This document shows positions 1 to 45,472 of a DNA stretch of 45,472 nt, piece by piece (within the stretch, counting starts at the first letter, position 1; each line of letters opens with the position of its first letter). The notes under the pieces are model-generated. The model ran no database searches. It was not told where the DNA came from and saw only the letters and a program-made list of their open reading frames with translations. This DNA comes from Alphaproteobacteria bacterium (GTDB lineage Bacteria > Pseudomonadota > Alphaproteobacteria > SHVP01). The position numbers and the translations under genes are program-made. The DNA lies in the NCBI GenBank assembly GCA_029936875.1, contig JAPYRS010000005.1, forward strand, positions 1 to 45,472, given 5' to 3'.

Positions 1-378
1 AGCCAACGCCCCGTCAAAGCAGAAGCCGAACCTAGGCCCGCAACGCCGACTGTTGTCGCCGTGGTCGCCCCGCCGCCTCCCCCCCCGCCGCCACCGCGCT
101 TTGATCCCAAGTCACTGGTCGGGTTGGAACGAAATCAGGTCGCGCTGTTGATGGGGGTGCCGAGCCTGTTGCGGACCGAGCGCAACGTCGAGGTTTGGCT
201 TTATGAGGGCGTCCGCTGTGTCGCCCATTTGTATTTTTATGAAAACACTGAAACCGAGGGCTACCGCGTACGACACTTTGAGACGCGAAGCCGTTCGGGT
301 GAGTTGATTGCGGCGCGTACCTGCCTCGACGGGTTGCAATCGGGGCCGGTCGAACTGATTGGTGGCCGCGCGAATTAA
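1..378 (+). CDS. Partial BamE/SmpA-like protein, C-terminal part
   Basis: The reading frame is open from the first base of the window, so the start lies upstream and 125 residues are visible. A Pro/Ala-rich linker with a run of nine prolines (about residues 25-33) leads into a compact domain beginning LVGLERNQVALLMGVPS and then VEVWLYEG. This resembles the SmpA/OmlA (BamE-like) fold, in which a helix is followed by a 'G.P....... W.Y' strand. Small proteins of this type, usually lipoproteins, are common beside nth in alphaproteobacteria. The N-terminus is missing, so a signal peptide or lipobox cannot be checked. It ends 22 bases from the convergent nth gene. The family assignment is tentative; the gene itself is well supported by its frame and composition. 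Confidence 0.6.
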   Translation, partial: SQRPVKAEAEPRPATPTVVAVVAPPPPPPPPPRFDPKSLVGLERNQVALLMGVPSLLRTERNVEVWLYEGVRCVAHLYFYENTETEGYRVRHFETRSRSGELIAARTCLDGLQSGPVELIGGRAN

Positions 379-400
379 GTTTCATGCTCCGGCGTTGAAA

Positions 401-1039
401 CTAGGCAGCGCGCGTTTTTTCCTTAAAGGCGCAGAGGTCGGCAACCTCGCATTTCGGACATTCCGGTTTCCGCGCCTTGCACACGTAGCGTCCCTGCAAA
501 ATCAACCAGTGATGCGCGTGTTGCTTCCATTTGTCAGGCACATGTTTTTCGAGTTTCTTCTCAACCGCAAGCGGCGTTTTGCCGGGCGCGAGGCCGGTGC
601 GATTACCAACCCGGAAGATATGCGTATCCACCGCAATGGTCGGCTCGCCAAAGGCCATGTTGAGCACAACGTTGGCGGTCTTGCGGCCGACACCGGGCAG
701 TGCTTCCAGCGCATCGCGGTCGTTCGGAACTTCACCACCGTGTTTTTCCAGCAATAACTTGGAAAGCCCGATGACGTTTTTCGCTTTGGTATTAAACAGG
801 CCAATGGTTTTGACAAAATTCCGTACCCTTTTCTCACCAAGTTTGACCATCGCCGCCGGATTGTTGGCGGCGGCAAACAGTGCGGGCGTGGCCTTGTTCA
901 CGCCAACGTCCGTTGCCTGTGCCGATAGCACGACCGCCACCAAAAGCGTGTAGGGGTTTTCGTATGTCAGTTCCGATTGCGGATTGGGATTGGTCTTGGA
1001 AAGCAGCGAGAAGAATTTTTCAACGTCGGTTTTTTTCAT
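401..1039 (-). CDS. nth: Endonuclease III
   Basis: Bifunctional DNA glycosylase/AP lyase of base excision repair that removes oxidised pyrimidines. The 212 residues match the usual length. The helix-hairpin-helix LPGVGRKTANVVLN carries the catalytic lysine at residue 120, and the catalytic aspartate is at 138 (TIAVDTH). The [4Fe-4S] ligands are Cys187, Cys194, Cys197 and Cys203 with the classical C-X6-C-X2-C-X5-C spacing. These positions coincide with E. coli numbering, which supports the chosen ATG. It is divergent from the DUF2244 gene across 107 bases. In many relatives nth follows dapB directly; here an Ada-like gene and a dead transporter lie between them. Confidence 0.97.
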   Translation of the reverse strand: MKKTDVEKFFSLLSKTNPNPQSELTYENPYTLLVAVVLSAQATDVGVNKATPALFAAANNPAAMVKLGEKRVRNFVKTIGLFNTKAKNVIGLSKLLLEKHGGEVPNDRDALEALPGVGRKTANVVLNMAFGEPTIAVDTHIFRVGNRTGLAPGKTPLAVEKKLEKHVPDKWKQHAHHWLILQGRYVCKARKPECPKCEVADLCAFKEKTRAA

Positions 1040-1146
1040 GGCAAAAACCTAACGGGACTGAGCGCTGCCGCAAGGGAAATCCGCAACGGTAATTTGATTG
1101 CGACCCCACTCGTCCGGCATCTGTGACTTTCGTATAGTACCGGACC

Positions 1147-1692
1147 ATGTTTGATCGCCCGCGCCTGCCGAAATCGCTCCGTTCCGGTGAAGACAAGTTC
1201 CTGTTCGACGCCGTCCTCTTCCCGCACCGCTCGCTCGGGCCGCGCGGATTCTGGATTGTGATGAGCTTGGTGGCCTTGGTCAGTTTTGTCGCCGGGCTCG
1301 CCTTTTTCCTAATCGGTGCCTGGCCTGTGCTCGGCTTTTTCGGCCTCGATGTCGCGCTTATTTACGGCGCCTTTCGGATGAGCTATCACGCCGCCCGCCT
1401 CACCGAAGTGATCCGCTTGGACGAGACCAATCTTCAGGTCTGGCGAATCAGCCCGCGCGGACGCATTCAGGACTGGTCGTTCCCGGCCTTTTGGGTCCAG
1501 GTCCGCCGCGCCTCAAGTGAAAGCGGCGGGCTGGTCATTTCCAGCCACGGCAATCATGTGCGCATCGGTTCGTACCTGATGGGCGATGAGTCGGAAGCGC
1601 TCGCAACATCCCTGGAGGCCGCGCTGGGCAAGCTGAAAAGCATTTATCCCGGCAATTCGGGCAGTGGCGCGGCGGCCCCACAATCACCGTAA
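1147..1692 (+). CDS. DUF2244 domain membrane protein
   Basis: An integral membrane protein of 181 residues with two adjacent hydrophobic helices at about 37-82 (FWIVMSLVALVSFVAGLAFF, then WPVLGFFGLDVALIYGAF). A soluble C-terminal beta-rich part follows, containing VIRLDETNLQVWRISPRG and HGNHVRIGSYL. This layout matches DUF2244, often encoded next to nth in alphaproteobacteria and sometimes labelled a 'cytochrome c oxidase-associated' or hypothetical integral membrane protein. The biochemical role is unknown. It is divergent from nth, and the shared 107-base interval should hold both promoters, though no convincing -35/-10 pair stands out. Confidence 0.85.
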   Translation: MFDRPRLPKSLRSGEDKFLFDAVLFPHRSLGPRGFWIVMSLVALVSFVAGLAFFLIGAWPVLGFFGLDVALIYGAFRMSYHAARLTEVIRLDETNLQVWRISPRGRIQDWSFPAFWVQVRRASSESGGLVISSHGNHVRIGSYLMGDESEALATSLEAALGKLKSIYPGNSGSGAAAPQSP

Positions 1693-1767
1693 GACATTGA
1701 CTTAACCCATTAATTCCCGCCGCAAGAACCGGGTGGCCGGGGCTGAGTAACCGCTTAAAGTTCGGCC

Positions 1768-1983
1768 ATGATTACCTTTCCAATTTGGTTGATGGTGACG
1801 CCCAGCGGCTTCAAGCGGGCGGTCGCCGTAAATTTCCACCGCAAATTACCGGGGCGTAACCCGCCGCTCCATGCCTTGAGCGACCGCCTGTTGCGGGATA
1901 TGGGCGTGAGCCGGGGCGATGTGCGGCGCCTCACGGCGGCCCGTCACCGAACAGCGGTACGTCGAAGAGTGAGACGGTTATGA
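1768..1983 (+). CDS. DUF1127-like small protein
   Basis: A 71-residue basic protein. The C-terminal half contains LHALSDRLLRDMGVSRGDVRR, which matches the DUF1127 pattern (LSDR.L.DIGlsR.di) of small arginine-rich proteins found in many copies in alphaproteobacteria. Some members bind RNA or affect phosphate and carbon metabolism. The N-terminus (MITFPIWLMVTP) is hydrophobic. Its stop TGA overlaps the ATG of the Ada-like gene (ATGA), so the two are probably translationally coupled. The C-terminal tail (AVRRRVRRL) is very basic. The function here is unknown; the family call rests on one motif. Confidence 0.6.
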   Translation: MITFPIWLMVTPSGFKRAVAVNFHRKLPGRNPPLHALSDRLLRDMGVSRGDVRRLTAARHRTAVRRRVRRL

Positions 1984-2876
1984 TTGTCGACATGCCGTCT
2001 GCCAAACCTGCCAACCTCAAAGATTATGACCGGATGAGGGAAGCGCTCGCCCTGATCGAGGCGCGTTTTCCGGAGCCGATCGGCCTTGAGGAACTGGCCG
2101 GTGCCATCGGCGTCAGCCCGTTTCATTTCCAGCGCACGTTTCGGCGCTGGGCCGGGATTTCGCCAAAGCGCTTTCAACAGTATCTCGCCATTGACCGCGC
2201 GAAATCGGCGCTCGAAAAATCGGAAAGCGTGCTGGATGCCGCGTTCGAGGCCGGGCTTTCGGGCCCGGGGCGGCTCCACGATTTATTTGTCTCGGTCGAA
2301 TCAATGACGCCAGGCGAATACAAATTGCAGGCCCGCGATTTGGAAATTCGATACGGATACGGCGCAAGCCCATTCGGCGAATGCCTAGTGATGGCGACGG
2401 AGCGCGGCATCTGCGGCCTTGGGTTTGTCGACGGTACGAACAACGAGGAGGCGCGCGCCGCCTCATTCAAAGAACTGTCGGCGGACTGGCCGGAAGCGCA
2501 TTTTGTTGAGGATAGTCGTGCGGCGGGAAAACTTCTCAAAGAAATATTTGCGGAACCGGGCCGCCGCGATCAGTCGCTCACGCTCTTTCTCAAAGGCACC
2601 AACTTTCAGATCAAAGTGTGGGAGGCATTATTGCGCGTTCCCGCAGGCCACGTGCTTAGCTATCAGGATCTCGCGGTTCGCATCGGCCACCCGACCAGTG
2701 CACGCGCGGTCGGCGGTGCGGTCGCGCGTAATTCAATCCCGTGGATCATTCCGTGCCACCGCGTCATTCGGAAATCGGGCGCGTTCTATCGGTACCGCTG
2801 GGGCCGGGTTCGGAAAATGGCGATGCTCGGGTTGGAAGCGGCAGAGCTCGAGGCGGCTTCCCAAAATGCTGCCTAA
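1980..2876 (+). CDS. AraC-type regulator fused to O6-methylguanine-DNA methyltransferase
   Basis: A 298-residue fusion that resembles Ada without its N-terminal zinc domain. Residues about 20-115 form two AraC-type helix-turn-helix units (LEELAGAIGVSPFHFQRTF; ending MTPGEYK). Residues about 205-290 are the O6-alkylguanine-DNA alkyltransferase domain with FQIKVWEALLRVPAG and the acceptor cysteine at 259 in PCHRVI. The enzyme transfers alkyl groups from O6-alkylguanine to this cysteine in a suicide reaction. Because the methylphosphotriester-sensing N-terminal cysteine domain is absent, how the DNA-binding half would be switched is unclear. The start overlaps the DUF1127-like stop. The name Ada is avoided because the domain set is incomplete. 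Confidence 0.9.
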   Translation: MIVDMPSAKPANLKDYDRMREALALIEARFPEPIGLEELAGAIGVSPFHFQRTFRRWAGISPKRFQQYLAIDRAKSALEKSESVLDAAFEAGLSGPGRLHDLFVSVESMTPGEYKLQARDLEIRYGYGASPFGECLVMATERGICGLGFVDGTNNEEARAASFKELSADWPEAHFVEDSRAAGKLLKEIFAEPGRRDQSLTLFLKGTNFQIKVWEALLRVPAGHVLSYQDLAVRIGHPTSARAVGGAVARNSIPWIIPCHRVIRKSGAFYRYRWGRVRKMAMLGLEAAELEAASQNAA

Positions 2877-2971
2877 GGGGTTGCGGCGTGACAAAAACTA
2901 TCATCGACCGGCGCTGCATGGACTAAACCCGGCGCTTACCGCATAACGGGGCGTCCTCATTTGGTGGTTCC

Positions 2972-3794
2972 GTGCCTGTTTCTTCCCGCTCATATTTTTA
3001 TTTGTTGCTGCTCGCGTTGATGTGGGGCTCGTCGTTCGCCCTGATCAAAGTGATGGTGGAAACCATTCCGCCGGTCGCTGGCACCAGCATCCGGCTCGTA
3101 CTCGCGGCGATGTTTCTTTACTCGCTGCTACGGATCACCGGCGGTCGCCTGCCGCGATCAAGCCGGGTCTGGTTGATCCTTTTCATCATTGGGCTTACCG
3201 GCTCAGGCGTCCCTTTCACCCTGCTTGCCTTTGGCGGTGAACGGATTCCGTCCGGCTCGTCGGCGATCCTGATGGCAACGGTGCCGCTGTTCACGGTGCT
3301 GCTCGCGCGCGACATTTGGTGACGAGCAGTTATCAATGGCCAAAGTTGCTGGCGTGTTGATGGGGCTGATCGGCGTTGGTTTCCTGTTTGGGCCAGACGC
3401 GGTGCGTGGGCTCGCGTCGAGCATTTGGGGTTTCGCCGCGGTTCTGGTCGCGGCATTTCTCTACGGCGTCACCAATATTCTCGCCAAAACATTGAAACCG
3501 ATTTTACCGCTTTCGAGCGGCACGGCGGCCTTCATTTGCTCGGGTGTGGTTTCGGTGTCGTTTGCGTTTTGGATGGACCGGCCGTTTGAGGTTTTGGCGA
3601 ACGACGTCTCAATGGAATCGTTTGTCTCGCTCAACAATTATCTGGTGCCGCTGGTTGGTATTGGCTGGGGCGTCGGTTTGCTCGGCGAGGCGGCAACCTG
3701 GAACAGCATTGCCGCACTCGGGCTGATTTTTGCAGGCATCGCCGTTACCAACATGGGCGCCAACCGGCGCGTAGTGGTCGAAGCTGCCGACTGA
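2972..3794 (+). pseudogene. DMT/EamA transporter, frameshifted and missing one membrane segment
   Basis: Two frames together encode an EamA (10-TMS drug/metabolite) transporter. The first frame (2972-3322) gives TM1 to TM4 (YLLLLALMWGSSFALIKVMV ... FTVLLAR). It then runs into TGA at 3320. The protein continues one base later in the next frame as FGDEQLSMAKVAG and on to 3794. The shift maps to the CGCGCGCG tract at about 3304-3311, consistent with one inserted base. In the second half the text passes from NDVSMES straight to FVSLNNYLVPLVG. Family members have about 30-35 residues (one whole TM segment, the TALAY-type helix) between these points. A short in-frame deletion is therefore inferred as well. 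Two lesions make a simple sequencing error an unlikely explanation for both. Confidence 0.85.
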
Positions 3795-3805
3795 AATCGA
3801 GCCTT

Positions 3806-3856
3806 CTTAAAGCTCTAGCCCACTTAGAGTCCGGGCCCGCCTAGAGTCCGAGAACG
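3806..3856. repeat. 17 bp x 3 degenerate tandem repeat over the dapB 3' end
   Basis: Three adjacent 17-base units (3806-3822, 3823-3839, 3840-3856) start with CTTAAAG, CTTAGAG and CCTAGAG. The last two agree at 13 of 17 positions, the first two at 11 of 17. The third unit holds the final codons and the TAG stop of dapB on the minus strand. The neighbouring copies carry further in-register stop-like triplets (TAA, TAG) just downstream. It lies between two convergent genes. Confidence 0.6.
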
Positions 3857-4647
3857 TCCTTCATGCCGTAAAGCCCGGGCGGTTTATTGGCGACCCACAT
3901 CGCGGCCCGCACCGCGCCCGATGCAAAAAGACTGCGGTCATCGGCCTTGTGGGAAATCGTCACCCGTTCCTGGTCGGACGCGAAAAGCACCGAATGCTCC
4001 CCGACGACGCTGCCGCCGCGCTGCACGGCAAACCCAATGTCGCCGGAGTTGCGGGCGCCGGTTACGCCGTCCCGGCCTCGGGCCGACACCTGATCGAGAT
4101 CGACCCCGCGCCCTTTTGCGGCAGCCTTACCAAAGGCAAGGGCGGTGCCGGACGGGGCATCGACTTTGTGGCGGTGGTGCATTTCAAATATTTCGATGTC
4201 GAAATCGTCGCCGAGGATGCCCGCAACCTGTTCGGTTACGGCGAGCAGAACGTTGACGCCGACGCTCATGTTTGCGGCGTAGACAATCGCGGTTTTGCTG
4301 GATGCCTCGCTCAAAACCGCTTCCTGTTCGGGCGTGAGCCCAGTTGTCCCGATGACCAAAGCCGTGCCGGATTCTGCGGCGAGGCCCGCGTGAAGCACAC
4401 TGGTTTCGGGTGAGGTGAAGTCGATCACCACTGTGGACGCGGTCACCAGCGCCTTTGGATCATCACCGATTTTCACGTTGATCCTAGAAATGCCCGCCAA
4501 AACAGCAGGGTCCGCGCCGTATGCGGCGCTGCCCGGTGATTCCGACGCGGCGACAAGGTCGCATCCGCTGGCGGCGACCACTTGGCGCACCAAAGTCTGT
4601 CCCATTCGTCCGGCGGCGCCGGCGATGCCAATTTGTAGGTTGTCCAT
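3841..4647 (-). CDS. dapB: 4-hydroxy-tetrahydrodipicolinate reductase
   Basis: NAD(P)H-dependent reductase of the diaminopimelate/lysine pathway. The N-terminal Rossmann motif is IGIAGAAGRMGQ (residues 7-16), followed by DFTSPE and GTTGLT. The catalytic HHRHK (His157, His158, Lys161) and the substrate loop APSGTA follow. The frame stays open upstream to 4908, but DapB homology begins at MDNLQIGIAG. The ATG at 4647 gives 268 residues, the family's usual length, so that start is used. It is divergent from the broken SDR gene and lies in the same direction as dnaK-dnaJ, its usual alphaproteobacterial neighbours. Confidence 0.95.
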   Translation of the reverse strand: MDNLQIGIAGAAGRMGQTLVRQVVAASGCDLVAASESPGSAAYGADPAVLAGISRINVKIGDDPKALVTASTVVIDFTSPETSVLHAGLAAESGTALVIGTTGLTPEQEAVLSEASSKTAIVYAANMSVGVNVLLAVTEQVAGILGDDFDIEIFEMHHRHKVDAPSGTALAFGKAAAKGRGVDLDQVSARGRDGVTGARNSGDIGFAVQRGGSVVGEHSVLFASDQERVTISHKADDRSLFASGAVRAAMWVANKPPGLYGMKDVLGL

Positions 4648-4772
4648 CGACCAAAAATCCCGCTCAATTGCGGCGGGATTTAACCACATGTGGTCGCGCT
4701 TTGCGAAGGGGCCAAGCGCACACCAGCGGCAGTTCCAGGGGATGCTCACGGAGTCTATAGGGAGAAAAGAAA

Positions 4773-5474
4773 ATGGCGCGGCAGAAAATAGCCGTGGTGA
4801 TCGGGGCGAACCGGGGCAATGGCCTCGAGGTGGCGCGGCAATTGGGCGCGCTTGGCTACCGGGTAATCTTGACGGCGCGGAAAAAAGCGGCCGGACGGGA
4901 GGCTGCAAAAAAGCTCGTCCGTGTGGGTTTGAATGTCGAATTTGCGCACCTTGATGTCACCGATGCGAACAGCGCGAAGGACCTCGCCCGCCATCTCAAG
5001 AAGACCGAGGGCCGCCTTGATGTGCTGGTCAACAACGCCGCGATCTAGGTTGATCCGACAGGGTTGATTGGCAGCATCAAGCCGCGCGACATGGTGAAGA
5101 CGTTCGAGACCAATACCTTGGGGCCCTTGATGGTGTCACAGGCGCTCGCAAATCTAATACCGCGCGGCGGCAGAATCGTGAACGTCGCATCGGGCGCGGG
5201 TGAGTTTCGCCACCTCACGCGGGATCAACCGGCCTACCGGCTTTCCAAAATAGCTCTCAATGCGGTCACCGTGATGCTGGCCGATGAATTCGGCGACCAC
5301 GGCATCCGGGTTAATTCGGTTTGTCCCGGCTGGGTGCGGACTGACATGGGTGGCCGCAATGCTGATTTATCGGTGAAGGAAGGCGCCGATACGATTGTGT
5401 GGCTCGCGTCCGCGGCACCGTCGCGCATCACCGGGAAATTCTTCCGGGCGCGAAAAGAAATAAAGAAGTGGTAG
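4773..5474 (+). pseudogene. SDR-family oxidoreductase interrupted by an in-frame TAG
   Basis: A complete short-chain dehydrogenase/reductase (carbonyl-reductase-like, about 233 codons) apart from one amber codon at 5046-5048. Before it are the NAD(P) motif GANRGNGLEVARQLG, LDVTDA and LVNNAAI. After it, in the same frame, are VDPTG, NTLGPL, the catalytic serine in IVNVASG, YRLSK (active-site Tyr and Lys) and NSVCPGWVRTDMGG. Relatives have a tyrosine or similar residue directly after NNAAI, so one base change from TAT or TAC explains the TAG. Everything else is intact, so the inactivation is recent, or the base is a sequencing error. A good Shine-Dalgarno (AGGGAGAAAAG) precedes the ATG. Confidence 0.8.
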
Positions 5475-5524
5475 CGGTGGGATTGATGCGGCGCTGATTG
5501 TTGTCGCCGTCGGGGGGCGGGAAG

Positions 5525-5554
5525 CGTTTAGTCGCGAAAGGCTTAGTCCCGCAA
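5525..5554. repeat. 15 bp x 2 imperfect duplication at the dnaJ 3' end
   Basis: Units 5525-5539 and 5540-5554 match at 11 of 15 positions. On the minus strand the last codons of dnaJ read cgg gac taa, and the same frame 15 bases later reads cgc gac taa. The terminal Arg-Asp-stop is thus echoed downstream. The match is weak by itself; it is listed because of similar echoes at other gene ends in this window. Confidence 0.4.
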
Positions 5555-6664
5555 ATCTTCCCAAAGCTCTTTCACTTTTGAGAAAAAGCCTTCCGATTCC
5601 GGGCTGGTGCCTTCGCCGCCCTCATTCTCAAATTCCTTCAGCAGTTCTTTTTGGCGTTTGCTGAGGTTGACCGGCGTTTCGGTGATCGCCTGAATGTAAA
5701 GGTCACCCTTCTGGCTGCTTTGCACGTTCGGCATGCCCTTGCCGCGGAGGCGGAACTGTTTGCCGGACTGGGTGCCGGACGGGATGCTGACTTTGGCCCG
5801 GCCGCCGTCGAGGGTTGGCACTTCGATTGAGCCGCCCAAGGTTGCGGTCGTCATCGGAATCGGCACGCGGCAGTAAATGTTCTGGCCGTCCCGCTCAAAG
5901 ATTCGGTGCGGGCTGACCGACAAAAAGAGATACAGATCGCCCGCTGGCCCACCGCGCAATCCTGCCGCGCCTTCACCGCTTACGCGAATGCGGGTGCCGT
6001 CCTCGACACCGGCCGGAACCGAAACCGACAGGGTTTTTTCTTTCTGAACGCGGCCCGAACCAGCGCAGGGCCGGCAAGGATTTTCGATAACGCGGCCGGC
6101 GCCCTGACAGGTCGGGCAGGTGCGCTCAATCGTAAAGAAGCCCTGTTGCGCCCGGACCTTGCCGTGACCGTCGCAAGACGGGCAGGTGACGGGCGATGAA
6201 TTTTTCTCGGCGCCGGTGCCGTTGCAGGGCTCGCAGGCGACTGATGTCGGCACCCGCACGGTTGCCTTCTTCCCGTAGAAGGCTTCTTCCAGCGTGATCT
6301 CGAGATTGTAACGAAGGTCGGCGCCGCGATTGCGTGAGCCCCGCATCCGGCCACCGCCGCCAAATTCGCCAAACAGATCTTCAAAGATGTCAGAAAATGA
6401 AGAGGCGAAATCAAATCCGCCGGGCCGCTGGTTGCCACCCTCAAACGCCTCGTGGCCAAACTGATCATAAGCGGCGCGCTTCTGGTCGTCCGAGAGAATG
6501 TCGTAGGCCTCGGAAAGGTCTTTGAATTTGGCTTCGGCGCTATCGTCACCGGGATTACGGTCGGGATGATATTTCATCGCGAGCTTGCGATATGACTTTT
6601 TGAGCTCGGCTTTGTCCGCCGTCCGGGCCACGCCCAAAAGTTCGTAGAAATCCTGTTTCGCCAT
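5543..6664 (-). CDS. dnaJ: Chaperone DnaJ
   Basis: Hsp40 co-chaperone that delivers clients to DnaK and stimulates its ATPase. The 373 residues show the full type I layout. The J-domain holds the HPD motif (YHPDRNPGD, about residue 33). A Gly/Phe-rich region ([15 protein letters not shown]) follows. The zinc-finger region has four CxxCxGxG repeats ([32 protein letters not shown]), then the C-terminal client-binding domains. It lies 103 bases downstream of dnaK on the same strand, with a strong inverted repeat between the two. It probably shares the dnaK heat-shock promoter. Confidence 0.98.
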
Positions 6665-6703
6665 TACTTGCTTGCCTTACCCCAACATCGCCCGACAAAG
6701 CAC

Positions 6704-6737
6704 CGCCCTGACCGCGGACGGCGCCGGGATCAGGGCG
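6704..6737. promoter_or_regulatory. Stem-loop in the dnaK-dnaJ spacer
   Basis: CGCCCTGA (6704-6711) and TCAGGGCG (6730-6737) form a perfect 8 bp stem. An 18-base GC-rich loop separates the arms and can pair further. In the dnaK-to-dnaJ direction the U-run comes before the stem, not after it, so this is not a standard terminator. A stem here could protect the 3' end of dnaK mRNA or set the dnaK:dnaJ ratio; that role is inference. Confidence 0.5.
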
Positions 6738-6767
6738 AAAAAATAATGCTCTTCGAATTGCCGCTGC

Positions 6768-8735
6768 TTACGCCGTGTCTTCTTTCGGTTCGTCTTCGAC
6801 GTCTTCGACTTCTTCGAAGTCGGCGTCGACAACTGCGTCATCACCGCCCGCATCGCCGCCTGCATCCGATGACGGGCCGTCCTCATCTTCATCGTCGCCC
6901 GCGGCGCTCGCTTCGGCTTTTTCCTGGGCAGCCTTGTAAACGGCTTCGCCCAATTTCATTGCCGACGTGGTCAAGGCGTCGGTCAGAGACTTGAGGGTCT
7001 CGAGATCAGCTTCGCCGTCTTTGGCGGTACGCAGCGCCTCAAGGTCCTTGTCGATCGTTTCCCGGTCTTCTTCAGAAAGAGCGTCGCCGTGTTCCTCAAG
7101 CGTCTTATAGGTCGAATGGACCAGGGCATCGGCGTGGTTCTTGGCGTCGACCAATTCACGCCGCGCTTTATCTTCTTCGGCGTTGGCTTCGGCTTCCTTG
7201 ACCATGCGTTTGATCTCGGCGTCGTCGAGGCCGCCAGACGCTTCGATGCGGATCTGCTGTTCCTTGCCGGTACCTTTGTCTTTTGCGGAGACCTGAACGA
7301 TGCCGTTTGCATCAATATCAAACGCCACTTCGATTTGCGGAATACCGCGGGCCGACGGCGGCAGACCGATCAGGTCAAATTGCCCGAGCAATTTATTGTC
7401 GGCCGACATTTCACGCTCGCCCTGGCTGACGCGAATCGTCACCGCCGACTGATTGTCTTCGGCGGTCGAGAAGACCTGCGACTTTTTCGTCGGGATCGTG
7501 GTGTTGCGATCGATCAGGCGGGTGAAAACGCCGCCCAATGTTTCGATACCGAGCGAAAGCGGTGTGACATCAAGAAGAAGCACGTCTTTCACGTCGCCCT
7601 GCAGCACGCCGGCCTGGATGGCGGCGCCCATGGCGACAACTTCATCTGGGTTCACGCCCTGATGCGGTTCGCGGCCAAAGAAATTCTTCACCGTCTCGAC
7701 GATCTTCGGCATCCGCGTCATGCCACCAACGAGAATGACTTCGTCGATTTCGCCGGCGCTTAGGCCTGCGTCTTTCAGCGCCTTCTTGCACGGATCAATT
7801 GTCCGATCGACCAGCTCTTCGACCAACGCTTCCAGTTTGGCACGCGTCAGTTTCATCGTCAGATGCTTGGGACCGGCGGCGTCGGCGGTAATGAACGGCA
7901 AATTGATTTCGGTCTGGGTCGCGGTCGACAGCTCCATCTTGGCTTTTTCAGCGGCTTCTTTCAGGCGCTGCAAAGCCAGCTTGTCTGCGCGCAGATCAAT
8001 CGCCTGCTCTTTTTTGAATTCGTCGGCGAGGTAGTCAACCAGGCGGAGATCAAAATCTTCACCGCCGAGGAAGGTGTCGCCGATGGTCGATTTGACCTCA
8101 AACACACCGTCGCCAATTTCGAGCACCGATACATCAAAGGTGCCGCCGCCGAGATCATAGACGGCAATGGTTTTGCTGCCGGCCTGCTTGTCGAGCCCAT
8201 AGGCGAGCGCGGCCGCAGTCGGCTCATTGATGATGCGGAGAACTTCAAGCCCGGCGATCTTGCCGGCATCCTTGGTGGCTTGGCGCTGGGCATCATTGAA
8301 ATAGGCCGGGACCGTGATCACAGCCTGGGTCACGGATTCGCCGAGATAGGTCTCGGCGGTCTCTTTCATCTTTTGCAGGATGAAGGCGGAAATCTGGCTC
8401 GGCGAGTATTTTTCACCATGCGCCTCGACCCAGGCATCGCCGTTGTCGGCGGCGACGATGGTGTACGGCACCATACCAATGTCTTTTTTTGTTAGCGGAT
8501 CATCGAACGGGCGGCCGATCAGGCGCTTGATGGCAAACAGCGTATCAGTCGGGTTGGTCACGGCCTGACGTTTGGCGGACTGGCCGACGAGGCGCTCTCC
8601 ATCACCGGAAAAAGCCACAATTGATGGCGTTGTGCGGGCACCTTCGGCATTTTCGATCACCTTCGGTTCGCGGCCATCCATAATGGCAATACATGAATTT
8701 GTGGTACCGAGATCGATACCAATAACTTTTCCCAT
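6768..8735 (-). CDS. dnaK: Chaperone DnaK (Hsp70)
   Basis: ATP-dependent chaperone, 655 residues. The signatures are [10 protein letters not shown] near the N-terminus, [16 protein letters not shown], and [15 protein letters not shown], followed by the substrate-binding domain ([18 protein letters not shown]). The C-terminal tail is long and very acidic ([14 protein letters not shown] ... [10 protein letters not shown]), ending EDTA rather than the common EEVKDK-type end. The ATG at 8735 has an AGAGGATG Shine-Dalgarno. A sigma-32-like promoter lies about 90 bases upstream. It runs in the same direction as hrcA-grpE and dnaJ, so the heat-shock chaperone set is collinear. Confidence 0.98.
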
Positions 8736-9046
8736 AACATCCTCTTATCTAGCGGCAGATACCGTGCGACCCGCGCTGGCGCCGCGCGTATCCCCTGAGT
8801 GGGACATGTTCTTGATTGATGCCGGTTATATAGGGGGGTGATTTCACCCCTGCAAGCGCCTTCCGGCCTGTTTTTGTCCGACTGAGGCCCTGAAAACGCG
8901 GATTCGGAGATTAATCGATCACCAAAGGCGGTTCCATCGCATCCGCGGCATGAGAACTGGCCGCTGGTCGATGCGGCTTGTTATCAAGCGCCCGCTCCGA
9001 TTCTGGCCCCTCTCTGGCCCCGATCGCTCGCCTCAGCGTCGGCTAC
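8736..9046. other. Non-coding interval between grpE and dnaK
   Basis: A 311-base interval without a convincing gene. The dnaK-proximal third holds the sigma-32-like promoter and a roughly 85-base 5' leader. The rest carries a small 11 bp x 2 tandem duplication (9002-9023, TCTGGCCCC repeated). I see no terminator with a U-tract and no CIRCE element. Confidence 0.6.
8828..8856 (-). promoter_or_regulatory. Sigma-32 (RpoH)-like promoter of dnaK
   Basis: On the minus strand CTTGCA (8856-8851) is followed by a 14-base spacer and CCCCTATAT (8836-8828). This fits the alphaproteobacterial RpoH pattern CTTGAA-N13-15-CCCCATnT, with one mismatch in the -35. The spacer contains a perfect 7 bp dyad, GGGGTGA-AA-TCACCCC, which may be an operator or coincidence. 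Transcription would begin near 8820, leaving a leader of about 85 bases. Confidence 0.7.
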
Positions 9047-9775
9047 TTAGACCTTGGTATCGATATGTGGTGGGGGATCGTCTGATTCGCCAGTTTCGCC
9101 CGATTCATTCGGGGCCGCATTGCTCACTCGCTTTGAGACGCCGACCATGGCCGCCCTAAGCAGGCGATCTGAAATCACATAACCGGGCTGCACGACCTGA
9201 ATGATGGTTCCGGGTTCCTGGCTCGGATCTTCGACCTCAAACATCGCCTGATGAAAATTGTGATCGAACTTTTCGCCGATCGGCTCGATCCGCTTGATGC
9301 CGTGTCGCTCGATCATGGCGAGGAACTCGCGCTGCGTAAGTTCAACGCCTTCAATCAGGGTTTTGAGGGTCTCATTTTCTTCAAGCGCTTGGGGCGGCAC
9401 ACTTTCAAGGGCGCGGGCAAGATTGTCGCCGATCGAAAGGGTGTCGCGGGCAAAGTTTGTGACGCCGTATTTTGCCGCGTCAGTGACATCGCGGCGCGCC
9501 CGTTTGCGGACATTCTCGGATTCGGCCATGACGCGAAGCAAATTGTCCTTGAGGTCGGAAATCTGCTCCTCCGGCGTCAGTTCGACTTCTTGTTCTGGCT
9601 CAGGATCAGCGGCGGTCGTTTCATCCTCACCAGCGTCCGCCCCATTGTCATCGTTTGGGTCGGCGGTCTTTTCTGCGGAATTGTCGGAATCGCCCGGCGC
9701 ACCTGTTTCGCTCAGGTCGCTCGCGGTCGCTTCCTCTTCCGGTTGCTCGGCCTCAGGGTTCTTGCCTGACGTCAT
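9047..9775 (-). CDS. grpE: Nucleotide exchange factor GrpE
   Basis: Exchanges ADP for ATP on DnaK. The 242 residues begin with a long disordered acidic stretch (about 1-72, rich in Glu, Asp, Ala and Pro). The dimerising coiled coil follows (ELTPEEQISDLKDNLLRVMAE, ENVRKRARRD). Then comes the beta-wing domain with FDHNFHQAMFEVED, PGTIIQVVQPGYVISDRLLR and AMVGVSK, all standard GrpE text. A hydrophilic C-terminal tail of about 25 residues is longer than usual. It lies 52 bases after hrcA on the same strand, the common hrcA-grpE operon. Confidence 0.97.
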   Translation of the reverse strand: MTSGKNPEAEQPEEEATASDLSETGAPGDSDNSAEKTADPNDDNGADAGEDETTAADPEPEQEVELTPEEQISDLKDNLLRVMAESENVRKRARRDVTDAAKYGVTNFARDTLSIGDNLARALESVPPQALEENETLKTLIEGVELTQREFLAMIERHGIKRIEPIGEKFDHNFHQAMFEVEDPSQEPGTIIQVVQPGYVISDRLLRAAMVGVSKRVSNAAPNESGETGESDDPPPHIDTKV

Positions 9776-9827
9776 TTTTTATCCTTGTCGTGAACGCGTA
9801 TCGGTACGCTTGAAATTGGTGGAGCGG

Positions 9828-10862
9828 CTAGCCGATCATCCGCGCGAGAACTTTCGCGGTGTAGTCGACCATCGGAATGATGCGGGCATAATCGATCCGG
9901 CTTGGGCCGATGACACCGATCGCGCCGATGATGCGCTCTCGCGTATCAACATAGGGTGCAACGATTACGGAACAACCTGCGAGGCTGAAGGCATCGTCTT
10001 CGGCGCCAATATAGATTTGCACGCCGTCCGCATCACGGGTGAGGTCGAGCAGTTGCTTGAGGCCCTTTTTGGTTTCAAGAACGCTGAATAGCCCGCGAAT
10101 TCTTTCGAGGTCTTCGACCGCGTTCACATCCTCAAGAAGATTGGCGCGACCGCGAACAATCAGGGTCGAGCGATCTTCAGTGCCGGACCATGTTGCAAGC
10201 CCGGCTTCGATCACTTGCGAGGTCAGGCTGTCGAGTTCGGCGCGGTGGCGTTTTTCGTCGGCGGCGATTTCGTGATGCAGTTCCGACAGAGTCCGGTTCG
10301 CAATGCGCGCGTTGAGGTAGGTGTTTGCCTCGATCAGGGCAGCGGGCGTCCACCCGCTTTGGCCTTCAATCACCCGGTTTTCGACGCGGCCGTCATCGGT
10401 AACGATGATCACGAGCACGCGATCTTCGCTGAGGCCGACAAATTCGATCTGCCGCAGCCGGACATCTTCTTTCGGCGCGACAACAAGACCGGCACAGCGT
10501 GATAGGCCGGAAAGGCCCTCAATCGCTTCGGTCAGCATTTCTTCGACGGTCCGGCCCTGTCCTGCGCAATGGGCTTCGATCTGCTCACGCTCTTCATCAT
10601 TGATGTCGCCAATTTCGAGAAGACCATCGACAAAAAAGCGGAGGCCATTGGGCGTTGGTACACGGCCCGCCGACCTATGCGGTGAATATAAAAGGCCGCT
10701 GGTTTGAAGGTCAGCCATGACGCTGCGAATCGACGCCGGTGACAATTTCATGTCGAGCCGCTGCGACAGCAACTGCGAGCCGACCGGCGCGCCGGTCTCC
10801 ACGTAGGCTTCCACCAAAAGGCGGAAAACCTCGCGCGATCTATCGTTCAGCTTCTGGATCAT
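9828..10862 (-). CDS. hrcA: Heat-inducible transcription repressor HrcA
   Basis: A 344-residue repressor that classically binds the CIRCE operator and needs GroEL for activity. The N-terminal winged helix includes [40 protein letters not shown] and [11 protein letters not shown], then [18 protein letters not shown]. The GAF-like domain continues to [17 protein letters not shown]. It is first in a two-gene unit with grpE and is divergent from rph. No CIRCE sequence is visible in this window, so its targets (often groESL) lie elsewhere. Confidence 0.97.
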
Positions 10863-10914
10863 GGTGACAGGGTTTTATTGCGGCCCGGCTATTAAGCCAA
10901 GGACCATCTCAACC

Positions 10915-10943
10915 AATCTAGGTATGGCCCGGGACCTCGTCAA
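10915..10943 (-). promoter_or_regulatory. Sigma-70-like promoter of hrcA-grpE
   Basis: On the minus strand TTGACG (10943-10938) is separated by exactly 17 bases from TAGATT (10920-10915). It sits about 53 bases upstream of the hrcA ATG. The -35 matches 5 of 6 and the -10 matches 4 of 6 of the consensus. This suggests vegetative transcription of hrcA-grpE, in contrast to the heat-shock type promoter before dnaK. Confidence 0.45.
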
Positions 10944-11040
10944 CGCGGGCAAAGCCCCGAATTGTGCCGGAATCGGTGGACGAAAGCGTGCCCAAGCGGT
11001 AGAAACCCGTCTTTCCCACACTCCAAATAAAGTGATCCGC

Positions 11041-11871
11041 ATGGCCAAAGCACCGAAAAACAAGAAGGCTCTCCAAAAGAAATCTGCTGTCAAGAAGAAG
11101 ACTTCTGGCTTCAGCCGTCCGTCTGGGCGGAAAGTCGATCAACTGCGGAAGGTGACCCTGACGCCGGGCGCCAGCAAATATGCGGAAGGGTCATGCCTCG
11201 CCAAATTTGGTGGTACGCACGTCTTGTGCACGGCCTCGGTCGAAGACCGGGTGCCGCCGTTTCTGCGCAATACCGGCAAGGGTTGGGTGACAGCGGAATA
11301 CGGCATGCTGCCGCGCTCGACCCACACGCGGTCGAACAGGGAAGCCGCGCGCGGCAAACAAAGTGGCCGCACCCAGGAAATTCAGCGTCTGATCGGGCGT
11401 TCGCTACGCGCCGTGATCGATCTCGAAGCCTTAGGCGAACGGCAAATTCGGATCGATTGCGATGTGCTGCAGGCCGACGGCGGCACGCGCACGGCAGCGA
11501 TAACCGGTTCGTTTATCGCGCTTTATCAGGCGCTGCAGGGGTTGGTGAAATCGGGCGATTTGAAGTCGGTGCCGATGACCGATCAGGTCGCCGCCATTTC
11601 GTGCGGCATCTATAACGGCAAGGCGGTTCTCGATCTTGATTACGCTGAGGATTCAAATGCCCAAGCCGACGCCAATTTTGTTCTGACCGCCGCTGGCGAG
11701 ATTGTCGAAATTCAAGGCACCGCCGAACAACGCCCGTTCAGCGAGGCGCAGTTCAACGCGATGCTGAAGTTCGCCAAAGCCGGGGTTAAAGATCTCGCCA
11801 AGGCGCAACTGAAAGCCCTAAAAATCAGCGCGGGGAAAATAAGCGCGGGAAAAATCAAGAAAGCGCGTTAA
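11041..11871 (+). CDS. rph: RNase PH
   Basis: Phosphorolytic 3'-5' exoribonuclease that trims tRNA 3' ends. The conserved core starts at [15 protein letters not shown] and includes [39 protein letters not shown] (phosphate and RNA site) and [20 protein letters not shown]. The frame is open back to 10861, but ATG 11041 is preferred. It already gives a Lys-rich extension of about 25 residues before the core (276 aa against about 240 usual). The C-terminus is a 5-residue repeat (KISAG twice, then KIKKA). The stop overlaps the rdgB ATG by one base (TAATG), so the two are coupled. It is divergent from hrcA. Confidence 0.93.
11821..11865 (+). repeat. 15 bp x 3 tandem repeat in the rph 3' end
   Basis: Units begin AAAATCAGCG (11821), AAAATAAGCG (11836) and AAAATCAAGA (11851). 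The first two agree at 13 of 15 positions. They encode the C-terminal [15 protein letters not shown] tail, which lies beyond the conserved RNase PH fold. Confidence 0.7.
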
Positions 11872-12509
11872 TGGCGCGTACGTTTCGCGAAAAAAAGCTG
11901 GTTGTCGCCAGCCACAATCCGGGCAAGGTGCGAGAGATCGCCGAGCTGTTGTCTGGATTTGATTTCGAAGTCGTTTCCGCAAAAGACCTCGGCCTGCCGG
12001 AACCAGAAGAGACCGGGGCCACCTTCGATGCCAACGCCCGCCTGAAAGCCTTGGCGGCGACCGAGGCATCCGGCCTGCCGGCCCTTGCCGATGATTCAGG
12101 TCTGGTCGTGCCCGCCCTTGGCGGCGACCCCGGAATATATTCGGCGCGCTGGGCCGGGCCGGACAAAGATTTCGATGTCGCCATAGCCAAAGTGGAGGCC
12201 GCACTTCAGGCCCAAATTGGGCAGGCAAGGAGCACCGGCCCCGACCAGAGCGAGACCGATGACCGCAGCGCCTATTTTGTCGCGGTCCTCGCGATCTGCT
12301 GGCCCGATCAACATATCGAATCGGTTGAAGGCCGGGCTTATGGCAGACTGGTCTCGCCGCCCCGAGGTGATCACGGTTTTGGTTACGATCCGATATTTGT
12401 GCCCAACGGCCACGATCTGACATTTGGCGAAATGGAATCGAACGATAAACATGCCATCAGCCACCGTGCCCACGCCTTCCGGCAACTTGTCGAAAACTGC
12501 TTCAGCTGA
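11871..12509 (+). CDS. rdgB: XTP/dITP pyrophosphatase (house-cleaning NTPase)
   Basis: Hydrolyses non-canonical purine NTPs (dITP, XTP) to monophosphates, keeping deaminated bases out of DNA and RNA. The 212 residues contain the Ham1/RdgB signatures. These are [17 protein letters not shown] at the N-terminus, [34 protein letters not shown] with [20 protein letters not shown], and [13 protein letters not shown] at the C-terminus. It overlaps rph by one base and hemW by 59 bases, giving a tight rph-rdgB-hemW operon, the normal alphaproteobacterial order. Confidence 0.97.
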
Positions 12510-13707
12510 TTCGCGCGGCGATCAAAGCGCGCGCGGATTTGGGCTTTACGTTCACTGGCCGTTCTGTGTTTCGAAATGCCCGTACTGTGATTTCAACAGT
12601 CATGTGCGGGACACCGTCGATGAAGATCGTTGGTGCGCGGCGCTGGTGGAATCCGTGCGCGATGCGGCGAGCGTTGAGACGGAAGCAAAAATACTTTCGA
12701 GTATTTTCTTCGGCGGCGGCACGCCGTCACTGATGGCGCCGGAAACAGTTGCGTCCATATTGAATGCGGCCGAACGGCATTTTGGTTTCGCGCCCGACAT
12801 TGAAATTACCCTCGAAGCCAATCCCAATTCGGTTGAGGCCGAAAAGTTTCAGGATTACCGCGAAGCCGGAATCAATCGGTTATCGCTTGGGGTGCAGGCG
12901 CTCAATGATGAAGCGCTCGCATTTTTGGGTCGCGCGCATTCGGCCAAAGAAGCGCTAAACGCAATCGAGACGGCGCAGAAAATTTTTGCGCGCTCGTCGT
13001 TTGATCTGATTTATGCCCGGCCCGGCCAAACATTGAATGCCTGGGGAAGCGAACTTGGAAAAGCGCTTAATCTCGCAAACGGCCGTCACCTGTCGCTTTA
13101 CCAGCTCACCATCGAGCGCGGCACGCGGTTCTTTGAAGCCGTGAACCGGGGCGACTTTCAGGTGGCCGACGAGGATCTCGGTGCCGATCTTTATGATCTC
13201 ACACAGAATATGTGCGCCGCCGCCGGGCTTCCGGCTTACGAAATATCGAACCACGCCGGTCCCGACGATGCGTCCCGTCACAACCTCACCTACTGGCGTT
13301 ACGGCGAATATGTCGGTGTTGGACCGGGCGCGCATGGTCGCCGCCGCGAAGCGGGCGAGGTGTTTGCAACGGCGGAAGTGCGCAGCCCGGAGCGGTGGCT
13401 CGCGCAAATCGAACAGGACGGCAACGGACTCGCGGAAAAAACGCGGGTCTCGCGTGCGGCGCAGATCGAAGAAATTCTGATGATGGGTCTTCGCTTAAGC
13501 GATGGCATTCGCGCCGCGGATTTTGTTGAACTGACGAATATGACGCTTGAGAATGCCTTCGCCGCCGAAACGATCGCGCATCTCACCGAACAAAACCTGC
13601 TTGCACTAGACGACGCGGGCATGCGGGCGACACCTTCCGGGCGTCTTGTTCTCAATTCGCTGATCGCCAGTGTGGCGGAGGCGATGACACCTAACGAGGC
13701 ACCGTGA
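12451..13707 (+). CDS. hemW: Radical SAM heme chaperone HemW (CPO-like)
   Basis: Binds heme and a [4Fe-4S] cluster and is thought to insert heme into respiratory enzymes; it is often mis-named oxygen-independent coproporphyrinogen oxidase. The radical-SAM cysteines are at 39, 43 and 46 in the 418-residue product ([13 protein letters not shown]). They match the HemW C-X3-C-X2-C motif. [32 protein letters not shown] and YEISNHAG follow. The open frame begins at TTG 12424, but the ATG at 12451 is more likely and gives about 30 residues before LYVHWPFC. It overlaps rdgB by 59 bases. Its stop TGA falls in the first unit of the 29 bp tandem repeat. Confidence 0.94.
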
Positions 13708-13790
13708 ACCGTATGTTCACGAGATCATTAAGGTGAACCGTTAATTCACAAGATCACTAAAGTGAACCGCTAATTCACGAGATCATTGAA
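13704..13790. repeat. 29 bp x 3 tandem repeat between convergent hemW and lipoprotein genes
   Basis: Three contiguous 29-base units (13704, 13733, 13762) each begin GTGAACCG and contain TTCAC(G/A)AGATCA. Each has an internal inverted repeat (GTGAA ... TTCAC; in the first unit GTGAAC-CGTAT-GTTCAC). Unit 1 begins at the hemW stop (g-TGA). Unit 3 holds the last codons (QDFNDLVN, TAG) of the opposing lipoprotein gene. On the minus strand the stop region is thus repeated twice more downstream. The array could act as a weak bidirectional terminator; there is no U-run. It is not CRISPR because there are no spacers. Confidence 0.9.
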
Positions 13791-15287
13791 GTCCTGGGGC
13801 GCGCGACTGATCACCCGCATTTCCCGCTCGCGAATTTCAAGGATGGCGTAACCCCGTTCTGCGGTGCCGTCGGCGACAAACCGGAAGATGCCATCGACCC
13901 CGGCAAATCCACCTTGGTTCATCAGCATTGCCGCCGAATAATCGGGCTTGGCATCACCGCGGGCAAGCGCGGCGGCAAGTGCGGTCGCGTCATAGGCGAG
14001 GCTCGCAATGCGCGGCGGGGCAGAACCGAACAAGGTTTCATAGCGGGTTCGAAAACTTGCGCCGTTGGCCGGATCAGGCCCGGCAAACCAGCCGCCGACC
14101 AGCGCCGGTTCGCGGCCGATGGTTGCGTCATCCCACAACAGCGTGCCGAGAAACCGGACCTTGTTCGGATCGATATCGTAAAACGGCAATAGCAGCGCAA
14201 TTGCCCGAAGCCGGATGCCGCCTTCGGGAATAAGCACGGCATCAAATCCGGCCTCGCCCAACGTCTCCAACCCTTCCAGGCGGGCCAACGTGCGGCGGGA
14301 AATTTCGTCGTTGCGCTCTTCCAGCTGCGCCCGCGTCGCGCGCAGTTCACCGCGTCGGCGGTCGTAGGACGCAAGTGACTTTACCGGATCGAAGAAATCT
14401 TCTGCGCTCGTAACGTACCGTTCGAGTCGCACGACGGAACCACCGGCGTTGGCAACACTAATTTCCAGCGCGTTTTCGACGGCGCGTCCGTAAGGCGTCC
14501 CCGGGATCAACGCGGCAAAGCGACGAAGGCCTTGCGAGGTCGCAAAATGAACCACCCGCGCAATCTGCGCTTCGGGCATAAAGCCCATCAGGTAGACACC
14601 GTCTCCGGCAACGATGCGGTCGTTTGAAAAAGCGATGACGCTAACGCCGTGTTCCTTGGCGATCAGGGCGGTGGCCTCAACCGACCCGGAAAAAAGCGGC
14701 CCGAGCACAAGGTCTGCACCGTCCTGCAACGCGCTTTCCATGGCCAGCGCGGCGCCTTCCGGGGTGCCGCCGGTGTCTTTCGGGTAGAGCCGCAGCCGGT
14801 CCGTTCCAACATCGAACAATGCCATTTCGGCCGCGTTCAAAAGCGCGCGTCCAATTGGGGCGGCCCGTCCGCTTAGCGGCAAAAGAATGGCAATCACGAC
14901 TGGTGCCGGCTCCATCGCTTCGGGTGCGGTGAGTTTGGGCGCCTCTGGCGGCGCGGGTATCAGGAGCTGTTCGGCGAAAGCCTGGTCCGGCGGCGGTGCG
15001 GGCGTGGCGATCGGTTCGGGCGCCTCGGTGACAGCAACTTCACTCGGCGCGGCGGGATCGGCAATCGGCGCTGCCGATGCAGCACCATCTTCATCTTCAT
15101 TATCCGCTTCATCTTCATTATCCGCCGTCCCGTCACTCGCCGAATCTTCTTTGGCGGCCTGATTGGAATCGACCACTAGAAATGGCGAATTGCCCGTGCT
15201 TAGGTTCGGATCAACGCAGGCAGCAGTCATCAGCCCCAGAATGAAGAGCCATGACAAAGCGGAACGTCGCTTCAGATTCGAAATCAT
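13770..15287 (-). CDS. LpoA/YraM-like penicillin-binding protein activator lipoprotein
   Basis: A 505-residue lipoprotein. ATG 15287 starts a signal peptide with lipobox LMTAAC (Cys24); the frame is open further upstream but that text is not protein-like. After the signal comes an acidic low-complexity linker with the repeat ADNEDE and a Pro/Ala-rich stretch (EAPEPIATPAPPP). A type I periplasmic-binding fold follows from about residue 135 (VVIAILLPLSGRAAPIGRALL, DLVLGPLFSGSVEA, VSVIAFSNDRIVAGDGVYLMG). This is the LppC/YraM family. In gammaproteobacteria the orthologue activates PBP1A; in alphaproteobacteria the role is inferred. It is divergent from rsmI, the usual lpoA-rsmI-yraN neighbourhood. 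Confidence 0.88.
   Translation of the reverse strand: MISNLKRRSALSWLFILGLMTAACVDPNLSTGNSPFLVVDSNQAAKEDSASDGTADNEDEADNEDEDGAASAAPIADPAAPSEVAVTEAPEPIATPAPPPDQAFAEQLLIPAPPEAPKLTAPEAMEPAPVVIAILLPLSGRAAPIGRALLNAAEMALFDVGTDRLRLYPKDTGGTPEGAALAMESALQDGADLVLGPLFSGSVEATALIAKEHGVSVIAFSNDRIVAGDGVYLMGFMPEAQIARVVHFATSQGLRRFAALIPGTPYGRAVENALEISVANAGGSVVRLERYVTSAEDFFDPVKSLASYDRRRGELRATRAQLEERNDEISRRTLARLEGLETLGEAGFDAVLIPEGGIRLRAIALLLPFYDIDPNKVRFLGTLLWDDATIGREPALVGGWFAGPDPANGASFRTRYETLFGSAPPRIASLAYDATALAAALARGDAKPDYSAAMLMNQGGFAGVDGIFRFVADGTAERGYAILEIREREMRVISRAPQDFNDLVN
15090..15125. repeat. 18 bp x 2 perfect tandem repeat in the lipoprotein linker
   Basis: TTCATCTTCATTATCCGC occurs twice without a gap (15090-15107 and 15108-15125). 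On the minus strand it encodes a duplicated ADNEDE in the acidic linker after the lipidated cysteine. The perfect identity suggests a recent duplication. Confidence 0.9.
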
Positions 15288-16249
15288 TGGGATCGACTGT
15301 GGAATCGGGATCGGGTTCGGCACGGAAAAGATATGCGCGTGCCTCGCGTAATCGTCAGGTTCAGCATAGGGACGCGCCTCGGCCAAGTAAAACGTCGACC
15401 AGCGATGATCCGCTCGCGCCGGGGCTTTATGTAACGGGAACGCCAATTGGAAATCTCGGCGATCTTTCGTTCCGCGCATTGGAGGTGCTCGGCGGTGTCG
15501 ATGTGATTGCGGCGGAGGATACGCGGACGACCAAACGGCTGCTTGGCCGCTACGGTCTTTCCACGCGGTTGATTTCCTATCACGACCACAATGCCTCCAC
15601 GGTTCGGCCTCGGATCATTCAGCGCCTGAAAAAAGGCGAGACTGTGGCGCTGGTTTCGGACGCCGGCATGCCGTTGATTTCTGATCCGGGGTTCAAACTT
15701 GTTGCCGCCGTGAAAGAGCAAGGGATTCCAGTTCACAGCGTGCCGGGCCCGTCTGCGGTGATCGCGGCGCTTTCGGTGGCGGGGTTAGCCACCGATCGGT
15801 TCCTATTTTTGGGCTTCCTGCCAACCAAGGCGGCTGAGCGGCGGCGCGTTTTGGCGGAAGCCGGAAAGGTAAAGGCGACCTTGGTGATTTTCGAATCGGC
15901 AAAGCGTCTGCCGCAATCGCTTTCCCAGATGGCCGAGCTAATGGTGGGCCGCGAGGCCGCAATCTGCCGGGAGCTGACCAAAAAATTTGAAGAAGTCCGG
16001 CGCGGGACACTTGAAGAGCTGGCCGCACATTACGGCGACGCCGGATCGCCAAAAGGCGAAATCGTCATTGTTATTGAGCCAGGAGACGGCGCAGCCCGAG
16101 CGCTGAGCGCCGACGAACTCGACGACCGCATTCGGGAGGCGCTGCAGGATCTCAGCCCGAGCCGCGCAGCTGCGCGCGTGGCGTTAGAGACCGGCATTTC
16201 GAAACGCGAGGTCTACGCCCGCGTCATTGTTTTAGCAGAGCAAGCGTGA
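15251..16249 (+). CDS. rsmI: 16S rRNA (cytidine1402-2'-O)-methyltransferase
   Basis: Methylates the ribose of C1402 in 16S rRNA. The tetrapyrrole-methylase fold runs from GLYVTGTPIGNLGDLSFRA (about residue 58). It continues through AAEDTRTTKRLL, YHDHN, VALVSDAGMPLISDPG, VPGPSAVIAALSVAG and FLGFLP to CRELTKKFEEV and the C-terminal helices. The start is uncertain. ATG 15251 would overlap the divergent lipoprotein start by 37 bases and add about 57 non-conserved residues. GTG 15299, preceded by TTGGGA, is the only later in-frame start before the core. The stop overlaps the yraN GTG start. Confidence 0.9.
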   Translation: MTKRNVASDSKSLGSTVESGSGSARKRYARASRNRQVQHRDAPRPSKTSTSDDPLAPGLYVTGTPIGNLGDLSFRALEVLGGVDVIAAEDTRTTKRLLGRYGLSTRLISYHDHNASTVRPRIIQRLKKGETVALVSDAGMPLISDPGFKLVAAVKEQGIPVHSVPGPSAVIAALSVAGLATDRFLFLGFLPTKAAERRRVLAEAGKVKATLVIFESAKRLPQSLSQMAELMVGREAAICRELTKKFEEVRRGTLEELAAHYGDAGSPKGEIVIVIEPGDGAARALSADELDDRIREALQDLSPSRAAARVALETGISKREVYARVIVLAEQA

Positions 16250-16623
16250 CGCCGAAATTTGATCCGGCCAGACAACGCGCAGAGCGGACCGGCAGGCGCG
16301 CCGAATCGCTCGCCGTATTCCTGCTGCGGATCAAGGGCTACAGAATATTGGCGCGGCGCTACCGCGGTCCCGGCGGTGAAATCGATATTGTCGCGCAGCG
16401 CGGCAAAACTCTGGTTTTTGTTGAAGTGAAAGCGCGGGCAAGTCGCGCCGCCGCACCTGGGTCTCTTAGTGTCAGGCAGCGGGACCGGATCATCAATGCG
16501 GCGCAGGCGTTTATCGCCGGGCGGGCCGATCTTGCTCAATTGGGGCAACGGTTTGATCTGGTGATCGCGGTGCCGGGCCGCCTGCCGCATCATTTGAAAA
16601 ATGCATGGACCCAAACAACGTGA
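16246..16623 (+). CDS. yraN: UPF0102 protein YraN
   Basis: A 125-residue endonuclease-like protein of the UPF0102 family, always found near rsmI. It contains RTGRRAESLAVFLLRIKGYRIL and then GGEIDIVAQRGKTLVFVEVKAR. The latter has the PD-(D/E)xK-like residues (E, D, then ExK). No clear physiological role has been shown for the family. It starts with GTG, and its first bases overlap the rsmI stop (GTGA), so it is translationally coupled to rsmI. Confidence 0.93.
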   Translation: MTPKFDPARQRAERTGRRAESLAVFLLRIKGYRILARRYRGPGGEIDIVAQRGKTLVFVEVKARASRAAAPGSLSVRQRDRIINAAQAFIAGRADLAQLGQRFDLVIAVPGRLPHHLKNAWTQTT

Positions 16624-16733
16624 GCGGATTTCCATGCACCGCCGTGAACTCCCTTAAATCGTGTGTTAGGATTCGCGACGATCTTGCGGGCCGATACCGC
16701 CAAGTGATCGACACCAAATGAGGAAATGACGAC

Positions 16734-17336
16734 ATGACAGACGTCCGACGCAATCCCGTTGCCATTCTGATCGTCGTACTCGCCTTGTTTGGTCTGACAG
16801 GATGCGGGAGCGCGATTATCGGTGGCGCCGCGACGGTTGGTGTTGCGGTCGCGCAGGAACGAACGATCGGGTCAGCGGTCGACGACGCGGCAATCCGAAT
16901 TCAGATCAGGGACCGCCTGCTGGATGAGAGTGACTTTTTGTTTGGTGCCGTCGGTATTGAATCAATCGAGGGAAGAGTCTTGTTGTCGGGGAATGTTCCG
17001 ACCGCCGACGACCGCGTCGAAGTCGCGCGGATGGCATGGCAGGTTGCTGGTGTTCGTGAGGTCTACAACGAGATCGAAATCCACGAACGCGGCACCATTG
17101 GCGATTATCTCAAAGACCTCGCAATCTCCAGCCAGCTCCGCTTTAAGATGCTGGCCGATAAAGAAATCGTTTCGATCAACTTCACACTGGAGACGGTCAA
17201 CGGCGTCGTCTTTCTGATGGGCATCGCGCAAAGCCAGGAAGAACTTGACCGCGTCACCGGCCACGCCCGTACCATTTCCAATGCCGTACGGGTCGTGAGT
17301 TATGTCGTTCTCAAGGATGACCCGGAACGCAAGTAA
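16734..17336 (+). CDS. BON-domain lipoprotein (DolP/OsmY-like)
   Basis: A 200-residue lipoprotein with lipobox LTGC (Cys24) and two BON domains at about 50-118 (DAAIRIQIRDRLL ... VREVYNEIEI) and about 125-195 (DLAISSQLRFKML ... VRVVSYVVLKDD). This is the architecture of DolP (YraP), which in E. coli supports outer-membrane integrity and BAM function. In E. coli dolP also lies near lpoA-yraN, so the neighbourhood supports the call. A Shine-Dalgarno AGGAAATGACGAC precedes the ATG. It is separated from yraN by 110 bases and is followed closely by the SirB1-like gene. Confidence 0.88.
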   Translation: MTDVRRNPVAILIVVLALFGLTGCGSAIIGGAATVGVAVAQERTIGSAVDDAAIRIQIRDRLLDESDFLFGAVGIESIEGRVLLSGNVPTADDRVEVARMAWQVAGVREVYNEIEIHERGTIGDYLKDLAISSQLRFKMLADKEIVSINFTLETVNGVVFLMGIAQSQEELDRVTGHARTISNAVRVVSYVVLKDDPERK

Positions 17337-17368
17337 AAAGAACCGCGCCGGCCTGACCCGGCCGTACC

Positions 17369-18193
17369 ATGTCTGACAAAAACGAGATAGAAGAGCAGAT
17401 CGCGGCGCTCGCGGAACGCGACGACGACGAGATTGATGTCGGCGAAAGTGCATTGTTGCTCGCCGCGCTCGACCGGCCCGGCGTCTCGCTCGACCGTTAC
17501 CGCGACCACCTGGGCGCACTCAGCGAAGCGCTTGCCGCCTATGTGAAAAGCAATGATGCCTCGAAAGCGGCGGCGCTTCACGCCGTGATCGGCGGCGAAT
17601 TCGGATATGAGGGTGACACCCTCACCTACGACGACATGCAGAATGCAAACCTGATGCGGGTCATTGACCGGCGTAAGGGATTGCCGGTCGCACTCGGCAT
17701 TCTCTTTATTGCAGGGGGTGAAAAAACGGGCTGGCAGATCACGGGATTGGGTTTTCCCTATTACTTTTTGGTCCGTGTTGATGACGGCGCGAGGCGTCAG
17801 GTGCTGGACCCGTTCAAAGGGGGAATTGCCATCGAAACGGCAGAAATGAGGCAGATTATCGGCCGCATGTCGGGCGGAAAAACCGAGCTCAAACCTGAGT
17901 TCTATGCGCCGGTTCCAAAACGGGAAGTGTTGATACGGCTTCAGAACAACATCAAAACCCGCGCCTTTCAGGCCCGGGAATTTGGGCGCGGCGCCGAAAT
18001 TCTCTACCGCATGCTTTCGTTTGCCCCTAGATATATGTCGTTGTGGCGAGAGGTGGCGCAGGTTGAGGGGCAACGCGGTAACCTCAACGATGCGCTCGCG
18101 GCCGCCGAGCGTTATCTTGCGCTCACCGATAACGAAGCCCAACGTCAGGATGCAGCGGCGCTGATCCAGCGCCTAAGGGAGAAACGCAACTAA
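17369..18193 (+). CDS. SirB1-family protein (transglutaminase-like plus TPR)
   Basis: A 274-residue protein with an N-terminal transglutaminase-like SirB1 domain. The text includes [23 protein letters not shown] and [13 protein letters not shown], where the usual cysteine of active transglutaminases is not obvious. A C-terminal helical region (about 195-270) contains [12 protein letters not shown] and degenerate TPR-like helices. The family has no established function and is often placed beside gshB in alphaproteobacteria. It ends one base before the gshB start, so the two are transcribed together. Confidence 0.85.
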
Positions 18194-18194
18194 T

Positions 18195-19160
18195 ATGAGT
18201 CTCGCTGTCGCCATTCAAATGGACCCGATCGAGGGGATCGACATTGCCGCCGATTCAACCTTCGTTCTTGCGCTGGAAGCGCAGAACCGGGGCCACGGCC
18301 TTTATCACTATCAACCGCGCGACCTTTCGTTTCGGGACGGCCGTGTTTGTGCACGGGCGCGGCCGCTTGCGGTTCGTCGTGACGTTGGCAATCACTTTAC
18401 GTTTGGTGCCCCCGAAATGATCGACCTCGCGACAATGGACATCGTGTTGATGCGCCAGGACCCGCCCTTCGACATGGCCTATATCACCGCGACACATCTG
18501 CTTGAACATATTCATCCCGAGACACTGGTGGTGAACGACCCGGTCCAAGTACGCAACGCGCCGGAGAAACTGTTTGTCACTCACTTTGCCGATGTCATGC
18601 CGCCGACATTAATTTCGGCCGATCCGGTTGAGATCAAAAGTTTTCGCGACAAACACAAAGACATCGTTGTGAAGCCGCTTTATGGCAATGGCGGCGCCGG
18701 GGTATTTCATATTACGCCCGGCGATGAAAACCTGAATTCACTGCTCGAGATGTTCGCCGGCTTGAACAACGAGCCTCTGGTCGTGCAGCGCTTTTTGCCC
18801 GAAGTGCGCCAAGGCGACAAACGCATTATCCTGATTGACGGCAAACCGGCCGGCGCGATCAACCGCGTGCCGCCACCGGGGGAATCCCGATCCAACATGC
18901 ATGTCGGCGGGCGTCCGGAAAAGGCGACCCTCACGACCCGCGAACGCGAAATCTGCGAGGCGATCGGTCCGGCGTTGAAACGGCGCGGACTTATTTTTGT
19001 TGGCATCGACGTGATCGGCGATTACCTGACCGAAATAAATGTCACCTCGCCCACCGGCCTTCAGGAAGTAAACGGCTATGACGGCATCAATCTCGAAGTC
19101 GATATCTGGAATGCGATCGAAGAACGCTACGCCGAGGATCACGCCGCCCATGCGGTGTAA
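18195..19160 (+). CDS. gshB: Glutathione synthetase
   Basis: ATP-grasp ligase that joins gamma-glutamylcysteine and glycine. The 321 residues start [20 protein letters not shown] (substrate-binding N-terminal domain) and contain [19 protein letters not shown]. The ATP-grasp lysine region is [16 protein letters not shown]. The metal-binding end is [18 protein letters not shown]. Residues [20 protein letters not shown] are also typical. The length equals that of the family. It lies between the SirB1-like and CopD-like genes. Confidence 0.97.
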
Positions 19161-19181
19161 CTTTCGCCCGAGGATATTCTT

Positions 19182-19646
19182 ATGAGTGAGGTTCTGATAA
19201 CGCTGCACATCTTGGCGGCGGTGATATGGGTCGGCGGCATGTTTTTCGCCTATATAGCGCTTCGCCCCGCAGCTGGAGAACTGGATCCACCAATCCGGAC
19301 GTCGCTCCACGGTTCGATTTTTGCGCGATTTTTTCCATGGGTCTGGGCCGCAATCATCATCTTGCCGGTCACCGGCTATTTGATCACAACTTCGGAATTT
19401 GGCAGCTTTTTCGGCGGCGCCGGGGCTTGGCATGTGCACACGATGCAGCTCCTTGGCGGGCTCATGATCCTGCTGTTTCTGCACCTTTATTTCGCGCCTT
19501 ATAAGCGTATGAAAAAGGCGCTTGCGGTCGGTGATACGCCCGCGGCCGGAGCGGCCCTGGCAAAAATTCGGCGGACCATCGGCATTAACCTGATCCTCGG
19601 GTTGGTTGTCGTCATCGTTGCCACGTATGGTCGGGGCATTATCTAG
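19182..19646 (+). CDS. CopD-like four-helix membrane protein
   Basis: A 154-residue integral membrane protein with four hydrophobic segments (about 4-26, 50-70, 82-106, 130-152). The first segment holds HILAAVIWVGGMFF. Histidines follow in TM3 (AWHVHTMQLLGG) and a histidine-containing helix end (LHLYFAP). The H.....W.GG pattern is that of the CopD/HemJ-like group, in which histidines bind copper or heme. A specific substrate cannot be assigned. It has a GAGG Shine-Dalgarno and sits 21 bases after gshB. The three paralogous proteins at 21991-24090 share a comparable TM1 pattern. Confidence 0.75.
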   Translation: MSEVLITLHILAAVIWVGGMFFAYIALRPAAGELDPPIRTSLHGSIFARFFPWVWAAIIILPVTGYLITTSEFGSFFGGAGAWHVHTMQLLGGLMILLFLHLYFAPYKRMKKALAVGDTPAAGAALAKIRRTIGINLILGLVVVIVATYGRGII

Positions 19647-19657
19647 GAGCTCTTTCA

Positions 19658-20125
19658 ATGGGACGGACCGCTGCCGCAGTTGGCGCCGGGGTATTTTCGT
19701 TGGGTTTTCTGATCGGCGCGGCCGATGGCGCCAAAGCGGCAGACATAACGATTGCCGTGATAAACGTAAAAAATGATTCTGGCTCGGTGCGCCTTGCGCT
19801 CTATAGCGATCCCGAGAAATTTCCAAAGAAAGAGGGCGTTATAGCGCGCTCTTTCGCGCCGGCCGTGATCGGTGAAACCATTGTCACGTTCGCAAATGTT
19901 GAACCCGGCACCTACGCGATTATCGGATATCACGACGAAGATGATGACGAAACGTTTGATACTTTCCTGCGCATCCCGCGGGAAGATTTTGGATTTTCAA
20001 ATGATGCCGTGATTAGTCGAAAAGGTGTCAAGTTTGAGGACGTGTCGTTTGTTCTTGAAGCGAGCGGCGCCCACATTACATTCTCCGTGAAAAGTATTGG
20101 CGAGCACGCCGAAGGAATTGAGTAG
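19658..20125 (+). CDS. DUF2141 exported protein
   Basis: A 155-residue secreted protein. A signal peptide ends near GAADGAKAA (about residue 28). The mature part reads ITIAVINVKNDSGSVRLALY, then EPGTYAIIGYHDEDDDETFD and PREDFGFSNDA. These are the typical strands of DUF2141, a transthyretin-like beta sandwich of unknown function. An Asp/Glu cluster (DEDDDE) could bind a metal. It has a GGAG Shine-Dalgarno 9 bases before the ATG. Last gene of the rsmI-to-DUF2141 series; a dead transporter fragment runs towards it from the other side. Confidence 0.88.
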   Translation: MGRTAAAVGAGVFSLGFLIGAADGAKAADITIAVINVKNDSGSVRLALYSDPEKFPKKEGVIARSFAPAVIGETIVTFANVEPGTYAIIGYHDEDDDETFDTFLRIPREDFGFSNDAVISRKGVKFEDVSFVLEASGAHITFSVKSIGEHAEGIE

Positions 20126-20134
20126 TGCGCCGCC

Positions 20135-20381
20135 CTAAACGGAGCGCCCCATCACAAGAAACGTGGCCCAGGTGGATACCGGTAAACGCCAGCGAAGCCC
20201 AAGGAATCCGACCACACCCCACAAGGTGATTGCCGCAAGGCCAACCCGGAGCGTCACAATCGTGAACGGCGGCAGTTCGTCAACGGCGATTTCAACGAAG
20301 AAAAACGTGCCCCCACAGCAACGAAAGCGCGATCAGCATCAGCCATTGCCGCGTGCTCATAGTCGTGTTGATCGGGGTCAT
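20135..20381 (-). pseudogene. DMT/EamA transporter remnant (N-terminal fragment with a frameshift)
   Basis: Minus-strand translation from ATG 20381 or 20360 gives STRQWLMLIALSLLWG, the typical first helix of an EamA transporter. The frame breaks at a G5 run (plus strand 20310-20314). It continues in another frame as TFFFVEIAVDELPPFTIV, TLRVGLAAITLWGVVG and TWATFLVMG. One G more or fewer than expected explains the shift. It ends at a stop at 20135, so only about 75 of 300 residues remain. The 3' three quarters are gone, replaced by the DUF2141 gene end. This accounts for most of the 360-base interval between the flanking genes. Confidence 0.8.
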
Positions 20382-20485
20382 GAAATCATTTGGTCAGGGG
20401 GAAGTCCGGTGATCATGCGGGCAACATGACCCGCTTCGCTCGCCGGATCATTCTGTTTCTTGCGGTCCCGGCAATAATGCCGAAG

Positions 20486-21835
20486 TCACGCGAGCAGCGT
20501 ATCGTCGATCCAGTGTGAAATCGCCGCGAGGTCTCCGTCCCCATTACCAAAACCCATCACCTGCAGACCAAACGGCATTTCATCGACGTTCATGTGCGGC
20601 AGGGTCAGCGACGGAAATCCGAGAATGCTCCACGGTGCTTGAAAAGTGCGGGTTCCGGTAAAATCAAAACCGAGCAGGGCGGACCCCGACGATGCCGGTG
20701 AAATGAAGGCGTCAACGTCGGCCGAATAGGCACCGACCTGCATGCGCATTAAATCGCGTGCTTCCAGCGCATCCCGATACTGCGCCGGCGAAATTGTCTC
20801 ACCATTTTCGACATAACCAAGAATTGTCGCGCTCAACTCGTACCCCTGATCGCGGTAGGCGAGAAACGGCCACAGCATCTCGTAACACATGATGTCGCGG
20901 CCGGGCCTTTCGGCCTCAATCGCGACCTGGTCGATGGCGGCGAGGCTTTGGTTTGAATCGGGACGGATGATCTCGACGCCTTGGTCGCTGAGTATTTTGA
21001 TGGTTTCCTCAAAGGCCGCGCGCGTGGCGTCGTCACATTCTTTCCAGCCTTCGAAATGAAGAATGCCAAGGCGCAGTGGTTTTTGGGCTTTCGGCAGTTC
21101 TGGCGTGCCGCTTAAGGCTGGCTGTCCTGCGGCGGGGCCAGCGGCATGGGACATGTAATGTGCGGTGACCCAGGTATCCTCAAGGCTGCCGGCAAGAACG
21201 CCGAGGTGATCCCGGGTCGGGCAAACCGGCGAAACGCCGCCGAGGTTGGTCGCCCCAATCGACGGCTTGATCGCGTAGGCGCCGCAGAAGGACGCAGGCC
21301 GCAAAACCGATCCCGCCGTCTGCGTGCCAAGCGCAACTGGCGTCATGCCGGCCCCGACCGAGGCACCGGAGCCACTCGATGATCCGCCGGGCGTGCGTTC
21401 AGGGTCATGCGGGTTGATGGTCGGCCCGGAAATGCCACAGGCAAATTCGGTGGTGACGGTTTTTCCCAAGATGATCGCGCCGCCGCGTTTTAGTGCGGCC
21501 ACGCACGCGGCATCGGCCGCCGGCTGACGGCCTTTGTGAATTGCGGAATTCATCTCGGTCAGGAAATCGGCGGTATCGATTATATCTTTGACCGCGACCG
21601 GGCAGCCATCAAGCAGCGAGAGCGGCTCGCCGTTTTTGTAGCGCTCCGTTGCCGCATCGGCGGCAGCGCGCGCGGCATCCAACCCAAGCACCGTAAATGC
21701 TTTGATGTCGCGATCGCGGGCTTCAATAACTTCGATGCAGCGTTCGAGAAACGCGCGCGGCGAATCTTCCCCACTCTGGAAGGTGCGGCGTGCAGCCGCA
21801 AATGGTCGAAGTGTATTTGCCGAGATATTTGGCAC
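20486..21835 (-). CDS. Amidase (amidase-signature family)
   Basis: A 449-residue hydrolase of carboxylic amides with the Ser-cisSer-Lys triad. The lysine is in CPVAVKDII, the signature region is GGSSSGSGASVGAGM, and the nucleophile segment is GTQTAGSVLRPASFCG. The substrate is not predictable; GatA is unlikely because gatB and gatC are absent and the C-terminal half differs. The start chosen is GTG 21835, which has a strong AGGGGA Shine-Dalgarno 6 bases upstream and begins the first protein-like text (PNISANTLRPF). The ATG at 21895 lacks both. The gene stands alone on this strand, divergent from the three paralogous membrane proteins. Confidence 0.9.
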   Translation of the reverse strand: MPNISANTLRPFAAARRTFQSGEDSPRAFLERCIEVIEARDRDIKAFTVLGLDAARAAADAATERYKNGEPLSLLDGCPVAVKDIIDTADFLTEMNSAIHKGRQPAADAACVAALKRGGAIILGKTVTTEFACGISGPTINPHDPERTPGGSSSGSGASVGAGMTPVALGTQTAGSVLRPASFCGAYAIKPSIGATNLGGVSPVCPTRDHLGVLAGSLEDTWVTAHYMSHAAGPAAGQPALSGTPELPKAQKPLRLGILHFEGWKECDDATRAAFEETIKILSDQGVEIIRPDSNQSLAAIDQVAIEAERPGRDIMCYEMLWPFLAYRDQGYELSATILGYVENGETISPAQYRDALEARDLMRMQVGAYSADVDAFISPASSGSALLGFDFTGTRTFQAPWSILGFPSLTLPHMNVDEMPFGLQVMGFGNGDGDLAAISHWIDDTLLA

Positions 21836-21990
21836 GGTATTTCCCCTGTCGAATTTTTTGCAGTTTAGACGAATCAGCAGCGCACCCATAGCCAAACCAT
21901 CGCCCGCCGGTCATGGACAATGCCGACATGACAGGCGTAGTCCGCTCGGCTAGGCTTCGCCGATAATAAAATGCGTCCTGGGAGCGTTTC

Positions 21991-22671
21991 ATGAGTGCGT
22001 TCGATTACTGGCATACGATCTGGATTCTGGTTCACGTTCTACTTTTTGTGTATTGGCTCGGCGGCGACCTTGGCGTTTTTTATGGCAGCCGCTTCCGGAA
22101 TTCCAATGCCCAGGACGTGCCGACTCGCCAACTGATTGGAAAAATCACCGGCGCGGTCGATATGGCGCCCCGCACGACCCTGGTTTTAATGATGCCGGTC
22201 GGCCTAACGCTCGCCGCCGATCTCGATTTGTCGCCGGTCACCGGCTGGTGGCTTGGATTGGTCTGGATCGCTTCGCTCGCCTGGCTGTGGCTGGTCTGGC
22301 GGGTACACCTCGAAGCCTCACCCGAGCGCAAGAAACGTCTCGCCGGATTCGATATGAGACTGAGGTGGCTGGTCTTGGTTGTGCTGACGGTTTCCGCTCT
22401 TTCTACCTTCATCAGCGGCGAACCGTTCGGCGAAAACTGGCTGGCGGTGAAGGTGCTGCTCTATGCGGCGATGATCGGCTGCGGGATCATGATCCGGATC
22501 ACCATCAAGCCCTACGGCGCCGCTTTCCAAAGTCTGGTTGATAATGGCTCGACACCGGAAACCGAGGCGACCATTCAGGCGGTCGCAAAGGTATCGCGGC
22601 GCTGGGTAAAAACAATTTGGGCGCTGCTTCTGGTTGCGGCGTGGTTCGGCATCGCGCAACCCAATATCTGA
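21991..22671 (+). CDS. Membrane protein, paralogue 1 of 3 (HxxxxxYWxGxDLGVFY family)
   Basis: A 226-residue integral membrane protein with about five to six hydrophobic helices and no recognised enzyme motif. TM1 carries His15 followed by YWLGGDLGVFY (21-31). PRTTLVLMMPVG, LSPVTGWW, NWLAVKVLLYAA, CGIMIRITIKPYG, NGSTPETE and a C-terminal QPNI follow. All of these recur in the next two genes. The histidine-plus-W.G.D helix recalls CopD/DUF2269-type heme or copper membrane proteins, but this link is inference. A GGGAGC Shine-Dalgarno precedes the ATG. A hairpin (ACCCAAT ... ATTGGGT, 22659-22686) spans its stop codon. Confidence 0.8.
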   Translation: MSAFDYWHTIWILVHVLLFVYWLGGDLGVFYGSRFRNSNAQDVPTRQLIGKITGAVDMAPRTTLVLMMPVGLTLAADLDLSPVTGWWLGLVWIASLAWLWLVWRVHLEASPERKKRLAGFDMRLRWLVLVVLTVSALSTFISGEPFGENWLAVKVLLYAAMIGCGIMIRITIKPYGAAFQSLVDNGSTPETEATIQAVAKVSRRWVKTIWALLLVAAWFGIAQPNI

Positions 22672-22743
22672 TTTCGGCAATTGGGTGCACCGTCATAGGG
22701 CGGCGCACCTCCAGAAACATGTTTGAACGGTTGAGGAAAACAC

Positions 22744-23412
22744 ATGGAAATGCAGGGAATATGGGCGTTCATCCACGTCATGTTTCTGGTCTATTGGCTC
22801 GGCGCCGATCTCGGCGTGTTCTACGTCGCCTATCAGATCATCAAGCCGGAACATTCACCGGAGGCGAGGGCGACCCTTCTAAAAGTGTTGGGGTTCATCG
22901 ACGGATTTCCGCGCGCGGTTTCAATATTTATGCTGCCGGTAGGAATTCAACTGGCTGACGGCCTCGGCCTGTCGCCGGTTTCGGGCGGCATGTTGTGGCT
23001 TCCGTGGATTGCCGCCCTCATCTGGTTTGCCATTGCCTATAGCGCGAACGCGCGGCGCACGACGCCACGGGGAAAACAGCTCGCGAAACTCGATCTCGCG
23101 ATTCGGGCGGCTCTGGTTCTCGGCCTCGGCGTCTTTTCGATTGCCACGTTTGTTTCGGGTGGCCCGTTCGGGGCCAATTGGTTGGCGCTCAAAGTTCTAT
23201 GTTTCGCCCTGATCCTGATTTGCGGCATTGGCATTCGTCTCACCTTCATCCCATTTGGCCCGGCGTTTGGCCGGTTGATGGCGGAAGGGTCGACCCCAGA
23301 GGTGGAAGCGACGTTGAAACGCGCCGTTGATCGGGTCGTGCCGTTTGTATTGGCGCTTTGGTTTTTGCTCGGCGTGGCTGCGTTGATCGGCATTTCGCAG
23401 CCGGATTTTTAG
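22744..23412 (+). CDS. Membrane protein, paralogue 2 of 3
   Basis: A 222-residue homologue of the preceding gene. His11 and YWLGADLGVFYVAY (from 17) are in TM1. PRAVSIFMLPVG, LSPVSGGMLWLPW, FGANWLALKVLCFA, CGIGIRLTFIPFGPAF and EGSTPEVE follow, ending SQPDF. The helix order and lengths are identical to its neighbours. The strongest Shine-Dalgarno of the three (GAGGAAA) lies 6 bases before the ATG. Sequence divergence among the three copies is large apart from the motifs, so the triplication is old and each copy has probably taken its own role. Confidence 0.8.
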   Translation: MEMQGIWAFIHVMFLVYWLGADLGVFYVAYQIIKPEHSPEARATLLKVLGFIDGFPRAVSIFMLPVGIQLADGLGLSPVSGGMLWLPWIAALIWFAIAYSANARRTTPRGKQLAKLDLAIRAALVLGLGVFSIATFVSGGPFGANWLALKVLCFALILICGIGIRLTFIPFGPAFGRLMAEGSTPEVEATLKRAVDRVVPFVLALWFLLGVAALIGISQPDF

Positions 23413-23421
23413 GGGTCGGAA

Positions 23422-24090
23422 ATGGAAGCACATGATTTTTGGTTATTTCTGCATCTTCTGACTTTTGTCTACTGGATGGGTGCCGACCTCGGCGTGTTCT
23501 ATTCGTCGCGCTTCGTCATCAACAGTTCGTATCAGCCAGCGACGCGGGCGTTGTTGTTGAAGACACTGGCGTGGCTCGACATGGTGCCGCGATACGCGCT
23601 TTTGTTGACGCTGCCGGTTGGATTACGGCTCGCCGGTGATCTCAATATTTCGCCAGTGTCGGGCGGTTCGTTCTGGCTGGTCTGGCTTGGGCTTATCATT
23701 TGGGTCGCGCTGGTCACGCAAATTCATCGCCGTGAAGGGACCGAAGCCGCAAAGACGCTTGCCAAAATTGACATGGTGCTGCGCTTTGTTCTGGTCGTGG
23801 TGCTTGCGGTGACGGCAATCATGTCGCTTTCGGGATCTGCGATTTACGGCACCGATTGGCTTGCGGTGAAGGTTCTGTTGTTTGCCGCCGCCGTTGGCTG
23901 CGGTTTCATGATCCGGATTACGTTTAAGCCCTTTGGGCCGGCTTTTGCCGCGATCATGAAAGACGGCTCGACCCCCGAACAGGAAACCAAACTCCGAAAT
24001 TCGCTCAATGCTGCGGCCCGCTGGGTTGTGGTGTTGTGGGTTATTATTGCGGCGGCGGCTTTTTTCGGTATCACCCAGCCGAGTTTCTAG
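23422..24090 (+). CDS. Membrane protein, paralogue 3 of 3
   Basis: A 222-residue third copy, 9 bases after the stop of paralogue 2, so clearly co-transcribed with it. It conserves His11 with YWMGADLGVFY, PRYALLLTLPVG, ISPVSGGSFWLVW, TDWLAVKVLLFAA, CGFMIRITFKPFGPAF, DGSTPEQE and ITQPSF. Copies 1 and 3 share IRIT.KP.G, while 2 and 3 share SPVSGG and FGPAF. The invariant residues (His, Trp, Asp in TM1; Pro-Arg before TM2; Asp near TM4) are candidates for a cofactor or ion site. Function unknown. Confidence 0.8.
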   Translation: MEAHDFWLFLHLLTFVYWMGADLGVFYSSRFVINSSYQPATRALLLKTLAWLDMVPRYALLLTLPVGLRLAGDLNISPVSGGSFWLVWLGLIIWVALVTQIHRREGTEAAKTLAKIDMVLRFVLVVVLAVTAIMSLSGSAIYGTDWLAVKVLLFAAAVGCGFMIRITFKPFGPAFAAIMKDGSTPEQETKLRNSLNAAARWVVVLWVIIAAAAFFGITQPSF

Positions 24091-24103
24091 TCTCCATTTC
24101 AGC

Positions 24104-24155
24104 CAATCGTTTTGGCCAGTCGTTTTGGCCAGTCGTTTTCGCCAATCGTATCGAA
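24104..24155. repeat. 13 bp tandem repeat, about 4 copies, before the binding-protein gene
   Basis: CAATCGTTTTGGC (24104), CAGTCGTTTTGGC (24117), CAGTCGTTTTCGC (24130) and a decayed CAATCGTATCGAA (24143) follow each other without spacers. They lie between the end of membrane paralogue 3 and the binding-protein ATG at 24209, where a promoter would be expected. They could be operator iterons or only slippage products. Confidence 0.85.
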
Positions 24156-24208
24156 ATGCCGGCGGGCGCGGTAAGCTTCCGCTCTTCACTCCGAACAGGG
24201 AGAGTTCG

Positions 24209-26062
24209 ATGAAACGGGTCCAGAGTTTCTGCTTTGCCGCCGCCTTTGTTGCTGGCGCGACCATTGCTGGTCAAGCAATCTTCGCTGGCCAAGCCCTCAT
24301 CGTGGGGCAAGCGGCGGCCGAACCGCAACACGGAGTCGCCATGCACGGCGCACCAAAATATTCGGCGGGATTTTCGCATCTCGAATACACAGACCCGAAG
24401 GCGCCGAAAGGTGGCGAAATTCGATTTGGTGTCACCGGATCCTTCGACAGTTTGCAGCCGTTCATCATCAAGGGCCGGGCCGCGGCGGGGCGGCATTTTG
24501 TTTTCGAAAGCCTTTTGAAACGTGTCTGGGACGAACCGTTTTCAATGTACGGATTGATCGCGGAAACCGTGGAGATGCCGTCCGACCGCAACTGGGTTGA
24601 ATTCAAATTACACAGCGACGCGCGCTGGCATGACGGCACACCGATCATGGTCGAAGATGTAATCTGGTCGATGGAAACATTGCGCGATCAAGGCCGGCCC
24701 AATCACAAACTTTTCTATTCGAAAGTGATAGAGGTGACGCGACCGGCACCGAACACGGTCCGGTTTGATTTCGGCCCCGACAATGACGACCGCGAACTGG
24801 CGTTGCTGATGGGTCTGATGCCGGTGCTTTCCAAAAATCATTTTGCCGATCGCGAATTCAACGAAACGACGCTCGAGCCGATTCTTGGCTCCGGTCCTTA
24901 CCGGATTGCGGATGTCGATCCAGGCCGGTCGATCGAATACGAGCGCGTCACCGATTATTGGGCGCAGGGCCTCGGTGTAAACGCCGGCCAAAACAATTTT
25001 GACCGCATTAAGTATGACTATTTTCTCGATGGCACGGTCCTGTTCGAGGCCTTCAAGGCTGACGAATATGATTTTCGTAGCGAATTTTCGGCGACGCGAT
25101 GGGCAATCGGCTACGATTTTCCGGCCGTTGACGATGGCCGTGTGGTCAAGGAAATGCTGGAAAATGATCGCCCATCCGGCATGCGCGGCTTTGTCTTTAA
25201 TACACGCCGCGAGGTTTTTGCGGATCGCGCCGTTCGGGAAGCACTGTCCTACGCCTTTGATTTTGAGTGGGTAAACAAAAACCTCCTCCACGGGGCCTAT
25301 ACGCGCAGCGAAAGTTTTTTCGCCAATTCCGAACTCGCGTCGAACAGCATTCCGCAGGGTGCAGAACGGGCGCTTTTGGAACCACACCGCGGCGCGGTCC
25401 CGGGAGAAGTATTTTTAAAACAGTTTAGTGCACCGAAAACCGACGGTACCGGCAACGTCCGGGCCAACCTCCGCAAGGCGTTGGCGCTATTGAGGGCCGC
25501 CGGTTGGAACTTGAAAGACGGGGCGTTAACGCGTGGCTCAGATGGGCTGCCGATGACGTTCGAGATTTTGCTGGTCTCGCCGTCGAACGAAAAAATCGCC
25601 CTTGCCTATGCGCGCAATCTCGAACGGATCGGCGTCATCGCCAAAGTGCGCACAGTGGATTCGGCGCAGTATCAAGGCCGCCGCACCGCCTACGATTACG
25701 ACATGATTATTTTTCGTTGGGGCATTTCCCTTTCGCCCGGAAACGAGCAGGCTTTTTACTGGGGTTCGGAAGCGGCAGACCAGGACGGCTCCCGCAACTA
25801 CATGGGTGCGAAAGACCCGGTCATGGACGATCTGATTTTAAGAGTAACCATGGCCGATGATCGCATCGGGCTTGTCACCGCGATGCGCGCGCTCGACCGC
25901 GTGTTGTTATGGAACCATTACGTGGTGCCGCTCTATTACCTTGAGAGCGACCGTGCCGCCTATTGGGACCGTTTCGGCCATCCGGCAACAACGTCGACTT
26001 ACGGAAATGTTATTGAGAGTTGGTGGGAAGACCCGAAGAAACTCGCAGCCAATCCGCGCTAG
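24209..26062 (+). CDS. Extracellular solute-binding protein, family 5 (YejA-like peptide binding)
   Basis: A 617-residue periplasmic binding protein of an oligopeptide/microcin-C type ABC importer. ATG 24209, with AGGGAGA upstream, starts a signal peptide made of a 6-residue repeat (AGQAIF, AGQALI, VGQAAA) before the mature HGVAMHGAPKY. Cluster-C features follow: YTDPKAPKGGEIRFGVTGSF, GLIAETVEMP, LHSDARWHDGTPIMVEDVIW, LGSGPYRIADVDPGRSIEYER and EALSYAFDFEWVN. The YTDP.APKGG..R text is typical of YejA. No permease or ATPase gene is adjacent, so it must work with components encoded elsewhere. It is convergent with a methyltransferase gene. Confidence 0.92.
   Translation: MKRVQSFCFAAAFVAGATIAGQAIFAGQALIVGQAAAEPQHGVAMHGAPKYSAGFSHLEYTDPKAPKGGEIRFGVTGSFDSLQPFIIKGRAAAGRHFVFESLLKRVWDEPFSMYGLIAETVEMPSDRNWVEFKLHSDARWHDGTPIMVEDVIWSMETLRDQGRPNHKLFYSKVIEVTRPAPNTVRFDFGPDNDDRELALLMGLMPVLSKNHFADREFNETTLEPILGSGPYRIADVDPGRSIEYERVTDYWAQGLGVNAGQNNFDRIKYDYFLDGTVLFEAFKADEYDFRSEFSATRWAIGYDFPAVDDGRVVKEMLENDRPSGMRGFVFNTRREVFADRAVREALSYAFDFEWVNKNLLHGAYTRSESFFANSELASNSIPQGAERALLEPHRGAVPGEVFLKQFSAPKTDGTGNVRANLRKALALLRAAGWNLKDGALTRGSDGLPMTFEILLVSPSNEKIALAYARNLERIGVIAKVRTVDSAQYQGRRTAYDYDMIIFRWGISLSPGNEQAFYWGSEAADQDGSRNYMGAKDPVMDDLILRVTMADDRIGLVTAMRALDRVLLWNHYVVPLYYLESDRAAYWDRFGHPATTSTYGNVIESWWEDPKKLAANPR
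24266..24319 (+). repeat. 18 bp x 3 tandem repeat inside the signal-peptide coding region
   Basis: Units at 24266, 24284 and 24302 (GCTGGTCAAGC..., GCTGGCCAAGC..., GTGGGGCAAGC...) encode AGQAIF, AGQALI and VGQAAA. The hydrophobic core of the signal peptide has been lengthened in steps of six residues. Confidence 0.75.
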
Positions 26063-26073
26063 ATTTTTTCGGC

Positions 26074-26111
26074 CGCGTTAAAATGTTCGGGCCTCGTTAA
26101 AATTTTCGGGC
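26074..26111. repeat. 19 bp x 2 tandem repeat at the methyltransferase 3' end
   Basis: Units 26074-26092 and 26093-26111 agree at 17 of 19 positions (core GTTAAAAT-TTCGGGC). On the minus strand the second unit encodes the terminal ARKF and TAA. The first repeats that stop region 19 bases downstream. Confidence 0.8.
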
Positions 26112-26843
26112 GAGAACCTTGAGGCCGGGTTTCAGCGAGAAGCGATAGCGAAAAATTTTTAAACCATGCTTCTCAAGCAAACGGGAAAGCGTCTGCCGAT
26201 CAAAATAAACACAGTGTGATGGCGGGCAGAATGCGTCCCATTCGGGCAGGTTTTTCGGTCGACGCCAATGTCCGTAGTCAGGCGTCGTCAAATAAAGAAG
26301 CGCGTCTGGCGTCATCAGTTTGGCGATCGCTTCCACAAACGGATTGAGATCGGGCACATGTTCGATCACTTCCGAACAGTAAACTGCATCAAACGTCGCC
26401 CCGTTGGCGGCTTCCTGATAGGCCTCGATTGAGCCGAGGAAAAATTCGTTGGCAGAATAATGTTCTCGCGCATAAGCAACGGATGCCTGATCAATTTCCA
26501 CGCCGACGCAGTCGAACCCTTGTTCGCGTGCGGCTTCGGTCATGAAGCCGCCGTTTGCGCCGACGTCGAGGAACCGCGGGCGGGTGTCCGATTTATTTGC
26601 TGTCATGCGCAAGATCGCGCGCGCCCGTCTCCGCGACCGGCGCATTTTTGAATCGACCTTGGCGAAATATCCGGCACTCGCGCCGTCGTAGGCGTCGTCA
26701 TAGATCGCCGCCTGCACCTCTTCCGAAGGCATCGTCTCCATGAATACGAAGTTGCATTCGGTACACGTGACGACGGCAACATCATCCTGTGCGATGACGG
26801 GCGTCGTGCTTGTGCTGCCGCATATCTGGCAAGTGGTGCTCAT
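26097..26843 (-). CDS. Class I SAM-dependent methyltransferase with N-terminal zinc ribbon
   Basis: A 248-residue protein. An N-terminal four-cysteine ribbon (CQIC, then CTEC, about residues 5-30) precedes a UbiG-like Rossmann methyltransferase domain. SAM motif I is FLDVGANGGFMTEAA. The acidic residue ending strand 2 is in CVGVEIDQAS. Motif II is FDAVYCSEVIEHVPDLNPFV. This zinc-ribbon plus methyltransferase plan is common in enzymes that modify sugars or polysaccharide precursors, but the substrate is unknown. ATG 26843, with GGAGAAAAA upstream, begins exactly at the zinc-ribbon; the longer open frame is not protein-like. It stands alone between the binding-protein and acyltransferase genes. 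Confidence 0.88.
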   Translation of the reverse strand: MSTTCQICGSTSTTPVIAQDDVAVVTCTECNFVFMETMPSEEVQAAIYDDAYDGASAGYFAKVDSKMRRSRRRARAILRMTANKSDTRPRFLDVGANGGFMTEAAREQGFDCVGVEIDQASVAYAREHYSANEFFLGSIEAYQEAANGATFDAVYCSEVIEHVPDLNPFVEAIAKLMTPDALLYLTTPDYGHWRRPKNLPEWDAFCPPSHCVYFDRQTLSRLLEKHGLKIFRYRFSLKPGLKVLARKF

Positions 26844-27227
26844 TTTTTCTCCGGATAATTTCGCGCGACCATGCCGCCTGGCCCGCGCCCGGGTCAAGCC
26901 GATTTCGAATCGGCCTGATAAATTCGGGCGAGGCTTCATCTCACGGCATCATTTCATGCGGCCCGGCGGCCTGAATATTTGCCAATTGTGAACGGGCACT
27001 TTCCTGGGCGCATCAAAAGACGTTCCCGGCAGTTGAAGCTAACTATCTGTTTCTATGTGGTTATTCCGGTCCCTTGAGGTGAAAAATTCAGCCGAAGCCC
27101 GCCGCCTCTGGCGGATTTGCGCCCGCGACAAATTTATCCCTCGGCATATTCGGAATCTATGACCATATTGGTTCGGAGAACGCGGCTTTCACATAGCAAG
27201 TTGGGCGAGCCGCGGGAGGTAGTCTCG
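26844..27227. other. Non-coding divergent interval with a hairpin
   Basis: The 384 bases between the divergent methyltransferase and OlsB-like genes contain no convincing gene. A perfect inverted repeat GCCGATT-TCG-AATCGGC (26898-26914) lies 55 bases upstream of the methyltransferase start and could be an operator. A shorter stem CCGCC-TCT-GGCGG is at 27102-27114. No promoter pair is clear enough to call. Confidence 0.5.
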
Positions 27228-28223
27228 ATGGGAAAAACCAAGCGCTCTGTTGTCGCACTCCAGCGTGCGGTTAGGGGCCTCCGGAAAGTTCCGAATTGGC
27301 GACGGCGTCGCGGCGACGCGACTAAACGGACGCGCGGCCCGGTTGCCAAGTTCATGCGCGCGCGTGCCGAACGGCGCGACAGGCGTTCCCTGCGGACGAG
27401 GAAAGAAGCGTTGCAGTACGACGATCCGACCATCATGAATTCCGCGGACGGGCGATTTGAAATTCGCATTACCCGCGCGGACGCTGATATTTCCGCCGCG
27501 CAGGAATTGCGCTACCGCATTTTTTACGAAGAAATGGATGCCGTCGCATCGGAGCAAACCAAAATCCTCCGCCGTGATGCCGACACCTTCGATTCGATCT
27601 GCGATCATATTCTGGTCAATGACGTGACGCGCGCCGCGGGCGATCAGGCGGTCGGGACATACCGTCTGCTGCGCCACGATGTGGCTCTGGCCCATCGCGG
27701 GTTTTATTCGGCGGACGAATATGACCTCTCCAATATTCTCGGTCGGTCGACCGACAACACGGGCATCTGTGAAATTGGGCGATCAAGCGTCCACGCCGAT
27801 TACCGCAACAATGCGACCATCCAGTTATTGTGGCGTGGGCTCGCGCGATATTTTTCGGAAAATGAAATCACCTACACGCTGGGGTGCGCAAGTTTTCCGG
27901 GGGTTGATCCTGCCGTCCATGCGTTGCCGCTTTCCTATCTTTATCATCATCATCTCGCGCGGGAGGACCTGCGCGCCCGCGCGCTGCCCGATCGGTTTTC
28001 AGAGATGAACCTGATGCCAAAAGATCAGATCGAATTGAAAAAGGCATTGAAGCAAATGCCGCCGCTGATTAAAGCCTATCTCCGCCTCGGCGCATTTGTC
28101 GGTGACGGCGCCGTCATTGATCACCAGTTTCACACCACCGACGTCTTCGTGATTACCGACATGGCGACGATTCCGGAAAAATATCACGTTCACTTTGAAC
28201 GCGAAGCCGCACTTCAATCCTGA
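27228..28223 (+). CDS. OlsB-like GNAT N-acyltransferase (ornithine lipid type)
   Basis: A 331-residue protein whose C-terminal 260 residues match the hemolysin/OlsB GNAT fold. The text includes ELRYRIFYEEMDA, DSICDHILVND, VGTYRLLRHD, ICEIGRSSVHADYR, LGCASFPGVDP and PLIKAYLRLGAFVGDGAVID. OlsB transfers a 3-hydroxyacyl chain from ACP to the alpha-amine of ornithine, the first step in ornithine-lipid synthesis. ATG 27228 has GGGAGGT 8 bases upstream, so it is preferred over the frame's first codon at 27117. It carries an unusual Arg/Lys-rich N-terminal extension of about 75 residues before the GNAT core. The partner O-acyltransferase gene olsA is not adjacent, so the substrate is not certain. 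Confidence 0.82.
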   Translation: MGKTKRSVVALQRAVRGLRKVPNWRRRRGDATKRTRGPVAKFMRARAERRDRRSLRTRKEALQYDDPTIMNSADGRFEIRITRADADISAAQELRYRIFYEEMDAVASEQTKILRRDADTFDSICDHILVNDVTRAAGDQAVGTYRLLRHDVALAHRGFYSADEYDLSNILGRSTDNTGICEIGRSSVHADYRNNATIQLLWRGLARYFSENEITYTLGCASFPGVDPAVHALPLSYLYHHHLAREDLRARALPDRFSEMNLMPKDQIELKKALKQMPPLIKAYLRLGAFVGDGAVIDHQFHTTDVFVITDMATIPEKYHVHFEREAALQS

Positions 28224-28283
28224 TCCAACAAGCGCTTCCCATGCATTGTCGATCCACCGCGCCGATTTGCGCGGCCGACCGTA

Positions 28284-28343
28284 CACTGTGATGCCGCCCA
28301 CTGTGATGTCGCCCACTGTGATGTCGCCCACTGTGATATCGTC
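28284..28343. repeat. 15 bp x 4 tandem repeat directly upstream of mutS
   Basis: Units 28284, 28299, 28314 and 28329 have the core CACTGTGATGTCGCC. Units 2 and 3 are identical; units 1 and 4 differ at one and two positions. The array ends 5 bases before the first mutS ATG (28349), where the ribosome-binding site should be, and no Shine-Dalgarno is otherwise visible. It follows the OlsB-like stop by 60 bases. Confidence 0.93.
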
Positions 28344-28348
28344 GCCGG

Positions 28349-31138
28349 ATGACCACGCCGCCAGATTCTGCACCCGATCAAAACATCAAAGAATCATCGC
28401 CCGTAAAAAATGTGGCGGCGGAGAGTTCTGGTTCGGCAAAGACCAAATCAGCGAAAGCGGCCCGCACATCTGCCGCCAAGGCGGCCCGCACCACGCCCCG
28501 AACGACCCCAATGATGACGCAGTATCTGGCGATCAAGGCTGACCATCCGAACGAGCTGCTTTTCTACCGGATGGGCGATTTCTACGAATTGTTTTTTGAT
28601 GACGCGGTGCAGGCGTCCGAAGCCCTCGACATAACGCTGACCAAACGCGGCCAGCACCTCGGCGAGGATATTCCGATGTGCGGCGTGCCGGTTCATGCCG
28701 GCGACAGTTACCTGCCGCGTCTCATCAAAAAAGGATTTCGCGTCGCCGTCTGCGAGCAGACCGAAGATCCGGCGGAGGCCAAAAAACGCGGCAGTAATTC
28801 CGTTGTCCGGCGCGCGGTGGTGCGGATCGTGACCGCAGGCACGTTGACCGAAGACAATCTTCTCGATGGCCGCCGCAATAATTATTTGGCCGCCTTGGCA
28901 CAAGTTGGCGGGCGCCAGGTTAGCGGCGAATGGGGGCTCGCCTGGCTCGATCTTTCGACCGGCGAATTCTCAACGGCCAGCGTGTCTGAAGCAGCGCTTG
29001 AATCTGAGCTCGCGCGGCTCGATCCCGGCGAACTGTTGATTGAAGACCGGGCCTATCCGACCAACGCCGATGATCCGCTGATCGATTGGGCCAACCGGAT
29101 GACGCCGCTTCCGCCCAGCAGCACTGATTCGCAGTCCGGTGAACGGCGGCTCAAATCCTTGTTTGCGGTCGTGGCCCTTGATGCCTTTGGTGAATTTAGC
29201 CGGGCCGAACTCGGTGCCGCCGGGGCACTGGTCGATTATGTTGATCTCACGCAAAAGGGTCAGGCGGCGCTGATCCGGCCGCCGGTTCGGCTTCAAACCG
29301 GTTCGGTGTTGGCGATCGACAGTGCGACGCGGCGAAACCTCGAAATCACGCAAAGTCTTTCCGGTGCGCGGGATAGCTCGCTGCTTGCCGTCATCGATAT
29401 GACCGCGACAGGAACCGGCGCGAGGCTTTTGTCGCAACGACTGAACGCGCCGTTGACCGATGTCGGCGAAATCGCCGCCCGCCTCGATGTCGTCGAATCT
29501 TTGTTAGCTGTGGCTGCCACACGGGCCGATCTTCGCAACGCACTCAAGACCTACCCGGACATGGAGCGCGCGCTTGCCCGTCTGACGCTCGACCGGGGTG
29601 GGCCGCGTGACCTGGCTGCGATTCGAGACGGCCTTGCCTGCACCCAAGATATTCGCCGAGTACTGGAAGGTGCACCGGATGCGGTTTCAGCCGCGTTCGA
29701 GGCCGGCCTCAAACGGTTTAACGGCCACGCGGAACTGATTACAAAACTGGAATCAGCGTTGGCGCCGGATCTTCCGGTGTTCACCCGCGACGGCGGCTTT
29801 GTTGCCAAGGGTTACGACCGCGCACTGGACGACGTGGTTGTTTTGCGCGATGAAAGCCGGCGGCTGACGCGAAACCTCGAGGTGGAGTACCGGACGGAGA
29901 CCGGGATCATGTCGCTCAAGGTGCGGCACAATAATGTGCTCGGGTATTTTGTTGATGTGACGCCGACCCACGCCGACAAGATTACCGGCCAACATGAAAA
30001 GTTTATTCATCGCCAGACGCTTGCAAGCGCGGTTCGGTTTACGACGGTTGAACTCGGCGAACTTGAAGGCAAGATCAGTTCAGCGGCAGACCGAGCGCTC
30101 GCGCTCGAGACGGAAATATTCAAGAAACTTTCCAAAGACGTGCGGGACTACGGCGATCAGATTCTGCTCGCCGCACAGGGCGTTGCCGAAGTTGATGTTG
30201 CTGTCGCCTTGGCCCAGGTCGCGCATGACAACGGTTATGTCCGCCCCGAGATTGACGCGACCACCGCATTCAATATTGAGGGCGGGCGGCACCCGGTGGT
30301 CGAGGCCGCGCTCAAATCCGACAATCAGAAAGCGTTCATAACCAACGACTGCGATCTCGGCCCAGACAGCAACCTCTGGCTGGTGACCGGCCCCAACATG
30401 GCCGGGAAAAGTACCTTTCTGCGGCAGAACGCGCTGATCGTCATTCTCGCGCAAATGGGATCGTTCGTGCCGGCAACGTCGGCCCACATCGGCGTGGTCG
30501 ACCGTCTCTTCAGCCGGGTCGGCGCCGCCGATGATCTCGCCCGAGGGCGCTCGACCTTCATGGTCGAGATGGTCGAGGCGGCGGCCATTCTCAATCGCGC
30601 GGGCCCGCGTTCACTTGTCATCCTCGATGAAATTGGACGCGGCACGGCAACGTTCGATGGTTTGTCGATTGCCTGGGCGGCGATCGAACATCTTCATGAC
30701 GTCAACAAAAGCCGCGCTCTGTTCGCAACCCACTATCACGAGCTGACGATGTTGGCGGCAAAACTGCTGCGCCTCGCCACCTGGACGCTTCGCGTTAAGG
30801 AATGGGAAGGCAGCGTCGTGTTTATGCACGACGTCGTCCCGGGCGCAGCCGACCGGTCTTATGGGATTGCCGTGGCCAAACTTGCAGGCCTGCCTTCGAG
30901 CGCCATCGCGCGAGCGGAAATCGTGTTGCAGGCGCTTGAAAACGGCGAACAAGGCGGTGCGGTCGCCCGCCTTGCCGATGATTTACCGCTTTTCTCAGTG
31001 GCCGCGTCCGAACCGAAAGCAAACGCGCCGCGTCCAATTGATGAGGCGCTTGCCGATCTTCGCCCCGATGAACTCAGCCCGCGGGATGCCCTGGAGGCGC
31101 TCTATCGTCTCAAGGCGATTTTCACAGAAGGCGAATAG
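28349..31138 (+). CDS. mutS: DNA mismatch repair protein MutS
   Basis: Recognises mismatches and small loops and recruits MutL. The mismatch-binding domain has the Phe-X-Glu motif in [12 protein letters not shown]. The ATPase domain has Walker [14 protein letters not shown] and the Walker B/signature text [26 protein letters not shown] follows. The product is 929 residues from ATG 28349. The conserved part begins at Met55-Met56 ([20 protein letters not shown]). The first 54 residues are a low-complexity Lys/Ala/Thr region with a repeat (SAKAART, AAKAART). Translation could instead start at ATG 28511. Upstream lies the 15 bp x 4 array. Confidence 0.97.
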
Positions 31139-31171
31139 GGTTTTGATTCGTAAATTTCTGCGGGGGCAGCG

Positions 31172-32122
31172 ATGACCGCGCCGCTCGAACCAGCCGCGCC
31201 GGGCGCAGCCTTATCCCGGTGGGGTCCGCTTGGATCGCCGTATCTGCTGCTGATTTTCACGATGATGTTCTGGTCAGCCAATTCGGTGATCGCCCGAAGC
31301 GTGGTTGAAACCGTGCCGCCGATGCATCTCAGCTTTTTGCGTTGGCTGGTGGCACTGCTCATTCTGTTGCCATTTGCGTGGCGGCCGTTCCAAAGGCAAT
31401 GGCCGCAATACCGCGCGAACTGGCGCTTAATTCTGGTGCTGGCGCTGTTCAGCGTGACGCTGTTCAACTCGCTTCTCTACATCGCGGTTCAATTTACGAT
31501 TGCCATCAACATCTCGCTGGTGACAACGGCGATACCGGCTTTCACCGTGTTGATCGCCTGGGCCGCACTCCGGGAGCCGATTTCGCGGCGAATAGGCCTT
31601 GGCATGGCCGCCGCCTTTTTCGGCGTGCTGGTGATCGTCGCCAAGGGAGACATATCGATCATCACCGAATTTGATTTCAATCGCGGCGACCTGATCACGA
31701 TGGCCGCGGTCTTTTGCTGGTCGGTCTATAGCGTTTTGCTGCGCCGGCTGCCGAAGGGCCTCGATCCGGTCGGCTTCATGTTTGCGATTACCTTGATCGG
31801 CACAATTATGATCGTGCCGTTATTCGTTATCGAACTTGGCATGGGACGGGCGATGACGATTACGCCCTCGGGTATTTTCGGCATCGTCTATCTCGGGTTG
31901 TTCGCTTCGATTCTCGCGTTTCTCTTTTTTAATAATGGCGTCAAGCGCCTCGGCGCCAATCGGGCGACGCAGTTCAACTATCTGATGCCGTTTTTCGGCG
32001 TCGCCTTAGCGATGATCTTTCTCGGCGAGATGCCGCGCTGGTTTCATGGCGTCGGCATTACGCTGGTTCTTCTCGGCGTTTGGTATTCGGCGACGAAACA
32101 GGCTGCCGACCAAAAAACATGA
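31172..32122 (+). CDS. DMT-superfamily (EamA) transporter
   Basis: A 316-residue inner-membrane protein with ten predicted helices in two EamA halves. The first half starts PYLLLIFTMMFWSANSVIAR and contains PPMHLSFLRWLVALLILLPF. The second starts near NRGDLITMAAVFCWSVYSVL. It ends with LMPFFGVALAMIFLGE and GVGITLVLLGVWYS. Members export amino acids, metabolites or drugs; the substrate cannot be read from the sequence. The last codons overlap the next DMT gene (ATGA). The pair may act together or be an old duplication, since both share the PPM/PPV..SF.RW and LLYIA text. Confidence 0.92.
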   Translation: MTAPLEPAAPGAALSRWGPLGSPYLLLIFTMMFWSANSVIARSVVETVPPMHLSFLRWLVALLILLPFAWRPFQRQWPQYRANWRLILVLALFSVTLFNSLLYIAVQFTIAINISLVTTAIPAFTVLIAWAALREPISRRIGLGMAAAFFGVLVIVAKGDISIITEFDFNRGDLITMAAVFCWSVYSVLLRRLPKGLDPVGFMFAITLIGTIMIVPLFVIELGMGRAMTITPSGIFGIVYLGLFASILAFLFFNNGVKRLGANRATQFNYLMPFFGVALAMIFLGEMPRWFHGVGITLVLLGVWYSATKQAADQKT

Positions 32123-33039
32123 ACCGCTCAAAACTTATTCGGGCGCTGTTGAACCCCTATCTGCTGTTAATGCTGGCCACAATATTCTGGGGCGCAAACG
32201 TCGTCGTTGGTCGTGGCATGGTTGGCACCGAAATGCCGCCTGTCGCGCTTTCCTTTTGGCGCTGGACCTTGGCGACACTCATTCTGATTCCGTTTGCCGG
32301 CCCAACGCTATGGCGTCAGCGTGCCATCGTTCGCGCCCATTTTTGGTGGCTGGTTTTTATGGCGATCATCGGCGTCGCCATTTTCAACACGCTTCTCTAT
32401 ATCGCGCTGACGATGACGACGGCGGTGAATGCGTCGCTGATCAATGGTTTTGTTCCGGCCGCAACGGCGGTTGCCGCCTGGCTCATCCTGCGTGAGAAGG
32501 TGTCCGTGCTGGGCAGCGTCGGCCTGCTGATTTCGTTTGTCGGCGTGGTTGTCATTTTGGCGCACGGTGAAATCTCGGTGCTGCTCGGTTTTCAGTTTAA
32601 TCTTGGCGACTTGCTGATGTTGCCGGCGATTGGCACGTGGGCGATCTATACGGCGCTACTCCGCTTCCGGCCGAAGGACTTTGATCCGCTCGCCTTTACG
32701 TTATTCACATTTTTTGTTGGCAATTTATTTGTCGCGGTTGCCTACGGATTTGAAATTTCGCAGGGGCATACCTTCAGCCTCAATCTGAAGACACTCTCGG
32801 CAATCGGATATGTCGGGTTGTTCCCGTCGTTGCTCGCCTACGTTTTCTGGAACCGCGCGGTGGTCGAAGTCGGGCCGAACCGGGCGTCGGCATTTTATTA
32901 TCTGCTGCCAGCGTGGGGCAGCTTCTTTGCCGTCATATTTTTAGGGGAGCCGTTTCAGTTTTATCATACCGCCGGCATTGCACTGATTTTTGCAGGCGTC
33001 TATCTCGCCACCGGACGCCGCGCCGTCAAATCACGTTAA
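32119..33039 (+). CDS. DMT-superfamily (EamA) transporter
   Basis: A 306-residue paralogue of the preceding gene. It starts at ATG 32119, which overlaps the previous stop, although the frame is open from 32080. Ten helices include LATIFWGANVVVGRGMVG, NTLLYIALTMTTAVNASLIN, FNLGDLLMLPAIGTWAIYTA and LLPAWGSFFAVIFLGEPFQF. No soluble domain is present. It ends convergent to a second pair of DMT genes on the other strand; a weak hairpin lies between the stops. Confidence 0.92.
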   Translation: MNRSKLIRALLNPYLLLMLATIFWGANVVVGRGMVGTEMPPVALSFWRWTLATLILIPFAGPTLWRQRAIVRAHFWWLVFMAIIGVAIFNTLLYIALTMTTAVNASLINGFVPAATAVAAWLILREKVSVLGSVGLLISFVGVVVILAHGEISVLLGFQFNLGDLLMLPAIGTWAIYTALLRFRPKDFDPLAFTLFTFFVGNLFVAVAYGFEISQGHTFSLNLKTLSAIGYVGLFPSLLAYVFWNRAVVEVGPNRASAFYYLLPAWGSFFAVIFLGEPFQFYHTAGIALIFAGVYLATGRRAVKSR

Positions 33040-33052
33040 GCGACGCCGCCGG

Positions 33053-33082
33053 AATCCAGATCGCTTTATGGCGCTTTGGATT
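33053..33082. terminator. Weak hairpin between convergent DMT genes
   Basis: AATCCA (33053-33058) pairs with TGGATT (33077-33082) around an 18-base interior that has partial further pairing (CGC ... GGCG). It spans the stop of the minus-strand gene. No T-run follows on either strand, so termination by this element alone is doubtful. Confidence 0.3.
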
Positions 33083-34025
33083 GAAGCGACCGGTTCGCTG
33101 CCTCGCGAAGCCCGCGGCGGGCAGCTTCGTTGGCAAGCAGCAACCCACCGAGCATGACCGCGAAGGCGATCCAGATCCAATTGCTCAACGCTTCGTCCAG
33201 CAACACTAGCGACCAAAGAATGCCGGTGATGACGATCACGTAATTGTACTGCGCAAAAAAGACCGGACCGGTGCGGCGGATAATCTCGAACATGCAATAA
33301 AATCCGATGGCGCCGACAAAACCCGCCCATAAGATGCCCAATATCCCCTGCATCGGCGCGTTCCAGGCCGGGTAAAAACCCTCACCGATCATCATCACGA
33401 GGAACGATATTGTGGCGGCGCCGATGACCAGGCCGGTTGCCAGCATGATTGTGGTCGTCTGCGGCGGTTTCACAATCGCCACGTAAATATTGTTGCTCGC
33501 GAAACAGAACGGCACGATCAGCAGAAAAATAACCCAGATCGCATCTTCACTGCCGGGCAGGCTGCCGTCTGGCACGACGATTAAGGCAACGCCCAGCAAT
33601 CCAAGCAAGACGCCGCCAATTCCCAACCAGCGAAACCGTTCAACCCGAAGAACCATCGCGTAAATGTAGGTGATACCGGGCGTGAGCGTGATCAGCAGGG
33701 TGACGACTCCGGCCTGCAGTTTTGCCGCGACGATGGCGAGAACAATGACCGGGATGACGATGCCCAGCGACGACGTAATCGCATAATGCCGGATATGCCT
33801 AAAGGAACCCGGCGGAATGTTCCCCGTGATTGCGGCCAGCACCAACAGGATAATACTCATGACAAACGACTGCCAAAACGTATAGGCCATCGGTGGGACA
33901 CCGGCATTGGAGACAAATTGATTGGTCGCAAAAATACTACCGTACAACGAGGCGCCGCCGACCAGCAGAAGCAACGGGATCAGCAGTGATTCATGTTTTG
34001 CCGCGGTATGACCGGTTTCGGTCAT
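33066..34025 (-). CDS. DMT-superfamily (EamA) transporter
   Basis: A 319-residue protein with ten helices. The first is LLIPLLLLVGGASLYGSIFA, and GIVIPVIVLAIVAAKLQAGV, LTPGITYIYAMVLRVERFRW, FAQYNYVIVITGILWSLVLL and WIAFAVMLGGLLLAN follow. ATG 34025 is chosen; the open frame continues upstream but the added residues are not membrane-protein-like. It is second in a two-gene unit after its close relative at 34063-34992 and shares with it the PVFFAQ(Y/F)NYV motif. It resembles the plus-strand pair only at superfamily level. The substrate is unknown. Confidence 0.9.
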   Translation of the reverse strand: MTETGHTAAKHESLLIPLLLLVGGASLYGSIFATNQFVSNAGVPPMAYTFWQSFVMSIILLVLAAITGNIPPGSFRHIRHYAITSSLGIVIPVIVLAIVAAKLQAGVVTLLITLTPGITYIYAMVLRVERFRWLGIGGVLLGLLGVALIVVPDGSLPGSEDAIWVIFLLIVPFCFASNNIYVAIVKPPQTTTIMLATGLVIGAATISFLVMMIGEGFYPAWNAPMQGILGILWAGFVGAIGFYCMFEIIRRTGPVFFAQYNYVIVITGILWSLVLLDEALSNWIWIAFAVMLGGLLLANEAARRGLREAANRSLQSKAP

Positions 34026-34034
34026 CGCCGTTGT

Positions 34035-34073
34035 ACTCCGATCATGTTGAACCGCTGATCCGTTATTCGGAGT
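34035..34073. promoter_or_regulatory. Inverted repeat in the spacer between two DMT genes
   Basis: ACTCCGA (34035-34041) and TCGGAGT (34067-34073) are perfect 7 bp arms 25 bases apart. They span the stop codon of the upstream gene and the region just before the start of the downstream gene on the minus strand. An RNA stem here could couple or limit translation of the second gene. Confidence 0.4.
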
Positions 34074-34992
34074 CTTGAGGCGCGGTCGTTTGCATCGCTG
34101 CTGCGGCGCCGCGGTTTGCGAAAACAAGACCAATCGCCATCAAGGCGATTGCGCCCCACACCCAGGCCGAAAACGAATCCTGGAAAAAAATGTAGGCCCA
34201 AATGACACCCGCGGCGACGACGACATAATTAAACTGAGCGAAGAATACGGGCCCGGCCAACCGGATGATTTCAAACAGGACGAGAAAAATAATGACTTGT
34301 CCGGCGCCGGCCCAAATCGTTGACCAAACGGCGATCGCAGAAAATGACGTAATCATGATCGGGCCGTCGAAAATCAGCATGACGGGCAACAAGACCAGCG
34401 CCGCAACCAGAAGAACACCGGTTGAGAGTTGCATTGAAGAGGTTGCGGCCGGTCGCAGGAACGGCACCATTACGTTATTGATCGCGTAGCCAATCGGCGC
34501 TGCCAACGCAATTACCAACCAACCCGCCGATACTCCCGTTCCGAGGCTGTCACGCGGCAGGATAATAAGCAGCACGCCGGCCAAACCGAAGAGAATGCCG
34601 CCGATGCTGGTGATCCGAAACTTATCGGTGCGGAGCGCGACCGCAAACAAATAGGTAAATGCGGGCGTCAATGTAAGCGCGAGCGCGATCACACCTGGCG
34701 GAAGTTTATCCGCAACAAACGTAATCGCGATCAGAGGAATGCTGTAGCCAACGATAGCCGTCAGAGAATACTGCCGAATATGTGCGCCGCTGAATTGCGG
34801 TAAGGCGCGCATCGGAATCGAAACAATCAGCAACGCCACCCCACCGACAAGCGATTGCCAAAAGGAAAACGCAATAAACGGAAATCCAGCCTCAATCGCA
34901 AATCGGTTTGCCGAAAAAGTGCTGCCAAATGCGATGCCGCCAAAGATCAGCAAAATGATCGGGTAGCGCAGCGATTTACTGGAATCGGACAT
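34063..34992 (-). CDS. DMT-superfamily (EamA) transporter
   Basis: A 309-residue protein with ten helices. It includes YPIILLIFGGIAFGSTFSAN, IAFSFWQSLVGGVALLIVSI, ALALTLTPAFTYLFAVALRT and VFFAQFNYVVVAAGVIWAYI. The start is ATG 34992 (MSDSSKSLRYP); upstream in-frame text up to 35070 lacks protein character. First gene of the minus-strand DMT pair, 37 bases ahead of the second. The two share helix order, the FWQS segment and the FFAQ.NYV segment, so they are paralogues from a tandem duplication. The substrate is unknown. Confidence 0.9.
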   Translation of the reverse strand: MSDSSKSLRYPIILLIFGGIAFGSTFSANRFAIEAGFPFIAFSFWQSLVGGVALLIVSIPMRALPQFSGAHIRQYSLTAIVGYSIPLIAITFVADKLPPGVIALALTLTPAFTYLFAVALRTDKFRITSIGGILFGLAGVLLIILPRDSLGTGVSAGWLVIALAAPIGYAINNVMVPFLRPAATSSMQLSTGVLLVAALVLLPVMLIFDGPIMITSFSAIAVWSTIWAGAGQVIIFLVLFEIIRLAGPVFFAQFNYVVVAAGVIWAYIFFQDSFSAWVWGAIALMAIGLVFANRGAAAAMQTTAPQDSE

Positions 34993-35066
34993 GAGCCGTC
35001 GGGCCCTCTGAACAAGGGTTTCAATGGACCCTTCGGCGACGACCCTATCGGGCGCTTTGGATCGGG

Positions 35067-35453
35067 TCAACGCGCGTCGGCGAATCCAGAATTCGCCAAG
35101 TCCCTGTCGTCGCCGTCATCCGGACCGACAAGACCATTTGAAGCGCCGCCGCCATTATTTCCATTACCGCCAACGACACCTGCGGGTGGTCCGCGGCCAT
35201 TGTCACCACCGCCAGCATTGCCATTGCCGCCGCCGACGCCATCAGGTGGGCCGCCGCCATTTCTGTTGCCGCCGCCATTGCCTTGCTGCGCGGCCGCGGA
35301 ATTTGCAACCAACAGGCCGGTGGCGGGATCAAAGCTGATTGGGAGGACAAGCGTGACAACCGCAATAATCGCATCCGAGCCAAACAGGGCGGCTCTCAAG
35401 CTTTGCGGCATGGGTCGGGGGACGATACCTGACAAAACTCTGCTGAATTTCAT
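35067..35453 (-). CDS. Small exported Gly/Asn-rich protein
   Basis: A 128-residue predicted protein of unknown function. ATG 35453 has GAGGAAATTGGAA just upstream, a good Shine-Dalgarno. A hydrophobic segment (AIIAVVTLVLPI, about 28-39) followed by a possible cleavage site near NSAAAQQ suggests export. The rest is low complexity: two related blocks (GGGPPDGVGGGNGN and GRGPPAGVVGGNGN) made of Gly, Asn and Pro, then an acidic end (GPDDGDDRDL). The codon pattern and SD support a real gene, although the composition alone could arise by chance on the strand opposite a Pro-rich frame. It is divergent from glnD. Confidence 0.6.
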   Translation of the reverse strand: MKFSRVLSGIVPRPMPQSLRAALFGSDAIIAVVTLVLPISFDPATGLLVANSAAAQQGNGGGNRNGGGPPDGVGGGNGNAGGGDNGRGPPAGVVGGNGNNGGGASNGLVGPDDGDDRDLANSGFADAR

Positions 35454-35541
35454 TTCCAATTTCCTCGAACGCTACAAACCGTCATGGCCCGATCCCCATG
35501 GCCTTCCGACCTCTTTGATGTGCTCACTGTACCCTTAAATC

Positions 35542-35561
35542 CAAGTGATAGTTGTCACTTG
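35542..35561. promoter_or_regulatory. 20 bp dyad between the Gly-rich gene and glnD
   Basis: CAAGTGATAGTTGTCACTTG is a perfect 7 bp inverted repeat with a 6-base centre, in the AT-richer 256-base divergent interval. It is 89 bases upstream of the Gly-rich gene start and 148 bases upstream of glnD. Its size suits a dimeric regulator (LuxR, GntR or TetR type); which one cannot be told. It has no T-run to act as a terminator. Confidence 0.5.
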
Positions 35562-35709
35562 AGCTTCACGATTCGCCGCAAGAATTTGCCAATTTTTAGC
35601 TCAATTCTAGATCGTATTTATGTACTTCGTTCGGCGTCCGGCCAACGGCGACCGTCGTCCGAATGTCCTTATCTTGATATTGGCGGGAAATAAGGGCAAC
35701 TAGAAGGTT

Positions 35710-38517
35710 ATGAACCGCGTTACCGATCCTCGCGCGGTAATCAACCGCAAAGAACTGTCCGCGCGCCTCGATGCCGTCGCAGAGGATACTGATCCCAAAT
35801 CCTCAGCCGGTCGCGCCAAGGCGCTGTCGCTGGTTCGAGAGTCGCTTGATTCCGGGCAGGAAGAAATCCATCGCCGGCACAAGGCCGGGCACGGCGGCGT
35901 TGAATCTGCCCGCGCGCAGGCTTTTCTGATCGATCAACTGATTCGGGCGATCTACGATCATGCCCAGTGGCACGTCTACCGGGCGACCAACCCAACCGCC
36001 GGCGAGCGCCTCGGTATCGTCGCGGTCGGCGGATATGGGCGCGGCGAAATGGCGCCATATTCCGACGTCGATCTGCTCTTTTTGCATCCCTACAAGCTAA
36101 CGGCCTGGGCCGAACAAACGGTCGAATACATTCTCTACATGCTTTGGGACCTTGGTCTGAAAGTCGGTCAGGCGACACGATCGATTGATGGTTGCATGCG
36201 GCTTGGGCGCAACGACTACACGATTCGCACAGCACTTTTGGAATCGCGCTACGTGTGGGGCGACCGGGATCTGTTCGACGAACTGCGCCGGCGATTTGCC
36301 TCGGAAATTGTCGAAGGCACCGGTTACGATTTTGTCGAAGCGAAACTTTCCGAGCGTGACGCGCGCCACAAGCGCCTCGGCGATTCCCGCTACCTCGTTG
36401 AACCCAACATCAAAGATGGCAAGGGTGGCCTGCGCGACCTGCACACGCTTTTCTGGATCGGCAAATACCTCTACGGATCCGATGACACCGCACTGGTCGA
36501 CAACGGCGTGCTTACCGCGGAAGAGCTCACGCGGTTTGTGCGGGCCGAAACATTTCTCTGGAACGTCCGCTGCTATTTGCACTACCGCGCAGGGCGGCCG
36601 GAAGAAACTCTGACATTCGATGCACAAATAGATGTCGCGCGAGATTTCGGATATCGCGAGAACGCCGACACCCGCGCGGTCGAGCGTTTCATGAAACGAT
36701 ATTATCTGGTTGCCAAAGAAGTCGGTGATCTCACGCGAATATTCTGTGCGGCGCTCGAAGAACAACATCGCCGCAAACCGCGGATCAGTTTTGCGCGGTT
36801 TGGATTATTTCAGCGTGAGATCGAAGGGTTTGTCGATGAAGGCGGGCGCCTCAATGTCTCCGATGACCAGATGTTTGAAAGGGACCCGGTCTCGATGTTG
36901 CGACTGTTCCGGGTCGCGCAAGACCGTGAACGGGATATCAATCCGCACGCATTGCAACTCATCATGCGGAACCTGCGCGGGATCGACGATCACGTTCGGG
37001 CTAACCCCATCGCCAACAAATTATTTCTCGATATTCTGACGTCGACCGGCGACGTTGCGACCACGCTCCGGCGGATGAACGAGGCCGGCGTATTTGGCCG
37101 CTTCATTCCGGACTTCGGTCGCGTCGTCGCCCAGACCCAGCACGACATGTATCACGTCTATACCGTCGACGAGCACACGATCCGGGCGATTGGCGGGCTT
37201 TCGGAAATTGAACGCGGGTTGCATCCGAAGGACCATCCGCTCGCGACCAAAGTGATTCAGAACGTTCAGTCGCGGCGCGTTCTTTATCTGGCCGTGCTGC
37301 TGCACGATATCGCCAAGGGCCGGGGCGGCGATCATTCAGATTTGGGTGCAGAGGTCGCGCTGCAACTTTGCCCGCGCCTTGGCCTTGAAGAAGAGGAAGT
37401 GGAATCGGTCGCCTGGCTCGTCCGCCATCACCTTGTGATGAGCCATACCGCATTCAAGCGCGATCTCTACGACCCCAAAACCATCAGCGATTTTGTTGAG
37501 CTGGTGCAAAGCCCGGAACGCCTTCGGCTGTTGCTGACCTTGACGGTGGCCGATATTCGCGCCGTCGGTCCGGGCCGCTGGAATAACTGGAAAGGTGAGC
37601 TGTTGCGCGAGCTTTTTCATGCGGCCGAAGAGGCAATGACCGGCGGCCAGTCGACCGCGCGCCAAACCCAAAGGCTGAATGCCGCGCGGGAATCATTAAG
37701 CGAACACCTGAAAGATTGGACCCGCGAAGAAGTTGCCGCCTATTTCGTCCGCTTTCCGCAAAACTATTGGGTCTCCACAGACCATGAGACGCAGGCGCGG
37801 CATGCGGTCATGGTGAGGGCGGCGGATCAGAATGCGGCGGGCGTCAGCGTTGACGCCCATCCCGATCACGCGCGGGGCGTCACCGAAATTACTGTCTACA
37901 CAAAGGACCACCCGGGTCTATTTGCCCGCATCGCCGGCGCCATTGTCGTCTCCGGTGGTGACATTGTGGACGCAAAGATTTACACGACGACGGACGGCAA
38001 GGCGCTCGACACGTTTGCCATTCAGGATCGCGACAAGCAGCCGTTCGAAAAAGTCGCCGGTCTCACAAATGCGATAGAGGATTCGCTTGGGACAGAGATG
38101 AACTTTGATCAGTCGCTGGCGGCACGGAGTACCGGCTTCCCGAGCCGCGCCTCGGTCTTTACGGTGCCGCCCCGCGTCCTGATCGATAACAAGGCGAGCA
38201 ATATTCATACGGTGATTGAAGTCAACGCCCGTGATCGCCCCGGTCTTCTTTATGATGTCACCATGGCGCTGTCGCAGCTCGGGATTGCGGTCGCGAGCGC
38301 ACACATAACGACCTACGGCGTGCGCGCGGTCGACGTGTTCTACGTGAAGGATATGTTCGGACTAAAGGTGATGCAGGATTCCAAAATTGAGCGGATACGA
38401 ACGGAACTTATGGAAGCGCTCAATCAAAATTCGCCTCCGGCGGCGGCCAACACTGAAGCTTCGGCGCATGCGGGCGATCCTGAATCTGCCGCGGCCGCGG
38501 CACATGCGGCCGAATAA
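35710..38517 (+). CDS. glnD: Bifunctional PII uridylyltransferase/uridylyl-removing enzyme GlnD
   Basis: Nitrogen sensor that uridylylates PII proteins when glutamine is low and removes UMP when it is high. The 935 residues show all domains. The nucleotidyltransferase has VAVGGYGRGEMAPYSDVDLL (about 97-116). The GlnD linker has DGKGGLRDLHTLFW. The HD domain has LYLAVLLHDIAKGRGGDHSD and VRHHLVMSHTAF. Two C-terminal ACT domains begin VTEITVYTKDHPGLFARIAG and VIEVNARDRPGLLYDVTMAL. The tail after the second ACT domain is Ala-rich. It is transcribed towards murJ, a usual partner in Rhodospirillales-type genomes. Confidence 0.98.
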   Translation: MNRVTDPRAVINRKELSARLDAVAEDTDPKSSAGRAKALSLVRESLDSGQEEIHRRHKAGHGGVESARAQAFLIDQLIRAIYDHAQWHVYRATNPTAGERLGIVAVGGYGRGEMAPYSDVDLLFLHPYKLTAWAEQTVEYILYMLWDLGLKVGQATRSIDGCMRLGRNDYTIRTALLESRYVWGDRDLFDELRRRFASEIVEGTGYDFVEAKLSERDARHKRLGDSRYLVEPNIKDGKGGLRDLHTLFWIGKYLYGSDDTALVDNGVLTAEELTRFVRAETFLWNVRCYLHYRAGRPEETLTFDAQIDVARDFGYRENADTRAVERFMKRYYLVAKEVGDLTRIFCAALEEQHRRKPRISFARFGLFQREIEGFVDEGGRLNVSDDQMFERDPVSMLRLFRVAQDRERDINPHALQLIMRNLRGIDDHVRANPIANKLFLDILTSTGDVATTLRRMNEAGVFGRFIPDFGRVVAQTQHDMYHVYTVDEHTIRAIGGLSEIERGLHPKDHPLATKVIQNVQSRRVLYLAVLLHDIAKGRGGDHSDLGAEVALQLCPRLGLEEEEVESVAWLVRHHLVMSHTAFKRDLYDPKTISDFVELVQSPERLRLLLTLTVADIRAVGPGRWNNWKGELLRELFHAAEEAMTGGQSTARQTQRLNAARESLSEHLKDWTREEVAAYFVRFPQNYWVSTDHETQARHAVMVRAADQNAAGVSVDAHPDHARGVTEITVYTKDHPGLFARIAGAIVVSGGDIVDAKIYTTTDGKALDTFAIQDRDKQPFEKVAGLTNAIEDSLGTEMNFDQSLAARSTGFPSRASVFTVPPRVLIDNKASNIHTVIEVNARDRPGLLYDVTMALSQLGIAVASAHITTYGVRAVDVFYVKDMFGLKVMQDSKIERIRTELMEALNQNSPPAAANTEASAHAGDPESAAAAAHAAE

Positions 38518-38637
38518 GGCTGCAATAAATTTGGTCACACTCCAGCCCCAATCGAAACAGAGTATGCCGCCTTCGCCGCCCTTGCCGCACCGCGTATCCT
38601 GTCGAAACCGGTCTCCCTCGATGACTTCCAATCACGC

Positions 38638-40203
38638 ATGAATTTATCGCGCAGTATCGCCACTGTCGGCAGCCTGACGATGGTCAGTCGCATTTTCGGT
38701 TTTGCGCGCGACATTCTGATTGCCTCCACGCTCGGCGCCGGGTTGTTGTCGGACGCCTTCTTTGTAGCCTTCAAGATTCCCAACTTTTTTCGACGGCTGT
38801 TTGCCGAAGGGGCGTTTAACGCGGCCTTCGTTCCGCTGTTTTCAGGATTGATGACCACCGATGGCCGCGACGCGGCGCGCGCCTTTGCGGGCCAGGTGCT
38901 TGCCGTCATGCTGGTGACGCTGTTCATTTTTGTGACGGCGATGCAGATCCTGATGCCGTGGGTCATGTACGGCCTCGCGCCGGGGTTCGTCACGTCACCG
39001 GAAAAATTTGATCTGACGGTCGAGCTCACGCGCCTCACCTTCCCCTATCTGCTTTTCATCAGCCTGGTGTCGTTGATGGGCGGCATTTTGAATAGTGCCG
39101 GACGTTTTGCGGCGGCGGCGGCAACCCCGATTTTGCTCAATATCACATTGATCGGCGCGCTTTTATTTGTAGCGCCGTACCTTCCGACCGAAGGCCACGC
39201 ACTCGCATGGGGCGTTGCCGTTGCTGGCATGGTGCAGTTCGCTTGGCTGATGGTCGCAAGCCACCGCGCCGGTTTAAGCCTGCGCCTGCCGCGACCCCGT
39301 CTCACCCCGCGGGTGCGACAACTTTTGTGGTTGATGCTGCCGGGGGTGATCGGCGCCGGTGTCGTGCAGATCAATCTGCTTGCCGACATCGTCATTGCTT
39401 CGTTGCTGCCGGAAGGCTCGATCTCGTTTCTCTACTTTGCCGACCGGGTCACGCAACTGCCGCTTGGCGTCATTGGTGTGGCTGTCGGCACGGCGCTGCT
39501 GCCGCTGCTGTCCCGCCACGTTGCCGCTGGTAATGAAAAGGCCGCCGCCAACAGCCAGAACCGGGCAATTGAGACGGCGCTTTTGTTCACCCTTCCGGCG
39601 GCGGCGGCGCTTCTCGTGATCTCGCCGCAAATTGTGACCACGTTATTTGAGCGCGGTGCTTTTGACGCAACCACGTCGGCAGCAACGGCGGCAGCACTGA
39701 TGGCCTACTCGGCGGGGCTTCCGGCATACGTTTTGATCAAGGTTCTGACGCCCGGATATTTCGCCCGGAAGGACACCAAGACGCCGGTCAAAATTGCTGT
39801 GGTCAGCATGGTCGTGAACCTCGCGCTTAATCTGATCCTGATGGGGCCGCTGCTGCATGTGGGCTTAGCCCTGGCAACCGCGATTTCCGCCTGGCTCAAC
39901 GTGGTTCTGCTGGCGATTGGCCTTCGCCGCCGCGGCTACTTGGCAATGGATTCTCGCCTGACCTCACGAATGTCGCGCGTGGCTATCAGCGCCGCTGTGA
40001 TGGCGGTGGCCTTGTGGGGCATACATCAGGGCCTTGCCGAATGGTCCGAGGGCTCGAACAGCGCGGGCATATTCGAGCTCGCGATTCTGGTGATGGGCGG
40101 CGCGCTTGTCTTTGGCGTAGCCGCACAAATTACTGGCGCGGCCCGGTTCAGTGAACTCCGTGGTCTTCTCGGTCGCAATCGGACGCCGCCGACGGCCGGA
40201 TAA
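38638..40203 (+). CDS. murJ: Lipid II flippase MurJ
   Basis: MOP-superfamily membrane protein (521 residues, about 14 helices) that moves lipid-linked peptidoglycan precursor across the inner membrane. The typical N-terminus is present: IATVGSLTMVSRIFGFARDI, SDAFFVAFKIPNFFRRLFAE and GAFNAAFVPLF. Later motifs are PLGVIGVAVGTALLPLLSRH, LFERGAFD and KVLTPGYFARKDTKTPVKIA. It lies 120 bases after glnD and 110 bases before trpS on the same strand. Essential in most bacteria. Confidence 0.97.
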   Translation: MNLSRSIATVGSLTMVSRIFGFARDILIASTLGAGLLSDAFFVAFKIPNFFRRLFAEGAFNAAFVPLFSGLMTTDGRDAARAFAGQVLAVMLVTLFIFVTAMQILMPWVMYGLAPGFVTSPEKFDLTVELTRLTFPYLLFISLVSLMGGILNSAGRFAAAAATPILLNITLIGALLFVAPYLPTEGHALAWGVAVAGMVQFAWLMVASHRAGLSLRLPRPRLTPRVRQLLWLMLPGVIGAGVVQINLLADIVIASLLPEGSISFLYFADRVTQLPLGVIGVAVGTALLPLLSRHVAAGNEKAAANSQNRAIETALLFTLPAAAALLVISPQIVTTLFERGAFDATTSAATAAALMAYSAGLPAYVLIKVLTPGYFARKDTKTPVKIAVVSMVVNLALNLILMGPLLHVGLALATAISAWLNVVLLAIGLRRRGYLAMDSRLTSRMSRVAISAAVMAVALWGIHQGLAEWSEGSNSAGIFELAILVMGGALVFGVAAQITGAARFSELRGLLGRNRTPPTAG

Positions 40204-40313
40204 GACGTGACAACTTCACGCCCATTCTTGACCGCGCCCGCATTGCAGGATTACAACGCCCTCGATTCGGGGCTCAAGAATAATGACGCCCAGTCGAGGG
40301 GACGACAGACAAC

Positions 40314-41312
40314 ATGAACCGCATCTTTTCCGGCATTCAGCCGACCGGCAATCTGCATCTCGGCAATTACCTCGGCGCAATCCGCAACTGGGTTCGCCTG
40401 CAGGCCGATTACGAATGCATTTACTGCGTCGTCGATCTTCATGCGATCACCATGCCGACCGAACCGGCTGAACTACGCGCCAACACCCGCGAAGCAGCGG
40501 CAAGTCTTCTCGCCGCCGGCATCGACGGCAAAAGCAACATTTTGTTTAATCAAAGTCAGGTACCGGCGCACGCTGAACTCGCCTGGATTTTCAATTGCAT
40601 TGCCCGCCTCGGCTGGCTCAACCGAATGACACAGTTCAAGGAAAAGTCCGGCAAGCACAAAGACAATGCGAGCGTTGGACTTTACGTCTACCCGACGTTG
40701 ATGGCGGCTGACATTCTTCTCTATAAGGCGACGCATGTTCCGGTCGGGGAAGACCAGAGGCAGCACCTCGAACTGATGCGGGATATCGCGCAGTCGTTTA
40801 ACTCTGCTTACGGCGTCGAATTTTTCCCGATTACAGAACCGTTGATCATGGGTGAAGCGACGCGGGTGATGTCACTGCGCGACGGCTCAAACAAAATGAG
40901 CAAGTCTGATGCGTCCGACTATTCGCGTATCAACCTCACCGACAGCCCGGACGAGATCGCAAAAAAGATTCGCAAAGCCCGTACCGACCCGGAACCGCTA
41001 CCGGGTGAGGTGAAGGGTTTGGAAGGCCGTCCGGAAGCCGACAATCTGGTTGGCATTTTTGCATCGCTCGCCGATATTTCCCGCGCCGATGTTTGCACCC
41101 GATTTGGCGGTGCGACATTCTCCGCGTTCAAGGATGAATTGGCGGCGCTGGCGATCGATACGCTTTCGCCGATCACCGCCGAGATGCGCCGGCTGATGGA
41201 TGATCCCGGTTATGTCGACGGCATTTTATCTGACGGTGCCAAACGGGCCGAACAGATGGCATTGCCAATATTGGCGGAAATCAAGGAAATTGTCGGCTTT
41301 TTGCAGCGCTAA
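40314..41312 (+). CDS. trpS: Tryptophanyl-tRNA synthetase
   Basis: Class I aminoacyl-tRNA synthetase, 332 residues as usual for bacteria. The HIGH-equivalent motif is [15 protein letters not shown] near residue 8. Tryptophan-pocket text includes [14 protein letters not shown] and [29 protein letters not shown] is also present. The KMSKS loop is [11 protein letters not shown]. The ATG follows GAGGGGACGACAGACAAC, a somewhat distant Shine-Dalgarno. The gene order murJ-trpS is normal for this group. Confidence 0.98.
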
Positions 41313-41316
41313 TTAT

Positions 41317-41336
41317 GCCCGGCCCTTGATCCGGGC
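41317..41336 (+). terminator. Hairpin just after trpS
   Basis: GCCCGG (41317-41322) and CCGGGC (41331-41336) form a 6 bp all-GC stem with an 8-base loop, 5 bases after the trpS stop. There is no U-tract, so it is a weak or factor-dependent terminator, or an mRNA 3' stabiliser. Confidence 0.4.
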
Positions 41337-41437
41337 GCCTCTGCTCCATACTTCAAGAGAAGAATAATTTCCGCGGCCGTCCCGTCAATTGTCGATCGGC
41401 GACGCGGGTTTGGGAGTGACCGGAAGCTTCGCCCACC

Positions 41438-42487
41438 ATGACTGATCCCCTGAATGATCCCGTGAATGATCCGTACGGCGCCCAACCGATCGGCGCCGAC
41501 ATTTACGATGTCGCCGAAAAGAAGACCGGACGGCTTGGACGGGTCGGGCGAATCTTTGGTGGCCGAGGTCGAGCCACGGGACGGCGGCGCTGGTGGTTGC
41601 GCGGGTTTCTCGCGCTGTTGGTCTTCGCGCTGCTCTACTACCCGATCGGCATGATCATCATGCACACCATCGATGCCGATCTTGATTTCACCGCATCGAC
41701 CAAAGCCGGTGGCAGTCATACCGTTGCTATTGCGGCGGCCCTGATCGACCGCGAAGTGAATGTGCATGGCTGGCGGGCGAACGATCCGTTTTTTATTCCG
41801 TCATCGCAGCTCGATAACATGCCGAATTTTCAACAGGGCATGATTGCCTCGCTCGCGCGATTTGCTTTTGAGCTGACCGATCAGGTTGGCCGGACGCGCG
41901 GCTCAAGCCAGGCTGATACTGATCTCCAGGAAGCCGCCGGGTTGTTGCAATATTCCGGCACCAAATGGGTGTTCGACTTCTCAACCTCGGTCGCGCCGAC
42001 GGCAACGTCGGAAGCGCAGTACCGGAAAGCGCGTCGTTCGCTTCTCGCCTACAACGCGCGGCTGGTTGCAGGCGACGCTGTTTTCGAACGCCGCTCCGAC
42101 AATCTTCTCGCCACGCTTGACCGGATCGCAGCCGACCTTGGCTCGTCATCGGCGGTGCTGGAAAAGCGGTTGATCGAAGGACCGGCGCTTTTCGATACCA
42201 AGGCCGACGATATTTTCTACGGCGTGAAGGGGCAGCTCTACGGCTATTACATGTTGCTGCGCGAACTTCGGAACGATTTTTCCAAGGTCATCTCCGAGCG
42301 TGAACTCGACACCTCGTGGGATCAATTGATGCATTCGATGGGTCAGGGGGCCTCTCTGGAGCCCTGGGTGGTGACCAACGGCGCCCCTGATTCTCAGGCG
42401 ATTCCGAGCCATTTGGCATCACAGGGATTTTTTCTCTTGCGGGCGCGCACGCAACTGCGTGAAATCACTAATATCCTGCTGAAGTAG
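41438..42487 (+). CDS. DUF2333 family protein
   Basis: A 349-residue protein with a short cytosolic N-terminus, one membrane helix at about 51-70 (WLRGFLALLVFALLYYPIGM) and a large periplasmic helical domain. Text such as AAALIDREVNVHGWRANDPF, QQGMIASLARFAFEL and TDLQEAAGLLQYSGTKWVFD matches DUF2333, a family without known function in alpha- and gammaproteobacteria. The N-terminus repeats NDP (DPLNDPVNDPYG), encoded by a 12 bp tandem duplication at 41444-41473. It is in the same direction as trpS and usp. Confidence 0.88.
   Translation: MTDPLNDPVNDPYGAQPIGADIYDVAEKKTGRLGRVGRIFGGRGRATGRRRWWLRGFLALLVFALLYYPIGMIIMHTIDADLDFTASTKAGGSHTVAIAAALIDREVNVHGWRANDPFFIPSSQLDNMPNFQQGMIASLARFAFELTDQVGRTRGSSQADTDLQEAAGLLQYSGTKWVFDFSTSVAPTATSEAQYRKARRSLLAYNARLVAGDAVFERRSDNLLATLDRIAADLGSSSAVLEKRLIEGPALFDTKADDIFYGVKGQLYGYYMLLRELRNDFSKVISERELDTSWDQLMHSMGQGASLEPWVVTNGAPDSQAIPSHLASQGFFLLRARTQLREITNILLK
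41444..41473 (+). repeat. 12 bp x 2.5 tandem repeat at the DUF2333 5' end
   Basis: GATCCCCTGAAT (41444), GATCCCGTGAAT (41456) and GATCCG (41468) follow without gaps and encode DPLN-DPVN-DP near the N-terminus. Units 1 and 2 differ at one base. Confidence 0.8.
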
Positions 42488-42571
42488 CCGGGCGGAAGCG
42501 GCGGTTTGGCCGCTCAAGCATCAGGCACCAGACATCAGGCTTGTGGGGCGGAACAGGGATAGGGGCGACCG

Positions 42572-43051
42572 ATGAGCGAGGGCATTACCGGACTGCGGAA
42601 GTTTCTCGTGGTTGTCGACGATACGCCGGAATGTCACCTGGCGCTTCGTTTTGCCGCCAGACGGGCGAAACACACCGGCGGCGGCTTGACTCTTTTGCGC
42701 GTCCATTTTCCAGCCGATTTTCAGCATTGGCTCGCCGTCGAGGAACGGATGCGGGAAGAGGCGCTGGAGGAATCCGAGCAGCTTTTGCAAAAACTGGCGG
42801 CGTCGGTTTACGAGATGGTGGAGATCCGGCCGGAACTTATCGTTCGCGAAGGGGACCCGCGCGATGAGATTTTGGGCGTCATCGAGGGTGACCCCGATAT
42901 TCGAATCCTCGTCTTAGGCGCCGGCACTGATTCGGAAGGGCCGGGGCCGCTGGTCAGTCTTCTCGCTGGAAAAATGGCCGGAACCATGCAGATTCCGGTG
43001 ACGGTGGTGCCGGGTAATCTCACTGAAGCGCAGGTCGATGAACTGACGTAG
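42572..43051 (+). CDS. Universal stress protein (UspA family)
   Basis: A 159-residue alpha/beta nucleotide-binding protein. The N-terminal strand is FLVVVDDTPECHLALRFAAR, with the acidic residue after strand 1 typical of ATP-binding Usp proteins. The C-terminal ATP loop is VLGAGTDSEGPGPLVSLLAG, followed by QIPVTVVPG. An amphipathic helix (EERMREEALEESEQLLQKLA) lies between them. Shine-Dalgarno AGGGG is 8 bases before the ATG. Members respond to starvation and oxidative or envelope stress; a specific role here is unknown. It lies ahead of nfu. Confidence 0.9.
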   Translation: MSEGITGLRKFLVVVDDTPECHLALRFAARRAKHTGGGLTLLRVHFPADFQHWLAVEERMREEALEESEQLLQKLAASVYEMVEIRPELIVREGDPRDEILGVIEGDPDIRILVLGAGTDSEGPGPLVSLLAGKMAGTMQIPVTVVPGNLTEAQVDELT

Positions 43052-43215
43052 ATGCTTGAATCCGCTGAATTTGTCCCGGAATCTGCGAATTTTTACGCGC
43101 AATTTGCCGTGTCTAGGTGCCACGAAGGAGCGCACCGGACGGCGGGATCGGCCTAAGTGAACAAATATAAGGGTTTTTCAGGGTAGCCTCGAGGAATGAC
43201 CCTACTCAGGTTGCG

Positions 43216-43245
43216 CTTGAATTCATCCGCAACCACCCCAATTAT
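43216..43245 (+). promoter_or_regulatory. Sigma-32 (RpoH)-like promoter of the nfu gene
   Basis: CTTGAA (43216-43221) matches the -35 consensus exactly. After a 14-base spacer, CCCCAATTAT (43236-43245) resembles the CCCCATnTA -10. Transcription would start near 43252, about 33 bases before the nfu ATG. A perfect 7 bp dyad (GGTTGCG ... CGCAACC, 43209-43234) flanks the -35 hexamer. Confidence 0.65.
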
Positions 43246-43284
43246 GGTCATCAATTCAGATTTTTCTGCGACGAGGATCCGCGC

Positions 43285-43836
43285 ATGTTTATTCAGACCG
43301 AAGCCACGCCCAATCCGGAAACCCTAAAGTTTCTTCCCGGCGTCGACGTTATGGGAACCGGTACCGCAAATTTTCCCTCCGTTGCGGATGCGGGAGGCTC
43401 GCCTTTGGCGCGCCGGCTTTTTGAATCTGGCGATGTAACGGGCGTTTTCTTCGGCGCCGATTTTATAACCGTCACCAAGTCGCCGGGGTCCGATTGGCTG
43501 AACCTGAAGCCGTCAATTCTCGGCGTAATCATGGAGCATCTCTCGGCCGGTCTTCCGGTCATTGATGAGAATGCTGTGACCGCAGCTCCGGGCGACAGCG
43601 GCGAAGATTCAGAGATCGTCGGCCAGATCAAGGAACTGCTCGACACCCGCGTACGACCAGCGGTTGCGCAGGACGGCGGCGATATCGTGTTTCAGGGATT
43701 TGAGGATGGTGTGGTTTCTTTGCACATGCAGGGGTCCTGCGCTGGATGTCCGTCTTCGACGATGACGTTAAAACATGGGATCGAGAACCTGTTACGGCAT
43801 TACATTCCCGAAGTCGTTGAAGTACGGCAGGTTTAG
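43285..43836 (+). CDS. Nfu-type iron-sulfur cluster carrier (NifU C-terminal domain protein)
   Basis: A 183-residue Fe-S carrier with two domains. The Nfu N-terminal domain covers about residues 1-88 (MFIQTEATPNPETLKFLPG, LARRLFESGDVTGVFFG, FITVTKSPGSDW). The NifU-like thioredoxin-fold domain is at about 110-180 with the cluster-binding CxxC in MQGSCAGCPSSTMTLKHGIE and RPAVAQDGGDIVF. Such proteins deliver [4Fe-4S] clusters to client enzymes, and here nth and hemW are examples of Fe-S proteins in the same window. It has a strong Shine-Dalgarno (GAGGATCC). A sigma-32-like promoter upstream suggests heat or stress induction. Confidence 0.95.
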   Translation: MFIQTEATPNPETLKFLPGVDVMGTGTANFPSVADAGGSPLARRLFESGDVTGVFFGADFITVTKSPGSDWLNLKPSILGVIMEHLSAGLPVIDENAVTAAPGDSGEDSEIVGQIKELLDTRVRPAVAQDGGDIVFQGFEDGVVSLHMQGSCAGCPSSTMTLKHGIENLLRHYIPEVVEVRQV

Positions 43837-43958
43837 AGCGGGCCGCCCAAGCCTTTCGACAATTCGATCTAAATTTATTTTTTGTCCCCGGCATCTTGCC
43901 GGTGGGTATTCCTTTGACTATGGTCCGGCAACTTTTGTGACCGGCAGATAATATTCGT

Positions 43959-44981
43959 ATGTCGCTAGGCTCAGGCGTTTCGAGAGACAGATTTCAGGGT
44001 GCCGTGTTTGGCCTCCTCGCTGTCACCATTGTCGCAACATATGCGGCTTCCTTTGCAGGTGTTGAGTTTGCTGTCGCGGCGCGTACCGACGCTGACGAGA
44101 TCGTTGCGCGTGCGCTGACGCGTTCGGTCGTTGTTGCGCCCGGCATTCCGGCGCTGACCGGACCGGCGGTGCAAAGTTTGGCGGCGCTCGCCAAAGACGT
44201 CTCCGATCCAGTTCTGATCAGAAGTTCCAAAGGTCTGATCGAAAAGTTTTCGGAAGTTGGTTACTGGCTTTCGGCAGTTCAGCAGGGTGACGCGGAAGTC
44301 CCGCGTCTCTACCTCACCAGCCTGCCGCGGGACCTGCCGGAACTGACGTCGGTCAAAGCGCGCAAGGAACTTTATATTTCGCTGCTTTTGCCGCTCGTGC
44401 TGCGGGCCAACGAAAGCATTTTGGAAGACCGCCGTCGCGCCGGAGGGCACATCGCGCGGCTTCGTGAAGGCAAACGTCTCGGCACCACGGACGCCGCCTG
44501 GCTCACTGATCTTATGCAGAAACATGGCATCGAAGAGGGCAAGTATGACGAACTCATGACTCGGGTCGACGTTGTGCCGCCGTCACTCGCGATCGCCCAG
44601 TCGATTGAAGAATCGGGTTGGGGAACCTCGCGATTTGCGTTGCAAGGCAATGCCGTCTTTGGCCAATGGACGTTTTCTGTGGGCAAAGGCATTGTCCCCG
44701 CCAATCGGGATTCCGGTGCGACCCACGAGGTACGGCGCTTCGACCATTTGCAGCAGTCGGTCCGGATGTATATCGAGAATCTAAACCGCCACCGTGCCTA
44801 CCGTGAATTTCGGGCGGAGCGGGCAGAGATGCGGGAACGCGGCGAGCCGCTTAGTGGGTTGGCGCTCACTAGAACCCTGACCCGGTATTCGCAGCGCGGC
44901 CAGGAATATGTCGAGACGCTTTACACGATCATGCGCAGCAACGCGCTCGACAGCCTCGATTCGGCCAAACTCGAAAACTAA
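43959..44981 (+). CDS. Bax-like glucosaminidase-domain protein
   Basis: A 340-residue protein with an N-terminal membrane anchor or signal (VFGLLAVTIVATYAASFAG). A region like E. coli Bax follows (RLYLTSLPRDLPELTSVKAR, LLLPLVLRANESIL). The C-terminal glucosaminidase domain has PPSLAIAQSIEESGWGTSRF, QGNAVFGQWTF, FDHLQQSVRMYIENLNRH and LTRYSQRGQEYVETLY. The catalytic Glu is in the EESGWG motif. It probably cleaves peptidoglycan glycan strands in the periplasm. It stands 122 bases after nfu, and its cell-wall role matches murJ and the PBP-activator elsewhere in the window. Confidence 0.9.
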   Translation: MSLGSGVSRDRFQGAVFGLLAVTIVATYAASFAGVEFAVAARTDADEIVARALTRSVVVAPGIPALTGPAVQSLAALAKDVSDPVLIRSSKGLIEKFSEVGYWLSAVQQGDAEVPRLYLTSLPRDLPELTSVKARKELYISLLLPLVLRANESILEDRRRAGGHIARLREGKRLGTTDAAWLTDLMQKHGIEEGKYDELMTRVDVVPPSLAIAQSIEESGWGTSRFALQGNAVFGQWTFSVGKGIVPANRDSGATHEVRRFDHLQQSVRMYIENLNRHRAYREFRAERAEMRERGEPLSGLALTRTLTRYSQRGQEYVETLYTIMRSNALDSLDSAKLEN

Positions 44982-45015
44982 AACTAGAATATTTTGAATC
45001 GGTGAGTTGGCGGGG

Positions 45016-45472
45016 TTAGGCCTTGTCTTCTGCGGCTTTTCGCGCTTGCGCGACGGCCGAAGCAGCACCGTCCCGGATCAAAAGCGCGTCCGCGGCGACC
45101 ACGGCAAAATCATAGCCGCGCCCGAATAATCTCCCGCCGCCGCCCGGCGCCGGATTAATGCCACCCATAAAGGCACCGCTTGCCTTGATCTCCGTTTCGG
45201 CGCGCGCTTGCTCCGCCTTTACCGCCGGGTCGCCGAATTCGCCGAGCTTTCCAACATCGCCGGAGAGATCGAGCGGGCCAACAAACAGCATATCCACGCC
45301 GTCGACCGCCGCAATTTCGCCGGCCCGATCGATCGCCGAAGACGATTCAATCTGGCAGATGATCAACAGGTGGTCGTCGATCGAGTCGCGGGAGTCTTTC
45401 CCCCGCGCGCCAAAGTCTGCCGCCCTTGAAAGCGAAAACGCGGCCCCTCTCGTGCCATGCGGGGGGTAGCTG
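45016..45472 (-). CDS. HpcH/HpaI aldolase family protein, C-terminal part
   Basis: The minus-strand frame is open to the end of the window, so the N-terminal part lies outside; about 151 residues are visible. It contains YPPHGTRGAAF, then LLIICQIESSSAIDRAGEIA with the metal-binding Glu. VDMLFVGPLDLSGDVGKLGE (metal-binding Asp) and GYDFAVVAADALLIRDGA follow. The family cleaves 2-keto-3-deoxy acids or 4-hydroxy-2-oxo acids to pyruvate (or oxaloacetate) and an aldehyde; the exact substrate cannot be decided. It is convergent with the Bax-like gene, 34 bases apart. Confidence 0.9.
   Translation of the reverse strand, partial: SYPPHGTRGAAFSLSRAADFGARGKDSRDSIDDHLLIICQIESSSAIDRAGEIAAVDGVDMLFVGPLDLSGDVGKLGEFGDPAVKAEQARAETEIKASGAFMGGINPAPGGGGRLFGRGYDFAVVAADALLIRDGAASAVAQARKAAEDKA

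Follow-up and report, generated by a model that had tools for sequence, protein, structure and literature searches.

What do three neighbouring genes for related membrane proteins do when the proteins match no named family? The question is raised by a stretch of 45,472 nucleotides from an alphaproteobacterium (contig JAPYRS010000005.1 of assembly GCA_029936875.1; hereafter the window), where three such genes, called here T1, T2 and T3, lie in tandem (Table 1). The initial annotation had described them as a triplet of an uncharacterised membrane family, suggested that three unequal copies could form a hetero-oligomer or serve three parallel substrates, and considered the histidine of the first membrane helix (TM1) and a CopD-like gene nearby as hints of a heme or copper site.

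Table 1. Features of the triplet locus, in window coordinates
Feature	Position	Strand	Description
T1	21991..22671	+	first triplet gene, 226 aa, six-TM; ORF, AlphaFold model, clade of 9 genomes
T1 His15 codon (TM1)	22033..22035	+	His in 121/121 family sequences examined
T1 Asp26 codon	22066..22068	+	Asp in 119/121 sequences, Glu in 2
T2	22744..23412	+	222-aa paralogue; ORF, model, clade
T2 Asp53-Gly-Phe-Pro-Arg57 codons	22900..22914	+	corresponds to the D57/R61 motif in family numbering
T3	23422..24090	+	222-aa paralogue; ORF, clade
YejA/YepA-type solute-binding protein (SBP_bac_5)	24209..26062	+	co-directional neighbour in 8/9 triplet loci

The three genes and their family

The three co-oriented ORFs of 222-226 codons were recovered as first described, separated by 72 bp (T1-T2) and 9 bp (T2-T3), with a further 118 bp between T3 and the solute-binding protein gene, which flanks the triplet on one side, an opposite-strand amidase gene being located on the other. 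The proteins are 42-46% identical in pairwise, nearly gapless alignments, having about 66 columns common to all three, and every motif reported for the window copies is present: the TM1 histidine, YW(L/M)G(G/A)DLGVFY, PR before TM2, SPV(T/S)G, WLA-x-KVL and IR(I/L)T. However, the PR before TM2 holds for these three copies but not as a rule of the triplet, as T2 of every other triplet locus lacks the arginine. Likewise, "triplet" is a fitting name for three genes side by side but not for the whole set, as the window genome (2.70 Mb draft, 94.5% complete) carries seven copies, comprising the triplet, a pair on contig C167 and singletons on C60 and C21.

Regarding the family, T1-T3 reach the cut-off of none of the Pfam, NCBIfam and PHROG models, and the one annotated copy examined, on plasmid pJE1, is named "hypothetical protein", in agreement with the label "uncharacterised". 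A scan of genome contigs returned 236 relatives, and in the 80 loci kept the hosts are Alpha-, Beta- and Gammaproteobacteria, Actinomycetota and one Myxococcota contig; family genes are also present on plasmids of Novosphingobium, Sphingobium and Sphingomonas. The spread is patchy, the family being found in two of 160 genomes drawn across the phylum. Among 105 aligned sequences, H15, W22, G24, R46, W98 and K154 are invariant and D26, D57, P60 and G71 nearly so. One of the retrieval patterns was VYW[LM]G[AG]DL, so that the conservation of YWxGxD is partly built in by selection, while H15, R46, W98 and K154 lie outside both patterns used. The copies found by profile, independently of these patterns, all keep H15, W22, G24, W98 and K154, with D26 replaced by Glu in one and R46 by Lys in one. 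Among 121 homologues, the TM1 His is constant and the TM1 Asp nearly so (Table 1).

The AlphaFold models of T1 (pLDDT 97.4, pTM 0.91) and T2 (pLDDT 96.1, pTM 0.90) are confident and all-helical; both span the membrane approximately six times, and TM1 is followed by an amphipathic segment. By a count of loop charges alone, the loops following TM1, TM3 and TM5 are predicted to be cytoplasmic and both termini to face outside. The PDB, searched by sequence and by fold, gave no match at E <= 1e-3. This missing fold match is weak evidence for a new fold, because PDB sequence searches with one HemJ, one PuuD, one DUF2269 and one CopD-like protein also returned no relative and no solved structure.

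Descent of the triplet and divergence of T2

Of ten genomes in the taxonomic family, nine have T1, T2 and T3 in this order. When 121 proteins were placed in a tree, each of the three lay on one side of a single branch in 100% of the bootstraps, with clade supports of 100/99 for T1 (nine genomes), 100/97 for T2 and 100/99 for T3, and the pN/pS values of 0.10-0.31 for the three genes correspond to purifying selection. The tree shows a single origin of the triplet, preceding the radiation of the taxonomic family, and a separate descent of each position; a recent tandem duplication is ruled out by the same tree. The pair on C167 groups within the T2 and T3 clades; therefore, T2 and T3 were copied together.

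Besides their common retention, the paralogues differ at a local site. Among the non-T2 proteins, D57 is present in 111 of 111 and Arg or Lys occupies position 61 in 111 of 111, whereas nine of the ten T2 proteins have Asn at 57 and nine of ten lack Arg/Lys at 61. The H106 column follows a related pattern, with His in 67/111 non-T2 proteins and 0/10 T2 proteins. Meanwhile, T2 retains H15, W22, D26, R46, W98, D121, R125 and K154. The T2 of the window is, judging from its residues, an intermediate, as D57 and R61 are kept but the H106 column holds Asn and the R34 column Tyr. When one of three paralogues that are retained together loses a local site, this typically marks it as a specialised subunit of a hetero-oligomer, and the divergence of T2 suggests such a role.

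The putative hetero-oligomer anticipated by the initial annotation is therefore made more plausible by three features, namely the old orthologous clades, the D57/R61 loss confined to T2 and the co-duplication of T2 and T3, each paralogue being a separate, co-retained orthologous lineage in the tree (nine genomes, support 100).

On C167 the window genome carries T2 and T3 once more, this time with no T1 (L120, G000:C167, 5404-6774); this pair may be of horizontal origin or the result of binning contamination. Its T2 has the full D57N/R61N loss, in contrast to the T2 of the window.

Gene neighbourhoods and candidate functions

To describe the gene contexts, family genes were forced into the gene calls and codon-position GC was used. 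Outside the triplet, an FAD_binding_4 dehydrogenase/oxidoreductase and an ALDH, a combination that occurs with a GntR-UTRA regulator, accompany the family gene at L047, L061, L075 and L085, and a TRAP transporter (DctM), a redoxin and an MFS protein at L015, L023, L025 and L048. In Actinomycetota the neighbours are an acyl-CoA ligase and a DUF4437/cupin protein, and in Novosphingobium and Sphingomonas they are CaiB and LeuC-like enzymes; other catabolic neighbours include nitrilase with SDR and alpha/beta hydrolases, as well as GST. A divergent singleton is present in seven genomes of the taxonomic family and on C60 of the window genome (L110-L119), surrounded at most of these loci by a nitrilase-like CN_hydrolase protein of about 570 aa, an SDR and long alpha/beta hydrolases, with a TRAP transporter near it at L114-L116.

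The gene seen most often beside the family encodes a soluble, DUF3108-like protein (about 240 aa), which matches Pfam DUF3108 below the cut-off and is found at 26 of 105 loci, some of them duplicate records. Of the 12 genomes with the family, 11 contain it, compared with one of the 24 without the family (Fisher p 2e-7); counted by taxonomic family, the figures are 3/4 versus 0/23 (p 0.0014). In G165 its gene lies 5 bp from a family gene. The neighbourhoods of the DUF3108-like protein are too mixed for a pathway to be named. It is also multiplied in G002, G005 and others, to a maximum of 20 copies per genome, with tandem runs of four, as in L291 (3162-6088).

According to the explanation preferred here, T1, T2 and T3 would be co-expressed subunits of a single inner-membrane complex, each of them a six-helix protein from a remote branch of the superfamily with H-x6-W-x-G in the first helix (DUF2269, SirB, CopD and HemJ), and T2 would be specialised and in part inactive, a partner to T1 and T3. 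The complex would help to break down an organic compound, its most likely role being that of an oxidoreductase embedded in the membrane or of a redox partner, as the gene context and the remote kin suggest. The residues lining its working site may be H15 and K154 towards the outside and D26, R46, D57, R61, D121 and R125 towards the cytoplasm, and its action could resemble that of PuuD (a membrane urate oxidase) or HemJ (protoporphyrinogen oxidase), although it would belong to neither family. As a whole, with one inner-membrane complex, a specialised T2, a catabolic role and probably oxidoreductase activity, this explanation is put forward tentatively. The position of the window triplet, between the amidase and solute-binding protein genes and outside an enzyme operon, counts against it, as do the single invariant His, which makes a bis-His heme unlikely, and the lack of a significant profile match to PuuD. 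It is decidedly unlikely that the triplet is a new integral-membrane catabolic oxidoreductase, assembled as a hetero-oligomer of three paralogues with T2 as a pseudo-subunit lacking the D57/R61 pair, that has soluble DUF3108-like proteins as pathway partners.

The main rival to the oxidoreductase reading, rather doubtful in itself, is that these proteins are small secondary transporters, or accessory subunits of transport, for an organic acid or a similar catabolite, with T2 having a regulatory role. Six TM helices within about 220 aa and numerous charged residues kept invariant within or close to the membrane would suit a transporter, as would the catabolic neighbours and the gene for a solute-binding protein found 3' of the triplet in eight of the nine loci. 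However, no transporter family is similar, and the superfamily members of known function (HemJ and PuuD) are oxidases. Moreover, TRAP, MFS or TonB transporters already adjoin the family gene at many singleton loci, and the presence of such varied transporters argues against the family protein being the transporter.

It is also unlikely that T1, T2 and T3 are three independent homomeric proteins, performing parallel tasks on different substrates with no complex. Each triplet position diverged long ago, singletons work alone in most other genomes and several extra copies outside the triplet exist per genome, all of which would fit independent proteins; nevertheless, the T1-T2-T3 order and its tight spacing are kept in nine genomes, the D57/R61 loss is restricted to T2, T2 and T3 were copied jointly on C167, and T2-type proteins are not found outside the triplet loci and the C167 pair.

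A strict heme-binding or copper-handling protein, with heme b as in HemJ or copper as in CopD, is very unlikely. Although it is favoured by a distant similarity to the HemJ and CopD profiles and by a TM1 with the same H-x6-W spacing, the CopD-like set of metal ligands (His, Met and Cys) is reduced to one invariant His, with no invariant Cys or Met, and a bis-His heme is unlikely because only that His is invariant, the next best candidate being H106 with the counts given above. In addition, the genome already has its own HemJ, and a conserved copper or heme gene is absent from all the neighbourhoods mapped. The heme or copper site of the initial annotation was not upheld, nor was the hint seen in the CopD-like gene at 19182, whose place near the triplet is not conserved: the opposite-strand amidase gene separates the two, and ComM, GrpE or, at one locus, an MFS gene is upstream of the other triplets. 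The CopD-like membrane protein itself (19182-20128, PF05425) has the H-x6-W-x-G spacing and is paired with a neighbouring DUF2141 protein.

Hardly probable at all is a new binding-protein-dependent transporter that combines the YejA/YepA-type protein with the three membrane subunits, for although the T1-T2-T3-SBP5 order recurs in 8/9 triplet loci with no ABC permease genes alongside, the two are uncoupled in G001 (binding protein only) and in G005 (triplet only), and orphan proteins of the YepA type are known to work with YejBEF encoded elsewhere (PMC9790009). In G001, a 65% identical solute-binding protein lies between ComM and a reversed pyrE; as both modules occur apart, the triplet forms an independent module. 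No ABC permease and ATPase genes were found beside the triplet in the nine locus gene maps, in which families were assigned for part of the genes.

Some other elements were observed downstream of the triplet. The orphan YejA/YepA-type gene of the window (24209-26062) is 53-62% identical to its counterparts in seven other triplet genomes and has no permease gene beside it. Between T3 and this gene, at 24095-24150, there is a direct repeat of about 14 bases (CCAGTCGTTTTGG type) in some three to four copies. Further on, an OlsB-like ornithine N-acyltransferase is encoded at 27117-28223, with a best NCBIfam score of 305.9, slightly below the cut-off of 320, and its order with MutS and a methyltransferase is conserved.

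Relation to HemJ, CopD, DUF2269, SirB and PuuD

The HemJ/CopD/DUF2269/PuuD superfamily includes at least two unusual membrane oxidases, and the triplet family adds to it clear invariant residues, a confident model and a recurring catabolic setting. What is new here is the triplet in nine of ten genomes of the taxonomic family, with its three clades, its purifying selection and the loss of D57/R61 in T2 only, T2 then being a natural experiment in subunit specialisation. Its residues can be tested, as can a partner, the DUF3108-like protein, and experiments are made possible by the fact that some singleton members have cultured hosts (Caulobacter, Novosphingobium, Nocardioides, Litorivivens and strain TMPK1).

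Comparing profiles by hhalign, where E-values are pairwise, without database correction, and the target families were collected for this analysis, the best match was DUF2269 (PF10027), with E 3.4e-5 over the C-terminal part and a second alignment of 1.4e-3 over TM1-TM3, followed by SirB (PF04247; 2.9e-4), CopD (PF05425; 1.1e-3) and HemJ (PF03653; 3.5e-3). In the controls, E was 0.027-0.6 for ten unrelated membrane clusters and 0.06-0.46 for reversed profiles. PuuD/Urate_ox_N (PF06181) was not significant, with 0.018 over the full length and 0.03 across 89 columns (short DUF989), so that direct membership of PuuD is unsupported. The kinship with CopD, DUF2269 and HemJ proposed initially thus stands as a remote profile similarity above the controls, but it falls below all curated cut-offs. 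For the DUF2269 Pfam model (gathering cut-off of 28 bits), T1-T3 had no match up to E 10, and by HMMER 6 of the 105 family members match it (best E 4.4e-5), none above the Pfam cut-off. Among the HemJ models, the best score was 11 bits against a cut-off of 34.2 (PF03653), and TIGR00701 had no match for T1-T3. The CopD Pfam model likewise had no match for T1-T3, and CopD was outside the 25 best-represented families for the 105 members. As a remote similarity, these comparisons support an unnamed family that would be a further branch near this superfamily.

The spacing H-x6-W-x-G in TM1 is common to the triplet family, CopD-like proteins and PuuD, HemJ having H-x6-W. Besides these similarities, each relative differs in its architecture. 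DUF2269, the best profile match, has 150 aa, compared to about 222 aa and six helices in the triplet family. SirB has the WL-x-x-K-V motif in common with it, but both SirB and CopD are shorter, have another gene context and lie under each curated cut-off. HemJ resembles the family in TM1, where H-x6-W is followed by FY-x-x-R, and in a WL-x-x-K motif; however, it has 140 aa and the size of a 4-TM protein, and a genuine, separate HemJ is encoded on C94 of the window genome, which rules out the triplet as a HemJ substitute. PuuD is an integral-membrane urate oxidase reported to be distantly similar to DUF2269, and the separate transporters nearby were used as an argument against its being a transporter (PMC4562309). 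It has eight helices and a C-terminal cytochrome c, compared to six helices, about 222 aa and no added domain in the triplet family, but its N-terminal domain (DUF989) resembles the family in the TM1 H-x6-W-x-G and in the outside-outside topology predicted for the family, and PuuD is likewise encoded in catabolic gene clusters with separate transporters, as are the genes of the triplet family.
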